DNA from: Tautonia plasticadhaerens
GTDB lineage: Bacteria; Planctomycetota; Planctomycetia; Isosphaerales; Isosphaeraceae
Length of the DNA: 64,000 bases
Assembly (NCBI RefSeq): GCF_007752535.1
Contig: NZ_CP036426.1
Coordinates: 3,162,001-3,226,000 of the forward strand
Reading direction: 5' to 3'
The translations under genes were made by a program, and so were the position numbers. Below the pieces are notes generated by a model, which had not been told where the DNA came from, ran no database searches, and was given only the letters and a program-made list of their open reading frames with translations. Position 1 is the stretch's first letter. Every line of letters starts with the position of its first letter. This document shows, piece by piece, positions 1-64,000 of the stretch.

Positions 1-32
1 CCCCGCGAGCCGTCGGGGACGATGTCGTTCAT
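1..32 (-). CDS. possible 5' end of a gene leaving the window
   Basis: On the minus strand an ATG at 32 opens a frame that stays open to the window edge (MNDIVPDGSRG). A GGAG-type ribosome binding site lies about ten bases upstream. Only about ten codons are visible, so no function can be given and the frame may be chance. Confidence 0.3.
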   Translation of the reverse strand, partial: MNDIVPDGSR

Positions 33-564
33 GGAGATCCGTCTCCGGTGAAGTGAGCTGGCAAGGAGTGACCTGGGGTGATCATCCCCCAAGAAGATTG
101 TAAGTTCTGCAGGAGACTTCGATCGGGATAACGTGCACAAAATTATCCCGGTCCCGGCGGCGCCGGGCGGGAGGTCGGTTCGACGGGCTATCGCCGGCCG
201 TCGTGGCCGCCGACGGTCGCGGGGGATCAAAGGCTCGGGAACTGCCGGGGGGAAGAACCCCGAGTCCGGGATGAGCTGATGTCGAGCTTCCGGAGCCGGC
301 GGAGCCGAGTTTCGGGGATGTGCCCCAGAGCGTGCTGGGACGACGCCATCGCCCGCCGCCCGGCTTGGAAGCCCGAGCGGCAGTAGTGTTCAGAAGTGCA
401 AAATTTGCCCGAGGCTGACGCCCAGGATGTAGTATTTACTCGTGACGCGCGGCGGTGGAGTACACCTCGATTGACGTGAATACGTCGGCCGCGGCACCCG
501 GCTCGTGGAAGTGTCAGGACGACTCCGGCCGGATCGAAAGGCACGGAAAGCAAGGTCAGCGGAG
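33..564. other. gene-poor leader region upstream of the excisionase-like gene
   Basis: No convincing gene is seen. Open frames on both strands here have no recognisable domain and look like the random open frames usual in high-GC DNA. The stretch holds the dyad at 124-150 and presumably the promoter for the HTH gene at 565. Confidence 0.5.
124..150. promoter_or_regulatory. 8-bp inverted repeat, operator-like
   Basis: CGGGATAA at 124-131 is perfectly inverted as TTATCCCG at 143-150. The 11-nt spacer contains the palindrome GTGCAC. There is no following T-run, so an operator or recombinase/excisionase binding site is more likely than a terminator. The binding protein is unknown. Confidence 0.4.
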
Positions 565-831
565 ATGGTGGCAACCAGGACGAAAACGGATCCGAGACGG
601 CGGGCCGACGGGGCCCCCTACACCGTGGCAGAGGCGGCCGAGCGGCAGAACGTCTCGCGCAGCGTAATCTACGAGGCGATCGGCGCCGGCACCCTCCGGG
701 CTTATGCGATCGGCCGGGGCCGCTCCCAGCGCCGCTACCGGATCGAGGAGCGGGACCTGCTCGCCTGGTGGGCCTCGCTGAGGGTCGGCCCCGAGGACGC
801 CGGCGGGGTCATCCGTGATCATCTCGCTTGA
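565..831 (+). CDS. helix-turn-helix excisionase-like DNA-binding protein
   Basis: Small protein of 88 aa. The middle of the chain (YTVAEAAERQNVSRSVIYEA, then R-A-Y near the recognition-helix end) is the MerR-like or HTH_17 fold used by excisionases and phage regulators; a basic wing-like segment follows. The ATG at 565 is preferred because GGAG lies directly upstream; an in-frame upstream start at 505 would add 20 low-complexity residues. The gene overlaps the 3' end of the convergent integrase by 23 bp, a common int/xis layout. It probably directs excision or represses the element. The role is inferred from fold and position. Confidence 0.7.
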   Translation: MVATRTKTDPRRRADGAPYTVAEAAERQNVSRSVIYEAIGAGTLRAYAIGRGRSQRRYRIEERDLLAWWASLRVGPEDAGGVIRDHLA

Positions 832-1873
832 GCCCCCGGGCCGCGTCCTGCAAATGCGACGATCGTTCGGAGAGCTTCGAGTAGACCCGGGAGACCATCG
901 TCGTGTCGGCATGGCCGGCCAGCTCGCTCACGGTCGCCAGCGGCGTGCCCCCGGAGAGGTGGTCGGTCACCCACTTGTGGCGCAGCGCATAGGCCGTGAA
1001 CTCCGGCCCGCCGCCGAGCTTCTCGCGGAGGCGGGCGAACCGGCAGGCCATGGCGTTGCGCGTCCAGGGGTTGCCCCGCATGTTGAGCAGCAGCGGGCCG
1101 GCCGGATGCTCCTCCATCAGCCGGGCGACGATCGCGGCGGCACGGTCGTTCAGATAGATCTTCCGGGGTCGATCCGTCTTGGCGGCGGTCTTGTGATGCA
1201 GCAGGGCGATCGCCACGGGGACTCCCTGCTCGACGACGTCGGCGGCCTCGGCGCGGATCAGCTCCCCTGGTCGGGCGCCGGTGTCGTGGATCAGCTCCAC
1301 CAGATCCCTGAACGCGCGGTCCCGAATCGCCCCGAGCATCGCGCGGACCTGGTCGTCGCTGGGGATCGCCTCGCGGCGCTTCGGCTTGGGCCGTTTCAGC
1401 TTGGCCAGGGGATCGGCGCCGATCCGACCGGCCTCGCTGGCCCAGGAGAGGGCCGCCTTGACCGCCGTGATTGCGTTGAACCGCGTCGTCGGCCCCCAGT
1501 CTCGGTCCGTTGCGTCGACCCAGCGGGAGACGTGGAAGGGCTTCAGGTCAGCGACGTCGAGCTGGCCGAACTCCTTGGCCGCCGACTTGAGGAAGCGAAC
1601 GTAGCCATCCAGCGTGTGTCGGGAGCGCTCGCCACGCCCGACCCGCCGGTCGGTCTCCGCCAGGAAGAGGTTGAAGACGTCGCAGACCTTCAGGCCGCGG
1701 CGGTTGGACTCGGCCGGCGCGAGCCCCTCGGCCGCCATGAGCCGGTGGAACTCGTTCTTCGCCTTGTCGCTGCCCTCGGCCCCCGACGCCAGTCGGTGGC
1801 GCTTGCCCCGAATCGTCACATACCAGGCGTCGCGGTCCTTGCGATATCAGGGTTCGGGATCACGGCCAGCCAT
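809..1873 (-). pseudogene. tyrosine recombinase (phage-type integrase) with a premature TGA
   Basis: Catalytic-domain signatures are all present: Arg in HDTGARPGELIRAE, Lys in HHKTAAKTDR, the box-II Arg in YALRHKW, His in ELAGHADT, and the Tyr nucleophile in SRVYSKL. An N-terminal SAM-like core-binding domain precedes them. From the ATG at 1873 the frame reads MAGRDPEP, then TGA at 1849-1847, then YRKDRDAWYVTIRGKRHRLA. Planctomycete integrases of this type usually have a Trp at that place (family knowledge), so TGG to TGA is the simplest reading. A GTG at 1819 could still give a protein of 336 aa lacking the first residues. The upstream region lies inside the 109-bp att repeat. It converges on the HTH gene. 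Confidence 0.8.
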
Positions 1874-1879
1874 GATGTC

Positions 1880-1988
1880 GTCCTCGCCGGGGGATTGTGT
1901 ACCCTATTCTGTACCAATCCGGTTCCGGCGATCGACGTAAGTCCTTAGTGGGCAGAGCCGGGATCGAACCGGCGACACCAGGATTTTC
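1880..1988. repeat. left copy of 109-bp tRNA-Phe attachment repeat
   Basis: It matches 21021-21129 without gaps at 103 of 109 positions. It contains the 3' half of a tRNA-Phe (1949-1988: acceptor 3' strand, T-arm, variable loop, part of the anticodon stem) and the leader of the integrase gene. The tRNA 5' half is absent, so this is an attachment-site remnant rather than a tRNA gene. Two of the six differences are paired changes in the T-stem that keep base-pairing. Confidence 0.85.
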
Positions 1989-2076
1989 CGATTGGATCGC
2001 GGCGACGACTCGACGGCTCGGAGAAGGCGGTCGAGGCGTTGGCCACACGACCTAGCGGTTCCCAGCGTCCCTCGTG

Positions 2077-3207
2077 TCAGGCCACACGGTACCTCGTGAT
2101 CCCATCCTCGAGCAGTCCCAGCCCGAGCCCGGGGGCGTCGGGGACGGCGACCCGACCGTCGACGGAGCGGATCGGCTCGCTGATCTGATGCCGGAGCGTG
2201 GTCTGCTCCTCGACGACGAATTCCAGGAGACCCAGGGTATTGGGGATGCTGGCCAGGAGGTGCAGCGCCGCGGCGACGTTCAGGTACGTCGTGAAGCCGT
2301 GGTTGACCACCGGCAGGCCGCGGTCGGCCGCCAGCGAGGCGATCTTCATGGCCTCGGTGAAGCCGCCGCAGCGGGTCAGGTCGATCTGCACCACGTCGAT
2401 CCGGCCGACGTCCATCAGCTGGAGGAAGCTCCGGCGGTCGCTCTCCTCCTCCCCGGCGGCGATCCGCAGCGGCGAGGCGGCGGAGAGCTTCGCGTAGCCG
2501 GCGTAGTCGTCGGGGGAGAGCGGCTCCTCGAACCAGAGCAGGCGGAATTCGTCGAACGACCGGGCGCGCTGGATGGCGGTCTTGGCGTCGTAGCAGAGGC
2601 CGGCGTCGATCATGAGGTCGGGGCCGTCTCCAAGCCCGGCGCGGGCCTCTCGGACGAGGGCGATGTCCGTCTCCTCGTCCCGGCCCATCGGATCCCAGCC
2701 GAACTTCACGGCGGTGAATCCCTGGTCGACCAGGCGTCGGGCCCGGTCGCGGGTCTCGGCCGGCGTCGCGCCGAAGAGGTTGCTCGCGTAAGGGCGCAAC
2801 GAGGTCGCGAACCCGCCGCCCAGCAGCCGCCAGACCGGCATCTCCATCGCCTTCCCCTTGATGTCCCAGAGGGCGAGGTCGATGCCGCTCATCGCGTGGA
2901 CGGCGATCCCGGAACGGCCGCCGTAGATGTTGGCCCGGTACATCTTGTGCCAGAGGTACTCGGTGCGGAACGGGTCCTCGCCGATGAGGAGCCGGCCCAG
3001 GCCGGTCGTCGCCGTGTGCGAGAAGGGGCCCTCGATGGCGCCCTTGGCGGCCATCGGGTTCGAGTCGACCTCGCCGTAGCCGACGATCCCCGAGTCGGTC
3101 GTCACCTTGACGATGAGGGCGTCCTGGCCGCTGTCGCAGCGGGCCCCGACCTCGGGGAGCCGCAGGTAGATCGCCTCGACGTCGGTGATCTTCAGGTCGC
3201 TCGTCAT
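2077..3207 (-). CDS. mandelate racemase/muconate lactonizing enzyme family protein (enolase superfamily)
   Basis: Protein of 376 aa, typical for the family. An N-terminal capping domain is followed by a modified TIM barrel. Visible active-site elements: Lys in the TAVKFGWDP strand, metal ligands Asp in LMIDAG, Glu in LWFEEP and Glu in AAGEEE, and a general-base His in VVNHGF. These enzymes abstract a proton alpha to a carboxylate and either epimerise or dehydrate sugar acids. The substrate cannot be read from the sequence. A nearby lactonase and an MFS transporter of the sugar-acid type make a sugar-acid dehydratase plausible. It is transcribed away from the DUF1549/DUF1553 gene. Confidence 0.85.
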   Translation of the reverse strand: MTSDLKITDVEAIYLRLPEVGARCDSGQDALIVKVTTDSGIVGYGEVDSNPMAAKGAIEGPFSHTATTGLGRLLIGEDPFRTEYLWHKMYRANIYGGRSGIAVHAMSGIDLALWDIKGKAMEMPVWRLLGGGFATSLRPYASNLFGATPAETRDRARRLVDQGFTAVKFGWDPMGRDEETDIALVREARAGLGDGPDLMIDAGLCYDAKTAIQRARSFDEFRLLWFEEPLSPDDYAGYAKLSAASPLRIAAGEEESDRRSFLQLMDVGRIDVVQIDLTRCGGFTEAMKIASLAADRGLPVVNHGFTTYLNVAAALHLLASIPNTLGLLEFVVEEQTTLRHQISEPIRSVDGRVAVPDAPGLGLGLLEDGITRYRVA

Positions 3208-3514
3208 CGGGCCAGCCCTCGGACGCCCCGGGCCGAACGCCGGTCGACGGCCGACAGGCCGATCGCGGCGAAGGGGCCGGGGTGCTGCGGCAGATTGTGC
3301 CCGCCGTCCTCGAAGTCCGCAAGCCGGCGGGCCGGCCGGGAGGCCCCCGGTCCGCCCGAGTCCGAGGGGGGCGATGAAAACAGCGTCTGTTCATGGGGGC
3401 CCGGGCTCGCGATAATTGATCGGTGGCGGGGAGAGGGATGCGCGACGGCCGGGGATCGGCGGGTCGCCGCCCGCCGAGGCCCGTCGGCTCTCAGCCACGA
3501 CCGGGGTTGAACTC
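3208..3514. promoter_or_regulatory. divergent intergenic region
   Basis: This 307-bp region separates the divergently transcribed enolase-superfamily gene and the PSCyt1/DUF1549 gene, so it should hold both promoters. No clear -35/-10 pair, riboswitch or repeat stands out by eye. One frame stays open through the second half of the region but its codon use and lack of a ribosome site argue against a longer DUF1549 protein. Confidence 0.4.
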
Positions 3515-6500
3515 ATGCATCATTCGGCCTTCCTCATCGCGGTGCTGGCGGCGCCGGCCCTCGGGCTGGGGGCGGGGCTCGTGCCGATGCCCGTGGCGGA
3601 CGCGACGGACCGGCAGGCGATCGAGTTCTTCGAGGCGAGGGTCCGACCGGTCCTCGTCGAGCGGTGCCTCGGGTGCCACGGGCCGGAGGACCAGAAGGCC
3701 GACCTGAGGCTCGACTCCGCCTCGGCCATCCGGCGGGGTGGCGATTCCGGCCCGGTCGTCGAGCCCGGCGACCCGGAGGCCAGCCCGCTCGTCTGGGCGA
3801 TCCGCTACGACGACGTCGTGCAGATGCCCCCCGATGGGAAGCTCGACGACTCGGTCGTCGCCGACTTGGTCGAGTGGGTCCGGCTCGGCGCCCCGTGGCC
3901 CGAGGCCTCGGGCCCGGCGGACGAAGCGAAGGCAGCCCCGCCCCCGGAGGACAGCGGGGACCATTGGGCCTTCCAGCCGCCCCGGATGCCGGCGATCCCC
4001 GAGGTCGACGACACTGCCTGGCCGGCGACCCCGATCGACCGCTTCGTCCTCGCCGGGCTCGAAGCCCGGGGACTCCACCCGAACCCCGAGGCCGACCGGC
4101 GGGCCCTCATCCGTCGCGCGACGTTCGACCTGCTCGGCCTGCCGCCGACCCCCGAGGAGGTCGACGCGTTCGCGGACGACCCCCGGCCCGACGCCTTCGA
4201 GCGGCTGGTCGACCGCCTGCTCGCCTCCCCACGATACGGCGAGCGCTGGGGCCGCCACTGGCTCGACGTCGCCCGCTACGCCGACACGAAGGGCTACGTC
4301 TACACCGACCGGGAGGAGCCCCGGTTCCCGTTCTCCTACACCTACCGCGACTACGTCATCGACACCTTCAACGCCGACCTGCCGTACGACCGCTTCCTCC
4401 GCGAGCAGGTCGCGGCCGACTGCCTGCCCGGCGACGGTGGGGATCGCACGTCGCTGGCGGCCCTCGGCTTCCTGACCCTCGGGCGGCGATTCCTCGGCAA
4501 CGCGCACGACATCATCGACGACCGGCTCGACGTGCTCTTCCGGGGGACGCAGGCCCTGACCGTCGCCTGCGCCCGCTGCCACGATCATAAATACGACCCG
4601 ATCCCGACGGCCGACTATTACTCCCTCTACGGCGTCCTCGCCGCGACGACCGAGCGGACCGTCCGGCTGGCCGACGACCGGGGCGATTCGGAGGCGACCC
4701 TCGCCTACGAGGAGGGGCTCCGGGAGCGGAAGGAGGCCTTCTCCCGGGCGATGGACGAGGCGCGGCACGCGCTCTCGGATCGGCTCCGCTCGCAGGTGGC
4801 CGAGTACCTGGAGGCGGTCCCCGACGCCCAGCGCTACCCGAGCGAGGAGCACTACGTCATCCTCGCCGAGGGGGAATTGAACCCCCTGATCGTCCACCGC
4901 TGGCGGGCGTACCTGCTGAGGATCCGAGACGAGACCCAGTTCCGGCCGATCTTCGGCCCCTGGCACGCGTTCGAGGCCCTCTCCCCGGCCCGGTTCCCGG
5001 ACGAGGCCCCCGACCTGGCCCGGTTCTTCGCCGCCGGCGGCGACCCCGAGCACCCGATCAACCCCCAGGTGGCCCGCCTCTTCGACGGCCCGCCGCCCGC
5101 CTCGATGGCGGAGGTCGCCCGCCGCTACGGGGCGATGTTCGCCGGGGTCGACTCCGAATGGCGAGACGCCCTAGCCCGGGCCGATTGCTCCGGGGCTGGG
5201 GCCCCCTCGGGCCTGGCCGACCCGGGCCGCGAGGCGATCCGCCGGATCCTCTACGCGGACGACACGCCGACCGCCGTGCCGCCGGTCCACTACAACCAGC
5301 TCGAATTCTACTTCGACGAGAAGACCCGGGTTGAACTCGGCAAGCTCCAGATGGAGATCGACCGCTGGCACCTCTCGGCCGAGTCGCCGGCCCCGCACGC
5401 GCTGGTCCTGGAGGATACAGCCGACCGGCCCAATCCCCGGATCTTCCTGAGGGGCAATCCCAAGACCAGAGGGGACGAGGTGCCCCGGCGGTTCCTCCGG
5501 GTGATCTCTGGGGAGGACCGCAGGCCGTTCTCGACCGGCAGCGGGCGGCTCGAGCTGGCCGACTGCATCGCCAGCCCGGCGAACCCGTTGACGGCCCGCG
5601 TGATGGTCAATCGCATCTGGATGCACCACTTCGGTGAGGGGCTGGTGCGCACCCCGAGCGACTTCGGCACCCGGGGCGAGCCGCCGACCCACCCCGAGCT
5701 GCTCGACCACCTCGCCCTGGCGTTCGTCGAGGACGGCTGGTCGATCAAGGCGATGCACCGCCGGATCCTCCGCTCCCGCACCTATCGCCAGTCGTCGGCC
5801 GACAATCCCGAGGCGCGGGCGGTCGACCCGGAGAACCGCCTGCTCTGGCGGGCGAACCGCCGCCGGATCGAATGGGAGCCGATGCGGGATGCGCTGCTCG
5901 CCGCCGCCGGCCGGCTGGACCCGAAGGTCGGGGGACGCCCCGTCTCGCTGACCACCGCCCCCTTCACGCCTCGGCGGTCGGTCTATGGGTTCGTCGACCG
6001 CCAGGATCTACCGGGGGTCTTCCGCAGCTTCAACCTCGCCAGCCCCGACCAGCACACCCCGCAGCGGCACGAGACGACGATCCCGCAGCAGGCCCTCTTC
6101 CTGATGAACAGCCCGTTCGTCGTCGAGCAGGCCCGGGCCCTGGCCGCCCGGCCCGAGGTCTGCGGGATCGGGCGGCCCGACGACCGGATCCGGGCCCTCT
6201 ATCGGCTCGCGCTCCAGCGGGCCCCGTCGCGGACCGAGCTGGAGGCCGGCCTCCGGTTCCTGGCCCGCCCCGGCCCCGACCCGACGGCCATCGAGATCGT
6301 GCCCCGTTCCGCGTGGCAATACGGCTCGGCCCATCTCGACGAGGCGGCCGGGCGCCTCTCGGGCTTCGAGCCGATGGGGCACTGGGCCGGGGACGCCTGG
6401 CAGCCCGGCCCCGACGCCGACCGGCCGATGCTGACCCGCGAGGGCGGGTTCCCGGGGCCCGACGCACGCCGGGCCGCCGTCCGACGCTGGGTCGCGCCGG

Positions 6501-6883
6501 AGGCGGGCGTCGTCTCCGTCTCGGGGACGATCCGCCACGAATCGGGAGACGGCCCGGGGGTGATCGCCGCGGTCGTCTCCTCCCGATCGGGCGTGCTCGG
6601 CCGCTGGGAGGTCGGCGGCGGCGAGGCGGAGGTCGAGGCTGAGGTCGATCGGGTCGAGGTCGGGCCGGGAGATGCGATCGACTTCGTCGTCGCCTGGAGG
6701 GAAGGGCCCGGCACGGCCCCGTTCTCCTGGGCCCCCCGGATCCGACCGGCCGAGGAGACGGCGGCCGGGGCCACCTGGGACGCCGCCGAGGGCTTCGAGG
6801 GGCCGGCGCCCGAGCCGCTCTCGGCCTGGGAGCACTACGCACAGGTGCTCCTGCTCTCCAATGAGTTCGTCTTCATCGATTGA
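3515..6883 (+). CDS. PSCyt1-DUF1549-DUF1553 protein (planctomycete cytochrome-c-like, secreted)
   Basis: Large protein of 1122 aa. An N-terminal signal segment (about residues 4-28) is followed by a PSCyt1 region with a haem-binding CxxCH motif (C51, C54, H55). DUF1549 follows (about residues 150-370, with the RHWLDVARYADT signature), then DUF1553 (about 690-940, NRIWMHHFGEG to TTIPQQALFLMNSPF). A beta-rich tail of roughly 150 residues ends the chain. These proteins occur in large numbers in Planctomycetes, nearly always beside a DUF1501 partner as here (17-bp gap). Their biochemistry is not established; a secreted redox or polysaccharide-processing role is usually proposed. The ATG at 3515 is chosen because it opens the hydrophobic signal segment. 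Confidence 0.9.
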   Translation: MHHSAFLIAVLAAPALGLGAGLVPMPVADATDRQAIEFFEARVRPVLVERCLGCHGPEDQKADLRLDSASAIRRGGDSGPVVEPGDPEASPLVWAIRYDDVVQMPPDGKLDDSVVADLVEWVRLGAPWPEASGPADEAKAAPPPEDSGDHWAFQPPRMPAIPEVDDTAWPATPIDRFVLAGLEARGLHPNPEADRRALIRRATFDLLGLPPTPEEVDAFADDPRPDAFERLVDRLLASPRYGERWGRHWLDVARYADTKGYVYTDREEPRFPFSYTYRDYVIDTFNADLPYDRFLREQVAADCLPGDGGDRTSLAALGFLTLGRRFLGNAHDIIDDRLDVLFRGTQALTVACARCHDHKYDPIPTADYYSLYGVLAATTERTVRLADDRGDSEATLAYEEGLRERKEAFSRAMDEARHALSDRLRSQVAEYLEAVPDAQRYPSEEHYVILAEGELNPLIVHRWRAYLLRIRDETQFRPIFGPWHAFEALSPARFPDEAPDLARFFAAGGDPEHPINPQVARLFDGPPPASMAEVARRYGAMFAGVDSEWRDALARADCSGAGAPSGLADPGREAIRRILYADDTPTAVPPVHYNQLEFYFDEKTRVELGKLQMEIDRWHLSAESPAPHALVLEDTADRPNPRIFLRGNPKTRGDEVPRRFLRVISGEDRRPFSTGSGRLELADCIASPANPLTARVMVNRIWMHHFGEGLVRTPSDFGTRGEPPTHPELLDHLALAFVEDGWSIKAMHRRILRSRTYRQSSADNPEARAVDPENRLLWRANRRRIEWEPMRDALLAAAGRLDPKVGGRPVSLTTAPFTPRRSVYGFVDRQDLPGVFRSFNLASPDQHTPQRHETTIPQQALFLMNSPFVVEQARALAARPEVCGIGRPDDRIRALYRLALQRAPSRTELEAGLRFLARPGPDPTAIEIVPRSAWQYGSAHLDEAAGRLSGFEPMGHWAGDAWQPGPDADRPMLTREGGFPGPDARRAAVRRWVAPEAGVVSVSGTIRHESGDGPGVIAAVVSSRSGVLGRWEVGGGEAEVEAEVDRVEVGPGDAIDFVVAWREGPGTAPFSWAPRIRPAEETAAGATWDAAEGFEGPAPEPLSAWEHYAQVLLLSNEFVFID

Positions 6884-6899
6884 ACGAGGGGGACCGACG

Positions 6900-8339
6900 A
6901 TGACCATCGACCGCCGGCCGGCCGGCCTCCGCCCGAGCCGCCGCGAGGCGATCCGCCGCTGCGGCATGGGCTTCGGGGCCCTCGGCCTCACCGCGCTGCT
7001 TGGCGACGAGGGGCTGCTCGCCCCCGCCCGGGCCGACGGGGCGACCGACCCGCTGGCCCCGAGGCGGCCGCCGCTGCCGGCGACGGCGAAGCACGTCATC
7101 CACATCTTCCTCAACGGCGGCCCGTCGCACGTCGACACGTTCGACCCCAAGCCCGCCCTGTCGAGGTACGCGGGCAAGTCGCTCCCCTCGGGCAACCTGC
7201 GCACCGAGCGCAAGACCGGCTCGGCCCTTCCGTCGCCCTTCAAGTTCCGGCGCCGCGGCGAGAGCGGCCTGGAGATCAGCGAGATATTCGCCAACGTCGC
7301 CGAGCACGCCGACGACCTCTGCGTCGTCCGATCGATGTACGCCGACGTGCCGAATCACGAGCCGTCGCTCATGCTCATGAACTGCGGCGACAACCTGATG
7401 ATCCGGCCGAGCATGGGGGCCTGGGTCACCTACGGCCTCGGGACCGAGAACCAGAACCTGCCCGGCTTCGTCGCGATGTGCCCCGGCGGCTACCCGATCA
7501 AGGAGACGGAGAACTGGCAGTCGGCGTTCCTGCCGGGCGTCTACCAGGGGACCTACATCGACTCGAAGCACACCGACATCGACCGCCTGATCGAGGACAT
7601 CCGGAGCCGCTACACGCCGCTCGACGGCCAGCGCCGGCAGCTCGACCTGCTCCGGACGATCAACGAGGAGCACGCGAGCCGCCGCGAGCACGACGCCGCC
7701 CTGGAGGCCCGGATCCAGTCGTTCGAGCTGGCCTACCGGATGCAGATGGAGGCGGCCGAGGCGTTCGACGTCCGGGGAGAGCCGAGGTCCGTGCTCGACC
7801 TCTACGGCCCTGGGGTGCACGCCCGGCAATTGCTGGTCGCCCGGCGGCTGGTCGAGCGCGGCGTCCGGTTCGTCCAGCTCTGGCACGGCGCCGGCCAGCC
7901 CTGGGACGACCACGGCGACATCACCAACCACCGGACGCTCGCCGCCCAGTGCGACCGGGGGATCGCCGCCCTGCTCACCGACCTGAAGCGCACCGGCCTG
8001 CTCGGGGAGACGCTGGTGATCTGCGGCGGGGAGTTCGGCCGCACGCCGGTGGTCGAGCTGATGGAAGGCCAGGAGGCCAAGGCCAACGGCCGCGACCACA
8101 ATCCCTACGGCTTCAGCCTCTGGATGGCCGGCGGCGGCGTGAAGGGGGGGCACGTCCACGGCGCCACCGACGAGTTCGGCTTCCAGGCCGTCGAGGACCG
8201 CGTCCACGTGCATGACCTGCACGCCACGATCCTCCGGCTGCTGGGCTTCGACCACGAGCGGTTCACCTACCGCTACGCCGGCCGAGACTTCCGCCTGACC
8301 GACGTCCACGGCCGGGTGGTCGAGTCGCTGGTCTCCTGA
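6900..8339 (+). CDS. DUF1501 family protein (sulfatase-like fold, Tat-exported)
   Basis: Protein of 479 aa. A twin-arginine-like leader (SRREAIRR, then GMGFGALGLTALLG) suggests Tat export. Family hallmarks include HIFLNGGPSHVDTFDPKP near residue 70, the WHGAGQPWDDHGD segment and CGGEFGRTPVVE. DUF1501 proteins share the alkaline-phosphatase/sulfatase fold, but the formylglycine motif of true sulfatases is not seen. The gene starts 17 bp after the DUF1549/DUF1553 gene and is surely co-transcribed with it; the pair is presumed to act together in the periplasm. Confidence 0.9.
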   Translation: MTIDRRPAGLRPSRREAIRRCGMGFGALGLTALLGDEGLLAPARADGATDPLAPRRPPLPATAKHVIHIFLNGGPSHVDTFDPKPALSRYAGKSLPSGNLRTERKTGSALPSPFKFRRRGESGLEISEIFANVAEHADDLCVVRSMYADVPNHEPSLMLMNCGDNLMIRPSMGAWVTYGLGTENQNLPGFVAMCPGGYPIKETENWQSAFLPGVYQGTYIDSKHTDIDRLIEDIRSRYTPLDGQRRQLDLLRTINEEHASRREHDAALEARIQSFELAYRMQMEAAEAFDVRGEPRSVLDLYGPGVHARQLLVARRLVERGVRFVQLWHGAGQPWDDHGDITNHRTLAAQCDRGIAALLTDLKRTGLLGETLVICGGEFGRTPVVELMEGQEAKANGRDHNPYGFSLWMAGGGVKGGHVHGATDEFGFQAVEDRVHVHDLHATILRLLGFDHERFTYRYAGRDFRLTDVHGRVVESLVS

Positions 8340-8346
8340 GCCGGCC

Positions 8347-8898
8347 TCAGTCCCCGACGACGACCCGGCCGTCCTCCTGGATCGCGAAGTCGAGGCGGTT
8401 GGAGCCGCGCCCGACCTCGACCGCGATGCCCGAGGTGTTGGGGTTCCCCAGCGACTCGGGGCCGAGGACGCGGTAGACCTTGCCGTCTCGGCTGGTGAAG
8501 GTCGGCCCGTCCTTGCTCGCCGCCGGGGGGCGCCTCGGCTGGCCCTTGGTGGCCATGAAGGCCTTGGGGTCCGCCTTGGGGTCGATCGCCTCGACGGCGT
8601 CGACCGGGTTGGGGTCGAGGGGGATGATCGCGACCCGGTGGGAGCCGACGACGGTGCCGTCGTCGGGGTCCTGCGTGGTCAGGGCGTAGGCCCCGGACCC
8701 GGAGATGGTGCTCATCGCCGGCGGGCCGACGGTCCCCCTGGTGTCGTCGGGCTGGAAGGTGATGAAGCCGTAGCGGACGGGCTCGCCCCGATAGGTCACC
8801 GTGCCCTTCACCCGGCCCAGCTGCATGCCGTGGCCGGGCCCGCAACCGGCCGCCGACAGGGCGAGCAGGACGGCGATCAACCATCCTCGTCGATCCAT
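8347..8898 (-). CDS. small lipoprotein with carboxypeptidase-regulatory-like domain
   Basis: Protein of 183 aa with a lipoprotein signal (ALSAAGC, Cys at about residue 19). A beta-sandwich of the carboxypeptidase-regulatory-like type follows (GRVKGTVTYRGEPVRYGFIT, then TVGPPAM and YALTT). The C-terminal part ends in a GSNRLDFAIQEDG strand. Such lipoproteins are regularly found just downstream of DUF1559 genes in Planctomycetes, as here. The same pair recurs at 13014-14684. It probably sits at the cell envelope and interacts with the pilin-like partner; this is inferred from context. Confidence 0.8.
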   Translation of the reverse strand: MDRRGWLIAVLLALSAAGCGPGHGMQLGRVKGTVTYRGEPVRYGFITFQPDDTRGTVGPPAMSTISGSGAYALTTQDPDDGTVVGSHRVAIIPLDPNPVDAVEAIDPKADPKAFMATKGQPRRPPAASKDGPTFTSRDGKVYRVLGPESLGNPNTSGIAVEVGRGSNRLDFAIQEDGRVVVGD

Positions 8899-8982
8899 GG
8901 GAAGGGTCCTCGATGGGGTGGAGGCCCCGACGCGGGGGGGGCCGTCGGGCCCGCCTGCGGTCGGGCGGGCGGCGGGTTGCGC

Positions 8983-9966
8983 TCAGAGGGCGTCGGCCGA
9001 GATGATCTCGCCACCGGCCCGGCTGCCTAGGGCGTTGTAGATCCGGGGACTGATCGTCTGCTTCACGAAGCGGACGGAGCCGTCGGCCAGGGCGAAGTTG
9101 GCCCCGCCGGGGTGGAAGCTCTTGAAGGCGTAGATGTAAACCTGATTGCGCCAGCAGCGTACGCTCCGGTTGGCGTCGAAGAGTGCGTTGATGTCGCAGG
9201 CGTCGCCGTTGGGCTCGACTTGGCCGTCGCGGTAGCTGGTCATCCAGTTCAGGGGGATGACGGTGGTCGCATAGGTGCCGTCGCCGTTGGCCCAGGCGAG
9301 CTGACCGTTGAGGTTCGGCGAGTTCTCGCCGACGAGCAGGGTGTTCGAGGTGCCGTCGCGGACGTCGGCGATCTTGATGACGGCCCCCCGGCTGCACTCC
9401 CCGAAGAGGCCCCGGAACCGACGGTTGCACCCCCAGCTGCCCGGGCTGGGGTCGCCCGAGAGGTAGTCGAAGGGGCTGTCGACCCGGGTGTCGCCGAGGC
9501 TGGCCGTGTAGTTGGTCGGGGCGCCGGTGACGGGGAAGTCGCCGTAGTTCTCCGGGTTGACCCAGTAGAAGTCGGTGAAGAGCCGCTTCGACTCGTCGGT
9601 CGGGCAGAGGAAGCCGTCGATCAGGCTCTGATACACGGTCGTCCGGTTGGCGACGTTGTAGGTGGGCAGGCTGAAGTTGATGGCGTTGTAGACCGACGCC
9701 TGCTCCATGTGGGGCAGGGCGAAGGCGGCCCAGTTCCACCAGGTGCCGACGTAGCTCGGGTCGTTGATGCCGCCGGGCGGGAAGCTGCCGACGGCGTCGT
9801 GGTAGTTGTGGGTCGCCAGGGCGATCTGCTTGAGGTTGTTGGTGCACTGGGCGCGGCGGGCGGCCTCCCGGGCGCTCTGCACCGCCGGCAGCAGCAGGGC
9901 GATCAGGACGCCGATGATGGCGATCACCACCAGCAGCTCGATCAGCGTGAATCCGCGACGGCGCAT
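8983..9966 (-). CDS. DUF1559 prepilin-type protein with H-X9-DG tail
   Basis: Protein of 327 aa that starts with a type IV prepilin leader ([20 protein letters not shown], processing before the Phe) and continues in the conserved [20 protein letters not shown] helix. The C-terminus carries the H-X9-DG signature ([17 protein letters not shown]). These are pseudopilin-like surface proteins, expanded in Planctomycetes, of uncertain function. The lipoprotein gene lies 84 bp downstream in the same direction. Dozens of paralogues per genome are normal, so a specific role cannot be assigned. Confidence 0.92.
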   Translation of the reverse strand: MRRRGFTLIELLVVIAIIGVLIALLLPAVQSAREAARRAQCTNNLKQIALATHNYHDAVGSFPPGGINDPSYVGTWWNWAAFALPHMEQASVYNAINFSLPTYNVANRTTVYQSLIDGFLCPTDESKRLFTDFYWVNPENYGDFPVTGAPTNYTASLGDTRVDSPFDYLSGDPSPGSWGCNRRFRGLFGECSRGAVIKIADVRDGTSNTLLVGENSPNLNGQLAWANGDGTYATTVIPLNWMTSYRDGQVEPNGDACDINALFDANRSVRCWRNQVYIYAFKSFHPGGANFALADGSVRFVKQTISPRIYNALGSRAGGEIISADAL

Positions 9967-10070
9967 GGCTGGCTACTCCGGGGAGAGGGAGAGGGACCGG
10001 GGTCGCGGGCGGCGATGGGGCACCGACCTCGGGGCGCCCGGCGGCGAACCGGCCCAACCGCACGACGGAA

Positions 10071-11558
10071 TCAGGAAGTGCAGTTCGATTGTTGCTGCGG
10101 CTCCGCCCGGACGCAAGGCTCGACCGGGCGATCGCCGCCGGTCGGCGGGGGCCCGGCGGGGGCGCCGTCGCCTCGGGGACGGTTGCGGCCGCGCTCGCCG
10201 GCGTCGATCCAGGGCCAGAGGCAGGCGCCCGCCAGGCAGACGAGGCCGCCGATCCTCAGCCCCCAGGCCCAGCCGAGCTCCCGGCCGAGGTCGGGGGTCA
10301 GCAGGGCCCCGATCCAGGGCGTGACGACCGGCGAGAGGAAGCCGCCGACGTTGCCGCCCGTGTTGACGATCGCCGCCGAGGTCGCCGCCCTGGAGCCGCC
10401 GAGGTCGATCGCCGTCGCCCACGAGGCGCCCTCGCAGATGCCGATCGCCCCCAGCGCCAGCGCGAACGAGGCCACGATCGCCGCCGGCGACGCCGTCAGC
10501 GTTCCGGCGCAGAGCAGGAGCCCGCAGCCGACCATCCCCCCCATCGCCACCGAGGCCCGCGCCCATCGGTACCCGAGCGGGCCCATCAGCCGGTCGGCGA
10601 CCCATCCGCCCAGCGGCAGGCCGACGCCCATCGCCAGCGGCGGGAGCATCGCCGCGATCCGGCTCGTGCGCTCGCCGAGCTGGAGCACCTGCTCGAAGTA
10701 GTGCCCCGACCAGTAGAAGACCAGATACTCGGAGTAGCCGATCGCGGCGTAGCAGGCCGTCAGCAGCCAGAGGCTCCGGTTCCTGGAGAGGGCCGGCCAG
10801 CCGTCGGCCGGCGCGGAGGCCGACGCGACCGCCGCCGGCGAGGGGTCCGCCAGCCGCCCCGCCGACGGCCCGACCGGCCCCCCGGGCCCGCCCCCGCCGA
10901 TCAGCCGACGCTCCGCCCGGTTGACCGACGGGTGCCGGCCGGGGTCGTCCCGCCCGTACCAGATCCAGAGGGCCGCCAGCAGCGCGGTCCCGAGCCCGCT
11001 GACCGCGAACGCCTGCCGCCAGCCGACGGCGTCCATGAGCCGGGCGAAGAGTGGGTGGGCCAGCGCAATTCCCAGCATCGCGGCCGTCATCACCAGCGCG
11101 TTGGCGAGGGCCCGGCCCCGGAAGGGGATCCACCGGGTGACGACCCGGCCGGCCGCGGGATAGAGCGGCGAGGTGAACATCCCCATGAACGCCCGGACGA
11201 CCAGCAGCGTCGGCCAGACCATCCCGACGGCCAGCGCCGGGTGGCCCGCCAGGCCGCTCAGCACGCAGAAGGCGGCCGTGCCGAGCCCGACGGTCGCCAG
11301 CGCCACCCGGCCGCCGACGCGGTCGCTGAACCAGCCACCGGGCACCATGAACGCCGTGTAGGCGACCAGCAGCGCCGAGTAGACGAGGCCCATCCGGACC
11401 TCGTCGATCGGGTACTCGCGCATGATCCGGTCGCCCGCGACCGGCATGCTGATCCGGTTGAAGTAATTGACGAAGCTCATCAGCATCAGCAGGCCGACGA
11501 TCCGCCACCGGACCGACGTGGGCGGATCGGGCCTCGCATCGAGTTCCCCTGGCTGCAT
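10071..11558 (-). CDS. major facilitator superfamily transporter (sugar-acid/anion symporter type)
   Basis: Integral membrane protein of 495 aa with about 12 hydrophobic segments. The MFS loop 2-3 motif appears as GGWFSDRVGGR and a related repeat as GGWVADRLMGP in the second half. The opening VNYFNRISMPVAGDRIMREY resembles the ACS (anion:cation symporter) family, which imports hexuronates and similar acids. The ATG at 11558 is preferred over an upstream in-frame start at 11759, which adds 67 Arg/Gly-rich residues without domain character. Its neighbours (lactonase, enolase-superfamily enzyme) fit sugar-acid use, but the substrate is inferred. Confidence 0.85.
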   Translation of the reverse strand: MQPGELDARPDPPTSVRWRIVGLLMLMSFVNYFNRISMPVAGDRIMREYPIDEVRMGLVYSALLVAYTAFMVPGGWFSDRVGGRVALATVGLGTAAFCVLSGLAGHPALAVGMVWPTLLVVRAFMGMFTSPLYPAAGRVVTRWIPFRGRALANALVMTAAMLGIALAHPLFARLMDAVGWRQAFAVSGLGTALLAALWIWYGRDDPGRHPSVNRAERRLIGGGGPGGPVGPSAGRLADPSPAAVASASAPADGWPALSRNRSLWLLTACYAAIGYSEYLVFYWSGHYFEQVLQLGERTSRIAAMLPPLAMGVGLPLGGWVADRLMGPLGYRWARASVAMGGMVGCGLLLCAGTLTASPAAIVASFALALGAIGICEGASWATAIDLGGSRAATSAAIVNTGGNVGGFLSPVVTPWIGALLTPDLGRELGWAWGLRIGGLVCLAGACLWPWIDAGERGRNRPRGDGAPAGPPPTGGDRPVEPCVRAEPQQQSNCTS

Positions 11559-11827
11559 GGGACGCCGGCCCTCCCCTCGAGATCCGCCGATCGGTGGGCC
11601 CCGACGGTCGATCGCCTCGGGGATCGGGCCATCGTATGAGGGCCCGGCGGCCGCCTCAAGCGTGGCCTCGCCTCGGCGTCGGCCCGATGTCTCGGCCGTC
11701 GTCCCTCGCCGCCCCGGGCCCTGCGCCCTTTTTCGTGGCGATTGATCGGATCGACGCATAGACTCTCCCCCGAAGCTCGTCGCTGCCGACGATTGCCCCC
11801 CGCTCCTCTCTCCGGAGGATCCCGACG

Positions 11828-12781
11828 ATGCGGATCGCCCTGCTCGCTGTCGCTGCCCTCGCCCTGGCCGCCGTCTCGGCCCCGGCCGACGACCTCCCCC
11901 CCTCCGACGCCGTCGAAGCGGTGGAGGTCGTCCGCACGGGGGACTATTCCGAGGGGGTCGTCGTCGACCACGAGGGCAATCTCTACTTCTCTCACGGCCG
12001 GGTCATCACCAAGACGACCCCGGACGGCTCCGAGGTGTCGACCTGGGCCGAGACGGGCGAGCCGAACGGCCACAAGATCCTCGCCGACGGGACGCACCTC
12101 GTCTGCGACCCGGGCCGCCACGTCGTGCTCCGACTCGACGCCGGGGGCCGGGAGCTCGGGACCGCGGCCGGCGAGTCGGACGGCCAGCCCCTCGAGGCGC
12201 CCAACGACCTGACCCTCGATCCGCCCAACGGCGGCTTCTACCTGACCGACCCGGGGGCCTGGGACCCGAACAACTATGAGGGGAAGGTCCACTACGTGGA
12301 TGCCGACGGCCGGGCCCGGGTCATCGCCACCGGCCTCGGCTACCCGAACGGGATCGTCCTGCGGCCCGACGGCAATGAGCTGCTCGTCGGCGAGAGCTTC
12401 CGCAACCGGATCATGGCCTACCCCGTGCTCGGCCCCGGGAGGCTGGGCGAGGGCCGGGTGTTCGTCGAGCTGCCCGAGAAGGTGCCGGGCCAGTCCGACA
12501 ACCAGCCCGACGGCCTGGCGCTCGACACCCTCGGCAACCTCTACGTCGCCCACTACGGCATGGGGCAGGTCCAGGTCATCAGCCCCTCGGGCGAGGTCAT
12601 CCGCCGATATCCCGGCGGCAACCTGACGACCTCCAACGTCGCCTTCGCCGGGCCGGACATGGACCAGCTCTTCGTGACCGGCGGGGAACCGGGCGCCCTC
12701 TACCGGATCGACCTGGGCGTCCGGGGCTTGACGATCCTCCCGCCCCGGTCGGGAAAACCTCGGGAGGGCTCCACCCGTTGA
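11828..12781 (+). CDS. SMP-30/gluconolactonase-like beta-propeller protein, secreted
   Basis: Protein of 317 aa with a signal peptide (MRIALLAVAALALAAVSAPA). The repeats are of the six-bladed SMP-30/LRE propeller: YSEGVVVDHEGNLYFS, APNDLTLDP, GYPNGIVLRPDGNELLV and PDGLALDTLGNLYVA. The Glu/Asn/Asp metal-site positions of this family are present (SEGV, APND, GYPNG, PDGLALD). Such enzymes hydrolyse aldonolactones or other lactones in the periplasm. It lies divergent to the MFS gene with a 269-bp space. Confidence 0.82.
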   Translation: MRIALLAVAALALAAVSAPADDLPPSDAVEAVEVVRTGDYSEGVVVDHEGNLYFSHGRVITKTTPDGSEVSTWAETGEPNGHKILADGTHLVCDPGRHVVLRLDAGGRELGTAAGESDGQPLEAPNDLTLDPPNGGFYLTDPGAWDPNNYEGKVHYVDADGRARVIATGLGYPNGIVLRPDGNELLVGESFRNRIMAYPVLGPGRLGEGRVFVELPEKVPGQSDNQPDGLALDTLGNLYVAHYGMGQVQVISPSGEVIRRYPGGNLTTSNVAFAGPDMDQLFVTGGEPGALYRIDLGVRGLTILPPRSGKPREGSTR

Positions 12782-13013
12782 GGGCCATCGCATCCGGGCG
12801 GCGAGCCGGTCCGCCGTGGGGTCGATGGGACGCCCCCATCGACCGGTCGCTTCGACCTCCCCACGAGACTCGGCGACGCTCGGATGCCCGGGCGCGTCGG
12901 CCCCCGGGCCGGTCCCGGGCCGGGACCGAGGTCGGTGCCCCACCGGCCCTTGCCGCCCGCCCGGGATGCCGCCCGACGCCCGTGCGCCCCCGATGCCCGG
13001 GGGATGCCTCGGC

Positions 13014-13583
13014 TCAGGGGTTGACGCGGACCGTGCCGGACTCGTCGATGACGAAATTGAAGGTGTTCGAGCCCCGCTCCACCTCGACCGCGAGGCCGGA
13101 CTCGGTCGGGTTGCTCAACTTCATCGGGATGAGCGAGCGGTACGTCTTGCCGCCCTTGTCGGTGAAGGTCTCCGCCGCAGGGCCCGACGACCGGCTCGCC
13201 TGGGCCGCGGCGCCGGCCTTGGCCCTCATGAAGCCGGCGGGGTCGTCCTGCGGCTTGGGCGCCGGCCGGTCGGAGATCGGCTCCTCCTCCAGGCCGGCGA
13301 GGCCGACGAGGTGATGGCCGACGATGGCGCCGTCGCCGGCCGACTCGGTCGACATGACGAACGAGCCGTCGGCCGTGATGGCCCCGACGGCGGGCGGGCC
13401 GACGGTCCCCTGCGCCTCGTCGGGCATGAAGAAGACCGTGCCGTTGGTGATCGGCTCGCCCTTGAAGGTCACCGTCCCGCGGACACGTCCCATGGTCAGG
13501 CCATTGCCCGGGGAGCAGGCCGGCAGCAGCAGGAGCAGGGCCGCCACCGCGGTCGGGCGGCCAGTTCGGCGTGTTCGGTTCAT
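13014..13583 (-). CDS. small lipoprotein with carboxypeptidase-regulatory-like domain (second copy)
   Basis: Protein of 189 aa, paralogous to the one at 8347-8898: lipobox LLLLLPAC, GRVRGTVTFKGEPITNGTVF, GTVGPPAVGAITADGSF, and a closing GSNTFNFVIDESG strand. As with the first copy, it lies directly downstream of a DUF1559 gene (57-bp gap) and was probably duplicated with it. The central part (residues about 95-140) is Ala/Gly/Pro-rich and probably a flexible linker. Confidence 0.8.
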   Translation of the reverse strand: MNRTRRTGRPTAVAALLLLLPACSPGNGLTMGRVRGTVTFKGEPITNGTVFFMPDEAQGTVGPPAVGAITADGSFVMSTESAGDGAIVGHHLVGLAGLEEEPISDRPAPKPQDDPAGFMRAKAGAAAQASRSSGPAAETFTDKGGKTYRSLIPMKLSNPTESGLAVEVERGSNTFNFVIDESGTVRVNP

Positions 13584-13640
13584 CGGGTGCCGTATCCTGG
13601 TCGGGGCGGGGCGTTGCCGCCCGGCCTCGGGGCGATGGGA

Positions 13641-14684
13641 TCAGAACTGGTCGGCCGAGACGACCTCACCGCCGGCCTTGGAGCCCAGCGCGTTGTAGAC
13701 GCGAGAGCTGATCATCTGCTTAAGGAACCGGACCGAGCCGTCGCAGAAGGCGAAGTTCGCGCCGCCGGGGTGGTAGCTCTTGAAGGCGTAGACCACGGTC
13801 TGGTTCCGCCAGCAGTGCTGGGCGCCGGTGAAGTTGTTCAGCTGGCCGAGGTCGCAGGTTGTGCCGTCGGTCGGGTCGACCATCCCGTCCTTCAGCTCGG
13901 TCCTCCAGTTGATGGGCACGACGGTCGAGGCCATCGTCGCATTGCCGTTGGACCAGAGCAGCGCGCCGTTCATGTTTGGCGAGCACTCTCCGGCGAGCAG
14001 GGTATTGCTCGTGCCGTCCCGGACGTCGGAGATCTTGATGGACTTGCCGTCGCTGCAGTCGCCGAAGATCCCCCGGAGACGGCCGTTGCAGCCCCAGTTC
14101 GGGCCGGTGCCGGGTGGGCTCTCCCCCGAGAAGAGGTCGAAGGTCAGGTTGCCGGTCTTCTGGTCCCCCCAGTTCCCGACGTAGCAGGTTGCGGCGCCGG
14201 TGTACGGCGTCCCCAGCAGGCTCCAATTGCTCCCCGCGGTCAGCCAGGACAGGTTCTCGACCAGGCCTTCGCCCACGTCGTCGGAGGGGCAGAGGTACGA
14301 GCGCACGACGGTCCGGTAGGCGGTCACCTGGGGATCCTGGAGTGCATTGGCGTTGAGCTGATTGATGTTCGGCAGGGAGAAGTTGATCGAGTTGTAGACC
14401 GGGTTCATCTCCATCCCCGGCAGGATGAACGACAGCCAGTTCCACCAGGTCCCGTTCCAGCCCGGGTCGCTGATCCCGCCGGGCGGGAAGGCCCCGACCG
14501 CGTCGTGGTAGTTGTGGCAGGCCAGGGCGATCTGCTTGAGGTTATTGGTGCACTGGGCGCGACGCGCCGCCTCTCGGGCCGATTGGACCGCGGGGAGGAG
14601 CAGGGCGATGAGCACGCCGATGATGGCGATGACCACCAGCAGCTCGATCAGCGTGAAGCCGGGACGATCACCACGGAGACGCAT
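13641..14684 (-). CDS. DUF1559 prepilin-type protein with H-X9-DG tail (second copy)
   Basis: Protein of 347 aa with leader [20 protein letters not shown], the same [20 protein letters not shown] helix as the first copy, and the tail [20 protein letters not shown]. The ATG at 14684 is chosen because it places the prepilin leader within ten residues of the start; a much longer upstream open frame (to 15749) lies antisense to the flavoprotein gene and is rejected. Together with 13014-13583 it forms a second pilin-like/lipoprotein pair. Confidence 0.92.
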
Positions 14685-15088
14685 GGGAGCCCTCCCGAGG
14701 GAGCGGGGATGGAATCGACGCCTCTCTACGGACGGGGGCCGGCCCGAGACACCCGGGGCTCCGCCGACCGTCCTCTCACCGACACCTCGGCCGCATGGTC
14801 GATTTGGCGGCCAACCACACCGCATCTTCACCTTATCGCGGCCCCAATCCGACGCAACGGGTGACCGCATGGTCCGGCCGATTATTCCGACGGATGCCGG
14901 CGGCCCCGCGTCGAGGCGAACCCCCTCGGGCCTCGTCGAGGCGGGGGGAGGCATCCGGGACGACGCGGAGGACATGCGGATGTCCTCGGTGATCTTGGAG
15001 CGACAATTCGGGCGCTCGTGGCCCGATTTGTCGGCGATCACGGCGGATCGCCGCCCCGACGGGCGGCCCGACGCGGGGCGAGGTCGCC
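14685..15088. other. intergenic region without recognised gene
   Basis: This 404-bp stretch lies between the start of the DUF1559 gene and the end of the flavoprotein gene. It should include the DUF1559 promoter. Frames open through it are out of phase with both genes and have no domain. Confidence 0.4.
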
Positions 15089-16315
15089 TCAACGATCGTG
15101 GCCGCCGGTCGGGCCGATCGCGTCGCCCCGGTGGCCCCCCGGCCGCCAGAGGTCGATGTCGATCCCGGGGATGTCGTCGAGCGCGAGGTCGGCCAGGATG
15201 CGGCCGATCAGGCACGAGAACTTGAATCCGTGGCCGCTGCACGGGCTGGCGACGATCACCCCGGGACGGCCGGGGAGCGGGCCGAGGAGGAAGTGGGCGT
15301 CGGGGGCCTCGGTGTAGAGGCAGACCTCGGACCGCAGGAGCGGGGCATCGGCCAATGACGGGAGGACGCCCCGCAGGAAGTCGCGGACGAGGTCGACATA
15401 GGAGGCGTCGACGGCGCGGTCGACGGCGTCGGGGTCGCAGTCCGGCCCCGAGTGGCGGGCGACCTTGACGCCGGTGCCCAGGAAGTCCGGCATCCCGTAG
15501 AACGCCTCGGACGGCGACGCTCCCTTGCAGATGAAGGCGGGCAGCCGGCCGATCGCGAACGGCCCGATCGGGTCCGGCCCCAGGTAGAGGACCTGCTGGC
15601 GGGTCGGCCGGAGCCGGTCGGCCAGCCCGGGCAGGAGGCGGCCCGCCCAGGGGCCGGCCGCCACGATCAGCCGGTCGGCGGTGATGCGGAGGCGGTCGGC
15701 CAGGAGGGCCGGCCGCTCGCCGTCGAGGTCGATCCGGCGGATCGGGCACCGCTCCAGCACCTCGGTCGTCCCGGCGCCGAGGCGTCGGGCCAGCTCGATC
15801 TGGGCGGCGATCGCCCTCGATGCGGAGATCAGGCCGGCGTCGGGCTCGAAGACCGCGTCGAACTCGTCCGGGACGGCGAACGACGGGTAGGCCCGGCGCA
15901 CCTCCGCGCCGCGGAGGCGGCGGTGGGGTACCCCGACCTCCTCCAGGCTCGAGGCGACCCGGGCGACGTAGTCGACCCCCGGCGGGCAGAGGCTCAGGCC
16001 GCCGATCTTCACATAGAGCAACTCGCCCGCCTCGGCTTCGAGCCGCCTCCAGGCGGCGAACGCCTCGGGCATCAGCCGGGAGTAGAGCACGTCCGCGTAG
16101 GAATGGCGGATGATCCGGGCGGCGCCGTGAGAGCTGCCCCGGTCGTGCCCCGCCTCAAACTGCTCGACCAGCAGCACGGGCTCTCCCCGGCGGGCGAGGT
16201 GGTAGGCCGCAGCGGCGCCCATGGCGCCGGCGCCGAGGATGACGTTGCGGGCGTGGCGATGGTCTATGGGCGAGACATCCGGGATCGGGCGCCCGGGCGG
16301 AGGGGGGCCCGACAT
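15089..16315 (-). CDS. sarcosine oxidase-like FAD-dependent amine oxidase
   Basis: Protein of 408 aa of the DAO/MSOX fold. The dinucleotide motif GAGAMG is at about residues 28-33. [13 protein letters not shown] corresponds to the substrate-pocket His/Arg segment of monomeric sarcosine oxidase and N-methyltryptophan oxidase. Cys332 in [13 protein letters not shown] is placed as the covalent-FAD cysteine, and Lys365 in SGHGFKF as the oxygen-activating Lys (family knowledge). The expected reaction is oxidative demethylation of a secondary amine, giving formaldehyde, glycine-type product and H2O2. The gene lies 49 bp downstream of the glutamine-synthetase-like gene on the same strand, which fits methylated-amine metabolism; the substrate is inferred. 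Confidence 0.82.
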
Positions 16316-16364
16316 GAGGATCCGAGCACCTGTGCGACTCCCGAAGACTCCGACGCGCTCGCCC

Positions 16365-17735
16365 TCAGAGGGCCGTCAGGTAGCGCCGGATCTCCCAGCG
16401 ATCGACCTGGGCGTGATAGTCCCGCCACTCGTCCCGCTTCAGTCGGAGGAACTCGTCGGCGATCGGGCCCAATGCCTCCCGGACGACCGGGTCGGCCTCG
16501 AACGCATCCAGCGCCTCGTCGAGCGACTGCGGCAGGCGGGCGATCCCTCGCGCTGCCATCTCCTCCGGGCCGGCCTCGTAGAGGTTGCCCCGATTCGGCT
16601 CGCCGGGGTCGATCGCGTTGGCGACCCCGTCGAGGCCCGCCGAGAGGTAGGCGGCCAGCGCGAGGTAGGGGTTGCACGACGCCGAGACGGTCCGGTCCTC
16701 GAAGTGGCCCGGCTCGGGCGTCCGGATCATCTGAGTCCGGTTGTTGTCGCCGTAGGAGACGAAGGCCGGGGTCCAGGTGTAGCCCGACCGGGACCCGAGC
16801 GTCGCGGCCCCCCCCTGCAGGCGCTTGTAGCAATTGACCGTCGGCGACGCGACGGCGCACAGCGCAGGCGCGTGCCGCAGGACGCCCCCCAGGAAGTGGT
16901 AGCCGAGGGCCGAGATGCCGAGGCCCCGGCGGTCGTCCTCGTCGACGAAGAGGTTCGCCCCGCTCTCGGCGTCGGCCAGGTGGAAGTGGACGTGGGCCCC
17001 CGAGCCGGTGCGATCGGGGAACGGCTTGGGCATGAAGGTCGCGACGGCGTCGAACCGCCGGGCGACCTGGCCGGCCATCATCCGGAAGAAGGTCAGGCGG
17101 TCCGCCGTGACCAGGGCGTCGGCGTACCGGAAGTTGATCTCGAACTGCGAGTTGGCGTCCTCGTGGTCGGACTGGTAGACCCCCCATCCCAGTGCCTGCA
17201 GCGTGTCGTTCATGGCCCGGAGGAAGCCGAGGGCGCCGGACAACCCGTTGTAGTCGTAGCAGGGCTTTTGGAGGTCGTCGACGCGATCCGGGTCCCAGCC
17301 GGAGATCGAGCCGTCGGCGTCTCGGGTGACGAGGAAGAACTCCGGCTCCATGCCGACGTTGAAGGAGAAGCCGAGGCCCCGGGCGCGGTCCAGGACCCGC
17401 CGGAGGTTCACGCGAGGGCAATAGGGGTGGGGCTCGCCGTCGACGAACAGCTCCGCGGCGAATCGGGCGACGCCCGGCTCGTAGGGCAGCGGGGTGTAGC
17501 TGTCGAGGTCGATCCGGGCCATCAGGTCGTGCGAATGCGGCCCCTGCCCCATGCCCCAGATCGCACCGCCCGCGAACCCGGCGCCCGACTCGAACGCGGG
17601 CACCAGGCCCGACGCCGGCACGAGCTTCACCTTGGCCGCGCCGTGGAGGTCCACGAACTGGACCAGGAGGTAGTCGATTCGGTCGGCGTCCAGCCGATCC
17701 CGGAGCGCGGCCAGCCGAGGGTCGGTTGTGTTCAT
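16365..17735 (-). CDS. GlnT-type glutamine synthetase / gamma-glutamylmethylamide synthetase-like
   Basis: Protein of 456 aa. The beta-grasp N-domain (YLLVQFVDLHGAAKVKLVP) and catalytic domain are present: GMEPEFFLV (metal Glu), QFEINFRYADAL (Glu), GSGAHVHFHL (His for ATP/metal), NCYKRLQGG and NNRTQMIR (Arg). The form is that of GlnT/GMAS enzymes, which ligate ammonia or an alkylamine to glutamate. Divergent from it stand the three Glx/Mgs genes, the usual company of GlnT/GMAS, so a role in methylamine or amide nitrogen use is likely. Ammonia versus methylamine cannot be told from the sequence. Confidence 0.85.
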   Translation of the reverse strand: MNTTDPRLAALRDRLDADRIDYLLVQFVDLHGAAKVKLVPASGLVPAFESGAGFAGGAIWGMGQGPHSHDLMARIDLDSYTPLPYEPGVARFAAELFVDGEPHPYCPRVNLRRVLDRARGLGFSFNVGMEPEFFLVTRDADGSISGWDPDRVDDLQKPCYDYNGLSGALGFLRAMNDTLQALGWGVYQSDHEDANSQFEINFRYADALVTADRLTFFRMMAGQVARRFDAVATFMPKPFPDRTGSGAHVHFHLADAESGANLFVDEDDRRGLGISALGYHFLGGVLRHAPALCAVASPTVNCYKRLQGGAATLGSRSGYTWTPAFVSYGDNNRTQMIRTPEPGHFEDRTVSASCNPYLALAAYLSAGLDGVANAIDPGEPNRGNLYEAGPEEMAARGIARLPQSLDEALDAFEADPVVREALGPIADEFLRLKRDEWRDYHAQVDRWEIRRYLTAL

Positions 17736-17900
17736 CGGATCTCCCCAGGGTCGAGCGAGGCCGGCGCGGCCGACGGCCTCCGAGGACGGCGGGGAGAGGG
17801 CGACCGGAGGCGACCCGATCATGATGGCGACAGCGGGCTCGCGGTCACTATACTTGTCCCGACCGCGAGCGTTCTCGCCGGATCGGCACGAGGACCGGGC
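17736..17900. promoter_or_regulatory. divergent promoter region between glnT-like and glx-like operons
   Basis: The 165-bp gap separates two divergent starts. It includes the comparatively AT-rich stretch CACTATACTTG near 17846-17856, which may hold a -10 element. No operator repeat is obvious. Shared regulation of the two units is likely. Confidence 0.45.
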
Positions 17901-18818
17901 ATGTGCGGGGTCATCGGCTTCATGGACAAGCTGGGCCGGGCCGACTGCCCGTCGGGCCTCGTGACGATGGCGATGCTCGACGCCCTCGGCTGCCGGGGGC
18001 CCGACAGCGCCGGCCTGGCCGTCCTCCGAGGGGACGCCGAGGGGCCGGCCGGCTGGACCGTCCGGATCTCCGGCGTCGATGCCGGGTCGGTCGCCCAGGC
18101 CCTCGACGGGCTCGGGGAGGTCGGCCGGATCCGGCTCGACGGCGAGACCGTCGTCGCCTGCATCCGGGCCGCCCCCGGCGTGACCGCCGAGCAGGTCGAG
18201 CGGGCGCTGGGCGGCCGGAGGGGAGGGCCGGAGGTGCTCTGCCTGGGCTCGGCGCTCGACCTGGTCAAGCAGGTCGGCTCGCCGGCCGGCCTCGGCGCGA
18301 CCTACGGGCCGGCGGATTGGCGGGGCCCCCTGGCGATCGGCCATACCCGGATGTCGACCGAGAGCAGGATCGACCTGAGCCACTCCCAGCCGTTCTGGGC
18401 CCACGGCGTCCCCGACCTCGCCACGGCCCATAACGGCCACGTCACCAATTATCACCGGCTCCGCCGCCGCTTCGAGCGGCTCGGGACGACCTTCTACACC
18501 AACAACGACTCCGAGGTGATCGGCGTCTACCTCCGAGACCGCCTGGAGCAGGGCCGGTCGCTGCCGGAGGCGATGGCCGACTCGCTCGAGGACCTGGACG
18601 GCGCCTACAGCTATCTCGTCGCCTCTCCCGAGGGGCTGGGCGTGGTGCGCGACCGCTTCGGCTTCAAGCCCCTGATGGTGGCCGAGGCCGAGGAGTTCGT
18701 CGCGGTCGCCACCGAGGAGGTCGCCCTCCGTCGCGCCCTTCCCGGAGACTTCCGCGCGGTCGAGGCGCCCCCGGGCCGGGCGACCTTCTACCCCCTGCCC
18801 GTCGCCATCCCGGCCTGA
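17901..18818 (+). CDS. class II glutamine amidotransferase (GlxB / N-methylglutamate synthase subunit A-like)
   Basis: Protein of 305 aa starting MCGVIGF, so the N-terminal Cys2 nucleophile of Ntn-type amidotransferases is exposed after Met removal. Further signatures: RGPDSAGLAV, the HTRMSTESRIDLSHSQPF segment, NGHVTNY and NNDSEVIGVYL. The domain hydrolyses glutamine and passes ammonia to a synthase partner. The next two genes encode the GXGXG and FMN/Fe-S parts, so this is the split glutamate-synthase-like complex known as GlxBCD or, in methylotrophs, MgsABC (N-methylglutamate synthase). Spacing to the next gene is 34 bp. Confidence 0.87.
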   Translation: MCGVIGFMDKLGRADCPSGLVTMAMLDALGCRGPDSAGLAVLRGDAEGPAGWTVRISGVDAGSVAQALDGLGEVGRIRLDGETVVACIRAAPGVTAEQVERALGGRRGGPEVLCLGSALDLVKQVGSPAGLGATYGPADWRGPLAIGHTRMSTESRIDLSHSQPFWAHGVPDLATAHNGHVTNYHRLRRRFERLGTTFYTNNDSEVIGVYLRDRLEQGRSLPEAMADSLEDLDGAYSYLVASPEGLGVVRDRFGFKPLMVAEAEEFVAVATEEVALRRALPGDFRAVEAPPGRATFYPLPVAIPA

Positions 18819-18852
18819 CCCCGGACCCCGCCCGCCGCCGAGGGAACGCGCC

Positions 18853-19551
18853 GTGAGCATCGCCGGTCACGAATCGCTGACGATCGATTGCGCCGGCCGC
18901 CCGGTCCGGGAGATCAACCGCGCCATCCGCTCGGCGATCGCCGGCGGGCAGTCCCGATTGCGGCTGCTCAACCCCGCCGCGAGGCACAACCTGGGCGTCG
19001 CCCTGCCCGAGGGGGTCCACCTCCGGGTCGACGGGCCGGCGGGCTACTACGCGGCCGGCCTGAACGACGGCGCGACGGTCGAGGTCGCCGGCGGCGTCGG
19101 CTGGGGAGCGGCCGAGAGCATGAGGGACGGCACGGTCGTCATCGACGGCGACGCCGGCAACGCGGTGGCCGCCTCGATCCGGGCCGGGACGGTCGTCGTG
19201 CGGGGGGATCCCTCCACCCGGGCCGGGATCGCCATGAAGGGCGGGCTGCTGATCATCGGCGGCGACGCCGGGCCGATGGCCGGCTTCATGATGCAGAAGG
19301 GGATCCTCGTCATCTGCGGCGACGCCGCCGACAGCATGTACGCCGGCACCGTCTACGTCGGCGGCGTCGTGGGCGCCCCGGGGTCCGACGTGGTGGAGGG
19401 GGAGATCGCCCCGGACGAGGAGGCGATGCTCCGGGAGCGGCTCGATCGCTGGGCCGTGCCCGCCCCGGCCGGCTTCCGCAAGCTCGTCTCGGGCCGAAGG
19501 CTCTGGAACTTCCAGCGGGCCGACCTGGAATTCTGGAAAGACGCGCTCTGA
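18853..19551 (+). CDS. GXGXG-domain protein (GlxC / N-methylglutamate synthase subunit B-like)
   Basis: Protein of 232 aa with a GTG start preceded by a purine-rich site (GAGGGAA). It is built of the right-handed beta-helix repeats found at the C-terminus of glutamate synthase large chains: GATVEVAGGVGWGAAESM, GTVVIDGDAGNAVAAS, GTVVVRGDPSTRAG and GLLIIGGDAGPMAGFM. The helix acts as a scaffold between amidotransferase and synthase domains. It lies in the middle of the three-gene operon. Confidence 0.87.
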   Translation: MSIAGHESLTIDCAGRPVREINRAIRSAIAGGQSRLRLLNPAARHNLGVALPEGVHLRVDGPAGYYAAGLNDGATVEVAGGVGWGAAESMRDGTVVIDGDAGNAVAASIRAGTVVVRGDPSTRAGIAMKGGLLIIGGDAGPMAGFMMQKGILVICGDAADSMYAGTVYVGGVVGAPGSDVVEGEIAPDEEAMLRERLDRWAVPAPAGFRKLVSGRRLWNFQRADLEFWKDAL

Positions 19552-19600
19552 GCCGGATGTGCCCCGTCCTCATCGCCCGCACCCTGCGAGACCCCCGACC

Positions 19601-20992
19601 ATGGAATCGCCTCGCGAGCCGAACCCCGCCGACGGCCATTCAGCCCTCCCGGCCGGCTCCGCCGGGGCCGACCGGTCGCCGGCGCAGCGATCGGGCACCT
19701 TCGACCCGGGGGTGATCGAGGACATCCAGATCAAGGCCTAGCTGGCCCGATACCGGATCCGCGGCTTCGGCATCCTCCGGCCGAGGACCTGGGCCACCTT
19801 CGACGACCTGACCTTCATCCCCGGCACCCTCACGCGCATCCCGCTGGAAGGCTACCGGGAGAAGTGCAGCACGAAAACGGTGCTGGGCACCCGGTTCGCG
19901 TCCCGGCCGCTGGAGCTGGACATCCCGCTGATGGTCACCGGGATGAGCTTCGGCGACCTCTCCCGCAACGCCAAGGCGGCCCTCGCCCGGGGCGCCCGCA
20001 AGGCCGGCACCTCGACCACCACCGGGGACGGCGGCATGCTCGATGTCGAGCGATCCGAGTCCCGGGCCCTCGTCTACGAGGTCCTGCCCAGCCGATACGG
20101 GATCGACATCCGACACCTCCGCCAGGCCGACGCCATCGAGCTGACGATCGGCCAGGGGGCCAAGCCCGGGACCGGCGGCCTGCTGCTCGGATCCAAGGTC
20201 TCCGACGAGATCGCCGCGATCCGGGACCTCCCCCCTGGGGTCGACCAGCGCTCCCCCTGCCGACACCCGGACTTCCTCGGCCCCGATGACATGGTCATCA
20301 AGATCGAGGAACTGCGCGAGGCGACGGACTGGCGGGTGCCGATCTTCGTCAAGATGGGGGCCTCCCGCGTCTTCGACGACGTCCGCCTGGCCGCGAAGGC
20401 CGGGGCCGACGTCGTCGTGGTCGACGGCATGGAGGGCGGCACCGCGGCCTCCCCCGAGCTGCTCCAGGAGCACACCGGCATCCCGACCCTGGCCGCCGTA
20501 TGCGAGGCCCGCGCCGCCCTGGAGGACATCGGCCTCTTCGGCGAGGTCCAGCTCGTCGTCGCCGGAGGCCTCCGCCACGGCGCCGACTGCGCCAAGGCCC
20601 TGGCCCTGGGGGCCGACGCCTGCTACCTCGGCACGGCGCTGCTGATCGCCCTGAACTGCAACAAGCCGATCCACGTGGACGACTACGAGGCCATCGGCGC
20701 CGCCCCGTATGCGTGCCACCACTGCCACACCGGCCGCTGCCCCGTCGGCATCACCACCCAGGACCCCGACCTGATGGCCCGCCTGGAGGTCGAGGCGGCC
20801 TCGGACCGCGTCGCCAACTTCTTCCACGCTTTGGCGTCGGAGATCCAGATCCTCGCCCGCGCCTGCGGCAAGAGCGACGTCCACCACCTCGAACCCGAGG
20901 ATCTCCGCGCCCAGACCCTGGAGGCCTCGATGATCACCGGCCTACCCCTGGCCGGCACCACCCGCGTCTTCGGCGGAGGCCCGGGCTGGTAG
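19601..20992 (+). pseudogene. FMN/Fe-S glutamate-synthase-like subunit (GlxD/MgsC-like) with in-frame TAG
   Basis: From the ATG at 19601 the frame reads ...FDPGVIEDIQIKA, TAG at 19739-19741, then LARYRIRGFGILRPRTW... to 20992, all in one frame (464 codons). Homologues usually have Glu here, so GAG to TAG is the likely change. After the stop the sequence looks intact: MVTGMSFGDLSRNAKAALA, TTTGDGGMLD, KPGTGGLLLGSKV, VDGMEGGTAASPELL, and the Fe-S cysteines in CHHCHTGRCPVG. Loss of selection would normally have added more damage, so the mutation is recent, a sequencing error, or suppressed. A restart at an internal ATG (19931, MVTG...) would lose the N-terminal region. Confidence 0.75.
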
Positions 20993-21020
20993 GGCGGACG
21001 GTCAGGCCGATGGGGGGACC

Positions 21021-21129
21021 GTCCTCGCCCGTGGATTTTGTACCCTATTCTGTACCAATCCGGGTCCGGCGATCGACGTAAGTCCTTAGTGGGCAGAGGC
21101 GGGATCGAACCGCCGACACCAGGATTTTC
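21021..21129. repeat. right copy of 109-bp tRNA-Phe attachment repeat
   Basis: It is the partner of 1880-1988 and overlaps the 3' half of the intact tRNA-Phe. Beyond the tRNA it carries the same leader that precedes the integrase at the left copy, but that integrase is missing here: the sequence runs within about 30 bp into the 3' end of the GlxD-like gene. Confidence 0.85.
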
Positions 21130-21162
21130 AGTCCTGTGCTCTACCAGCTGAGCTATCTGCCC
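21090..21162 (-). tRNA. tRNA-Phe(GAA)
   Basis: A 73-nt cloverleaf on the minus strand. The acceptor stem GGGCAGA/TCTGCCC pairs over 7 bp with discriminator A. The anticodon stem CAGGA/TCCTG encloses the loop CTGAAAA, anticodon GAA. The T-stem is GGCGG/CCGCC around TTCGATC. The CCA end is not encoded. Its 3' half is the integration target repeated at 1949-1988. Confidence 0.95.
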
Positions 21163-21662
21163 TTGAAATGCAGTCGGGATGAACGATCGTATCGGGTCGC
21201 CGGGGCGGTGTCAATGGTCGAGGCTTGTTCGTCAGGGCGATTGCAACGACGGGCACGGCGACTCATTTCTTGACGGGTCGGGGCTTGCCTCCCCCGCCTC
21301 CCCCGGCCGGATGCGGCCCCCCCGTTGCCCACACCCGCCCCCCAAACCGCACCGGGCCGCGATTCGACGCCCGAGTGCCCCGGCATCCTCCACCACTCCC
21401 CGGCTTGCCGGCACCGACCTCCCTCGGCCTGATCTGCCGACGGGGGGCCGGCGGTCGGGTTCGTGACGCGGAAGGTCGCGGCGATGAAGGCCTTGCGGGC
21501 GACCGGAGTCGCCCGGTCCGCCGGGTCGATGCGAGGGTAGGTCGACGCCCGATCAGGGAAATCCGCCTCGCCGTCCGGCTCACCCCGGACTCGACGTCGT
21601 CGACTTCGGTACCGTCCTGGCAGGTCCGCGGCAGGGGAGGGCCGTCGAGATCTGACTCCTAG
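21163..21662. other. 500-bp region without recognised gene
   Basis: It lies between the tRNA-Phe 5' end and an IS5-family element and should hold the tRNA promoter. The open frames on both strands are Pro/Arg/Gly-rich and have no recognisable domain. Confidence 0.45.
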
Positions 21663-22564
21663 GGTCCGTCTGACGAATCACAAGGTGTCATCATGGTGGT
21701 CTTTTCGCGGAGGACGCCGTGCGGATCCGACGCCCCTACGAGTTGACCGACGGGCAGTACGCCCGGATCGAGGACCTGCTACCGACCAACGGCCGTCGCG
21801 GCGGCCAGTGGGATGACCACCGCACCACCCTCGATGGCATCGGTCGGATCCTCCGCACCGGGGCCCGGCGACGCGAGCCGCCCGGCCGCGACGGCAAGTG
21901 CAAGTCGGCCTACGGCCGCTTCAATCGCCGGAGCGAGGACGGGCCACTCGGCCGCGTCCGTCGCCGGCTCCACGCCCGGCCGGACCGGCTCCGGCGGCTG
22001 GACTTCGACCTGCGGTGCGTCGACGGCAGCGGCATCCGGGCCAGCCGCTCGGCGGCCGGGGCCCGGCGGCGCGTCGATGGGGAGCCGGGCGACCATGCCC
22101 TGGGCCGGTCCCGCGGCGGCTTCGGCACCAAGCCCCACCTGATCGTCGATGGCGATGGCCCGCCCCGCGCCGCGTCGATCTCGCCGGGGCAGGCCCCCGA
22201 GTCGAAGCGCCGGGAGCCGGTGCTCCAGGCCGTGCGGATCCCCCGAGCCGGACGGGGCCGGCCGAGGAGCCGCCCCAAGGCCCCGGCCGGGGGCAGGGGC
22301 CACAGCTCCCCCCGAGCCCGCCGCCACCTGCGACGCCGCCGGACCAAGGCGGTGATCCCGACCCGCAAGGACCAGCGACGGAGCCCGCGCTTCGACGAGG
22401 CGAGCGATCGCCGACGCAACGTGGTGGAGCGGTGCATCGACTGGCTCAAGGAGAGCCGGCGGATCGGGACCCGTCACGAGAAGCCGGCGGTGAGCTTCAT
22501 GGGGATGGTCAAGCCGGCCATGATCCGCCGCTGCCAGCGCCTCCTCGCTTCGTGAGACAGACCC
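21663..22564 (+). mobile_element. IS5-family insertion sequence, degenerate
   Basis: The ends form an inverted repeat GGGTC(C/T)GTCT(G/C)ACGAA, and both are flanked by TA, consistent with a TA duplication as in the IS427-like branch. Length is about 0.9 kb. It carries one transposase gene, degraded in its active site. Confidence 0.75.
21719..22555 (+). pseudogene. IS5-family transposase, catalytic Asp lost
   Basis: A full-length frame of 278 aa (GTG start at 21719). The first catalytic Asp is kept in RCVDGSGIRASRS and the Glu in VVERCIDWLKESRR. The segment that reads AGDRGYS in related elements (family knowledge) reads AGGRGHS here, so the second catalytic Asp is Gly. The N-terminal third is also unusually Arg-rich compared with relatives. 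It is probably inactive although uninterrupted. Confidence 0.7.
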
Positions 22565-22661
22565 TAGGAGAGGGGCGATCCCGGGAGGAACTCGGGGACG
22601 CTGGATGGTTGACTCCCGGCGAGGCCCGGTTAGAATCGTCCCATCACAACCCGCACCATGC

Positions 22662-22735
22662 GGGCGCATAGCTCAGTTGGTCAGAGCGCACCCCTGATAA
22701 GGGTGAGGTCCCAGGTTCGAATCCTGGTGCGCCCA
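22662..22735 (+). tRNA. tRNA-Ile(GAT)
   Basis: A 74-nt cloverleaf. The acceptor stem GGGCGCA/TGCGCCC has discriminator A; the anticodon stem CACCC/GGGTG encloses CTGATAA, anticodon GAT; the T-stem is CCAGG/CCTGG with TTCGAAT. CCA is not encoded. Its 3' half is the attachment core of the large island, repeated at 62586-62626. Confidence 0.95.
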
Positions 22736-22737
22736 TT
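22697..22737 (+). repeat. attL core of the tRNA-Ile island (41 bp)
   Basis: It is identical to 62586-62626 over 41 bp, from the anticodon loop (ATAAGGGTGAGG...) to two bases beyond the discriminator. It is the left boundary of the island and keeps the tRNA gene intact. Confidence 0.9.
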
Positions 22738-22854
22738 CGCCCAAGTCCATAGCCGAACACGTCTTGCGTGTACCCCCCGGTGGTCGGCGGCGCGGCCCGA
22801 AGGCAGTCCGACGGTGGTAACACTACCACCGAGGCCCCTCGGCGAGTCGCGTCC

Positions 22855-23859
22855 ATGCCCTCCCGATCACCCCGCATCCCGTCCTACGGGCTCCACAAGC
22901 CCACGGGCCAGACCCGCGTCCGCATCGACGGCCGGGATGTCTACCTCGGCAGGTTCGACAGCGACGAGAGCCGCGAGCGATACCGGCGCGTCGTCGCCGA
23001 GTGGCTCTCGACCGGGACCGCCCCCGAGCCGTCCCGGGGCGTCGCCCCGGGCGGAGCAGGGGGGAGGCCGCCCGGCGGCCCCACCGTCGCCGAGCTGCTG
23101 GTCCGGTTCCTCCGCCACGCCGAGGTGCACTACCGGCACGCGGACGGGACGCCCACCGGGACCACGGAGAAGTTCAAGGTGGCCCTCCGGCTGCTCCGCA
23201 GCCTGTACGCGCGGACGGCGGTCGCCGACTTCGGGCCGAAGGCGCTCAATTCCGTCCGGGCGGAGCTGCTCCGTCGGGGCCTGAGCCGCTCGACGATCAA
23301 CTTCCACGTCGGGAAGGTCGTCCAGGTGTTCAAGTGGGGGGTGGCCGAGGAGCTGGTCCCCCCGGCCGTCTACCAGGCTATCGTGGCCGTCCCGGGGCTC
23401 CGGCGCGGGAGGACCGAGGCCAGGGAGACGAAGCCCGTCGGGCCCGTCCCCGAGGCGTACGTCGAGGCCGTCCTGCCCCACGTCTCCCGCCAGGTCCGGG
23501 CGATGATCGAGATCCAACGGCTTACGGGCATGAGGCCGGGCGAGGTGGTCTCGATGAGGACGGCCGACCTCGACACGTCCGGCCGCCTCTGGGTCTACCG
23601 ACCTGCTCGCCACAAGACCGAGCACCACGGACGGCAGCGGGTCATCTACCTCGGGCCGAAGGCGCAGGGACTCCTCGGGCCCTGGGTCCGCACGGAGCTG
23701 GAGGCGCCCCTGTTCAGCCCGGCCGAGGCGGACGCCGAGTTCCGTTCCCGCAAGCGGGCGGCGAGGAAGAGCAAGGTGCAGCCGTCCCAGCGGGCCAGGC
23801 GGAAGGCCAGCCCGAAGCGACGGCACGGGGACCACTACAGCGTCGGAGCCTACGGCTAA
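22855..23859 (+). pseudogene. tyrosine integrase of the tRNA-Ile island, C-terminally truncated
   Basis: 334 aa remain. The N-terminal arm-binding region (GLHKPTGQTRVRIDGRDVYLG) and core-binding domain are intact. The first half of the catalytic domain carries the box-I Arg (RLTGMRPGEVVSM) and the Lys (ARHKTEHHGRQRVIYLG). The frame then stops at HYSVGAYG followed by TAA, exactly where an IS5-family end begins. The box-II His/Arg, the second His and the Tyr nucleophile are missing. It sits 119 bp after the tRNA-Ile in the same direction, the standard place for the element's own integrase. It should be catalytically dead. Confidence 0.85.
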
Positions 23860-23923
23860 GAAGTGGTTTCAAAACCCCGGACGCCCGGGGTGGTTCACGG
23901 GTTCCACCCGGAGGAACCCGATC

Positions 23924-24258
23924 ATGGCTGCCCTGGTGACCGACGAGCTCTGGCGGGCGATCGCCCCGCACCTGCCGCCCCCTCCGCCGTCCCCCAAGGG
24001 GGGCCGTCCCCGGGTCGAGGACCGGCAGGCCCTGGCCGGCATCCTCTTCGTGCTGCGCGAGGGCCTGCGTTGGCGGTCGCCGCCGGCCGAGTCGGGCTGC
24101 GGCTCGGGCAGCACCCGCGGGCGACGGTTCGCCGAGTGGACCGCCGCGGGGGTCTGGGACAGGGCCCATGCCCACTTGCTCGCCGCGCTCGGCGAGCGGG
24201 GGCTCCTGGACCTCGAGCGATGCGCCCTCGACTCGGCCTCCACGCGGGCCGTAGAAGG
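23924..24258 (+). pseudogene. IS5-family transposase, N-terminal fragment
   Basis: The frame starts MAALVTDELWRAIAPHLPPP and runs to LERCALDSASTRAVEGG, the first catalytic Asp region, then ends at a junction with the next gene fragment. The probable IS left end is the sequence just after the truncated integrase (from about 23862). The 3' half of the element is missing, so it cannot move on its own. It separates two truncated integrases that face each other. Confidence 0.75.
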
Positions 24259-24269
24259 GGGGCGCACAC

Positions 24270-24709
24270 CGCAGGAAGGGGGTGTATCGGGCCGAGACGC
24301 GTGCAGCGGCTTCGTCGGAGACCTTCTGGATGGGATTGTCCTGGGCGGTGACGGCTTCGGTGCCAATCAGGTAGTCGTAGAAGGTCGAGACGGCGGCGAG
24401 GTTCCGGTTGATGGTCGTGGGGGCGAGGGGCCGGGCCAATCCCTTCGGCCCCCGGCCGGGAACCTCGCGCAAGAAGGCGAGTAGGTCCAGGGCGCGGGCG
24501 GGCGTGAAGTCCTCGATCCGGAGTTGTGCGGAGCGCAAGAACCGGAAGAGACGCTTGAGGTCATGCGCATAGGCCAGGAGGGTATTGGGCGAGCAGCCGC
24601 GAGCGCGCAGGTGGCGCAGGAACGCGGCGACGGCGGGGATCACCGTTCCGTCGTCGTCGAGCAACTCGACATGGAGCTCGCCGTCCCGTCGTTGTTTTGA
24701 GACCCTCAT
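24270..24709 (-). pseudogene. XerC/D-like site-specific recombinase, N-terminal fragment
   Basis: On the minus strand, MRVSKQRRDGELHVELLDDD begins a typical core-binding domain: VAAFLRHLRARGCSPNTLLA, YAHDLKRLFRFL, TTINRNLAAVSTFYDYL, DNPIQKV. The frame is cut near ARYTPFL by the IS5 fragment, before the catalytic domain. The longer open frame continuing to 23714 runs antisense through the IS and integrase and is not part of this gene. It is a different subfamily from the island integrase and probably came with another element. Confidence 0.75.
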
Positions 24710-24764
24710 GCCGGCTTCCTCTCTCGGTGTACCGCCGTTCGCCGTGAATGTCCACATAACTCTG

Positions 24765-25118
24765 TGGAAGGCCGCGGGGAAGGGCAGGACGCCATACTAC
24801 TTCCACCTCCGCGACGACCCGCCCTTTGCCTTCGCTGGCCTGTGGGAATGCTGGTCGAAGGGCCCAGAGCCGATCGACAGCGTCGCCATCATCACGACCG
24901 AGCCGAATGAACTGGTCGCCCCGGTTCACGACCGGATGCCGGTGATCCTCCGGCCCGAGGAATTCGGTCAGTGGCTCGACCCTCAGGAGCAGGAAGCGGA
25001 CCTGCTCTCGCTCCTGGCACCGCTTACGGCCGGGTGGATGGATCCGTATCCGGTCGGCAAGCTCATCGGCAGCCCGAAGAACGACCGGCCGGAGTGCATC
25101 GAGCGGGCGGCCACCTGA
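24765..25118 (+). pseudogene. SRAP (YedK/HMCES) family protein, C-terminal remnant
   Basis: The readable part (WKAAGKGRTPYYFHLRDD, PFAFAGLWECWSKG, SVAIITTEPNELVAPVHDRM, PVILRPEEFGQWLDP) is the second half of an SOS-response-associated peptidase, which crosslinks to abasic sites in single-stranded DNA. The first half, including the catalytic Cys2 and the Asn/Glu segment, is missing. Homology begins abruptly just upstream of the recombinase fragment, so an insertion or deletion cut the gene. It converges on the 155-aa gene, whose stop codon begins 13 bp away. Confidence 0.75.
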
Positions 25119-25131
25119 CCGGGGGCCTCGC

Positions 25132-25599
25132 TCAATAGCGCTGGTCGATGAGCACCGGCATCCAGGCACCGCCGGTCATGTTCTTGTAGTAATTCGTCGA
25201 CGGCTCGCACACGACGAAGCAGACGGCCCAGCCCTGCTCGTCCGGGGCCAGGACCCCCCGAATCCCCTCCCGGACGAAGACCCAGGCCCCGTTGTGGGCC
25301 CAGAAGCTGGCGGCAATCTCGACCGGGACGGCCCCGAACCGCGCCCACTCCCCCGCCTGCACGCCGGAGAGGCGAGCCAGGGCGGTGCGCGGCAGCCGCC
25401 GGCTCCGCCCGTCGAAGTTGCCCCAGCGGGCGAACTGGATCGTCCCGTCGCGTCGGATCGGGATGCGAGGCCGGGGGTCGGCCAGAGCGAAGCGATACTC
25501 GGGCGGCGACTCGCCCCCGAAGGCCCGCCGCCTCAACTCCGGCCGCCCGACCAGCTCCGTGGGCACCTCGCTCCCTGCCAGGATGACGACCGGCCGCAT
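25132..25599 (-). CDS. uncharacterised 155-aa protein coupled to a Y-family polymerase gene
   Basis: The gene starts 3 bp after the polymerase stop codon, so the two were almost surely translated in tandem. The sequence is a compact globular protein with no signal or membrane segment. Features visible: YRFALADPRPRIPIRRDG, IQFARWGN, IAASFWAHNGAWVFV, VVCEPSTNYYKN and WMPVLIDQ. The order (R-W-G, then a W-x-F segment, then a CEP...MPVLI segment) resembles the strand order of SRAP proteins (RWG, FYEW, TTEPN...MPVIL), but no Cys2 start is present. A divergent SRAP-like fold is a hypothesis only. Confidence 0.65.
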   Translation of the reverse strand: MRPVVILAGSEVPTELVGRPELRRRAFGGESPPEYRFALADPRPRIPIRRDGTIQFARWGNFDGRSRRLPRTALARLSGVQAGEWARFGAVPVEIAASFWAHNGAWVFVREGIRGVLAPDEQGWAVCFVVCEPSTNYYKNMTGGAWMPVLIDQRY

Positions 25600-25892
25600 T
25601 GCTCAGAAGACGTGCTTCCCCCGGATGTCGCACACCTCGCGATAGGTCGCCGGGTCGCTGTAGATCTCGGGCAGGGCCAGGGTCGCCGCGCTGCGCAGGG
25701 CGAAACGCCCATGCCGCGCGTTCACGGACTCCTTGAGCGCGTCGACCACGTCACAGGCCGCCGCCGGCTCGTCGAACAGCGCAAGCTGCTCCTGCCCTTC
25801 CGGCGCGAGCTGCTCGGCGAAAAGGTGCATCCGCGTGGCGGACGCGCCCGGGATATAGGCCGCCCGCAGGCAGGCGGAGTAGCCGTCATAGA

Positions 25893-27526
25893 CAGTAGTT
25901 TCCCCGAATCACTCCACCCCATCTCCGGCGGTGCGTAGCGTCTCCCCGCTACCCGCACCGTGAGGTGGCTCGGTCGGCCCCGGATTTCCCGCCTCGAACG
26001 CCCGTCGGCGTCGGATCGCTACCCGCCGACCCCGCCGACCCCGCCGACCCCGCCGCACGACCGCCTCGAACCGTCCTCCCGCCCTTCTCCCAGCCATTCC
26101 GACAGGAGCCGCCGGATTTCCGGGCCGTGCCGTCGCAGCAGTCGTTCGACATCGAGCACGCTCGGCCGGTCCTTCTTGCGGTTCCACGGCGGCCGGAACC
26201 ACCAGCCCACCTCGCCGGCCGCCTCCAGCCGGAACTGGGCCAGCCGCAGCAGGCTCATCGTCACCCACTGGGCCTGGCTCGTCCGCTCGATCGGCTTCCT
26301 CGTCCAGGCCCGGCACTGCTCCCATCCCAACCGCTGCTTTAGGTCTCGAAATCCGTCCTCCTGCCGGAAGCGGGCGGCGAACAACTCGACCATCTGAAGC
26401 CCGGTCAACTCCACGGCCGAGGTGACCAGGGCGAACCGCTTCTTGTACCCCTCGACGCAGGCGACGACCGCCTTGATGGGCACCCCATGGCCGGCCACCC
26501 GCCACCGGCCGACGACCTCCTTCCAGCGGACCCGCCGCCGCCGGCCGTAGACCAGGGCGTGCCCCTCGTGCCACGGCCCGGACCACCGGCCGCCCCGGCG
26601 GGGCGGCTCCAGCTTCTTGCCCCACTTCGGCATCGGCCCCCGCTGCCCCTCGCGGCGTCCGGTCGGCGGCGGGGCGTGCAGCCGGGCGTCGTGCCGCAGC
26701 CGGGTCAGGAACTCGATGCGGGGCGAGTCGCCCTCGGGCGTGACCAGCGGCCGGATCACGCTCTTCAGGGCGTAGCCGCCGTCGAAGACGGCCAGGTGCC
26801 GCCCGCCGGTGATCCGGGCCTGCTCCCGGATCAGTTCCACGGCCAGTTCGCACTTCGTGCGGAAGCCCACCTTCGGCCCGACGAACCCCGACCGGGCCGG
26901 CAGTTGCGACTTGCGGAAGTAGAGCCGTCCCGAGACCGGCAGGAACCAGGCGGGCCGACCGGGCTCATCGAGCAAGGCCCCGAGCACGACCCAGTTATGG
27001 GCCCGGACGGTGGCGGCCCGGTTGGGGCAGCGGGCGGTGTACTCGTGGAACGTGCAGGTTCCCCAGACGTGCTTGCCCGAGCGGTGGACCTTGGTGTCAT
27101 CGACCGCCGGGGCGTGATAGCCGTGCCAGGTGCGGCCGGGGGCCTGCTCGACGAGCCGGGTCAGGCTGCGGGTGACGGCCCCGGCATCCCAGGCCCCGTA
27201 CTCGGCGAAGCGTTCCATCGCCCGCCAGTCGGCCGGCCGGTCGAGGGCCAGGACCGACTGCGTGACGGTATGCTCCTCGACGTTGAGGGCCAGGCCGGTG
27301 ACCCACTCGACGAAGCGGCGGTGTCCGGGCCGGTTGAAGGCCCAGGCGAAGCGGGCGAGCAGTGCTTGCCAGATCGACCAGAGCAGCGTAGCGTCGGTCA
27401 TCGGGGCATCTCCTGGTGCGGGACCGGATGAGGTGGTGATCAACCCATCAAGGTCCGATCGGGAGATGCCCCGCTCAAGATGCAACAGGAGGCCGGTAGG
27501 AGTGCAGGTTTTCGGGGAAACTACTG
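25893..27526 (-). mobile_element. complete insertion sequence (IS4/IS701-like) inside the polymerase gene
   Basis: Perfect 16-bp terminal inverted repeats CAGTAGTTTCCCCGAA (25893-25908 and, inverted, 27511-27526) and a 6-bp target duplication CATAGA (25887-25892 and 27527-27532). Length is 1634 bp. The clean ends, the duplication and the intact transposase mark it as one of the youngest insertions in the window. Confidence 0.92.
26019..27401 (-). CDS. DDE transposase of the 1.6-kb IS (IS701/IS4-like)
   Basis: Protein of 460 aa from the ATG at 27401. An N-terminal helical region is followed by a DDE core: APAVDDTKVHRSGKHVWG (first Asp), HLAVFDGGYALKSVIRPL (second Asp), and a C-terminal RQEDGFRDLKQRLGWEQ helix containing the Glu. 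The last residues are a GGV repeat coded by a 9-bp tandem repeat at 26022-26055. The frame looks intact, so the element may be active. The family name is given from motif layout and is not certain between IS701 and related IS4-type groups. Confidence 0.8.
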   Translation of the reverse strand: MTDATLLWSIWQALLARFAWAFNRPGHRRFVEWVTGLALNVEEHTVTQSVLALDRPADWRAMERFAEYGAWDAGAVTRSLTRLVEQAPGRTWHGYHAPAVDDTKVHRSGKHVWGTCTFHEYTARCPNRAATVRAHNWVVLGALLDEPGRPAWFLPVSGRLYFRKSQLPARSGFVGPKVGFRTKCELAVELIREQARITGGRHLAVFDGGYALKSVIRPLVTPEGDSPRIEFLTRLRHDARLHAPPPTGRREGQRGPMPKWGKKLEPPRRGGRWSGPWHEGHALVYGRRRRVRWKEVVGRWRVAGHGVPIKAVVACVEGYKKRFALVTSAVELTGLQMVELFAARFRQEDGFRDLKQRLGWEQCRAWTRKPIERTSQAQWVTMSLLRLAQFRLEAAGEVGWWFRPPWNRKKDRPSVLDVERLLRRHGPEIRRLLSEWLGEGREDGSRRSCGGVGGVGGVGG

Positions 27527-28589
27527 CATAGAGGGAGTCGAAGCGATCCGAGGGCGGCACGACCGACGACCGCCCGCCCCGCGTGATGCCGTGGCGGTCC
27601 TTCCCCTTGCGATAGCAGAGCAGCAGGCTGATCCGCCCGGCCTTGAGCCGGTGGAAGCGGAACTCCTCGATCAGTCGCTCCAGGTTCCGGACCATCCAGC
27701 CGTGGATCATGTAGGGGTCGGCGGTCTCCCGCCCGAGGCTGCCACCCCGGCTGATCATCTTGTGCCTCGGCCGCTCCTCCTTGAGCGGCAGCACCGCCTC
27801 GCCATTGACCTCGTACCAGATCGCCTCGCCCACGACGGTGAGGAGACGACGGATCAATCGCCGATCCGCCCTGGCGAACTCCAGGCAGGTGCCGATGCCG
27901 ACCCCGGCCAGGACGGCGGCCCGCCGCTTGCCGATCCCGCACAGCTCCGTGACGGGTAGGGTGACGAGCAGCGACTCCTCCTCGGCCGGCGTGAGCACGG
28001 CGGCGGCGCCGAACGGCTTGGCGACGTCGCAGAGCAGCTTGGCCAGCGTGCGGGTCCGCGCGATCCCCGTCGTCGTCGGCACGCCGACCCGCTCGCGGAT
28101 CTGGCCTCGGACCGCCTCGGCCGTCCCTTGATAGGATCCGCCGATGGGCAGCGCCTCGAAGCCCATCTCATCGATCGAGAAGTATTCCGCCAGCGGGGAC
28201 AGCGTACGGAGCTCCTCCAGCATCCGGCCGGAGACGTCGCCCAGCCAATCGAAGTCGCGCTTGAGGAACACCCCGTTCGGGCACCGGACCTTGGCCTCCC
28301 AGATCGGGTCGCCGACGGTGATGCCCGCCCGCTTCATCTCCGAGCTGCGGGCGATCACGCAGGCCCCATTGTTGCCGAGGACGCCCAGCGGGCGGCCGCG
28401 CAGGCTCGGGAACCGCACGCGCTCGGCGTTGCAGTAGAATGTGTCCGCGTCAACCCAGCCGATCGCCTCCATGAACAAAGGGATACACTGAACCCAAGGC
28501 CAGGTCAAGTCGCGGCCGACGCCACGCGTACTCGCCCCGCGACCCTGTCGAGCATCCTTCGGGTGTTCCCGGGCAAGGCGAGGCGGCTC

Positions 28590-29296
28590 TCACCGCGGGC
28601 CACTCATGTCGATCTGGATCGCCATGAACGACTCGGGCATGTGGCGTTGCACGGCATTGAGCGTCTTCGCGGCCCGCTGGAACCGCCGCTCGGCCCGCTC
28701 GACGGCCCGATCGCGATGGTGCCCGCGATCGTGGAAGCCGGCGTGGACCCAATCGAAGTAGGCCACCGCGGCGGCGAAGGCCAGGGCCCGCACGAGGGGC
28801 GACGGCGACGGGCCGGCCAGCTCCCCGGCGAAGGCCAGGAGGTCGGCCCTGAACGCCTTGGCGGCGTCCCGGGCGTCCTGGACTTTCCGATCGCCCGTCG
28901 CCGAGCCGACGACGCGATCGAGCATGGCCTTCTCCATCGTCTGCCGCAATCCCAGGGGCTCGACCGGCGGTGGCGCCGGCCGGGCCGTCTCGGGGGTCGT
29001 CTCGCTCATGGGTCGTCGCCTCCGTCGCCAAGGGCCTCGGTTCGGTCGGTGGAAGCCGGCCGATCGGAGGGCCCACTCGGCCAGGTCTCGGGACAGGTCG
29101 AACAGGTCGTCGAACGCCCGCTCCTCGGTCGCCTCGGCCGCTCGCCGGGCGCGGTCATGCCTCCGATCCGTTTGTCGGGCCGTCCGTCTAACCGTAAGCC
29201 TCTCGATCACCAGCCCGGCCAGCGGGCCCGAGCCGACGTAGACTGACCGGACGCGCCGACCCTCCCTACGACTCTCGTCGAAGTGGCCATCCAAGA
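28590..29296 (-). CDS. uncharacterised protein upstream of the Y-family polymerase gene
   Basis: The open frame covers about 235 codons with a TTG start beside the ISAzo13 end, so the true N-terminus may have been removed. An internal ATG at 29009 (MSETTPETARP) could instead start a 139-aa protein. The first part (VRSVYVGSGPLAGLVIERL, then an Arg-rich coiled-coil-like helix to GFHRPNRGPWRRRRR) and the second part (DAAKAFRADLLAFAGELAG to AAKTLNAVQRHMPESF) both look like small proteins seen in planctomycete mobile regions, so two fused or overlapping genes are possible. No function is known. Confidence 0.55.
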
Positions 29297-29298
29297 AC

Positions 29299-30652
29299 TA
29301 CTTCCAAGTTCTCGCTGAACGCCGTCCGCCCTGGAGTTCCGTCTTCCGGGGCCGATCGTGTCGTTCCACTCCGGGCAGACTCCATGCCGCTCCAGGTCCA
29401 GCCGCCTCATCACGGCCTCGGGCACCTTCACCTTCCTCGGGTACTCCGCACGGTCCAGGCTCGCCGTCACCCCGAAGCCCCCGACGGTCGTCCCTCGGAC
29501 CCAGCCCAGCATCGTCTCCAGTCTCCGCAGCGGCTGCCCCGCCCAGTTGATGCTCACCGGGCCGAAGAGCCGGGGCTCGACCGGGTTCCACTTCGACGCC
29601 CCGGTCGGGTAGTGGCAGACGGTCACGTGGAGCCCGTAGCGGTCGGCGATCCGCTCCTGAAGGGCGGCCTTCCAGAGCCGGGGCCGGTGGCCGTTGCTGC
29701 CGCCGCCGTCGGCCAGGATCAGCAGCTCGTCGGCCCCCCGGTATCGCTCCGAGCCGTGGCGTGCCCACCACGAGCCGATCGCCTCGACGGCGAAGGCCGG
29801 GGTATCCGCCGAGCTGCCGACGCAGACGTGCCCCCGGCCCGAGAGCACGTCGTAGATGCCGTAGGGGGTCGCCCGACACTCGGCATCGCTGAGGAAGTCA
29901 TAGACATTGACCTCCTCGGGCTCTCGGAGCCAGGCGGCCCCGGCGTTCTTGAAGTTGCCGACCAGTTCCTTCTTCTTGCCGTCGACGCTGATGATCGGCT
30001 GTCCCAGCCCCCGGAAGATGGCGATCCACTCCTCGATGTTGCGGAACTGCCGGTCCCGCTCGGGGTGGTCCGGCCCGGTGAACCGCTTGACGTTGATCCG
30101 GGGCGAGTAGCCCTCGGCCCGCAGCAGCCGGGCCACGGTCGTCGGGCAGGCCGCGAAGCCGTGATCGGCCAGCTCCGTGCCGAGGGCGGCGAGGCTGCGG
30201 CGGACGAACTTCGCCTCGCCCATCGGGTCGCCGCCGGTCCGGGGGCCGACGAGGCTCAGGAGCGTCGGGATGATCTCGGGGACCTTTTTTCGAGGGCGGG
30301 CCGCCCCCCGCCGGGGAGGCGGACCCGGTCGGCGGGGCGGCCCTCCAGCGAGGCGGCGAGTTCTTCACGACCCCTGCGGATCGTGTCGACGTGCAGGCCG
30401 GTGATCCGGGAGACGGCCCGGTCGCCGCCATGTCCGAGCTTGGCGCTCTCGACGGCGGCGTACCAGCGGCGTTGCTGCTCGTCGAGGCGGCTGAGCAGCA
30501 GGTTCATCTGCCGGTGGAGTTCCCGGTCGGGATGGGGCCCCGGGCCGAGGCATCCGGGGCACTGGCACTGGTGGACTTCCTGCGGCTGGGGCACGGGCCG
30601 GACCTCCATGAGGCGATGTCGGACCATGCCAGCTTAACAGAGACTTGGAACT
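29299..30652 (-). mobile_element. ISAzo13-like insertion sequence
   Basis: The ends share an imperfect inverted repeat: A(C/G)TTCCAAGT at 29299 onward and its inverse near 30640-30652. Length is about 1.35 kb with one transposase in two frames. It lies at the 5' end of the uncharacterised gene at 28590-29296. Confidence 0.65.
29300..30627 (-). pseudogene. ISAzo13-family transposase in two overlapping frames
   Basis: The N-terminal frame (30627 to about 30290: NLLLSRLDEQQRRWYAAVES, ITGLHVDTIRRGREEL, GRPALEK) meets the downstream frame (VPEIIPTLLSLV, MGEAKFVRRSLAALG, IISVDGKKKELVGNFKN with the first Asp, LLILADGGGSNGHR with the second Asp, YPTGASKWNPVEPRLF with the Glu) by a -1 shift at a run of six A followed by GG on the minus strand (30286-30291). 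The run could be a slippage site making a full protein or a simple indel. The catalytic triad is otherwise intact. Confidence 0.7.
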
Positions 30653-30740
30653 TGAACTTGGATGGCCCCGAAGAACGACCGGCCTCCGTGTTGCTTCCAG
30701 GGCATCGATTCTCTCCGAACCTCACCCGGCCGTTATTGCC

Positions 30741-30763
30741 TTATACGGGATTGCCTGGATAAC
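30741..30763 (-). repeat. displaced terminal repeat of the 53.5-kb IS630 element
   Basis: T(T/A)ATACGG(G/A)ATTGCCTGGAT here is the partner of the left terminal repeat at 53471-53490 (18 of 20 bases). No other part of that element is present at this site; it directly abuts the TA of IS630 copy A1. See the inversion finding. Confidence 0.75.
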
Positions 30764-31914
30764 TACTGAGCCCAGCCTTGCCAAAGAGACAAGGACTCCA
30801 ACCGGAGTGGGATCCCGGCGTGGCGGATGAACGAGGCCGGCAGGTCCGGTCGCTGCCGCAAGGCCGAGAAGCAGGTTCGGTCGCTGCCGCAAGGCCGAGG
30901 ACTCGTCCCACAGCCGGAGCCGGAGCTCTCGGGTGTCCTCGGGCGCATAGCTCGGCAATCGCGGGTACTCGGTGTCGCCCCACACCCCTTCGTCCGGATT
31001 CGCATCCGGGGCGTAGCCGGGGAAGTCCTCGGCCTCGATCCCCGGATGCTTGGCCTGGTACGCCTCCACCACCCTCGACCGCTTATGGATCCCGCCCCGG
31101 TCCCGGAGGATCGTCATCGGCCCCCGGGGCCGGCCCCGGGGCCGGGCCAGGAAGGAGACCGTGTCCTCCCCGTGGGCGTTGGCGTCGTCCGGCAGCAACC
31201 GGAAGACGAGGTTGGGCCGCCGGAGCGCCGGGCTGACGGCCACGGCGCCGATCGCCGAGATCCGGCCCTTGCGATGCCACGCCCCCTGGATCGGGGCCTT
31301 TCCCCCGGGGGCGTAGGTGCGGCGGGCCACCGGCTCGAGCGGGGACCCCGACCCGTCGAGGAAGGCGAGTCGGGCCTTCCGCTGCTCGGCCCGCTCGACG
31401 ATCCGGCGCAGCACCTCGGCCCTTCAGCGGGCGATCCCCTCCTCGTTGCGCTGCTTGGCCCGCCTCTGCGGCCTCTGGCCGGCCCGGTTCAGCCGCCGTC
31501 GGATGAGCTTGCGGGCGTGCTCGACGTGGTAGGTGACGCCGAAGCGGCGGCGGATGACCTCGGCGACCCGCTGGGCACTCCACGGGTCGTTGGGCCAGCC
31601 GTGGGCCCTGGCCCCCCGCGGCAGCAAGTCCTCGAGCTCCCGGAGCCGCTCGTCGGAGGGCCGGGGCGTCGGGCCGGGATGCGGCCTGGCGGCCAGGGCC
31701 TCGGGGGAGTCCTTGGCCATGCCGAGCCGGCGATACAACGAGGTACGGCAGACGCCGAGGATGCGAGCGATGACGGTGGGGGACTCGCCCTGCTGCATCA
31801 GTTCGACGGCTCGGCGACGGCGGCGTTCCAGTTCGCCTGCGGTCCCGATGGGCCTCATACCGGTACTACGCCGCAAACCGCCCAGGTGTTTCTTTGGCCA
31901 GGATGGAGTCAATA
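30764..31914 (-). mobile_element. IS630-family element, copy A1
   Basis: 1151 bp between TA dinucleotides, with terminal repeats TA(C/T)TGA..CCA.CCT.GCCAAAGA. The length equals copy A2 at 54609-55759, and the open frames of both copies translate identically, so the sequences are the same or nearly so. The orientation is opposite to A2. Confidence 0.9.
30800..31858 (-). pseudogene. IS630-family transposase, copy A1 (in-frame TGA and frameshift)
   Basis: Starts MRPIGTAGELERRRRRAVEL at 31858 with an HTH (SPTVIARILGVCRTSLYRRLG). A TGA lies in frame between GIAR and RAEVLRRIV (31423-31421), at a place where Trp would fit. The DDE part follows: ARLAFLDGSG (Asp), MTILRDRGGIHKRSRV (Asp), GYAPDANPDEGVWGDTEY (Glu region). 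Near the end a 31-bp tandem duplication (about 30839-30900) shifts the frame, so the proper C-terminus ASFIRHAGIPLRLESLSLWQ is read in another frame. Both lesions also occur in copy A2. Confidence 0.85.
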
Positions 31915-32358
31915 ACTTCGTGGCATTCGCCCCTAGCCCGGATGTTGCATGCCCGGGCCGCACTTTGAATTGTGCGGTGGCCTTACTCCTCGTAGGGTTT
32001 GGGTTCGCACGATCCGAACCCCTCCATGTGCAAGGCCTCCGCCATGACAGGCTGTACCGCCGAGACTCTCCTCTTCGCCAGCCTCGGGCGCAAGTCCGTC
32101 GTCGCCGACTTCCGCGGCGGCCGGCTCACCACCGACGCCGGCGCCCTGCTGCTCCGCGAGCTCGAACGCCGCCTGGGCCTCCTCGACGCCCTCGATCGGG
32201 GAATCTCCGACCCGCGGCTGCCGGAGTTGATCGTCCACGAGCAGCGCGCCCTGCTCGCCCAACGAATCGTCGCCATCGCCTGCGACTATGAGGACCTCAA
32301 CGAATACACCACCCTCCGCGACGACCCGGTGCTTCTATTGGCGGCCGGGCGGCCGATC

Positions 32359-33682
32359 GTGCAACCCCCTTTCTGTAAATTCCCGGCCTGAAGGCGGACA
32401 GGTCACCCCGGTCCCGTCGCCAAACGTCTCCCCCCTGTCTCCCAGCCCTCGCTGATCCCCATCGCCACCGCACTGACCAGCCGCAGGACTGATCCCTCGT
32501 TCGGGGACAACCCCGCCACCTGCGTCCGCCGGCTCACCTCCTCGTTCAGCCGCTCCGGCATGTCGCTCGTCCGCAGCCGCCGCCGGCGGCCCGGCGGCAG
32601 CGTCAAGATGGTCAGCCCCTCCGGCACGTCCTGCTCCGGCCACTCGGCCGGCTTCGGGGCCACGGCCCGGCACCTCCTCGCCGCCAGGCCCAGTCGCCGC
32701 TCGGCCTCGCCGCGATCCGGGGCGTCGAAGACCGCCCGCGGGCCGGCGGCGACCTCCGGCGGCAGCGACGGCCTCGGCACGTAGGCCGGGGCGTCCTCCG
32801 CCGGGGGGGACTGGCCCCGCCGCCGCGGCACGCCGGTCAGCCGGGCGGCCAGGGCCTGCTCCCGGCCGGCGTGGGCGTCGCCGGCGGGCATCTCGACCCC
32901 GTGCGGCCCACGGGCCTGCAGCGAGGCCGGGAAGCCCCGCCAGTGGACCTCCGCCTCCGCCATCGAGACGCCGACCCCGGGGATCGACCGCCGGCCCCCG
33001 GGATCGATGCCGATGGCCGTCAGCACCGCACACGAGACGATCGAGCCGCCGAGGCGGACCTCCTCGCCGCGGGCATCCGGGATCGGGTACGGCGCCTCCC
33101 CCGGCGGGCGGCCCCGCCACCCCTCCGGTCCCTCGTCGAGGGCCCCGGCGGCCCGGCTGACCTGACTGCCGGTGACCTCCGACCCGCGGGGCCGCTCGGC
33201 GATGGCGGCCCCCTTGCCGGTCGAGACGCCCGGCCCGTCCCTCTCGGCGACGGCCGGCTTCGACGCCCGCTCGCTGCGGACGCCCCTCTCCAACGCCGAG
33301 GCATAGGAGTCGAGGCCTCGGGCCTGCGGCACCCGGACGGCGATCGGCCCCATCGGGGTGTGCCGCGTCTCGGGCTTGGAGCCGTTGGCGGAGCCCTTGC
33401 GTGCCTCGGATCGCCGGTGGGGGGCGGCCCCGAGGGCCTGGGTCCGCTCCCGCTCCATGAGCTCGTCGCGCAGGACGCCGATGGCCTGGGCCAGGCCGTC
33501 GGAGCCATGCTCGGCCAGCAGTTCCATGACCTCGTCGATGGCGGCAGGTTGATCCTGGTGGGTCATCGGCGGCGGTCTCCCTGGGGTCGGTCGGCACTTT
33601 CCGGGGGGACCGGCGGTGACCCGCCGCTTCAAGCCGAGCCCTCGCCCAGGCGGGCGGGGGATTTCCAGAAACCAGGATGCAC
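32359..33682 (-). mobile_element. IS256-family element inside the IS1380 remnant
   Basis: Terminal repeats GTGCA.CC...TTTCTG.AAAT.CCC at 32359 and, inverted, ending at 33682. Length is 1324 bp. No clear 8-9 bp target duplication is visible, suggesting later change. Confidence 0.75.
32403..33566 (-). pseudogene. IS256/mutator-family transposase, active-site degenerate
   Basis: An uninterrupted frame of 387 aa from MTHQDQPAAIDEVMELLAEH. Layout and landmarks (SALERGVRSERASK, SSQVSRAAGALDE-type helix, GSIVSCAVLTAIGIDPGGRR, MPERLNEEVSRRT) are IS256. Relatives read LDARYEKVR and SDDHAGL at the two catalytic Asp positions (family knowledge); here PDARGEEVR and GDAHAGR are found, with several other conserved hydrophobic positions replaced by Gly, Pro or Arg. 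It appears to be decaying by point mutation without frameshifts. Confidence 0.7.
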
Positions 33683-34987
33683 TATCGGGCGGCCCCCGAG
33701 GCCGATTTGCCGCTGACCTCGCCAGCAACCCTCTGCCTGCTGGAGGACCGCATCGACCGCGCCACGCTGGTCCGCATCGCCGCCGCGCTGGTCGACCAGT
33801 TCATCGCCGCCCACCCCGAGCCTCCTGAGTACCTGATCCTCGACTTCGACTCCACCGACGATCCGGTCCACGGCCATCAAGAGGGCCGGTTCGTTCATGG
33901 GGACTGAGCTCGACTGATGCAGATTCCCTGGAGCTATGCCGCTGGCACCAACGCGTAGAACAGGACGTCCTGTAACGGTCGGGGGAGTTCTTCGATGGCC
34001 GTCGCTCCCCCGGCCTGGGGGAAAACCCCACTCCCGCCACAGCCAGCGAGGCACCGCCGTCAGCCCATCCGAGAACCTCACGCCGGACTTGCCCAGCCAA
34101 CGCACCCCGCCCTCCCGCTCCGACTCGGGCAGGGCCTGATACGGCAGGGCCACCGCTGTCTACAGCCCGAACAGGCACGGCGCCGTCCGCAGGACCGTCC
34201 GTCGACACCGGCCCCGGGTCGACTCCAATCCGAGATGGCGGCGGGCCTCTTGGGGTGTGGTCTCCAGGTTCCAGCGGCCGGTCTAGGCGGTGACCATCGC
34301 CGTCGAATCCATACCCGGATCGGTGCTGAAGAAGTATTCGTCGCGATGGGTTCCAGTCCGGTCGCGGACGAACACCCAGGCGATCGGCACCGGCCCCTCG
34401 CCTGTCTCGTACCAGTGCCCCGTGCCGCCGGCGAGCCCGACCTCCCGCCGCCCGCCGCCGTACCATGCGACCGCCCCGGCACGCGACTCGGCCGACGCCG
34501 TCGCCCGGCTGGGCTTGGGGAGCCGGATGCCCTTGACCGGCAGCCGGCCGTTGCACTTGTACGTCGGGGGCTGCTCAAACAGGTTCGCCTCGGGGTGCAG
34601 CTTGCGGACCCTCGCCAGTCGGGCCCGATGACGGTGGACGAACCGGGCCAGTTCGTGGGCGCCGGAGCCGGCGTCGCCGACGAAGCCGAAGCTCCGGTCC
34701 GGGGACCATAGGAGCATCACCCGCAGGGACGGGGCCATGATTTGCGCCGGCGTGCGGTGCGGGCGGCGGCGGAGCCGGTCATCCTCCTCGGAGCGGTCCA
34801 GGTCCACGAGTCCCGGCAGGTCCCGGGGTCGGGTGGCCCAGGGGAAGCGGACCAGGACGGCCGGGACGACCCACTCGTGGCCGTACTGCCAGGCGGTGTC
34901 GCCGTGGCTGGGGCGGACCGGGTCGCGGTGACGGGCCTTGCCATAGGCCTTGCGACCGGGGTGGCTCTCGACCGTGTCATTGCCGAC

Positions 34988-36156
34988 TAGTGTCCTGAGT
35001 CGGAAATCCGTTGAATAACCTTGCGCCCTCGCCGTTCGCCCGGTAGAGTCTCCCCAAAGGAGACCCCAACATGGCGCGACCGTTGGCCGAGCTGGTCCTG
35101 AGCGACGACGAGCGGCAGACGTTGACGACCTGGGCGAGCCGCCCCAAGAGCACCCTGCGGCGCGCCACCCGCGCCCGCATCGTCCCGGCCTGCGCCGAGG
35201 GGCTGGAGAACGAGGCGGTCGCCGCCAGGCCCCGCGTCTGCTCGGCCACCGTTGGCACCCGGCGGCGGCGGTTCGTCGAGCGACGCCTGGAGGGGCTGGC
35301 CGACGAGCCCCGCCCCGGCGCGCCGCGCACGATCGCCGACGCCGACGTCGAGCGGGTCGTCACCGGGACGCTGGAGACCAAGCCCGAGTCGGCCACGCAC
35401 TGGAGTACCCGCGGCATGGCCGAGGCCGCCGGCATGTCCCAGACGGCCGTCGGGCGGATCTGGCGCTCGTTCGGGCTGAAGCCGCACCTCCGCGAGACCT
35501 CCAAGCTCTCGACCGACCCGTTCTTCGTCGCGAAGGTCCGCGACGTCGTCGGGCTGTACATGAGCCCGCCGGAGCGGGCGATCGCCCTGTGCGTCGACGA
35601 GAAGAGCCAGGTCCAGGCCCTGGGCCGGACCCAGCCGCTGCTGCCGATGACGCCGGGGCAGGCCGGGCGGCCTACCCACGACTACGTCCGCAACGGGACC
35701 ACATCGCTGTTCGCGGCCCTGGACGTGGCTACCGGCGAGGTGATCGGTCGGTGCCACCGGAGGCACCGCGCGAAGGGGTTCCTGCGGTTCCTGGACGAGG
35801 TCCACGCCCGCGTCCCGCGCGAGCCGGGCGTGGAGGTCCACCTGGTGCTGGACCACTACGCGACCCACGAGACGCCGGCGGTGGAGCGATGGTTCCTGCG
35901 GCCCCCTGAGTACCACCCGCACTTCACTCCGACCCGCAGCTCTTGGCTGAACCCGGTCGGGCGGTTCTTCGCGGAGATCACCGAGACGCGGATCCGACGC
36001 GGCGTGTTCCGCAGCGTGGCGGCGTTGGAGGCGGCGATCCGAGGGTACCTGGAGCACCACAACGCGGACCCCAAGCCGTTCGTGTGGGCCGCAGACGCCG
36101 GCCTGATCCCCAACCGCATCAAGCGGGTTTGTAAACGGACTTCCGACTCGGGACAA
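34988..36156 (+). mobile_element. IS630-family element nested in the IS701-like element
   Basis: Terminal repeats TGTCC(T/C)GAGTCGGAA(A/G)TCCGTT at both ends; the left end follows TA. The right end reads GGGACAAT, so the expected TA is altered. It interrupts the IS701-like transposase between LVPDD and VGNDT. Confidence 0.8.
35071..36156 (+). pseudogene. IS630-family transposase with lost catalytic Glu and lost stop
   Basis: MARPLAELVLSDDERQTLTT begins a winged-HTH IS630 transposase. The DDE core shows ALCVDEKSQVQALGRTQPLL (Asp), EVHLVLDHYATHETPAVERW (Asp) and TRSSWLNPVGRFFAEITE, where relatives have a Glu in place of the Gly of VGRFF. The natural stop at the inverted repeat end (SDSGH then TAG in relatives) has mutated, so the open frame runs another 175 codons to 36681 through unrelated DNA. 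It is most likely inactive. Confidence 0.78.
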
Positions 36157-36418
36157 TCGTCGGGCACGAGCGTCAGGACCAGCCGGCAGGTGCCGCAGGC
36201 CGTCTGCATGGCCGACCACGAGGCCGAGGAGAGGACGCGTCGAGACGTTGTGACATGCCCGGCGGCCATCGGCGCGGCGATCCGCATCAGGTTGGCGACG
36301 GTGCGACGGCCGGTGACCAAGATCGCAGCCCCCATCAGCGGCGCGAAGCGCGTGAAGGTCGGCTGTGAGAAGGCGGGGGCGAGCGCCTGGGGCGACGGCA
36401 GGGCTTCGGGTGGTAGGA

Positions 36419-37778
36419 ACTGGCGTTTTGCAACTTCAAGTTATGCGCAGCTGTGCCACGACATGCTCGAAGGGGAGCCCTCGCTCGGTGACCTGCTCGA
36501 TCGCCCAGGAGAGCGTCGTGCGCAGGGCCTCCTTCACCATCGCTCGACAGGCTTCGCCGATGGTCATCAGCCGATGGAACGCCCACTCCTTCGCACGGCC
36601 CTGCTTCAACTGACCCATGAGCAGGCTGTACGCCAGCATGACCGGGTACATGTGCCGGGTCTGGCCCTAGTGATCACGTAGCTGACAGTCGCCCAGTCCG
36701 AGTTGCTGCTCGCCGTCCCGATGGGAGGTCTCCGTGCCCGTCCAGCGATGCCGGTACACCCGCACGATCCGACTCACCTCCCAGGTGATCCGGTTGGTGA
36801 CCAGGAGCTTGATCGGCTCCGGGTCCTGGCGATACCGCCAGAGGATCACGACCCGCACCTTGTGGTTCACCTCCGGGATATGCAGCGTCACGGTGAAGTA
36901 CCACTGCCGCCGATCCCTGATCCGCAACCCCTTCCGATCCTCCGGCGGGATCGAGGCCGCCAGTTCGCTGACCTTGATGACCTTGCCCTTCCACTGCACC
37001 TTGCGGTTGCTCTTCAGGTCGCCGACGTAGCCCCGGGGCCGCCCGAACCGATCCGCCTTGCCGTGGATGTGGTTGAGGACCTTGACGCTGGTGAAGTAGC
37101 AGTCCATCGTGAAGTCGCCGGGGATGTCCCGCTCACACACCCAGTCGATCAACTCGCGGCAAAGGGCGGTATGGCTGCGGAACGGCTCACCGATGGCCTG
37201 ACAGACCCCCTCCTTGCGGACGGGGCGGAACTCCGGGGGATAGTGCTTGCCGCTGGTGCAGACGCAGTTGATGAACAGGTAGTCCTGGGCGACCTTGTAG
37301 CGATCCTCGGCATGGTCCCGGTACCAGCCGGCGTCGGGGATCAACATCCCGTCCCGGTCGATCAGGGTATTGTCGATCGGGATGACGCCCTGGTCGCTGT
37401 AGCGGGTGGAGGGGTCCTTCTGGAGTTGCTCCAACCGCCGCTCGTTGAGGTCCTGGACGTCCCAGGGGGCCTCGGTGAGGAAGCGATTGAGGCAGGATTG
37501 GTCGGTGGTCCGGGCGAACTCGCCATGGATGCCCAGGACGGCCTTGCGCTCGGCGACGATCAGTCCGGTGAGGTACTCGGCGAAGTGACGCCGCTGGCAC
37601 CGGTTCTCGAAGAGGTCGCCGTAGTGCCCCAGGGCGTCCTGGATGAGCCTGGGATACTCGACGATGCCCGGCATGATCGCATGCTCCGCAGTCCAACTGC
37701 GCCGGAGCGAAACGGGGGCGGAAGGGACCGATTTCCCCTATTTTACCGCCGTCCCCGACGACGTTGCAAAACGCCAGT
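36419..37778 (-). mobile_element. IS4-like insertion sequence nested in the IS701-like element
   Basis: Perfect 16-bp terminal repeats ACTGGCGTTTTGCAAC (36419-36434 and, inverted, 37763-37778) and a 4-bp duplication AGGA on both sides. Length is 1360 bp. It sits three codons into the IS701-like transposase gene. Confidence 0.9.
36436..37674 (-). pseudogene. transposase of the 1.36-kb IS, with in-frame TAG
   Basis: A frame of 413 codons from MPGIVEYPRLIQDALGHYGD. The DDE fold is visible: VIPIDNTLIDRDG (Asp), DFTMDCYFTSVKVLNHIHG (Asp), RHRWTGTETSHRDGEQQLGL (Glu). A TAG at 36669-36667 follows LGLGDCQLRDH and the same frame continues GQTRHMYPVMLAYSLLMGQL to 36436. Since the break lies after the catalytic core, partial function cannot be excluded. 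The family (IS4 superfamily) is assigned from motif layout only. Confidence 0.72.
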
Positions 37779-38135
37779 AGGATCATGGCGGGCCCGTCCT
37801 CGATCGGTGGTCGTGGGAAGCCGCTTCAACTCCCCATGCTACCGCCGAGGCGGGCCCGCGAAATCCGCATCAGTCGAGCTGAGAGCAGCGAAAGAAACCG
37901 GGGGGATCGGTGCCAGAACCAGGCCGGCCGAGGACACCCCGAGCCGACGGGGCTCTTGGCGCACTCGCTGATGGGCGGGCGTTGCGGCCACGGGGGTGGG
38001 GCGAGCCCCCAGCCTGTCATGCCCGCTGGTTCAGCGATTCGTCCTCTGACATGGAAGGAGCACCCTCGGAAATGGATTCGGGATCCCTCGACGGGGATTG
38101 CCATCGGCCCGAGGGGGCCCCGGCGGTCCTCGACA

Positions 38136-39482
38136 TCACCGGGGAGTGAGGCGGACGGCCGGCTCCGAGCGCACCACGGCGGCCGCCAGCACGCATCCCA
38201 GGGCGAACGTCGGCAAGCCCACCACGTCCTCCAGCCAAGTCGAGCCGTCGCCGATCAGCAGATACGCCACCTCGAAGGCGGAGATCCAGCCGAAGTAGCC
38301 CAGCAGCGCGGCCGCCAGCGCCGCCCGGCGACGGAGGCGACTCCAGTCCTGGGCGACCCAGTATGAGGCGAGCATCAGCGGCACCATCTGGTACTGAGGC
38401 AAGCCGTTCTGGCTGAGCAGCAGTGTCGTCAGGGCGGCCAGGACGGCGGCCGACTCCGGCTCGGGGTGGCGGGCGCGGCACCACACCCACGCCCCCAGCA
38501 ACCCCAGGGCGAGGGCGGGCCCGGCCAGCCGGTCGAGGTCCGGATCGGGCAGCGGCCCGCGGAGCGGGGAGTACCGCCCCCGGAGGAAACGGAAGATCGA
38601 CAGGTAGGACGAGGAGCGTCCCGCGGCGAAGCCCAGCGGCCGGAACGTCGACGGACCCCAGACCAGCCAGCTGAGCCCCAGGCCCAGGGCGATCAGGCCG
38701 GCCGAGGTGGCGAGGAGACGGACCCGGAGCCGCCCGCGGTCGAGGGCGAGGAAGGGAAGCAGCACGATCGGGAAGAACTTCAGGAGCGTCCCGGCGGCCA
38801 GTGCGACGGCGCAGGGCAGGTCGCGATCCTTCCGACGGGCGTGCACGGCGGCGATGGCGGCCAGGCCGACCAGGACGTCGAAGTGGCCGCGGATGGCGAC
38901 CTCGACCCAGGCGTAAGGGCCCCAGGCCCAGGCCATCAGCCCCGCGACCGCGAGCGGCGACGTCCGTCGTCCGTCGGCGAGGTGCTTGAGCAGGGCGACG
39001 GCGGCGGCGCCGTAGGCGGCGGCGAAGAGCAGCTTGGGGGCCAGGGGGTTGACCGCCGCGAGGGGGGCCAGCGCGTTGAACAGGGGGCCGTAGGCGTTGG
39101 GGGGGTAGGCTCCCCAGTAGCCGTGCTCGACGAACCAGGGGTCGCCGCCCATGCGGACGACCGCCCAGAACCGGAGGTAGAGGGCGTAGTCGTGGACCGC
39201 ACCGGCGAGGACCGTGACGGCGAGGAAGGCGGTCGCGACGAGGAGCAAGGAGTTGCTCGAGAATCGGCCCGGCGACCGATCCCCGGGCGGTCGCCGGGCA
39301 GCGGTGCGGCGGTCCCATCGGCGCAGCGTCAGGGCGAGCGCAAGGCTGAGGGCCCAGGCCATCAGCCCGGCGTCGATGAGGGAGAGGTCCGGGGCGAGCC
39401 ACAAGGTAGCCGAGGCCCAGGCCGCGGCCAGGGCGAGGTACAGCGGGATCAGGATGTCCACCCGGCGGTGGTAGGGAGCCAT
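38136..39482 (-). CDS. GT87/DUF2029-like polytopic membrane glycosyltransferase
   Basis: Protein of 448 aa with roughly ten to twelve hydrophobic segments. A conserved luminal loop (DYALYLRFWAVVRMGGDPWF, GYWGAYPPNAYGPLF) has the Asp-rich and Tyr-Pro features of polyprenyl-phosphate-sugar-using GT-C enzymes such as GT87. KFFPIVLLPFLALDRGR and QNGLPQYQMVPLMLASYWVA fit the later half of that family. It would add sugar from a lipid carrier to envelope material outside the membrane. No acceptor gene is nearby. The ATG at 39482 is chosen as it precedes the first membrane segment. The gene looks intact inside the IS-rich island. Confidence 0.75.
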   Translation of the reverse strand: MAPYHRRVDILIPLYLALAAAWASATLWLAPDLSLIDAGLMAWALSLALALTLRRWDRRTAARRPPGDRSPGRFSSNSLLLVATAFLAVTVLAGAVHDYALYLRFWAVVRMGGDPWFVEHGYWGAYPPNAYGPLFNALAPLAAVNPLAPKLLFAAAYGAAAVALLKHLADGRRTSPLAVAGLMAWAWGPYAWVEVAIRGHFDVLVGLAAIAAVHARRKDRDLPCAVALAAGTLLKFFPIVLLPFLALDRGRLRVRLLATSAGLIALGLGLSWLVWGPSTFRPLGFAAGRSSSYLSIFRFLRGRYSPLRGPLPDPDLDRLAGPALALGLLGAWVWCRARHPEPESAAVLAALTTLLLSQNGLPQYQMVPLMLASYWVAQDWSRLRRRAALAAALLGYFGWISAFEVAYLLIGDGSTWLEDVVGLPTFALGCVLAAAVVRSEPAVRLTPR

Positions 39483-40507
39483 GGCCGCCCCTCGCGGAGA
39501 CGATGCCGAGGATACCAGGCGGTCGGCGTGGAGGGAAGAAGCGCACCGTGGCGTGGGAGTGGGGTCGAGGGGGCGGGCCGCCGAGCTCGCCGCGGTGCCA
39601 GCCCGGCCGGCACGGACCACGCGGCACTCCCGAGTCGCGATTCTTGCCCCAAATAACGCAGCCGCCGACATGCCCGGGTCTGCCTGGGGAATCCCCCCAG
39701 AAGAAGCTCGAGACCCCTGATCAGTGGCTTCCGAGCCGGAAATGCCGGACTTGACAGGTCGTCTGGTTGCGCCTATTAATTTTAAACTGTGTTGTCCTGC
39801 GCCACCGAATAGAGGGGCAAGTGACAAGGCTTCCAATCGCGACAAGCTGCTGTCTCTCCGGCATCGCACTGCTGATGTGCGCACTCTCGTCGCCGACCGG
39901 GACCCCGCAGGCGACAAACACCCGCCTCCATCCGGATTCCCTCGCTCGGAAGACCGTCGTCACTTCTGGCGGCTCCGCAGTGGCCTTCACGTCAGCCGCG
40001 CCTGTCGGGGCGTTCCTCGTCGAGGAGCACTCCGGCCTCATCGAGGAGACCGAGGAGGAGTCGTTCGACTCGTCCTCCTGCCTCGCCTCGCCCGCCTCCA
40101 TCGTGCCGTCCGTGCCGCCCAAGGTGCGTTCCGGCTCCCTCCTGGGTCGATCGTCGAGGACGTTCGCCATCCCACTTCGTTGTTGAAGTGTGACCTCCTC
40201 GGTCCCGCCGCGCCTTCGCCCATCGGCGACCCCCTCCTCGGTCCCGCCGACGGCCGACCCGATCACTTTGCGTGCGTCGCTCCGCCGCCCCTGACGGGTC
40301 GCCCGAACACGTCCAGCCCCTGAGCCTTGGCGCGATCGCATCGACCTGGAGGTCGGGGAGCGTCCCCGGTCTGGCTAGCACGACAGCCGCAGGCTCGCCG
40401 TAGGCCATTGGTGATGACCGCTCGTCTCGTCGACCGCCCGGGAGCATCCCCGCACGCGGCGTGGGCCCGGGAAAACCGAGCACTTCGCAGATTGAGGGAT
40501 TTCGATC
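39483..40507. other. 1-kb region without a supported gene
   Basis: It lies between the divergent glycosyltransferase and efflux genes and should hold the efflux promoter. A plus-strand frame at 39767-40186 encodes a hydrophobic stretch (SCCLSGIALLMCALSS) followed by an acidic segment, but with no clear ribosome site or homology I recognise. GAGGGA at about 40494 is the likely ribosome site for the adaptor gene. Confidence 0.45.
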
Positions 40508-41797
40508 ATGAATCCGTTCGCCTACGCCCGCCGTCGGCCGATCACGACGCTCCTGCTCGTCCTCGGCCTGGCAACGGCCGGCGTCCTGGCCGCCACAATG
40601 ATGGACGTCGTCGACGTCCCGGCGATCGACACGGCCAGAATCGGCCCCTGGCTCGATCGCGTCAGCAGCAGGGCCCTCGACAGTGTCAGCGGCGTTGCCG
40701 AGGCAGCCGAGCCCGAGGAGCAAGGCCACCACGGCGAGCACCACACGATCATCGTGACCAGACCCAAGGCGATGGACGTCACCATCACCCAGCCCTATGT
40801 CTGCCAGATCCATTCCAGGCGACATATCGACGTCTGCGCCCTGGAGAGCGGTTATCTTGAGCAAATTCTGGTAGGTGAGGGACAGGTGGTAAAGGAGGGC
40901 GATCTTATGTTCAAGATCCTCCCGACCCTCTACCAGGCGAGGCTGGACGCCGAGATGGCCGAGGCCCAGCTCGCGGAGCTGGAGTACAACAACACCAAGA
41001 GCCTGGCCGACAAGAAGGTGGTCTCCCAGAACGAGGTGAAGCTGCTCCAGGCCAAGCTGTCCAAGGCCCAGGCCATGGTGACGCTGGCGAAGGCGGAACT
41101 GAATTTCACGAACGTCGTCGCCCCGTTCGACGGCATCGTCGATCGCCTGCACCAGCAGTTGGGCAGCCTGATCGGGGAAGGGGATGTCCTCACGACGTTG
41201 TCCGACAACAGCGTGATGTGGGTCTACTTCAACGTGCCCGAGGCCGCCTATCTCGAATACATGGACAGCCGCGCGAAGGACGGGCGGGATGAGCGAATCG
41301 AGCTTGAGTTGGCCAACGGCGAGCTTTTTTCGCAGGTCGGCAAGATTGGTGCGATCGAGGCCAAGTTCAACAACGAGACCGGGAACATCCCCTTCCGGGC
41401 GGACTTCCCCAACCCTGACCGCCTGCTCCGCCACGGCCAAACCGGCACCGTGCTGATCAACCGAGTGCTGGAGGGCGCCATCGTCATCCCGCAGCGGGCG
41501 ACCTTCGAGATCCTCGATAAGCGTTACGTCTACGTGGTCGACGACGACGACCACGTAGTCGACGACGAGGGCGACGACGACGACGACGAGGGCAATGAAG
41601 ACGACGGCGCCGTGCACCAGCGCCTGATCACCATCGAGCACGAGAAGGACGATATCTTCACCGTCAAGAGCGGGCTGACCGAGACCGACAAGATCGTCCT
41701 CGAGGGGATCCGTGAGGTACGCGAAGGCGAGGAGATCGAATACGAGTTTCAGGAGCCGGAAGAGGTCCTCGGGCACCAGAAGTACCACGCGGAATGA
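40508..41797 (+). CDS. RND efflux periplasmic adaptor (membrane fusion protein)
   Basis: Protein of 429 aa. An N-terminal membrane anchor (TTLLLVLGLATAGVLAAT) is followed by the lipoyl half-motifs (SGYLEQILVGEGQVVKEGDL and NFTNVVAPFDGIVDRL) flanking an alpha-hairpin (residues about 140-200). The beta-barrel domain (VMWVYFNVPEAAYLEY) and membrane-proximal domain follow. Unusual is an Asp-rich insertion (about residues 345-370: VVDDDDHVVDDEGDDDDDEG) between strands of the membrane-proximal domain. It links the pump to the outer-membrane channel. First gene of the operon, 56 bp before the pump gene. Confidence 0.9.
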   Translation: MNPFAYARRRPITTLLLVLGLATAGVLAATMMDVVDVPAIDTARIGPWLDRVSSRALDSVSGVAEAAEPEEQGHHGEHHTIIVTRPKAMDVTITQPYVCQIHSRRHIDVCALESGYLEQILVGEGQVVKEGDLMFKILPTLYQARLDAEMAEAQLAELEYNNTKSLADKKVVSQNEVKLLQAKLSKAQAMVTLAKAELNFTNVVAPFDGIVDRLHQQLGSLIGEGDVLTTLSDNSVMWVYFNVPEAAYLEYMDSRAKDGRDERIELELANGELFSQVGKIGAIEAKFNNETGNIPFRADFPNPDRLLRHGQTGTVLINRVLEGAIVIPQRATFEILDKRYVYVVDDDDHVVDDEGDDDDDEGNEDDGAVHQRLITIEHEKDDIFTVKSGLTETDKIVLEGIREVREGEEIEYEFQEPEEVLGHQKYHAE

Positions 41798-41853
41798 AGG
41801 ATCATCTCGGGCGCCTCCCCCTAACACACGATCCCTCCACAGTTTTCTAAAAA

Positions 41854-44800
41854 ATGTTCACGAAAATACTCTACCGGCCTGCGCTCGCCATCGTGATCTC
41901 CATCATCCTCCTGTTCCTTGGGGTGCTGGGGATTGAGACCCTTCCAATCGCGCAGTTCCCCGATATCGCGCCGCCGACCGTCCAGGTCTCCATCGCTTAT
42001 CCGGGTGCGAGTGCGGATGTCCTGGTGGATGCGGTCTTGATCCCGCTGGAACAATCCATCAACGGCGTCCAGGACATGCGGTACATGGTCTCCTCCGCCA
42101 CCAGTGCGGGCGAGGCGGCGATTCTGATCTACTTCGAGCCGGGGACGGATCCGAACATCAATGTGGTCAACGTGCAAAATCGGGTCAATATTATGCTAAG
42201 TCGGCTCCCCCCCCTGGTCGTGCGGGAGGGGATCCTCGTCAGCCAAGTTGTGCCCAGCATGCTGATGTACGTAAACATCTACAGCACGGATCCGAACGCC
42301 GATCAGAAGGACCTGTTCAACTTCGCCAACGTCAACATCATGCCCGTGCTCAAGCGAATCCCGGGCATGGGCATCCCCAGAAATCTTGGCAACCGTGCGT
42401 TCGCGATGCGCGTCTGGCTGAAACCGGAGCGCATGCGCGCCTATAAAGTATCCACCGAAGACGTCATGGAGGCCTTGGCGGAACAGAGCGTCATCGGATC
42501 GCCCGGGCGGCTCGGCCAGGCAACGGGCAGGACGTCTCAATCTCGCGAATACGTCCTGACTTGGATCGGGCGTTACAACAAGCCCGAGCAGTACGCCAAC
42601 ATCATCCTGAAGGCCAATCCCGAGGGAGAGATCCTGCGGCTCAAGGATGTCGCCGACGTCGAATTGGGATCAGAGTTCTTCGATATATATTCGGACATCA
42701 ACGGTCATCCCGCGGCATCCATCATCCTGAAGCAGTCGCCCGGTTCCAACGCCGCCGACGTCATCGAGCAGATCAAGACCGAACTCGAGCAGATCAAGCA
42801 GGAGACGTTCCCTCCCGGAATGGATTACGAGATCGCTTACGATGTTTCTAAATTCGTTGATGCGTCCATCGAAAAAGTGCTCCATACCCTGCTCGAAGCG
42901 TTCATCCTGGTGTCGCTGGTCGTCTTCATGTTTCTCGGGGACTTGCGGTCCACCTTGATCCCGACCCTCGCCGTCCCGGTGTCGCTGGTCGGGACCTTCT
43001 TCGTCTTGCAGCTGTTCGGTCTATCGATCAACCTGATCACGCTCTTCGCCATGGTCTTGGCGATCGGTGTCGTTGTCGACGACGCGATCGTGGTGGTCGA
43101 GGCGGTGCATGCCAAGATGGCGATGCAGCACCTGCCGCCGTACCGTGCGACCATGGAGGTCCTGCACGAGATCTCGGGCGCAATCATTGCCATCACTCTG
43201 GTGATGACGGCCGTCTTTGTCCCGGTGACGTTCGTTCCCGGACCCGTCGGCACCTTCTATCGCCAGTTCGGGATCACGATGGCCACGTCCATCATCCTGT
43301 CCGGGATCGTGGCCCTGACGCTGACGCCCGTCCTCTGTGCGATGATCCTCAAACCCCACTCCCATGACGACGGCCACGAGAACATTAACGGCCACGAGAA
43401 CGGCGAGAAGAAGTCGCGCGGGTTGGGCGCCATTCTTCTCTACGCCATCGGCGGCCTGCTGGTCCTGGGAGGGGTCACCTATCTCGCCTACGAACTCTGG
43501 GGGCCGGTGGGCTTCCTGTTCATCCTCCTGCCCCTCGTCCGACGCCCCTTCGACCGCGCCGTCGAGATTGTCACGACCGGTTATGCGGGGATCCTGCGGC
43601 GCATCGTCACGCTCCGCATGCTGACCATGCTCGTCATCGGGGGTTTTGTCGCAGGCATCGTCGTCGTCAACACGCGGCTTCCTTCTGGATTCATCCCGGG
43701 AGAGGACCAGGGCATCATCTACGCCGTCCTCCAGACCCCTCCGGGCTCGACGCTCGAGTACACCAATGCCAAGTCCCACGAGCTAGAGGCGATCGCCAAG
43801 GAGGTCCAGGGGGTCACCTCGGTCACCTCGTTGGCAGGCTACGAGGTCCTGACAGAAGGGCGAGGCTCGAACGCGGGGACATGCATCATCAACCTGAAGA
43901 ACTGGTCCGACCGTCAACAGACCTCACGCCAGATCATCGAGGAACTCGAAGAACGGTGCCGTCAGATCAGCAACGTGAAGCTCGAGTTCTTCGAGCCCCC
44001 CGCGGTCCCCGGCTTCGGCGCGGCCGGTGGGATCTCGGTGGTGCTCCTCGACAAGACGAATACGTCCGACTATACGCGGCTCGGAGAAGTGACCGACGAA
44101 TTCATGGCCGCCTTGGGCGAACGAGATGAGCTGAGCAACCTTTTCACGTTCTTCGCCGCCGACTACCCGCAGTACGAGCTGGTTATCGACAACGACGTGG
44201 CCATGCAGAAGGGCGTGTCGATCGGGAAGGCCCTGGATAACCTGAACATCCTCATCGGTAGCACCTACGAGCAGGGCTTCATCCTCTTCAACCAGTTCTA
44301 CAAGGTCTACGTCCAGGCGGAGCCCGAGTCCAGGAGGTTCTCGGCGGATCTGGACAACCTGTTCGTCAAGAACGAGACCGGCGAAATGGTCCCCTACTCC
44401 TCGTTCATGAAGATCGAAAAGAAGCAAGGCTTGAATGAAATCACCCGTTACAACCTCTATCCGTCGGCCACCATCCAGGGTGCTCCGGCTCCCGGCTACA
44501 GCACCGGACAGGCCATAAAGGCGATCCAGGAGGTCGCCGACGAGACGCTGCCACGCGGCTACGGCGTCGGTTGGGCCGGCCTGTCCTACGACGAGTCGAG
44601 GAAGGGGAACGAGGCAATCTATATCTTCCTCATCGTCGTCGCCTTCGTCTATCTCATACTCGTGGGCCAGTACGAGAGCTTCATCCTGCCGCTGGCCGTG
44701 ATCTTCTCGCTGCCGATCGGGGTCTTCGGCTCCTTCTACTTCCTGCAGCTTGTGGGCATGTCCAACGACGTCTACGCCCAGATTGGTCTGATCATGCTGG

Positions 44801-45189
44801 TCGGCCTGCTGGGGAAGAACGCGATCTTGATCGTCGAATTCGCCGTGCAACGGCGGCAGGAGGGCCAGTCGCTCATGGCCGCGGCGGTTGAGGCGGGGAA
44901 GTTGCGCTTCCGGCCGATCCTGATGACCTCCTTCGCCTTCATCGCCGGGCTCATCCCGCTGGTGGTTGCCACCGGTGCCGGGGCGATCGGCAACCGCACT
45001 ATTGGCACCACGGGCGCCGGCGGCATGCTCATGGGCACGCTGGTCGGCGTCCTGGTCATCCCGGGCCTGTACTACCTGTTCGGCAAGCTCGCCGACGGCC
45101 GCAGCCTCCTCCAGGACGAGACGAATGAGCCCATGAGCGAGGTCTTCGAGCATCCGGCCGAAGGTCATCCGGGCGGGGATCAGCAGTAG
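41854..45189 (+). CDS. RND efflux pump, inner-membrane HAE1-type transporter
   Basis: Protein of 1111 aa with the 12-segment, two-loop AcrB architecture. The proton-relay residues are present: Asp-Asp in GVVVDDAIVVVEAVHAKM and Lys in GLLGKNAILIVEFAVQRR. Start FTKILYRPALAIVISIILLF is typical. An added hydrophilic His/Asp/Asn-rich stretch (KPHSHDDGHENINGHENG) lies in the central cytoplasmic part, longer than in AcrB. It exports hydrophobic compounds using the proton gradient, with the adaptor before it and the channel after it. Which compounds cannot be predicted. Confidence 0.93.
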   Translation: MFTKILYRPALAIVISIILLFLGVLGIETLPIAQFPDIAPPTVQVSIAYPGASADVLVDAVLIPLEQSINGVQDMRYMVSSATSAGEAAILIYFEPGTDPNINVVNVQNRVNIMLSRLPPLVVREGILVSQVVPSMLMYVNIYSTDPNADQKDLFNFANVNIMPVLKRIPGMGIPRNLGNRAFAMRVWLKPERMRAYKVSTEDVMEALAEQSVIGSPGRLGQATGRTSQSREYVLTWIGRYNKPEQYANIILKANPEGEILRLKDVADVELGSEFFDIYSDINGHPAASIILKQSPGSNAADVIEQIKTELEQIKQETFPPGMDYEIAYDVSKFVDASIEKVLHTLLEAFILVSLVVFMFLGDLRSTLIPTLAVPVSLVGTFFVLQLFGLSINLITLFAMVLAIGVVVDDAIVVVEAVHAKMAMQHLPPYRATMEVLHEISGAIIAITLVMTAVFVPVTFVPGPVGTFYRQFGITMATSIILSGIVALTLTPVLCAMILKPHSHDDGHENINGHENGEKKSRGLGAILLYAIGGLLVLGGVTYLAYELWGPVGFLFILLPLVRRPFDRAVEIVTTGYAGILRRIVTLRMLTMLVIGGFVAGIVVVNTRLPSGFIPGEDQGIIYAVLQTPPGSTLEYTNAKSHELEAIAKEVQGVTSVTSLAGYEVLTEGRGSNAGTCIINLKNWSDRQQTSRQIIEELEERCRQISNVKLEFFEPPAVPGFGAAGGISVVLLDKTNTSDYTRLGEVTDEFMAALGERDELSNLFTFFAADYPQYELVIDNDVAMQKGVSIGKALDNLNILIGSTYEQGFILFNQFYKVYVQAEPESRRFSADLDNLFVKNETGEMVPYSSFMKIEKKQGLNEITRYNLYPSATIQGAPAPGYSTGQAIKAIQEVADETLPRGYGVGWAGLSYDESRKGNEAIYIFLIVVAFVYLILVGQYESFILPLAVIFSLPIGVFGSFYFLQLVGMSNDVYAQIGLIMLVGLLGKNAILIVEFAVQRRQEGQSLMAAAVEAGKLRFRPILMTSFAFIAGLIPLVVATGAGAIGNRTIGTTGAGGMLMGTLVGVLVIPGLYYLFGKLADGRSLLQDETNEPMSEVFEHPAEGHPGGDQQ

Positions 45190-45900
45190 GGGATTCCCGC
45201 GGTGATGGAGCGCGGCCGTGGCCACCCGGCGGCCGGGATCGGCACGATCCGAACGCCGGGATGCTGATCGAGCGGCGGTCCCCGGACCACACCCCGGCAT
45301 CGCCGCACGGCCGCCATCGAGATCGGCAACTGATCCAGGCCGGTGATCGCGGAGGTCCGACGGGCCCGGGGGCGATGCCGCCCCTGCGCCTGCCCACTCG
45401 GGGACTCGCCCGATGCACCGGGCCGCGGACATCGCCCAAGGAGGGTTCCAGGGCGACCATGACCCGCTGGTCGCGAACCCGTACCCGGGTCGAGATCGCC
45501 CCATTCTCGGATCGGAGCGACGGGGTCCGTAAATGCGTAGACGACGCCGGATCGCCCGACATCGGGTCGGCCCCGCCACGCCCGCCACCGAGTCGACGAG
45601 GCGATCTCGCATGCCACTCCGGTCCCAATCGCCCCCGGTCACGCCGGGAGAGGGCAGGACGTCATCCCGATCGACACCCCGGACGCCCCCGAATTCGGGC
45701 GACCGGGCCATTCGTCACAAACGTCACTCAAGTCAAAATCCTCAGGGGTCGATCCAAACAAGGTTCCCCCCCTCGCGTGTTCTGTTCAAGCTCCCGCCGA
45801 TCTCGCCCCTGAACATGCCGGACGCGAGTAGGGACACGGATGCCTAGGGATCGTTCGGCGGCAATCGCCGACCATCTCAAACTCCTCAGGGACAAGGCTG
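45190..45900. other. 711-bp spacer between pump and outer-membrane factor genes
   Basis: Unusually long for an efflux operon. Frames open on both strands are Arg/Pro/Gly-rich and overlap one another without a domain, so no gene is called. A promoter for the outer-membrane factor or a decayed gene could lie here; GGGACAAGGCTG directly precedes its start. Confidence 0.45.
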
Positions 45901-47721
45901 ATGGCCCTCTCGTCGAAATCCTCGGACACCGGTCGCAGGACGCGCCAGATTGCGAGGGCAATCGCCGGTAGCATCATCCTGCTCGTCCTGCCGGCGTGTG
46001 GCATCCCCCCACGCCGTCCCCCGGATCCGATGCCGGCGCTGCCTGAGAGCTTCAACGGGGTGACCACCCCGGACAACTCCTCCCAGCTCGGGGTCCAGGA
46101 GTTCTACCGGGATCCGACGCTCCTGCGCCTGATCGAACAGGCCCTGGCCGACAATCGGGAGCTGAAGATCCTGAACGAGGAGGTGCAGATCGCCAGCAAC
46201 GAGATCCTGTCGCGCTCCGGGGCCTACCTGCCCTTCCTCACCATCGGGCCCGAGGTGGGCCTACAGCGGTTCAGCGATCGCACGCTCGAGGGGGCCGCCA
46301 TCGACGTCGATCCCTTCGTCTTAAACCCCGATAAATTCTTCAAGAACCCGCACGCCAACTATCTGCTCGGGACCAACTTCACCTGGCAGGTCGACATCTA
46401 TCGGCAGCTGAGGAATGCGCGGGACGCGGCGGCTCGGCGCTACGTCGCCGCCATCGAGCGGAGGAACTTCTTCGAGACCCGCTTAGTCGCAGACATCGCC
46501 GAGAATTACTTCCGGCTGATGGCGCTCGACAAGCGGCTCGAGAACCTGAACCAGATCATCGCGTTCCTGGAGCAGAGCCTCATAATCGCCGAGGCCAGGA
46601 AGGAGGCCGCCCGAGACACCGAACTGGCCGTCCTCCGGTTCGAGGCCGAGGTCCGCAGGAACCAGAGCGAGAAGCTGATCGTCTACCAGGACATCATCGA
46701 GACCGAGAACCGCATCAACGTCCTGATCTATCGCTACCCGCAGAGCGTCGAGCGCAACTCGGCGGGGTTCTTCGACCTGTACATCAACTCGCTCGACGTC
46801 GGGGTGCCCTCGGAGCTGCTTCAGAATCGGCCCGACATCCGCCAGGCCGAGCGGCAGTTGGAGGCCGCCGGGCTCGACGTGCAGGTCGCCCGCGTCAACT
46901 TCTTCCCCCAGCTGATCCTCAACGCCGGCGTCGGCCTCCAGTCCTTCAACATGGCCGGCCTCTTCTCGCCGGCGGCGGTGCTCGGCAACGTGGCCGCGGG
47001 CTTCGTCGGCCCGCTGGTCAATCGGAGGGCGATCAAGGCCGATTACCTCTCCAGCAACGCCCGGCAGCTCCAGGTCATCTACGACTACCAGAGAACCATC
47101 CTCGAGGCCTTCACCGAGGTCGTCAACCGCCTGACCGAGGTGCAGAACTACAGCGAGAGCGTCGCGCTCAGGAAGCAGCAGTTGGCCTCGCTCGAGGCCG
47201 CGGTCGATGTCGCCAACCAGCTCTTCCAGTTTGCCCGCACCGAATACCTCGACGTGCTCACCGCCCAGCGAGACCTCAGGGACGCGAGGACGGCCCTGAT
47301 CGACACCAAGGAACAGCAGCTGACCGCCGTCGTGAACGCCTATCAGGCCCTCGGCGGCGGTACCCTGTGGTCGATCGCCGATCGGGAAGACGTGCTGCAT
47401 CCGATCCCCCTCGTGCACGGGGCCCTCGGGGACAAGGACTTCTGGGCGCTCTCGCAGATCCATTACGGGTCAGGCCGATATTTCAAGGCCCTCCGAGCGT
47501 CCCTCCAGGGGGTCATCCCCTACCGCGACCACCTCAACCCTCCCGATCCCTACGAGGTCCCAAATGTCGACCAGCCAGCCCCTGCCCTGATCGAGGAAAC
47601 CCTCCCGCCTGCTCAACTCCTCCCCGATACGGAGCCCGACGACGACCCGGGACTTCCGCCCGCGCTGCCGCCCATGCCGCCACCCGCGGACGAAGCTGGC
47701 CCATTCGGCCGGACCCAGTAG
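45901..47721 (+). CDS. TolC/NodT-type outer-membrane factor lipoprotein with C-terminal extension
   Basis: Protein of 606 aa. A lipobox (LLVLPAC, Cys33) precedes two OEP repeats forming the trimeric channel: QALADNRELKILNEEVQIAS..., and VPSELLQNRPDIRQAERQLE..., with GTEYLDVLTAQRDL-type helix ends (ARTEYLDVLTAQRDLRDART). After the channel (about residue 490) comes an extension with DFWALSQIHYGSGRYFKALR, reminiscent of a LysM-like envelope-binding module, then a Pro/Asp-rich tail. It would complete the tripartite exporter. The LysM resemblance is a visual judgement. Confidence 0.87.
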   Translation: MALSSKSSDTGRRTRQIARAIAGSIILLVLPACGIPPRRPPDPMPALPESFNGVTTPDNSSQLGVQEFYRDPTLLRLIEQALADNRELKILNEEVQIASNEILSRSGAYLPFLTIGPEVGLQRFSDRTLEGAAIDVDPFVLNPDKFFKNPHANYLLGTNFTWQVDIYRQLRNARDAAARRYVAAIERRNFFETRLVADIAENYFRLMALDKRLENLNQIIAFLEQSLIIAEARKEAARDTELAVLRFEAEVRRNQSEKLIVYQDIIETENRINVLIYRYPQSVERNSAGFFDLYINSLDVGVPSELLQNRPDIRQAERQLEAAGLDVQVARVNFFPQLILNAGVGLQSFNMAGLFSPAAVLGNVAAGFVGPLVNRRAIKADYLSSNARQLQVIYDYQRTILEAFTEVVNRLTEVQNYSESVALRKQQLASLEAAVDVANQLFQFARTEYLDVLTAQRDLRDARTALIDTKEQQLTAVVNAYQALGGGTLWSIADREDVLHPIPLVHGALGDKDFWALSQIHYGSGRYFKALRASLQGVIPYRDHLNPPDPYEVPNVDQPAPALIEETLPPAQLLPDTEPDDDPGLPPALPPMPPPADEAGPFGRTQ

Positions 47722-47963
47722 TTCCAAGAACGGACCTGGAGTCGAGGGGTTGAGGTGGATGACGCAAGGCCCCTCCGTAGAATGACTTTTGGCAACGAGG
47801 TCATCACCGGAGGGAGCCATGCGCCCGAAGCATTATCCCCTCGACTGTCGGCAGGTCTGTCGCGCCGCCACCGAGCACCTGCAAGCCCACCTGACCTGCC
47901 CCCCGGAAACGAGACCAGCTGCGATGCGATAATCGCGGGCGGCAACCCCAGGGGCGCGGGACC
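47722..47963 (+). other. possible N-terminal scrap of another transposase
   Basis: Between the efflux operon and the IS3 relic a frame opens at 47819 with a good GGAGGG site: MRPKHYPLDCRQVCRAATEH, ending after about 40 codons. It looks like the start of an IS-encoded protein cut by the next insertion, but I cannot name the family. Confidence 0.3.
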
Positions 47964-49135
47964 ATGGCCAATAGGCAGCGACACACGCCCGAGCAGGTCA
48001 TCGCCAAGCACCGCGAGGCCGAGGTCGAGACGGCCAGGGGGGTGGCCCTCGCCCAGGCCCGCAAGGACTGGCGATCACCGAACAGACCTACTCCCGCTGG
48101 CGCAAGGAGTACGGCGGGAGGGAGCTCGACCGGGCCAGGCGCCTCAAGCAGCTCGGAGGCGAGAACGCGCGCCTGAAGCGGCTGCTGGCCGACGCCGAGC
48201 TGGACAAGGCCATCCTCCGGGAGGCGGCCTCGGGAAGATACTGGGCCCGGCGAAGCGGCGCGAGGCGGTCGAGCACGTCCGGAGCGTGCTCGGCCCCGAC
48301 CGCGTCTCGCGGCGCCGGGCCTGCAAGGTCCTGGGCCAGGCCCGCTCGACGCAGCGGCGGGCGCCGGCCGTGCCCGACGACGAGGCGCGGCTGGTGGCCC
48401 GGATGGTGGAGCTGGCCTGCGAATACGGCCGCTACGGCCACCGCCGCGTCACGGCGCTGCTGCGGGCCGAGGGCTTCGACGTCAACCGCAAGCGCCTCGG
48501 GCGGCTGTGGCGTCGGGAGGGCCTGAAGGTGCCGGCGAAGCAACCGAAGCGCGGCCGGCTGTGGCTGAACGACGGGTCGTGCGTGCGGCTCCGTCCCGGG
48601 CACAAGGACCACGCCCGGAGCTACGACTTCGTGCAGGCGAGGACCCGCGACGGCCGGGCCTTCCGGATGCGGACGGTCATCGACGAGCACACCCGCGAGT
48701 GCCTGGCCATCGCGGTGGCGCGGGAGCTCAAGGCCGACGACGTCCTGGAGCGGCTCTCGGACCCGTTCGTGCGGCGGGGCGTGCCCGGGCCCATCCGGTC
48801 GGACAACGGCCCGGAGTTCACCGCCCAGGCGGTGAGGGGTCGGCTTGAGCGGGTGGGCGTGACGACCCTCAACATCGAGCCGGGCAGCCCGTGGGGGGGC
48901 GGCGACATCGAGTCGTTCAACGGCAAGCTCAGCGATGAGCTGCCGGACCGCGAAATCTTCGACACGCTGCTGGGGCGAAGGTGCTGATCGAGCGATGGCG
49001 GGTTCGGTACGACACCGTCCGCCCGCACAGCAGCCTGGGCTATCGGCCGCCGGCACCCGAGGCGATCGTGCCGTGGACGCCGGCCTTCGGAGCTGCGCTC
49101 CTCGGCCCGGCGTCTATGGCCGGGGCGGTTGGATC
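47964..49135 (+). pseudogene. IS3-family transposase (orfA/orfB), frameshifted
   Basis: OrfA begins MANRQRHTPEQVIAKHREAE and shifts frame near 48070, where YSRWRKEYGG...RLKQLGGENARLKRLL continues the leucine-zipper-like helix. OrfB (from about 48230) shows the rve core: MRTVIDEHTRECLAI (Asp), IRSDNGPEFTAQAV (Asp), GDIESFNGKLSDEL (Glu). Another frameshift near 48980 separates VLIERWRVRYDTVRPHSSLG. The orfA/orfB junction normally uses a -1 shift, but the additional breaks make this a pseudogene. Confidence 0.78.
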
Positions 49136-49136
49136 A

Positions 49137-50108
49137 TTAGTGCGGTTTCGGATTGAGTGTGGCGGTTGACTCGCCGGTCGGGTACCCGCTATGGCAGAAC
49201 CACCCGAGGATGTCAGCCGGACGGACCGCCCGCAGGGCCTCGCCCATCGCGTCGATCAGGGTGGCGACCGTCCGCGCCTTCGCCTTCCGCAGCCACGCCT
49301 TGAGCTTGGAGAACATCTGCTCGATCGGGTCGAGGCCCGGGCTGTACGGCGGCAGGTAGCGGACCTCCGCACCGGCCGCCTCGATCAGCCGCCGGACCTC
49401 GGCCGTCTTGTGGCTGCCCAGGTTGTCCATGATCACGAGGTCGCCGGGCCGCAGGGCCGGCGCCAGGCATCGCCCGACGTAGGTCTCGAAGCCGGCCGCG
49501 TCGGTCGCCCCGTCGAAGGCCAGGCAGGCCGGCTCCGGCACGCCGCCCAGGCGTACCGCGGCCGTCAACGTCGTGATCTTCCAGTGCCCGTGGGGCACCG
49601 GACCGTCGACGCGCACGCCGCTGGGGGCCCGGCCGTAGGCCCGGTCCATCGCCGTGCTCGCGCCCGTCTCGTCGACGAAGACCAGTCGGGTCGGTCGCCG
49701 CGAACTCGGCCCGCCAGGCGGATCGCGCCTCCTTCAACTCGGGCCGGTCCTGCTCGGCCGCCCGCCGCGACTTTTGTTGCGCGTGATCCCCAGACGCACC
49801 AGCGTCCGGTGCACGGCCGAGGGGCAGCACGAGACGCCGGCGACGCGGGCCAGCCCCTCCAGCGTGGCGTCGTCATCGGCTCGGACCGCCTCGCGGAGCC
49901 GCCCGGCGGCCCCGGGGTCGAAGGCCGGGGCTCGCCCGCCGCCGTGCGGCCGCGGCGCGATCGAGCCGGTCTCCCGCCGTTGACGCATCAGCTTGCGGAT
50001 CCAGGAGACGCTGACCGAGAAGCGGGCGGCGACCTGCTCGCGGGTGGCGTCGCCCTCGTCGCAAGCCGCCACGACCCGCTCGCGGAGGTCGGTCGATTAA
50101 GCTCTCAT
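49137..50108 (-). pseudogene. IS630-family transposase with an early stop and two frameshifts
   Basis: From the ATG at 50108 the frame reads MRA then TAA (50099-50097), then STDLRERVVAACDEGDATRE with the HTH. A one-base loss in an A-run near 49778 (NK/SRRAAEQDRPELKEARS) and another change near 49690 shift the frame before VDETGAST-type sequence; the final frame carries DRAYGRAPSGVRVDGPVPHG, LVIMDNLGSHKTAEVRRL (Asp) and YSPGLDPIEQMFSKLKAWLR (Glu). Terminal repeats AGTGCGGTTTC at 49140 and, inverted, near 50166-50176 bound the element (about 49138-50180). Confidence 0.8.
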
Positions 50109-50180
50109 CCCTGGGGCCCTCCATATCGTCCCAGGGATAACCGCGTCAACCGCTACATTCAACAAGAAACCGCACTGAGA

Positions 50181-51114
50181 GGCTATCCGGAAAGCTAGGC
50201 GGCCTGGGGTTTCCTGTACATGAATGGAGCCGGCTTCCGCGTCTCGTCGGGGGCCAGCCTCCGCAGCATCCCCCCGATGGCGCTGATCCGCACCCACGCC
50301 CCACTCGACTCGGGATTCCACTCGTAGTCCTTGCTGTGCCGCCGGTCCCGGCCCAGCCACGCGAAACTCCGCTCGGCTACCCATCGCTTCGGCAGCTTCA
50401 CGAACCCCGCCTCCCCTTCGGGACGCTTGACCACCTCGACCCGGAAGGGGGCCTCCGTCTCCTGGAGCCAGCCGTCCGGCCGCCGGTTGTTGTACTTGGT
50501 GTCCCCATAGATCACCTCCAGCCGGGGATACCGCGGCCGGTCCAGCCGCCCCAGGACCTCGGGGGCCGTCGCCCCGTCGTCGGCCGAGGCCGCGGTGATC
50601 ACCACCGCCAGCAGCAGCCCCAGCGAGTCGAACAGGGCGTGCCGCTTCCGCCCGCGGACCAGCTTGCCGCCGTCGAAGCCCCGCTCGCCGCCGACCTCCG
50701 TGCCCTTGACCGTCTGGCTGTCGATGTAGCCGACGCGCGGCGTCGGCTCACGCCCCTTGGCCTCTCGCACCTGCGGGCGGAGGGCGTCGGCGATCCGCTG
50801 CCAGGTGCCGTCGTCGCGCCACTGCTGGAAGTCGTCCCAGACGGTGCTCCTGGGCAGCAGGTCGTGCGGCAGCAACTCCCACTGGCAGCCGGTGCGGGCC
50901 TGGTACAGCAGGGTGTTGAGCACCTCGCGGATGTCGGTCGCGCGTGGCCGACCGCCGGGCCGGCGGGGCGGGATGAACGGCTCGATGATCGTCCACTGGG
51001 CGTCAGTCAGGTCAGTCTTGTAGGGCTTTCGCATCGGGGCGTAGGTGGCTAAACCGTGATGCTGTCTCCTGTTACCGCGGGGATTCTAGGGCCAAGCCGG
51101 CTTCCCGGATAGCC
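50181..51114 (-). mobile_element. IS5-family element, apparently intact
   Basis: Terminal repeats GGCTATCCGG(A)AAGC at 50181 and the inverse ending at 51114; 934 bp. One full transposase gene is inside. It directly follows the end of the IS630 pseudo-element. Confidence 0.85.
50195..51034 (-). CDS. IS5-family transposase
   Basis: Protein of 279 aa from MRKPYKTDLTDAQWTIIEPF. DUF4096-like N-terminal region, then the DDE core intact: GYIDSQTVKGTEVGGERGFD (Asp), LEVIYGDTKYNNRR (Asp) and PKRWVAERSFAWLGRDRRHS (Glu in the Y-(2)-R-(3)-E-(6)-K-like signature). With its clean inverted repeats this is one of the few transposase genes here that could be active. Confidence 0.9.
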   Translation of the reverse strand: MRKPYKTDLTDAQWTIIEPFIPPRRPGGRPRATDIREVLNTLLYQARTGCQWELLPHDLLPRSTVWDDFQQWRDDGTWQRIADALRPQVREAKGREPTPRVGYIDSQTVKGTEVGGERGFDGGKLVRGRKRHALFDSLGLLLAVVITAASADDGATAPEVLGRLDRPRYPRLEVIYGDTKYNNRRPDGWLQETEAPFRVEVVKRPEGEAGFVKLPKRWVAERSFAWLGRDRRHSKDYEWNPESSGAWVRISAIGGMLRRLAPDETRKPAPFMYRKPQAA

Positions 51115-51125
51115 TTTAACATAGA

Positions 51126-52916
51126 GACTGCCCCCCCCGATGATCCTGCTGGCGAAATGTCAGGCCGGGACGGCCGCGGTGATCAGCCGGACGAAGGCGC
51201 ACGTCCTGGTCGCTTCTCGAGGTGCCTCCGCGAGCCAGTCGACGACGCGCAAGATGTCGATCGCGGCCGCCGTCGCCAGGTGCTGGAGGTGCGTCTTCGC
51301 CCGACCCGCGTAGCGCGATCGCCGCAGCCCGGCGACCCGGACCGCTTGCGAGATCGTCCCTTCAATCCCCGCGCGGTGGGCGTAGTCGGCCCGGTACTCC
51401 TCCGTCTCCTCCCGCGCGCGGGCCGCCCTCAGCGCCTCGAACGGCTCGCGGGCCCGGATCGTCAGCGACCGCCTCGCCGCCCCCGTGCACCGCTCTCGGG
51501 CGGGGCAGGGCTTGCAGTCCTTCCTCGAGAACTTGATGTGCACGACCTCGGTGTGGTCCCGCTCCACGGCCGGCGTCCACCCCGAGCTGACGCGCCCCTC
51601 CGGGCAGGTGGCCCGGCTGCCCTCCCAGTCGATGGCGAAGTCCGACGCCGTGAAGCCGCCGCCGGCCAGGGCCTGCCAGCCGTAGTCCGGCCGCGTCGGC
51701 CCGATCAGCTCCACGCCGTGGTCGCGGCGGCTGCTGACCAGCAGCTCGGCGTCGATGTAGCCGGTGTCCGCTAGGTGCTTGCCCGGCAGCGAATCCTTCC
51801 GGCCCAGCTGCTCGTAGATCCCGGCCAGGGCATCGCCGTCGGCCGCCGGCGCCGGCGCGGTCGTCACCTGGACGACCAGGTGGGGCGACTCGTCGTCGCA
51901 CGTCTCGGTCAGGTGGGCCTTGTAGCCCACCCAGATCGTCGACCGCTTCTTGCCGTACCGGGCCTCGGAGTCGTGAGGCGAGTTGATCGACGCGGCGGAG
52001 GGCGGGATGCCGTCACCCTCGGCCCGCCAACGCAGCCCGCCGGCCTCGACCAGGAAGTGCTGGACCCAGACCCGGCGCAGCGTCTCGACCGCCGGCGATC
52101 GCGCGACCGAGGGCGGGGCGCCGGCGTCGTAGGCCGCCGCCAGCAGGGCGTGGCCGTCCTTGCCGACCTCCCGGGCGAGGGCGCGGCGGCCCTCCTCGGA
52201 GTCCGGGAGCCGGGACTCCTCGGCTCGCCGGCCGTAGCGCTCGACCCACTCCGCCCGGGCCTGACGGCGGAGCCACTCTGGGTCCGCCGCTGCCAGGCTG
52301 TTCAGGACGTGGCGCATCGTCTCGACGACGCACTCGAGCCGGTCGAGGTTGCGGACGCGGGCCAGGACGTGCGTCGCGTCGGTGCGCTGGCGGCCGCGGG
52401 TCTTCAGCCAGCCGCGCCCGCGGCAGAGATCGAGGAGCGCGTCGAGCAGCCGCCCCTCGGCCGAGCCGGCGACGAGCCGCGCCCGGAACTCGCAGAGGAC
52501 CGAGGCGTCGAAGCCGGGGTCGTCGAGCCCCAGGCCGAGGGCGTACTTCCAGTCGATCCGCCCGCGCACCGCGTCGGCGGCGCGGCGGTCGGACAGCCCC
52601 TCGGCGAACTGGAAGACGGTCACGAGGGCCAGCCGCCAGGGGGACTCAGCGGGGCGGCCGCGGCTCGGGTACGGGTCGGCGAAGTCGTCGTCTCGGAAGA
52701 TCGTGCCCAGCTCATCGCGCAGGGCAATGTAGGTGTTGCCACCGGGGAAGGCGGCGTGCGCGACGCGGGCGGCCTCCTCGGGCACCGATCCGATCGGCCG
52801 TGGGTGAAGCGACATGTGCGGGCTCCGTCCGGGTGGGATTCCCCTGGGACGTAGCGTAAGCCCCACCCGCTGGTCGATCTCGGATTCGCCAGCAGGATCA
52901 ACGGCGGGGGCAGGTC
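51126..52916 (-). mobile_element. IS1182-family element, apparently intact
   Basis: Long terminal repeats of about 30 bp (GAC(C)TGCCCCC...GATCCTGCTGGCGAA) at 51126 and, inverted, ending at 52916; 1791 bp. It lies 11 bp from the IS5 element. Confidence 0.88.
51160..52815 (-). CDS. IS1182-family transposase
   Basis: Protein of 551 aa from MSLHPRPIGSVPEEAARVAH. DUF772 N-domain (FQFAEGLSDRRAADAVRGRI, FDASVLCEFRARLV), first Asp in RQRTDATHVLARVR, second in HLADTGYIDAELLVSSR, zinc-finger-like CKPCPARERC, and Glu in HRAGIEGTISQAVRVAGLRR. All core motifs are intact. The ATG at 52815 is preferred over an upstream in-frame start at 52866, which reads into the inverted repeat. Confidence 0.9.
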   Translation of the reverse strand: MSLHPRPIGSVPEEAARVAHAAFPGGNTYIALRDELGTIFRDDDFADPYPSRGRPAESPWRLALVTVFQFAEGLSDRRAADAVRGRIDWKYALGLGLDDPGFDASVLCEFRARLVAGSAEGRLLDALLDLCRGRGWLKTRGRQRTDATHVLARVRNLDRLECVVETMRHVLNSLAAADPEWLRRQARAEWVERYGRRAEESRLPDSEEGRRALAREVGKDGHALLAAAYDAGAPPSVARSPAVETLRRVWVQHFLVEAGGLRWRAEGDGIPPSAASINSPHDSEARYGKKRSTIWVGYKAHLTETCDDESPHLVVQVTTAPAPAADGDALAGIYEQLGRKDSLPGKHLADTGYIDAELLVSSRRDHGVELIGPTRPDYGWQALAGGGFTASDFAIDWEGSRATCPEGRVSSGWTPAVERDHTEVVHIKFSRKDCKPCPARERCTGAARRSLTIRAREPFEALRAARAREETEEYRADYAHRAGIEGTISQAVRVAGLRRSRYAGRAKTHLQHLATAAAIDILRVVDWLAEAPREATRTCAFVRLITAAVPA

Positions 52917-52999
52917 AGTCGGCTGGCGGACCACCCGCCTGAACATCGCCGAAGGGTTGGCCGACCGAAGCCGCCTCTCTCACGCCCTTTGAGGGATAT

Positions 53000-53225
53000 G
53001 GCTACGCGGGGTTCTCGTGGAGGATGCGGAAGCAGATCACGCTGGCCGCCAGCGTCGTCCAGGCGTCCATGATCACGCCGAGCCGGTCGTACCTCACCCG
53101 GAGCCGACGCAGCCCTTGAGCCAGGCGATCGTCCGCTCGATCACCCAGCGGACCTTGCCCAGCCCGCTGCCGTGCGGCGTCTTCCGCCCCAATTCACGCA
53201 ACCGGTTCGCGCAGTGCTCCGGCCT
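53000..53225 (-). pseudogene. IS5-family transposase, C-terminal relic
   Basis: On the minus strand GLGKVRWVIERTIAWLKG (the catalytic Glu helix) is followed after a one-base shift by LRVRYDRLGVIMDAWTTLAA and SVICFRILHENPA with its stop near 53004. Nothing upstream of the Glu helix is recognisable. DNA from 53226 to 53470 shows no gene. Confidence 0.65.
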
Positions 53226-53470
53226 CCGAGCGGCTCGATCTTCCAGGAGCCTCGCGGTAGACCGGTCCAGGTGCCGGTGACTCTACTCATCAACGAACGC
53301 TGGATCACGCAGTGGCTGCACCTTCCGAGATCGAAGGAGCAGGGGCCACCCCTCGCGCTCCTGAACAAGTGACCACAAGAGAAACGTCGCCTTGGCCCTC
53401 GTCCGACTATAATCGAACAGTCCTTCATGCGGCATGCCCGGCTCTCGGACTGGTGCAACGTCGATCCGTG

Positions 53471-54608
53471 TAATACGGAATTGCCTGGATCGCTATCCTT
53501 CATGCGGGGATCGCCCGCATGGAGGGCAGCACCATGGCCCGCGACCGACTGCCGATCGCCCCGCTCCTGGACCCCGGCGAGATCGCCCGCCGCTACCGCG
53601 CCTGCCGTTCCGGCGTCGAGAAGACCCACGGGCAGGTCCTCCGGCTGCTGACCCGCACCGCCGACCCGCCCGCCCCCGCCGCGGTGGCCGCCCGGGTCGG
53701 CCTCACCCCCGCCTGGGTCCGGGCCATCCTGAAGCGGTGGGACGCCCAGGGGCCCGCCGGCCGGGCCGACCGCCGGGCCGCCCGCGACGGCGGCCGGCAT
53801 AAGCCCCCGGACGAGCAGCAGGCCGTCCTGTTCGAGGCGTTGCAGGGCCGCCCCGACGACGGCGGGCTGTGGGCCGGGCCGAAGGTGGCCGCCTACGTCC
53901 GCGACCGGTGGGGCGTGGCCGTCCGCGTCGAGGCCGGCTGGCGCCGGCTGCGGCGCCTGGGCCTGAGCCTCCAGGTCCCCCGGCCCCGCGACCCGGGGGC
54001 GGCGACGGCCGACGAGCAGCGGAGGTGGCAAAGGCGACCTGGCCGACCGGCTGGCCGGGCTGAGGGCCGAGCACCCGGGCAAGGCCGCCGAGCTGTGGGC
54101 CGAGGACGAGGCCCGGCCGGGGCTCAAGCCCGTCGCCCGGCGGGTCTGGGCCGTCAAGGGGCGACGACCGACGGCCAACGGCCGCACCGGGTGTCAGTGG
54201 CTCTACGTCTACGGCTTCGTCCACCCGGCCAGCGGCCGCGACCTGGAGCCGATCCTGCCGGCGGCGGATACCGACCGGATGGCCGCAGCGCTCGGCGAGT
54301 TCGCCCGGTGGGCGGGCCCCGCGGGCGAGAGGCTGCTGGTGGTGCCGGTCGACAACGCCGGCTGGCACGTGGCCAGGCGCCTGGCGGTGCCGCCGGACGT
54401 GGTGCGGCACCGGCTGCCGCCCCGCACGCCGGACTTGCAGCCGGCCGAGCCGCTCTGGCCGCCGCTGCGCGCGGTGGTGGCCAACGAGGGCTTCGACGAC
54501 CTGGAAGCGTTGGAGCGCCCCTTGATCGGTCGATGCCGCTGGCTGATCGACCACCCCGAGGTCGTCCGCGGGGCGGTCGGCTTCCACTGGGCGGTCGCCC
54601 TCAATGGT
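53471..54608 (+). mobile_element. second type of IS630-family element, lacking its right end
   Basis: The left terminal repeat TAATACGGAATTGCCTGGAT is present at 53471-53490. The right end is replaced by IS630 copy A2 inserted at a TA. The missing right end matches 30741-30763, next to copy A1. Confidence 0.75.
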
Positions 54609-54614
54609 TATTGA
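53534..54614 (+). pseudogene. IS630-family transposase, frameshifted
   Basis: MARDRLPIAPLLDPGEIARR begins a winged-HTH protein (HGQVLRLLTRTADPP, VAARVGLTPAWVRAILKRW). A frame change near 54030 (RRW/QRR to DLADRLAGLRAEHPG) joins the DDE half: ELWAEDEARPGLKPVARRVW (Asp), LLVVPVDNAGWHVARRLAVP (Asp), TPDLQPAEPLWPPLRAVVAN (Glu), ending VGFHWAVALNGY at the A2 insertion. Codon-level conservation on both sides suggests a single-step frameshift. Confidence 0.78.
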
Positions 54615-55759
54615 CTCCATCCTGGCCAAAGAAACACCTGGGCGGTTTGCGGCGTAGTACCGGTATGAGGCCCATCGGGACCGCAGGCGAACTGGAACGC
54701 CGCCGTCGCCGAGCCGTCGAACTGATGCAGCAGGGCGAGTCCCCCACCGTCATCGCTCGCATCCTCGGCGTCTGCCGTACCTCGTTGTATCGCCGGCTCG
54801 GCATGGCCAAGGACTCCCCCGAGGCCCTGGCCGCCAGGCCGCATCCCGGCCCGACGCCCCGGCCCTCCGACGAGCGGCTCCGGGAGCTCGAGGACTTGCT
54901 GCCGCGGGGGGCCAGGGCCCACGGCTGGCCCAACGACCCGTGGAGTGCCCAGCGGGTCGCCGAGGTCATCCGCCGCCGCTTCGGCGTCACCTACCACGTC
55001 GAGCACGCCCGCAAGCTCATCCGACGGCGGCTGAACCGGGCCGGCCAGAGGCCGCAGAGGCGGGCCAAGCAGCGCAACGAGGAGGGGATCGCCCGCTGAA
55101 GGGCCGAGGTGCTGCGCCGGATCGTCGAGCGGGCCGAGCAGCGGAAGGCCCGACTCGCCTTCCTCGACGGGTCGGGGTCCCCGCTCGAGCCGGTGGCCCG
55201 CCGCACCTACGCCCCCGGGGGAAAGGCCCCGATCCAGGGGGCGTGGCATCGCAAGGGCCGGATCTCGGCGATCGGCGCCGTGGCCGTCAGCCCGGCGCTC
55301 CGGCGGCCCAACCTCGTCTTCCGGTTGCTGCCGGACGACGCCAACGCCCACGGGGAGGACACGGTCTCCTTCCTGGCCCGGCCCCGGGGCCGGCCCCGGG
55401 GGCCGATGACGATCCTCCGGGACCGGGGCGGGATCCATAAGCGGTCGAGGGTGGTGGAGGCGTACCAGGCCAAGCATCCGGGGATCGAGGCCGAGGACTT
55501 CCCCGGCTACGCCCCGGATGCGAATCCGGACGAAGGGGTGTGGGGCGACACCGAGTACCCGCGATTGCCGAGCTATGCGCCCGAGGACACCCGAGAGCTC
55601 CGGCTCCGGCTGTGGGACGAGTCCTCGGCCTTGCGGCAGCGACCGAACCTGCTTCTCGGCCTTGCGGCAGCGACCGGACCTGCCGGCCTCGTTCATCCGC
55701 CACGCCGGGATCCCACTCCGGTTGGAGTCCTTGTCTCTTTGGCAAGGCTGGGCTCAGTA
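54609..55759 (+). mobile_element. IS630-family element, copy A2
   Basis: 1151 bp between TA dinucleotides, equal in length to copy A1 (30764-31914) and apparently identical, but in the opposite orientation. Inserted at the 3' end of the other IS630 element. Confidence 0.9.
54665..55759 (+). pseudogene. IS630-family transposase, copy A2 (same in-frame TGA and frameshift)
   Basis: It has the same reading as copy A1: MRPIGTAGELERRRRRAVEL, a TGA at 55097-55099 after EEGIAR, then RAEVLRRIVERAEQRKARLA and the DDE core. The 31-bp tandem duplication near 55625-55686 shifts the frame before the natural C-terminus. Because both copies carry both lesions, the damaged element was itself copied. Confidence 0.85.
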
Positions 55760-55869
55760 ACGCATAACTTCCGGACGACGAACGGCTTATCGCCACTCGA
55801 GCACGGGAGGGACTCCGGGCATCCTGCGGGGTTGGTCACGACCCCACACCGATGCCAGGAGGACCCCCA

Positions 55870-57079
55870 GGGCTACCGCACTATGAACTACTGACGGCGT
55901 AGGGGTTTCCGGCTATGCCGGGGGGAAACCAGGAGCCCCATCCCATGCCGCCACTGCCGATCACGGCCGTCTTCGCCGAGGTGCCCGACCCCCGCCGGGA
56001 GACGGCCAACACGCTCCACGACCTCACCGACATCCTGACCGTCGCCACCTGTGCCGTCATCGGCGGGGCCGAGTCCCGGGAGGCGATCGCCGAGTACGGG
56101 AGGACCAAGGAGGGGTTCTTCCGCCGCTTCCTCCGCCTCGACAACGGCATCCCCAGCCCGGACACCTTCGAGCGGGTCTTCGCCAAGCTGGCCCCGGGGG
56201 CGTCCGCCCGGGCGTTCGGGCGCTGGATGGCGGCGGCCTGCGGGGCGACCGGCCTGGTGCCGATCGCCATCGACGGCAAGTCGGCCCGGGCGGCCAGGCG
56301 GGACACGGCCACCGGGTGCCTGCACGTCGTCACGGCGTGGGCCGCCGAGAACCGCCTGGCCCTCGGCACGGCCTGCGTCCCGGGCGGCTCGAACGAGGTG
56401 GCGGCGATCCCCGCGCTGCTCCGGGTGCTGGACCTGGCCGGGGCGATCGCGACGATCGACGCGGCCGGCTGCCGGGTCGAGGACGCGCGGATCATCCGCC
56501 AGCAGCAGGGGCACTCTCTGCTGACCGTCAAGGACAACCAGCCGACGCTCCGGGCGGCCGTCGAGTCGGTCTTCGAGCGGGCGTGCGAGGCCGACTTCGA
56601 GGATGTCCGGTGCGACGGTCACGAGTCGGACGAGGACGGCCACGGGCGGCACGAGGAGCGGTACGTGACGGTGATCTACGACCCCGTCGGCCTGCCGGCG
56701 GGGTGGCCGGACGTGGCGGCGGTGGTGCAGGTCAACCGCGAGCGGGAGGTCGGCGGGGAGCGGGCCGTAACCACCCCCTACTACATCGCCAGTCACCCGG
56801 GGACAGCCGCCGAGTTCGCGGGCCGGATTCGGGGCCATTGGGGTATCGAGAACGGGCTGCACTGGGCCCTCGACGTGGTCTTCCGGGGGGATCGCAGCCG
56901 GATCCGGGCGGAGAACGCCGGGGCCAACCTGGCGTTGATCCGGCGGGTGGCGGTCGCGCTGTGGTGGCGGGCACCGGGCAAGGGGAGCGGGGTCACGAAG
57001 CGTCTCAAGGCCGGCTGGGACGACGACTATCTGCTTCAGGTCCTTCAAAGGAATGACAGCAGTTGTAGTGCGGTAGCCC
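55870..57079 (+). mobile_element. ISAs1-family element
   Basis: Terminal repeats GGGCTACCGCACTA at 55870-55883 and, inverted, 57066-57079; 1210 bp. It sits in the 5' part of a PEP-CTERM gene. Confidence 0.87.
55945..57079 (+). CDS. ISAs1-family transposase
   Basis: From MPPLPITAVFAEVPDPRRET the frame is open to the IS end (about 378 codons). DDE_Tnp_ISAs1 features: PIAIDGKSARAARRDTATGC (Asp), AIATIDAAGCRVEDARII (Asp), GRIRGHWGIENGLHWALDVV (Glu). No stop codon occurs in this frame before the inverted repeat, so translation would run on into the neighbouring DNA to 57453, in a different frame from the PEP-CTERM gene. A late frameshift close to LQVLQRNDSS is likely; the core seems intact. Confidence 0.82.
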
Positions 57080-57082
57080 CGG

Positions 57083-57748
57083 GGCGGCTTCTCGGTCGAC
57101 TTCTCCGAGCACCACAACGCCAGGATGCAGGACTTTCGGACGGCGATCGGCTGCGCCTCGGCATACCCGGAGGGGCAGGTGACGATCGGGGGGGTCGTAT
57201 TCGCCATCCCCGAGGGCGGGCCGAACACCTGGTCGGCCGCCGCCGTCGCCCTCGACCACGGCGACCAGCCCGTGTCGATCGAAGTCGGCGTCGGCGCCTT
57301 CGGCGTCGAGTCGGCCCACCTGCTCCTGACTACGCACAAGGGGGAGCGGCTTCCGGGCAGCTTCGCGATGCTGGAGTTCTTCGGCTCGGGCGGGGCGTAC
57401 TACGCCCGGCCGCTGGACGGCGACGAGGACGTGCGCGACTGGCTGTTCAGTGAGTACACCAACGCGATCAACGGCACGTCCACCGTCGAGGTGTTCGCCG
57501 CGGGCAGCGGCTTCCAGCGGGCGTACCGACTCGACATGCTCACCGTCGAGCTGCCGGTCGCGTTCCGGACCCAGACCCTGGACATGATCCGGGTCAGCGA
57601 CTGGGGCAACTATGAACTCCAGCGGCTGAACGTCCACGGCATTACGATCACGGCCGTCCCCGAGCCGTCCTCGCTCCTCGTGGGACTGCTTGGTGCCTGT
57701 CTGGCCGGCTTCGGCGGGTGGCGGACCCGACGCCGAATGAAGACGTGA
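57083..57748 (+). pseudogene. PEP-CTERM sorted surface protein, 5' end removed by ISAs1
   Basis: The open frame begins at the IS edge (GGFSVDFSEHHNARMQDF) and ends with a textbook PEP-CTERM tail: AVPEPSSLLVGLLGACLAGF, then Gly-Gly-Trp-Arg-Thr-Arg-Arg-Arg. The middle is a beta-rich domain (VTIGGVVFAIPEGG, ISIEVG-like strands) such as those that bind carbohydrate. The signal peptide and first residues are missing, so the product could not be exported. An internal ATG at 57125 would not restore a signal. Confidence 0.75.
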
Positions 57749-57930
57749 GTAAATCGTGACGTCCCGCGACGACACTCGCCCGTACGCGCCGCGCGTTGTC
57801 CCGCCTCCGGACGAGGCGGACCGAATCCGCTCGGCGGATCGATCTCGCGGCGGCTAGACTAGGAACCCGGACAGACCGCTCGCTCGTAGGGGGCTACCCG
57901 GCCTCACTGAGCACCCTCGGAGATGCCAAG

Positions 57931-59268
57931 ATGTGGCGAACTGAAGAGGGCCCTCGCGTCCTGCGCGGGGCCGAGTGGGCGCTGTTCCAGGCCGGGCCTG
58001 AGGCGACTTGGGAGTGGGTCGAACTCTCGTACGGCGACCCCACGGCGTCCCTGGTCGACACGCCCGCCTTCGACTCGCTCCAGTACGGCCAGAAGCTCGC
58101 GATGCTCGCCCTCGTCGGCCGCGCCCTTCGAGATGAGGACGTCCCCGAGCCCGAGCTGACCGCCTTCTCCGAGGGCACGGTCGCGGCGATCTACCGGCAC
58201 ATCGTCCACAATATCGAGATCGAGATCGAGGAGCCCAGCGAAGACAACGAGGGGGCGCCGGTCGAGCGGGCTGAGGCCCCGTCCGACCGGAACTGGCGTC
58301 GGCTGGCCCTGGAAGCTTATCGGGAGCCGGAGACCCGTGGCGCGGGGGAGCTGTCCGAGCCCCGAGCCCGGTCGGCCGCGCCTGGGGAGGCGGCCGGCAG
58401 TCCGGTGAGTGAGGACGAAGATCCGGCGCCGGAAGGTGACGAGGACGACATGGAGTGGCACCCTCCAGTCCTCGACTCGGCCGTCGTCGAGGACTGGGAG
58501 TACCTCGTCGACGGCCTCGCACACCGCGTCCTCTGGGACGACGAGGACTTCGACGTCACTTACCTCAAGGACTTGGATCCCGAGGTCGCCTCTCGCCGGA
58601 GGGCGATCCTGGACATCCCGGATAATTACTACATCGCCGTCGCGCCGGACCCGACCGACGAGCAGCTCGACGAGATCCGGCGGACGCTCCGCGAGCTGTG
58701 CGGTCGCCCCGAGCCTCCCGAGCCGCGATTGGTAGGCATGATCGTCGACCTCCACCACGACCTGCACGTCGGACCGTGCGAGCCCGGGGAGATCGAGGGC
58801 GAGCACGAGGGCCCGCTGGTCGTCGTGGCCGAGGCCACGGAATCGTCCGACTTCGACTGCACCTACGAGGAGTGGGCGCGACACTTCCGGGAGGAGGCCC
58901 GCCGGGCGGGCGAGGCCCACGCCGGCCGGCCTGCGGACTTCTCCGCGGTCCCCGGACCGGAGTGGGCAGATCAGGTCGACCGGGCCGGGGTGACCGGCCT
59001 CCCGATCAAGCTCGAACACGGCTGTTGGATCGAACAGATCGTTGAGCGTTGGGTCGTGCGGGACCGAGATGGCGACCTGCTCGAAGACCCGCTGGAGAAC
59101 TGCTGGTCGGGCGAGGGCCTGGTCGATGACCTCCGTTCCGTGAGCTATGCCACCCCGCGTGTGGCCCTGGGGGCCTATTTGTGGTGCCGGGAGATGGCGG
59201 CCGATCGGCAGGCGCGCCACGAGGATGCGATGCGGCTCCTCGGCCTTGATGGGGATGCCGGGCAGTGA
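57931..59268 (+). CDS. uncharacterised acidic protein of 445 aa
   Basis: Starts MWRTEEGPRVLRGAEWALFQ. Cytoplasmic by appearance: no signal or membrane segment. Two globular parts are joined by a long acidic, disordered linker (about residues 110-180, rich in Glu/Pro/Ala with SEDEDPAPEGDEDDMEW). The first part includes PTASLVDTPAFDSLQYGQKL and SEGTVAAIYRHIVHNIEIEI; the second includes DWEYLVDGLAHRVLWDDEDF, LDIPDNYYIAVAPDPT and WIEQIVERWVVRDRDGDL. I do not recognise the family. It resembles planctomycete cargo proteins of unknown function in length and composition. Confidence 0.7.
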   Translation: MWRTEEGPRVLRGAEWALFQAGPEATWEWVELSYGDPTASLVDTPAFDSLQYGQKLAMLALVGRALRDEDVPEPELTAFSEGTVAAIYRHIVHNIEIEIEEPSEDNEGAPVERAEAPSDRNWRRLALEAYREPETRGAGELSEPRARSAAPGEAAGSPVSEDEDPAPEGDEDDMEWHPPVLDSAVVEDWEYLVDGLAHRVLWDDEDFDVTYLKDLDPEVASRRRAILDIPDNYYIAVAPDPTDEQLDEIRRTLRELCGRPEPPEPRLVGMIVDLHHDLHVGPCEPGEIEGEHEGPLVVVAEATESSDFDCTYEEWARHFREEARRAGEAHAGRPADFSAVPGPEWADQVDRAGVTGLPIKLEHGCWIEQIVERWVVRDRDGDLLEDPLENCWSGEGLVDDLRSVSYATPRVALGAYLWCREMAADRQARHEDAMRLLGLDGDAGQ

Positions 59269-59326
59269 CGGGTCGCCCGCAGCGGAGGGCGTCTCCCCCA
59301 GGCCAGCGGTGCAACCCGGTCGACGG

Positions 59327-59521
59327 ATGGCCGGGGTCACGACGAAGGTCCCTGCGGCGATCCGATGGGGAGGGCGATGGCGACGCTTGGATGGGGGCTA
59401 CCGTATCGATGAGGGGTCCAATGAGCCCTTTGGGCTCTCCGCCGGGGCCGTCGACCTGGACCGCGTCATCTCACTCTGCTCCGCCCCCCTCGTCATCCGT
59501 GGTAATTGCGACTTGGTGTGA
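59327..59521 (+). CDS. small hypothetical protein (64 aa), possibly longer by readthrough
   Basis: ATG at 59327, sequence MAGVTTKVPAAIRWGGRWRR...GAVDLDRVISLCSAPLVIRG, TGA at 59519. The same frame continues LWKLIVTEGDRVVAVVQTHH...TRFGD and stops at 59618, just before a terminator, so one gene with a premature TGA is possible. No family recognised. Confidence 0.35.
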   Translation: MAGVTTKVPAAIRWGGRWRRLDGGYRIDEGSNEPFGLSAGAVDLDRVISLCSAPLVIRGNCDLV

Positions 59522-59636
59522 CTCTGGAAGCTCATCGTGACCGAGGGGGACCGCGTAGTCGCCGTCGTCCAGACGCACCACGGGCGGCCGGCGACCGTGA
59601 CCCGGTTCGGAGACTGATCACTGCCCCGGCCGCGAG

Positions 59637-59667
59637 CTCCGATCCTCCCCCGAGGGTCGGAGTTTTT
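59637..59667 (+). terminator. rho-independent terminator
   Basis: A stem CTCCGATCC/GGGTCGGAG (one G-T pair) with an 8-nt loop is followed by TTTTT (59663-59667). It ends the transcript of the genes starting at 57931 or 59327. Confidence 0.75.
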
Positions 59668-59801
59668 ATTGAGCGCAAAACCCCAACAATAGGCTTAATA
59701 TTGCATGCAGGATACCGGCGGGGCCGTCGGGTTGCCCCGCCGCACGCCCCGCCCCTGGTCCGCCCGGGGCGTGCCACCACTCGCGAGCCGGAGGTCAACC
59801 G

Positions 59802-60098
59802 ATGACGATCGAGACGCCGAGTGCCCACCTGGCCCTGCTGATCGGCGGGGCCCGCACCAGCGATTCGGTGCGCCTGTGCGACGTGTCGCGCAGCGACGAC
59901 GAGTCGGACCCGCGCGGCGGCGGGGTCGCCGTGCAGATGGAGCTGTCCGACCCGCCCGGAGGGACGGGGACGCTGCTGCTGTCGTCCACCGAGGCGGAGG
60001 CGGTGGCCCATGCGCTGCTGCGGGCGATCGACAGGGAAGCAGGCCAGGTCCCGGCGTTGCGACGGCCGGACGTGCCGGGCGACGCCGAAGGCTCCTGA
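59802..60098 (+). CDS. small hypothetical protein (98 aa)
   Basis: A strong GGAGGT site lies 7 bp before the ATG. The protein (MTIETPSAHLALLIGGARTS, VQMELSDPPGGTGTLLLSST, EAEAVAHALLRAIDRE) looks like a compact beta-sheet with one closing helix. No signal or membrane segment. Family unknown. Confidence 0.6.
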   Translation: MTIETPSAHLALLIGGARTSDSVRLCDVSRSDDESDPRGGGVAVQMELSDPPGGTGTLLLSSTEAEAVAHALLRAIDREAGQVPALRRPDVPGDAEGS

Positions 60099-60614
60099 CC
60101 CACCTAACTATCCGAGATAGTACCCGCTCCCGGCCCCGAGGCTCGCACCCTCGGCCACCCGGGGGCGTCGGCATTCGATGCCGCTGGCGTTGCTTCCGTG
60201 AGTTCGCTCCCGAGGTTGCGGCGGTTGAACGTCGGCCCGATCGGCGACGGGCCGATCTAACTGCCCGTCGACTTCAACAGCATGCCTGTCCTCCATCCAG
60301 ATCAGAGGCGAGCGCGGGAACCGCATGCACCAGGTCGACTACGTTGGGTTAAAGGGAGGCCATCGACGCCCACCAGGCCAGCATGCCGCCGTGGCGGTAT
60401 CAGTTCCCCCGAAGCAAGTACCTGACGCTGGGACCGGGATGACCTGCCCGACTTCGGACGCGACTTCGTCTCCCCTGGGTACATCGCTGGGGCTGAGTTC
60501 CTCTACCAGGGCATCCGGGCGTCGTCTTAAACCAGAGGGGGTTCGGCGGGTCATCACTCCGCCGGGCCCCCTCGAAGGCTACCCCTCCCGTTTGACCCAC
60601 AAGGACTCTCCTCC
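60099..60614. other. 516-bp region without recognised gene
   Basis: Frames here are short and lack ribosome sites. The stretch is less GC-rich than its neighbours and may be decayed sequence or regulatory DNA for the small gene at 60615. Confidence 0.4.
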
Positions 60615-60827
60615 GTGAATCCCAGAAAGAACCTGACTCCTGCCCGGGAGGACGTTCTCCGTCCGTCCCGACCTTCCCCCGCCTTTGCCATCGCGTTCGC
60701 GGTCTGGATCGACCCGGAGGCCCTCGCCGGCCTCGGGGTATTCCTTCGCAGCCTCGGGGAATTTCTCGGGGACCTCGCGAAATTCATCGGGCCCTTCGTG
60801 ATCGCCGGGCTCGCCTCGCAATTCTGA
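60615..60827 (+). CDS. small protein with amphipathic/hydrophobic C-terminus (70 aa)
   Basis: GTG start after CTCTCCTCC. The first 20 residues are basic (NPRKNLTPAREDVLRPSRPS); the rest is a hydrophobic or amphipathic helix pair (AFAIAFAVWIDPEALAGLGV, LGEFLGDLAKFIGPFVIAGL). It could be a small membrane protein. A hairpin follows 9 bp after the stop. Moderate confidence because of size. Confidence 0.45.
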   Translation: MNPRKNLTPAREDVLRPSRPSPAFAIAFAVWIDPEALAGLGVFLRSLGEFLGDLAKFIGPFVIAGLASQF

Positions 60828-60836
60828 CCGCTCTAT

Positions 60837-60864
60837 CCCCGGACGCCCGAGAGGGCGTCCGGGG
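60837..60864. terminator. perfect 12-bp hairpin between convergent genes
   Basis: CCCCGGACGCCC, loop GAGA, GGGCGTCCGGGG. It lies between the plus-strand gene ending at 60827 and the minus-strand gene ending at 60879, as a two-way terminator would; there is no T-run on either side, so termination strength is uncertain. Confidence 0.6.
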
Positions 60865-60878
60865 CCCTCGTTCCGGCT

Positions 60879-61313
60879 TTACTCCGCCTCGACCGCCTTG
60901 AAATTCCTCGCCTCGATCACGCCGACCATTCCCTCCGCGGCGTCCAGGAATCCAAGGTCAATCGGGCGGGCTGTTCCAATCTTGGTTGCCCGCTCGACGG
61001 ACACCTTCACGACCGGATGTCCGTCCGGCGTCTCTTCTTCCCCGAGCAGCCTCACGACGCTGCCAGTGCCAAGGCCCTTTGAAGTCACCAGACCAATCAG
61101 GGCCCCCGTCGACGTACCGTCCGGGGTCGTCTCGGTCGCCCGACGGAGGCTTTCGTCGAGGAGTTCGCCGGCCGTCGAGGTTTCGCCGTCCACCCAAAGC
61201 CGCTCATTCTCGACCAAAGCGTATCGGCGTCCTAGTATGTAGCTGCCGTCATCCCCATTGCATCCGAAAATCGCCATAAATAAAGTAAATGAAATCGTCT
61301 CCACTCGCCGCAT
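60879..61313 (-). CDS. small putative lipoprotein (144 aa)
   Basis: MRRVETISFTLFMAIFGCNG has a short signal and a lipobox ending in Cys18. The mature part (SYILGRRYALVENERLWVDG, VVRLLGEEETPDGHPVVKVS, DAAEGMVGVIEARNFKAVEA) is mainly beta. GGTGAGGG lies upstream of the ATG. No family recognised. Confidence 0.6.
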   Translation of the reverse strand: MRRVETISFTLFMAIFGCNGDDGSYILGRRYALVENERLWVDGETSTAGELLDESLRRATETTPDGTSTGALIGLVTSKGLGTGSVVRLLGEEETPDGHPVVKVSVERATKIGTARPIDLGFLDAAEGMVGVIEARNFKAVEAE

Positions 61314-61534
61314 TACCCTCACCTCCCTTGCCTGGTTCGCGAGCCGAAGACCCAAGGCACTCGGGTCCGCCCGTAGTCGTACAAGAAGGGCGGACCCGGG
61401 CGGGCACGGTTCGTGTCGGGCTCCTCGGTTCTGATGGCCGGAGTGCCCGACCGCCCGGCCGGTCACTCCACGCCGAATCCCTCGGGCCGGGCTCGCCTCC
61501 CAATCATCCCCGGGGGCCCGGCCTCCGTCGAGGC

Positions 61535-61804
61535 TCAGTACCTCGGCCGTCGTCGCTCGACCGCATCGGTGTAGCCCTGGCGCATCAGTTCCAGTGCCCG
61601 GGGGCCGCGTCCCTCCCAACCGAGCCGCCGGGCCAGCTCGTCGAAGGTCGGCATCGGCCGGCGGCCGGGAGTGACGGCCCCCCCGGCGAACGTCTCACGC
61701 TCGACCAGGTCATGCCCCGCGGCGTACCCGGTCCTGTAGGGCAGCCAGGCCCACGCCTCGGCCGGGTCGTCGTCGAGGTGGTCGCCCTGGTGATCATCGG
61801 CCAT
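61535..61804 (-). CDS. small hypothetical protein (89 aa)
   Basis: MADDHQGDHLDDDPAEAWAW starts an acidic protein; YRTGYAAGHDLVERETF and FDELARRLGWEGRGPRALEL give it a helical, soluble look. The ATG is preceded by a GGAGGCGCG-like site. Similar short orphan proteins are common in planctomycete accessory regions; no function known. Confidence 0.55.
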   Translation of the reverse strand: MADDHQGDHLDDDPAEAWAWLPYRTGYAAGHDLVERETFAGGAVTPGRRPMPTFDELARRLGWEGRGPRALELMRQGYTDAVERRRPRY

Positions 61805-61896
61805 CCCGCGCCTCCCCTATCACGGCCGTCCCCTCCCCGCTACATTGCCCTGGCGGCCGAGATGACCCGATAGGACCAATCGAGGAGGGCTTGTCT

Positions 61897-62325
61897 ATGA
61901 AACTCCGCTGGATGGCGACCGTCCCCTTGGCGGCGGTGCTGGTGGCCGGGGCGGCGGTCTGGGGCCGGCAATTCGACCACGTCGTCGACTCGGGGCCGAC
62001 GGACCAGTTCATCACCGCCGGGAGCTATGCGTTCAACCGGGCCCACATTGCGATGGTGACCTGGCGACCCGATCCGTCGCGGGTCCCGACGGCGGTGCAG
62101 GGCACCGGCGAGTTCCTTACGCCCTGGGTCGTCGACGTGTATGGCGTCGGGGGCCAGCCGCACGTCGTGCTCCACGAGCCGAGTTCCTCCGCCCTGCTCT
62201 CGCAGCTCGACATCGACCCCGAAGGTGACATGGCCCCGGAGGCTCCGGTAATCCCGGAGGACGAGGAGGCCCCGAAGCCTCCGGAGTACACGAAGGAGTC
62301 CCTCCCAGAGCCGTCGGGGGAGTGA
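61897..62325 (+). CDS. small exported or membrane-anchored protein (142 aa)
   Basis: MKLRWMATVPLAAVLVAGAA is a signal peptide or anchor. The mature part (FDHVVDSGPTDQFITAGSYA, VTAVQGTGEF-like strand, TPWVVDVYGVGGQPHVVLHE) is followed by an acidic, Pro-rich tail. GAGGAGGG lies upstream. It is the last cargo gene before the right attachment repeat. Family unknown. Confidence 0.6.
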   Translation: MKLRWMATVPLAAVLVAGAAVWGRQFDHVVDSGPTDQFITAGSYAFNRAHIAMVTWRPDPSRVPTAVQGTGEFLTPWVVDVYGVGGQPHVVLHEPSSSALLSQLDIDPEGDMAPEAPVIPEDEEAPKPPEYTKESLPEPSGE

Positions 62326-62585
62326 GCCCTGGCAACCCGTTTCCATCCAATCATGGGCCCTCTCCGGCGAACGTGTCCGGGGAGGGCCAACACCTCGTGG
62401 GAAAACCCATAATTCCGGAACATGGTTACACTACCACGGACTACTACGGAAGGGCCATCCGTACCACCAAAGCTCAGGACTTTACGCGTCGGGACGCGAC
62501 GGATTTCAACCGGGGTCGACTCGGTGTAAACTTCTACCAGTCGGACGTTTCGGGCTGAGCGATCGTGACCGGATTTGGACTCTGA

Positions 62586-62626
62586 ATAAGGGTGAGGTCC
62601 CAGGTTCGAATCCTGGTGCGCCCATT
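62586..62626 (+). repeat. attR core of the tRNA-Ile island (41 bp)
   Basis: Identical to 22697-22737. Only the tRNA 3' half is present (anticodon loop to discriminator), so it is not a tRNA gene. It marks the right end of the island. Confidence 0.9.
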
Positions 62627-62751
62627 TCCGCATATCCCAATCCGAACGCATCCCGCGTTTCTCCTCTCGGGCGGGCGGCGGCTCGGCCTGACTGCGGTCC
62701 GATCGTGACCGTCACCGCACCCTGTCCAGGGCCCCTCGGCGAGCGGCGGTC

Positions 62752-62800
62752 ATGCCCGTCCGTCCGGTCGTCCCGAGTCCCTTCCTCCGCGATCCACACG
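62752..62800 (+). pseudogene. relic of a second integrase start
   Basis: The leader after the attR repeat is alignable with that before the island integrase, including GCCCCTCGGCGAG about 21 bp before ATGCC. Codons near 62779-62826 (R-V-P-S-S-A-I-H-T-P-S-G-R-T) match R-I-P-S-Y-G-L-H-K-P-T-G-Q-T of that integrase. The similarity then ends; no catalytic domain follows. Confidence 0.65.
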
Positions 62801-62826
62801 CCCTCCGGCCGGACCCTCGGTGGGGA

Positions 62827-63247
62827 TGCCACTCCCCCTTCGAATGAGTTCAGCCGCGATGTGATCCTCGGTGTTGTGTTCGCCTCCCCCCGACCCGATT
62901 CGAGTCCGGCCAGGAGGGGACCCGAACGGAGGGACCCGGGCCCGTCTCCCGGCCCGGGATGCGTCGGGCCCCTCAGGGGGGGATCGGCCGGGATGTGTCG
63001 GGGCAGCCCGACGCCTCGGGGCCATCTCGCCGGGGACGCCGAGCTAGTCGCCGGCGGGGCTGGGGGCACCGATGCGGCGCGGCCGGTCGGGGCCGGCGGG
63101 CGGGGCGACCCCGGCTCCGGGGGTGGGCGATCCCGGGCTCTCCTCAATTTCCTCCTCGGGATGGGTCGATAGGAGAATCGTCCCATCCCGACCAGGAGGC
63201 GCGGCGGCGTGCCCCCTCGGGGATCGCTCGGGGAGGAGGTCGAGGCG
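62827..63247. other. 421-bp region without recognised gene
   Basis: It lies between the integrase relic and the outer-membrane factor gene. A GGGGAGGAGGT ribosome site sits at its end (about 63230-63240). Nothing else is recognised. Confidence 0.4.
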
Positions 63248-64000
63248 ATGGCCCGATTGGTCGCGATGTCGCTCGGGCTTGCCCTGGTCGCCGTCCCCTC
63301 GCCCGCCGTCACCCTCGGCGGGCCCCCGGCGACACGGGCAGGGCAGGAGATCCCCACCCCGGTCCCGAGCCGGATCCCCGAGACCCCGGGCGACCTGCCT
63401 CCCCCCCCCGTGATCCCGCACTCCCCGGCGACGGGCGGGGTCCGGCAGGCGCCCCCGCCCCTGGTGCAACTGGATCCGGCCCCTTCGGCGGCAACCGACC
63501 TCCGATTCCCGATCAACCTGGCCACGGCGCTGCGGCTGGCCGACGCCCGGCCCCTGGTCGTCGCCGCCGCACAGGCCGGCACCTGGGTCGCCGAGGCGAA
63601 GCTCGCCCGGGCCAAGGTGCTCTGGGTACCCCAGCTGAACCTCGGCGCCAACTACATCCGGCACGACGGCGGCGGGCCGGACTTCAACAAGGGCATCCTC
63701 ACCGCACCCAGCGTCAATTTCTTCTACGGGGGCGGCGGCCTGGTCCAGAACGTCGCCCTGACCGACGTCTACTTCGAACCCCTGGTCGCCCGCCGGGAAC
63801 TGGACTCGACGCACTGGGACGTGCAGGCGGCCAAGAACGACGCCCTGATGATGGTCGCCGACGCCTACTTCGCCGTCCACCGGGCCCGGGGCTCCTATGC
63901 CGGGGCCCTGTACTGCGTCGGCCGGGGGCGGGACCTCGTCGAACGGGTCGACCGCCTCAGCGGCGACCTCGTCCCTCGGGTCGAGGTCGACCGGGCCCGC
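63248..64000 (+). CDS. TolC-family outer-membrane efflux protein, 3' end outside the window
   Basis: The frame is open from the ATG at 63248 to the window end (251 codons seen). A signal peptide (MARLVAMSLGLALVAVPSPA) and a Pro-rich linker are followed by the first OEP helix (FPINLATALRLADARPLVVA, AEAKLARAKVLWVPQLNLGA, NYIRHDGGGPDFNKG) and the second (NDALMMVADAYFAVHRARGS). It would form an outer-membrane channel of a tripartite exporter or type I secretion system. It belongs to a different branch from the island's outer-membrane factor. Confidence 0.85.
   Translation, partial: MARLVAMSLGLALVAVPSPAVTLGGPPATRAGQEIPTPVPSRIPETPGDLPPPPVIPHSPATGGVRQAPPPLVQLDPAPSAATDLRFPINLATALRLADARPLVVAAAQAGTWVAEAKLARAKVLWVPQLNLGANYIRHDGGGPDFNKGILTAPSVNFFYGGGGLVQNVALTDVYFEPLVARRELDSTHWDVQAAKNDALMMVADAYFAVHRARGSYAGALYCVGRGRDLVERVDRLSGDLVPRVEVDRAR

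Follow-up and report, generated by a model that had tools for sequence, protein, structure and literature searches.

A reduced SRAP-like protein family near-obligately associated with a tailed UmuC-like polymerase in Planctomycetia, and its probably degenerate copy in Tautonia plasticadhaerens

In Pol V (UmuD'2-UmuC), the gene of the small subunit, a protein with the S24 peptidase fold, is located beside the gene of the UmuC-like polymerase. The very C-terminus of UmuC is the part that binds UmuD' (PMC12926913). The genes of SRAP proteins were described as adjoining translesion polymerases in UmuCD/ImuB/DinB operons (Aravind 2013, PMC3765255), and they also occur near archaeal-type PolB2 (PMC11791011). 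In the SRAP protein YedK, Cys2 is the attacking residue, Glu105 serves as the principal acid-base, His160 assists ring opening, and Asn75 is of minor importance (PMC9436759). A link between a UmuC-like polymerase with the RecA-NT motif and a SRAP-related gene, resembling that of the family described below, is stated by Timinskas et al. 2026 (PMC12926913) in one sentence and in one more in the Discussion. That study obtained confident AlphaFold complexes for representatives of its 11 module types, and the SRAP-like module is taken here to be one of these 11 types. No taxa, sequences, residues or tail were found for the module in the main text of that paper, and it may correspond to the present family. 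The pairing of a UmuC-like with a SRAP-like protein is partly in print already, and its kind is known in outline. In the literature searched, as far as its accessible text extends, no family definition, residue pattern, polymerase tail or near one-to-one co-occurrence was found, nor a decayed copy such as the probable one in the window, that is, the whole 64,000-nucleotide stretch of Tautonia plasticadhaerens contig NZ_CP036426.1 that was analysed. The pair found in this window resembles Pol V in having a small-subunit-like gene beside the polymerase gene, and differs from it in that the small protein has a predicted SRAP fold instead of the S24 peptidase fold.

The protein is encoded by a 155-aa open reading frame on the minus strand, running from 25599 to 25132; the plus strand does not encode it there. 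The locus is composed of the following features:

24585..25118, plus strand: canonical SRAP remnant, 5'-truncated (PF02586, E 2.4e-31)
25132..25599, minus strand: miniature protein with a predicted SRAP fold, 155 aa, assigned by fold and residues, with Arg2 and His102
25603..25892, minus strand: UmuC-like Y-family polymerase, C-terminal fragment, with the motif VNARHGRFALR and the tail CDIRGKHVF
25893..27526, no strand given: IS701-family insertion splitting the polymerase (NF049999, E 3.7e-58; PF13546, E 1.7e-15)
27527..28508, minus strand: Y-family polymerase, N-terminal fragment, IMS domain (PF00817, E 2.2e-26; PF11798, E 0.0011)

Along the minus strand, the N-terminal part of the polymerase, the IS701-family insertion, the C-terminal part of the polymerase and the 155-aa frame thus follow one another. 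The TGA of the polymerase (25605-25603) is followed by GCA and then by the ATG at 25599, which agrees with the 3 bp spacing given in the preliminary description, and the segments quoted there (ARWG, SFWAHNGAWVF, CEP and WMPVLI) are all found in the frame. The SRAP remnant reported beside the gene is real as well; it is convergent with the 155-aa frame and covers only positions 109-213 of the 214 in the PF02586 profile. The coupling to a polymerase stood in part: the partner is a Y-family polymerase, but what adjoins the frame is only its C-terminal fragment. The gene is split by the IS701-family element, which has 28-bp terminal inverted repeats (25893-25920 and 27499-27526, 82% complementary) and is flanked on both sides by CATAGA (25887-25892 and 27527-27532). 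In the N-terminal fragment a SIDE motif is readable, and the frame has its first start codon at 28508, although translation may begin further inside. This fragment scored 133.8 bits against the UmuC model, below the cut-off of 431; the IMS domain was also recognised in the polymerases of four relatives (PF00817, E 1.7e-35 to 9.4e-37). The VNARHGRFALR motif is presumably of the RecA-NT type. That the 155-aa frame is a real gene, and more than a chance frame, was confirmed by four further full-length copies in the same genome (49-51% identity, accompanied by one fragment), by homologues in 40 of the 45 genomes of the order, mostly one copy in each, and by its GC3 of 0.923, which is still coding-like next to the 0.916-0.968 of three relatives.

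The predicted structures place this protein and its relatives, further called the mini family, in the SRAP superfamily. AlphaFold2, supplied with an alignment of 36 sequences, gave a model of the relative L043, from Aquisphaera insulae, with pLDDT 91.0 and pTM 0.87, and a model of the window protein with pLDDT 89.0 and pTM 0.86. Compared with the PDB by VIA-align, the L043 model found 15 SRAP entries at Z 8.8-10.7 and a next entry at Z 2.1. For the window model, 14 SRAP entries scored Z 8.5-9.9 and the next entry Z 2.4. Most of the aligned ranges paired residue 2 with residue 2 and extended almost to the end of the model. The top three Foldseek hits in the PDB were SRAP structures too (E 0.011, 0.016 and 0.26), none being below E 0.001. 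Among known SRAP structures are 1zn6, 2f20, 2aeg, 2bdv and 2icu (PMC3765255). The structure prediction and fold search proposed in the preliminary description therefore left SRAP structures as the sole standout, at Z 8.5-10.7, and the SRAP-like nature suggested there is borne out by the predicted fold and, in agreement with it, by profile comparison. The models show for the mini family a SRAP fold, as in YedK and HMCES, in a reduced form.

The profile comparison was initially weak when shallow alignments were used (hhalign local E 0.003, probability 10%, nothing useful in global mode), and this was changed by deeper alignments. With 96 mini sequences against 42 canonical SRAPs, the two profiles were collinear from 1-153 to 1-169, with E 4e-4 in local and 3.5e-5 in global mode, both for a single comparison, and a probability of 35-45%; the collinearity spans from MC to RMPVLI. 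With insert columns removed, the real scores were 29.8 and 19.7. The reversed alignment gave 15.7 and 4.1, and the 150 column permutations reached at most 22.5 and 9.7, all of them staying below the real scores. The profiles thus show that the mini family is homologous to SRAP, as judged from sequence. The predicted fold is common to both over residues 2-155, and most mini members also start with Met-Cys and carry an acid on the Glu105 position. The collinear motifs, mini versus canonical, are RF.Y / RYN, WG in both, V.IPA / CLVPADG, and EP...RMPVLI / EPN..HDRMPVIL. The differences are also clear: canonical SRAPs have about 220 aa, whereas the mini proteins have about 155 aa and no PF02586 match; the His160 position of canonical SRAP is not conserved in the mini family and the Asn75 position apparently not either; the window copy, unlike canonical SRAP, has neither Cys2 nor the acid; and the mini family is tied to one polymerase type.

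The likeness to SRAP could be a product of chance, with an unrelated fold behind it. This reading would be consistent with the fact that no family model rose above chance: Pfam, PHROGs and NCBIfam gave no such match for the window protein or the relatives tried, PF02586 matched neither the window protein nor any of 36 members, and no Pfam family was better than E 0.12 for these 36. An hmmsearch of the sequences of solved structures in the PDB returned seven unrelated rows (best E 0.045) and listed no SRAP. The best Pfam row for the window protein, PaaA2 (E 0.34), and the best PHROG row, phrog_10025 (E 0.28), are at chance level and were rejected. Chance is nevertheless the least probable of the explanations weighed in this work, since SRAP chains alone exceed Z 2.5 for both models, and the permutation control and the 146-aa bridge family described below argue against it too.

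This bridge was found by tblastn on a plasmid of the proteobacterium Methylophaga thalassica (NZ_CP143310.1), in which a SRAP-like 146-aa 'hypothetical protein', beginning with MCGG, closes an array of lexA, a Y-family polymerase and the SRAP-like gene (L203:2114-4393), the last two overlapping by one base. Together with three relatives, the protein gave an alignment with the mini family at E 1.3e-20 and a weak one with SRAP (E 0.018), FMEK falling on FYEW and IHxRWP on HDRMP. The 146-aa protein is a likely bridge from canonical SRAP to the mini family. On the Methylophaga plasmid, the polymerase does not carry the CD[VI]xGKxCF tail described below, and four of the five plasmid records with a 146-aa relative have no polymerase alongside it in the stretches examined. 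These include conjugative plasmids of Pseudomonas and Nitrosomonas (L205, L206 and L207), in which no polymerase is present in the stretch examined and the relative closely follows an MbcA/ParS/Xre antitoxin-type gene or a RelE/ParE-type toxin and regulator. No relative of the 146-aa protein was found in phage records, and the viral contigs held one short match to it, of 27 residues.

When the window protein was the sole query, scanning genome contigs gave no match; the profile search matched 107 of the 397 genomes of the class and, in a phylum-wide sample, 14 of 392 genomes, all 14 within the window's class. Neither the viral contigs nor the phage records contained a mini-family relative. The loci were taken from two sets. 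The 35-locus set consists of records titled Isosphaeraceae, Aquisphaera, Paludisphaera, Singulisphaera, Tautonia and various MAGs; the 60-locus set was hand-picked from the class profile matches and restricted to nearly full-length sequences from outside the family of the window; highly similar entries from one genus were dropped, as were broken or partial ones. Three MAG contigs titled Candidatus Kuenenia stuttgartiensis (L062, L063 and L065) bear the planctomycete pair and are probably mis-binned or mislabelled.

The mini gene adjoins a UmuC-like Y-family polymerase in 81 of the 95. In the 60-locus set the polymerase is directly upstream on the same strand in 52 loci, with gaps of -1 to 493 bp, and the remaining 8 have no polymerase within up to 3 kb on each side. 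Four of these 8 belong to genomes that have a further, linked copy (G055, G067, G070 and G076), and in another one, L127, a short frame immediately upstream matches the tail. The 35-locus set comprises 22 co-directional neighbours, 7 head-to-head pairs, one polymerase at 2.7 kb and 5 loci with no match. Three of these five have a polymerase C-terminus truncated at the end of the contig, one (L041) has almost no upstream flank, and one (L045) has no polymerase within 6 kb.

The polymerase partner is also recognisable by its sequence. Among the 81 polymerases scored, 79 end at the very C-terminus in CD[VI]xGKxCF, with Gly replaced by Asp in a few, and the two exceptions are L122, which has a broken frame, and L170. 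A second motif upstream of this tail, [VI/T]NxxxGRFxLR, is present in 78 of the 81; it is presumably the RecA-NT motif. A profile of the last 80 polymerase residues detected the tail in 104 of the 397 class genomes. Protein and tail occur together in 103 genomes, the protein only in 4 (G016, G092, G204 and G237), the tail only in 1 (G027) and neither in 289. Genera were found to split coherently, as in one genus in which both are present in G055 and G070 but absent from G046 and G064, and three genomes (G026, G040 and G041) keep both genes even though these lie far apart. The co-occurrence, the coherent split and the pairs that are unlinked yet kept make mere hitch-hiking unlikely. The family search proposed in the preliminary description, namely whether homologues accompany Y-family polymerases, was thus answered positively for most loci and genomes examined: the mini protein co-occurs near-obligately with the CD[VI]xGKxCF-tailed polymerase and frequently adjoins it.

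Other genes showed little constancy. When neighbours were clustered for 38 of the 95 loci, leaving aside the pair itself and any frame that overlaps either of its two genes in another phase or strand, a canonical SRAP recurred in 8 loci and no other further gene in more than 4. In a minority of the loci, a canonical SRAP is found only a few kb from the pair (L126, L130, L144, L147, L161, L166, L173, L176 and others), and its presence would fit an origin of the mini protein by SRAP duplication inside the polymerase operon. The palindrome TGAAC-N4-GTTCA was found in 5 of 76 stretches upstream of polymerases, compared with a maximum of 3 in 20 shuffles; it is possibly a LexA-type site and a shared SOS box, a signal too weak to be claimed.

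The active-site positions were examined in the same 95 loci, among which two contigs appear twice (L064/L120 and L066/L121). Cys occupies position 2 in 68 loci; the 27 others have Met (8, in which the N-terminus is shorter by one residue as read), Ser (6), Leu (6), Phe (2) or other residues or a gap (5). Start codons were assigned by alignment, and a few of the loci scored as lacking Cys2 (L041, L135 and L136) may start elsewhere or be broken. Position 102, which the profile alignment places on SRAP Glu105, is Glu or Asp in 70 loci and something else in 25. Position 144, aligned on His160, is Ser in 54 loci and His in 10, with Gly in the window copy, and on the position of Asn75, the residue that holds Cys2 in YedK, the profile alignment puts Trp, in the least certain stretch of the alignment. 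Cys2 and the acid occur together in 51 loci, the acid only in 19, Cys only in 17 and neither in 8 (Fisher p 0.80). No joint loss was detected over the 95 loci, and this independent loss of the two residues argues against one strictly conserved covalent chemistry. In this respect the mini family differs from the SRAPs described by Aravind 2013 (PMC3765255), in which Cys2 is absolutely conserved and Asn, Glu and His are conserved. The preliminary description had proposed a SRAP variant without Cys2, which applies to the window copy with its Arg2 but not to the family, the majority of which retains this residue. Its reading of fold and partner is supported as right, and would be wrong only if the loss of Cys2 were taken as a rule for the family.

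The window copy itself is probably a degenerate and diverged paralogue in the course of decay. It carries Arg2 where the family usually has Cys2, and His102 where Glu or Asp is usual. At 53 positions that are at least 95% conserved in 26 loci (L036-L061) it differs in 13, and the next worst locus in 3; at 30 class-wide positions with 85% conservation it differs in 6, a number equalled or exceeded by 5 of the 95 others. These many departures, together with Arg2, His102 and the splitting of the polymerase by the insertion, are the reason for regarding it as probably degenerate, and the protein probably neither cross-links nor serves a working polymerase. The other copies in the genome are located at C1:5215290, C2:182487, C3:62378 and C4:7248, form two protein-identical pairs, and are spread over a chromosome-size contig and smaller contigs. 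There are also 11 SRAP matches, mostly partial ones. Within the Tautonia plasticadhaerens genome, the module appears to be both mobile and subject to decay.

Several functions may be considered for the intact members. The protein could be a free-standing abasic-site shield like YedK and HMCES, merely co-expressed with a polymerase that has to be kept off the shielded site. The SRAP fold and the frequency of Cys2 and of the acid are consistent with such a role, and in the order, where 36 of the 45 genomes have no canonical SRAP match, the mini protein could fill it. Canonical SRAP matches were found in 9 of the 45 order genomes versus 89 of 148 in the class sample; many class genomes outside the window's family carry both proteins, and the idea that the mini protein replaces canonical SRAP was rejected as not general. 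The joint presence of both also argues against a free shield, as does the independent loss of Cys2 and the acid in many linked members. Moreover, such a shield need not co-occur near one-to-one with one tail type, as seen in 103 of 108 carriers, and this explanation appears unlikely.

An alternative in which the mini protein is a purely structural polymerase subunit, keeping the SRAP fold with no chemistry and with Cys2 as a left-over, deserves more weight, although we still regard it as rather doubtful. It is in line with the lack of conservation at the His160 position and, apparently, the Asn75 position, and with the persistence of members starting with Met-Leu, Met-Phe, Met-Asp or Met-Asn next to full-length polymerases. 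The best conserved columns (E34, F37, W59, P70, W106, Y137 and P148) are, as mapped, non-catalytic in SRAP. However, a Cys directly after the start in most loci, over a wide divergence, is more than would be expected of an unused residue.

The position of the gene beside a polymerase, as that of UmuD, also brings to mind a LexA/UmuD-like self-cleaving switch that licenses the polymerase, and an autopeptidase activity was proposed for SRAP in 2013 (PMC3765255). Cys2, however, comes directly after the start and leaves nothing but Met to cleave, and active-site mutants of YedK still lose Met (PMC9436759). The window protein did not match PF00717 (Peptidase_S24) and has the predicted SRAP fold instead. 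This explanation is considered very improbable. The absence of LexA/UmuD was discarded as an argument, S24 matches being present in 45 of 45 genomes and hence uninformative.

The mini protein is more probably an accessory subunit of this UmuC-like polymerase, in the place of UmuD'. Judging from the co-occurrence, it may occupy the UmuD' position of Pol V and may dock on the conserved CD[VI]xGKxCF tail, and the binding as a subunit is supported by the analogy with the very C-terminus of UmuC, which binds UmuD' (PMC12926913). The SRAP-type groove would then hold the single-stranded template beside the polymerase. In members that possess both Cys2 and the acid of position 102, abasic sites may be captured as a covalent adduct, by which the protein would choose between shielding and bypass. 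More tentatively, as a possibility rather than an expectation, the polymerase may carry its own abasic-site capture module, clipped on through the tail, which decides between shield and bypass, while some lineages (with Ser2, Ala2 or Leu2) would have dropped the chemistry and kept the subunit.

Summarizing, SRAP proteins shield abasic sites and in this way keep error-prone polymerases away, whereas in the case presented here a protein with a predicted SRAP fold is the near-obligate companion of such a polymerase. The mini family shows that there are SRAP relatives which sequence models miss, and the CD[VI]xGKxCF tail offers a concrete sequence handle for finding and testing the proposed polymerase/mini-SRAP complex. 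The pairing argues clearly, and in a form open to testing, for a physical switch that selects either shielding or bypass.
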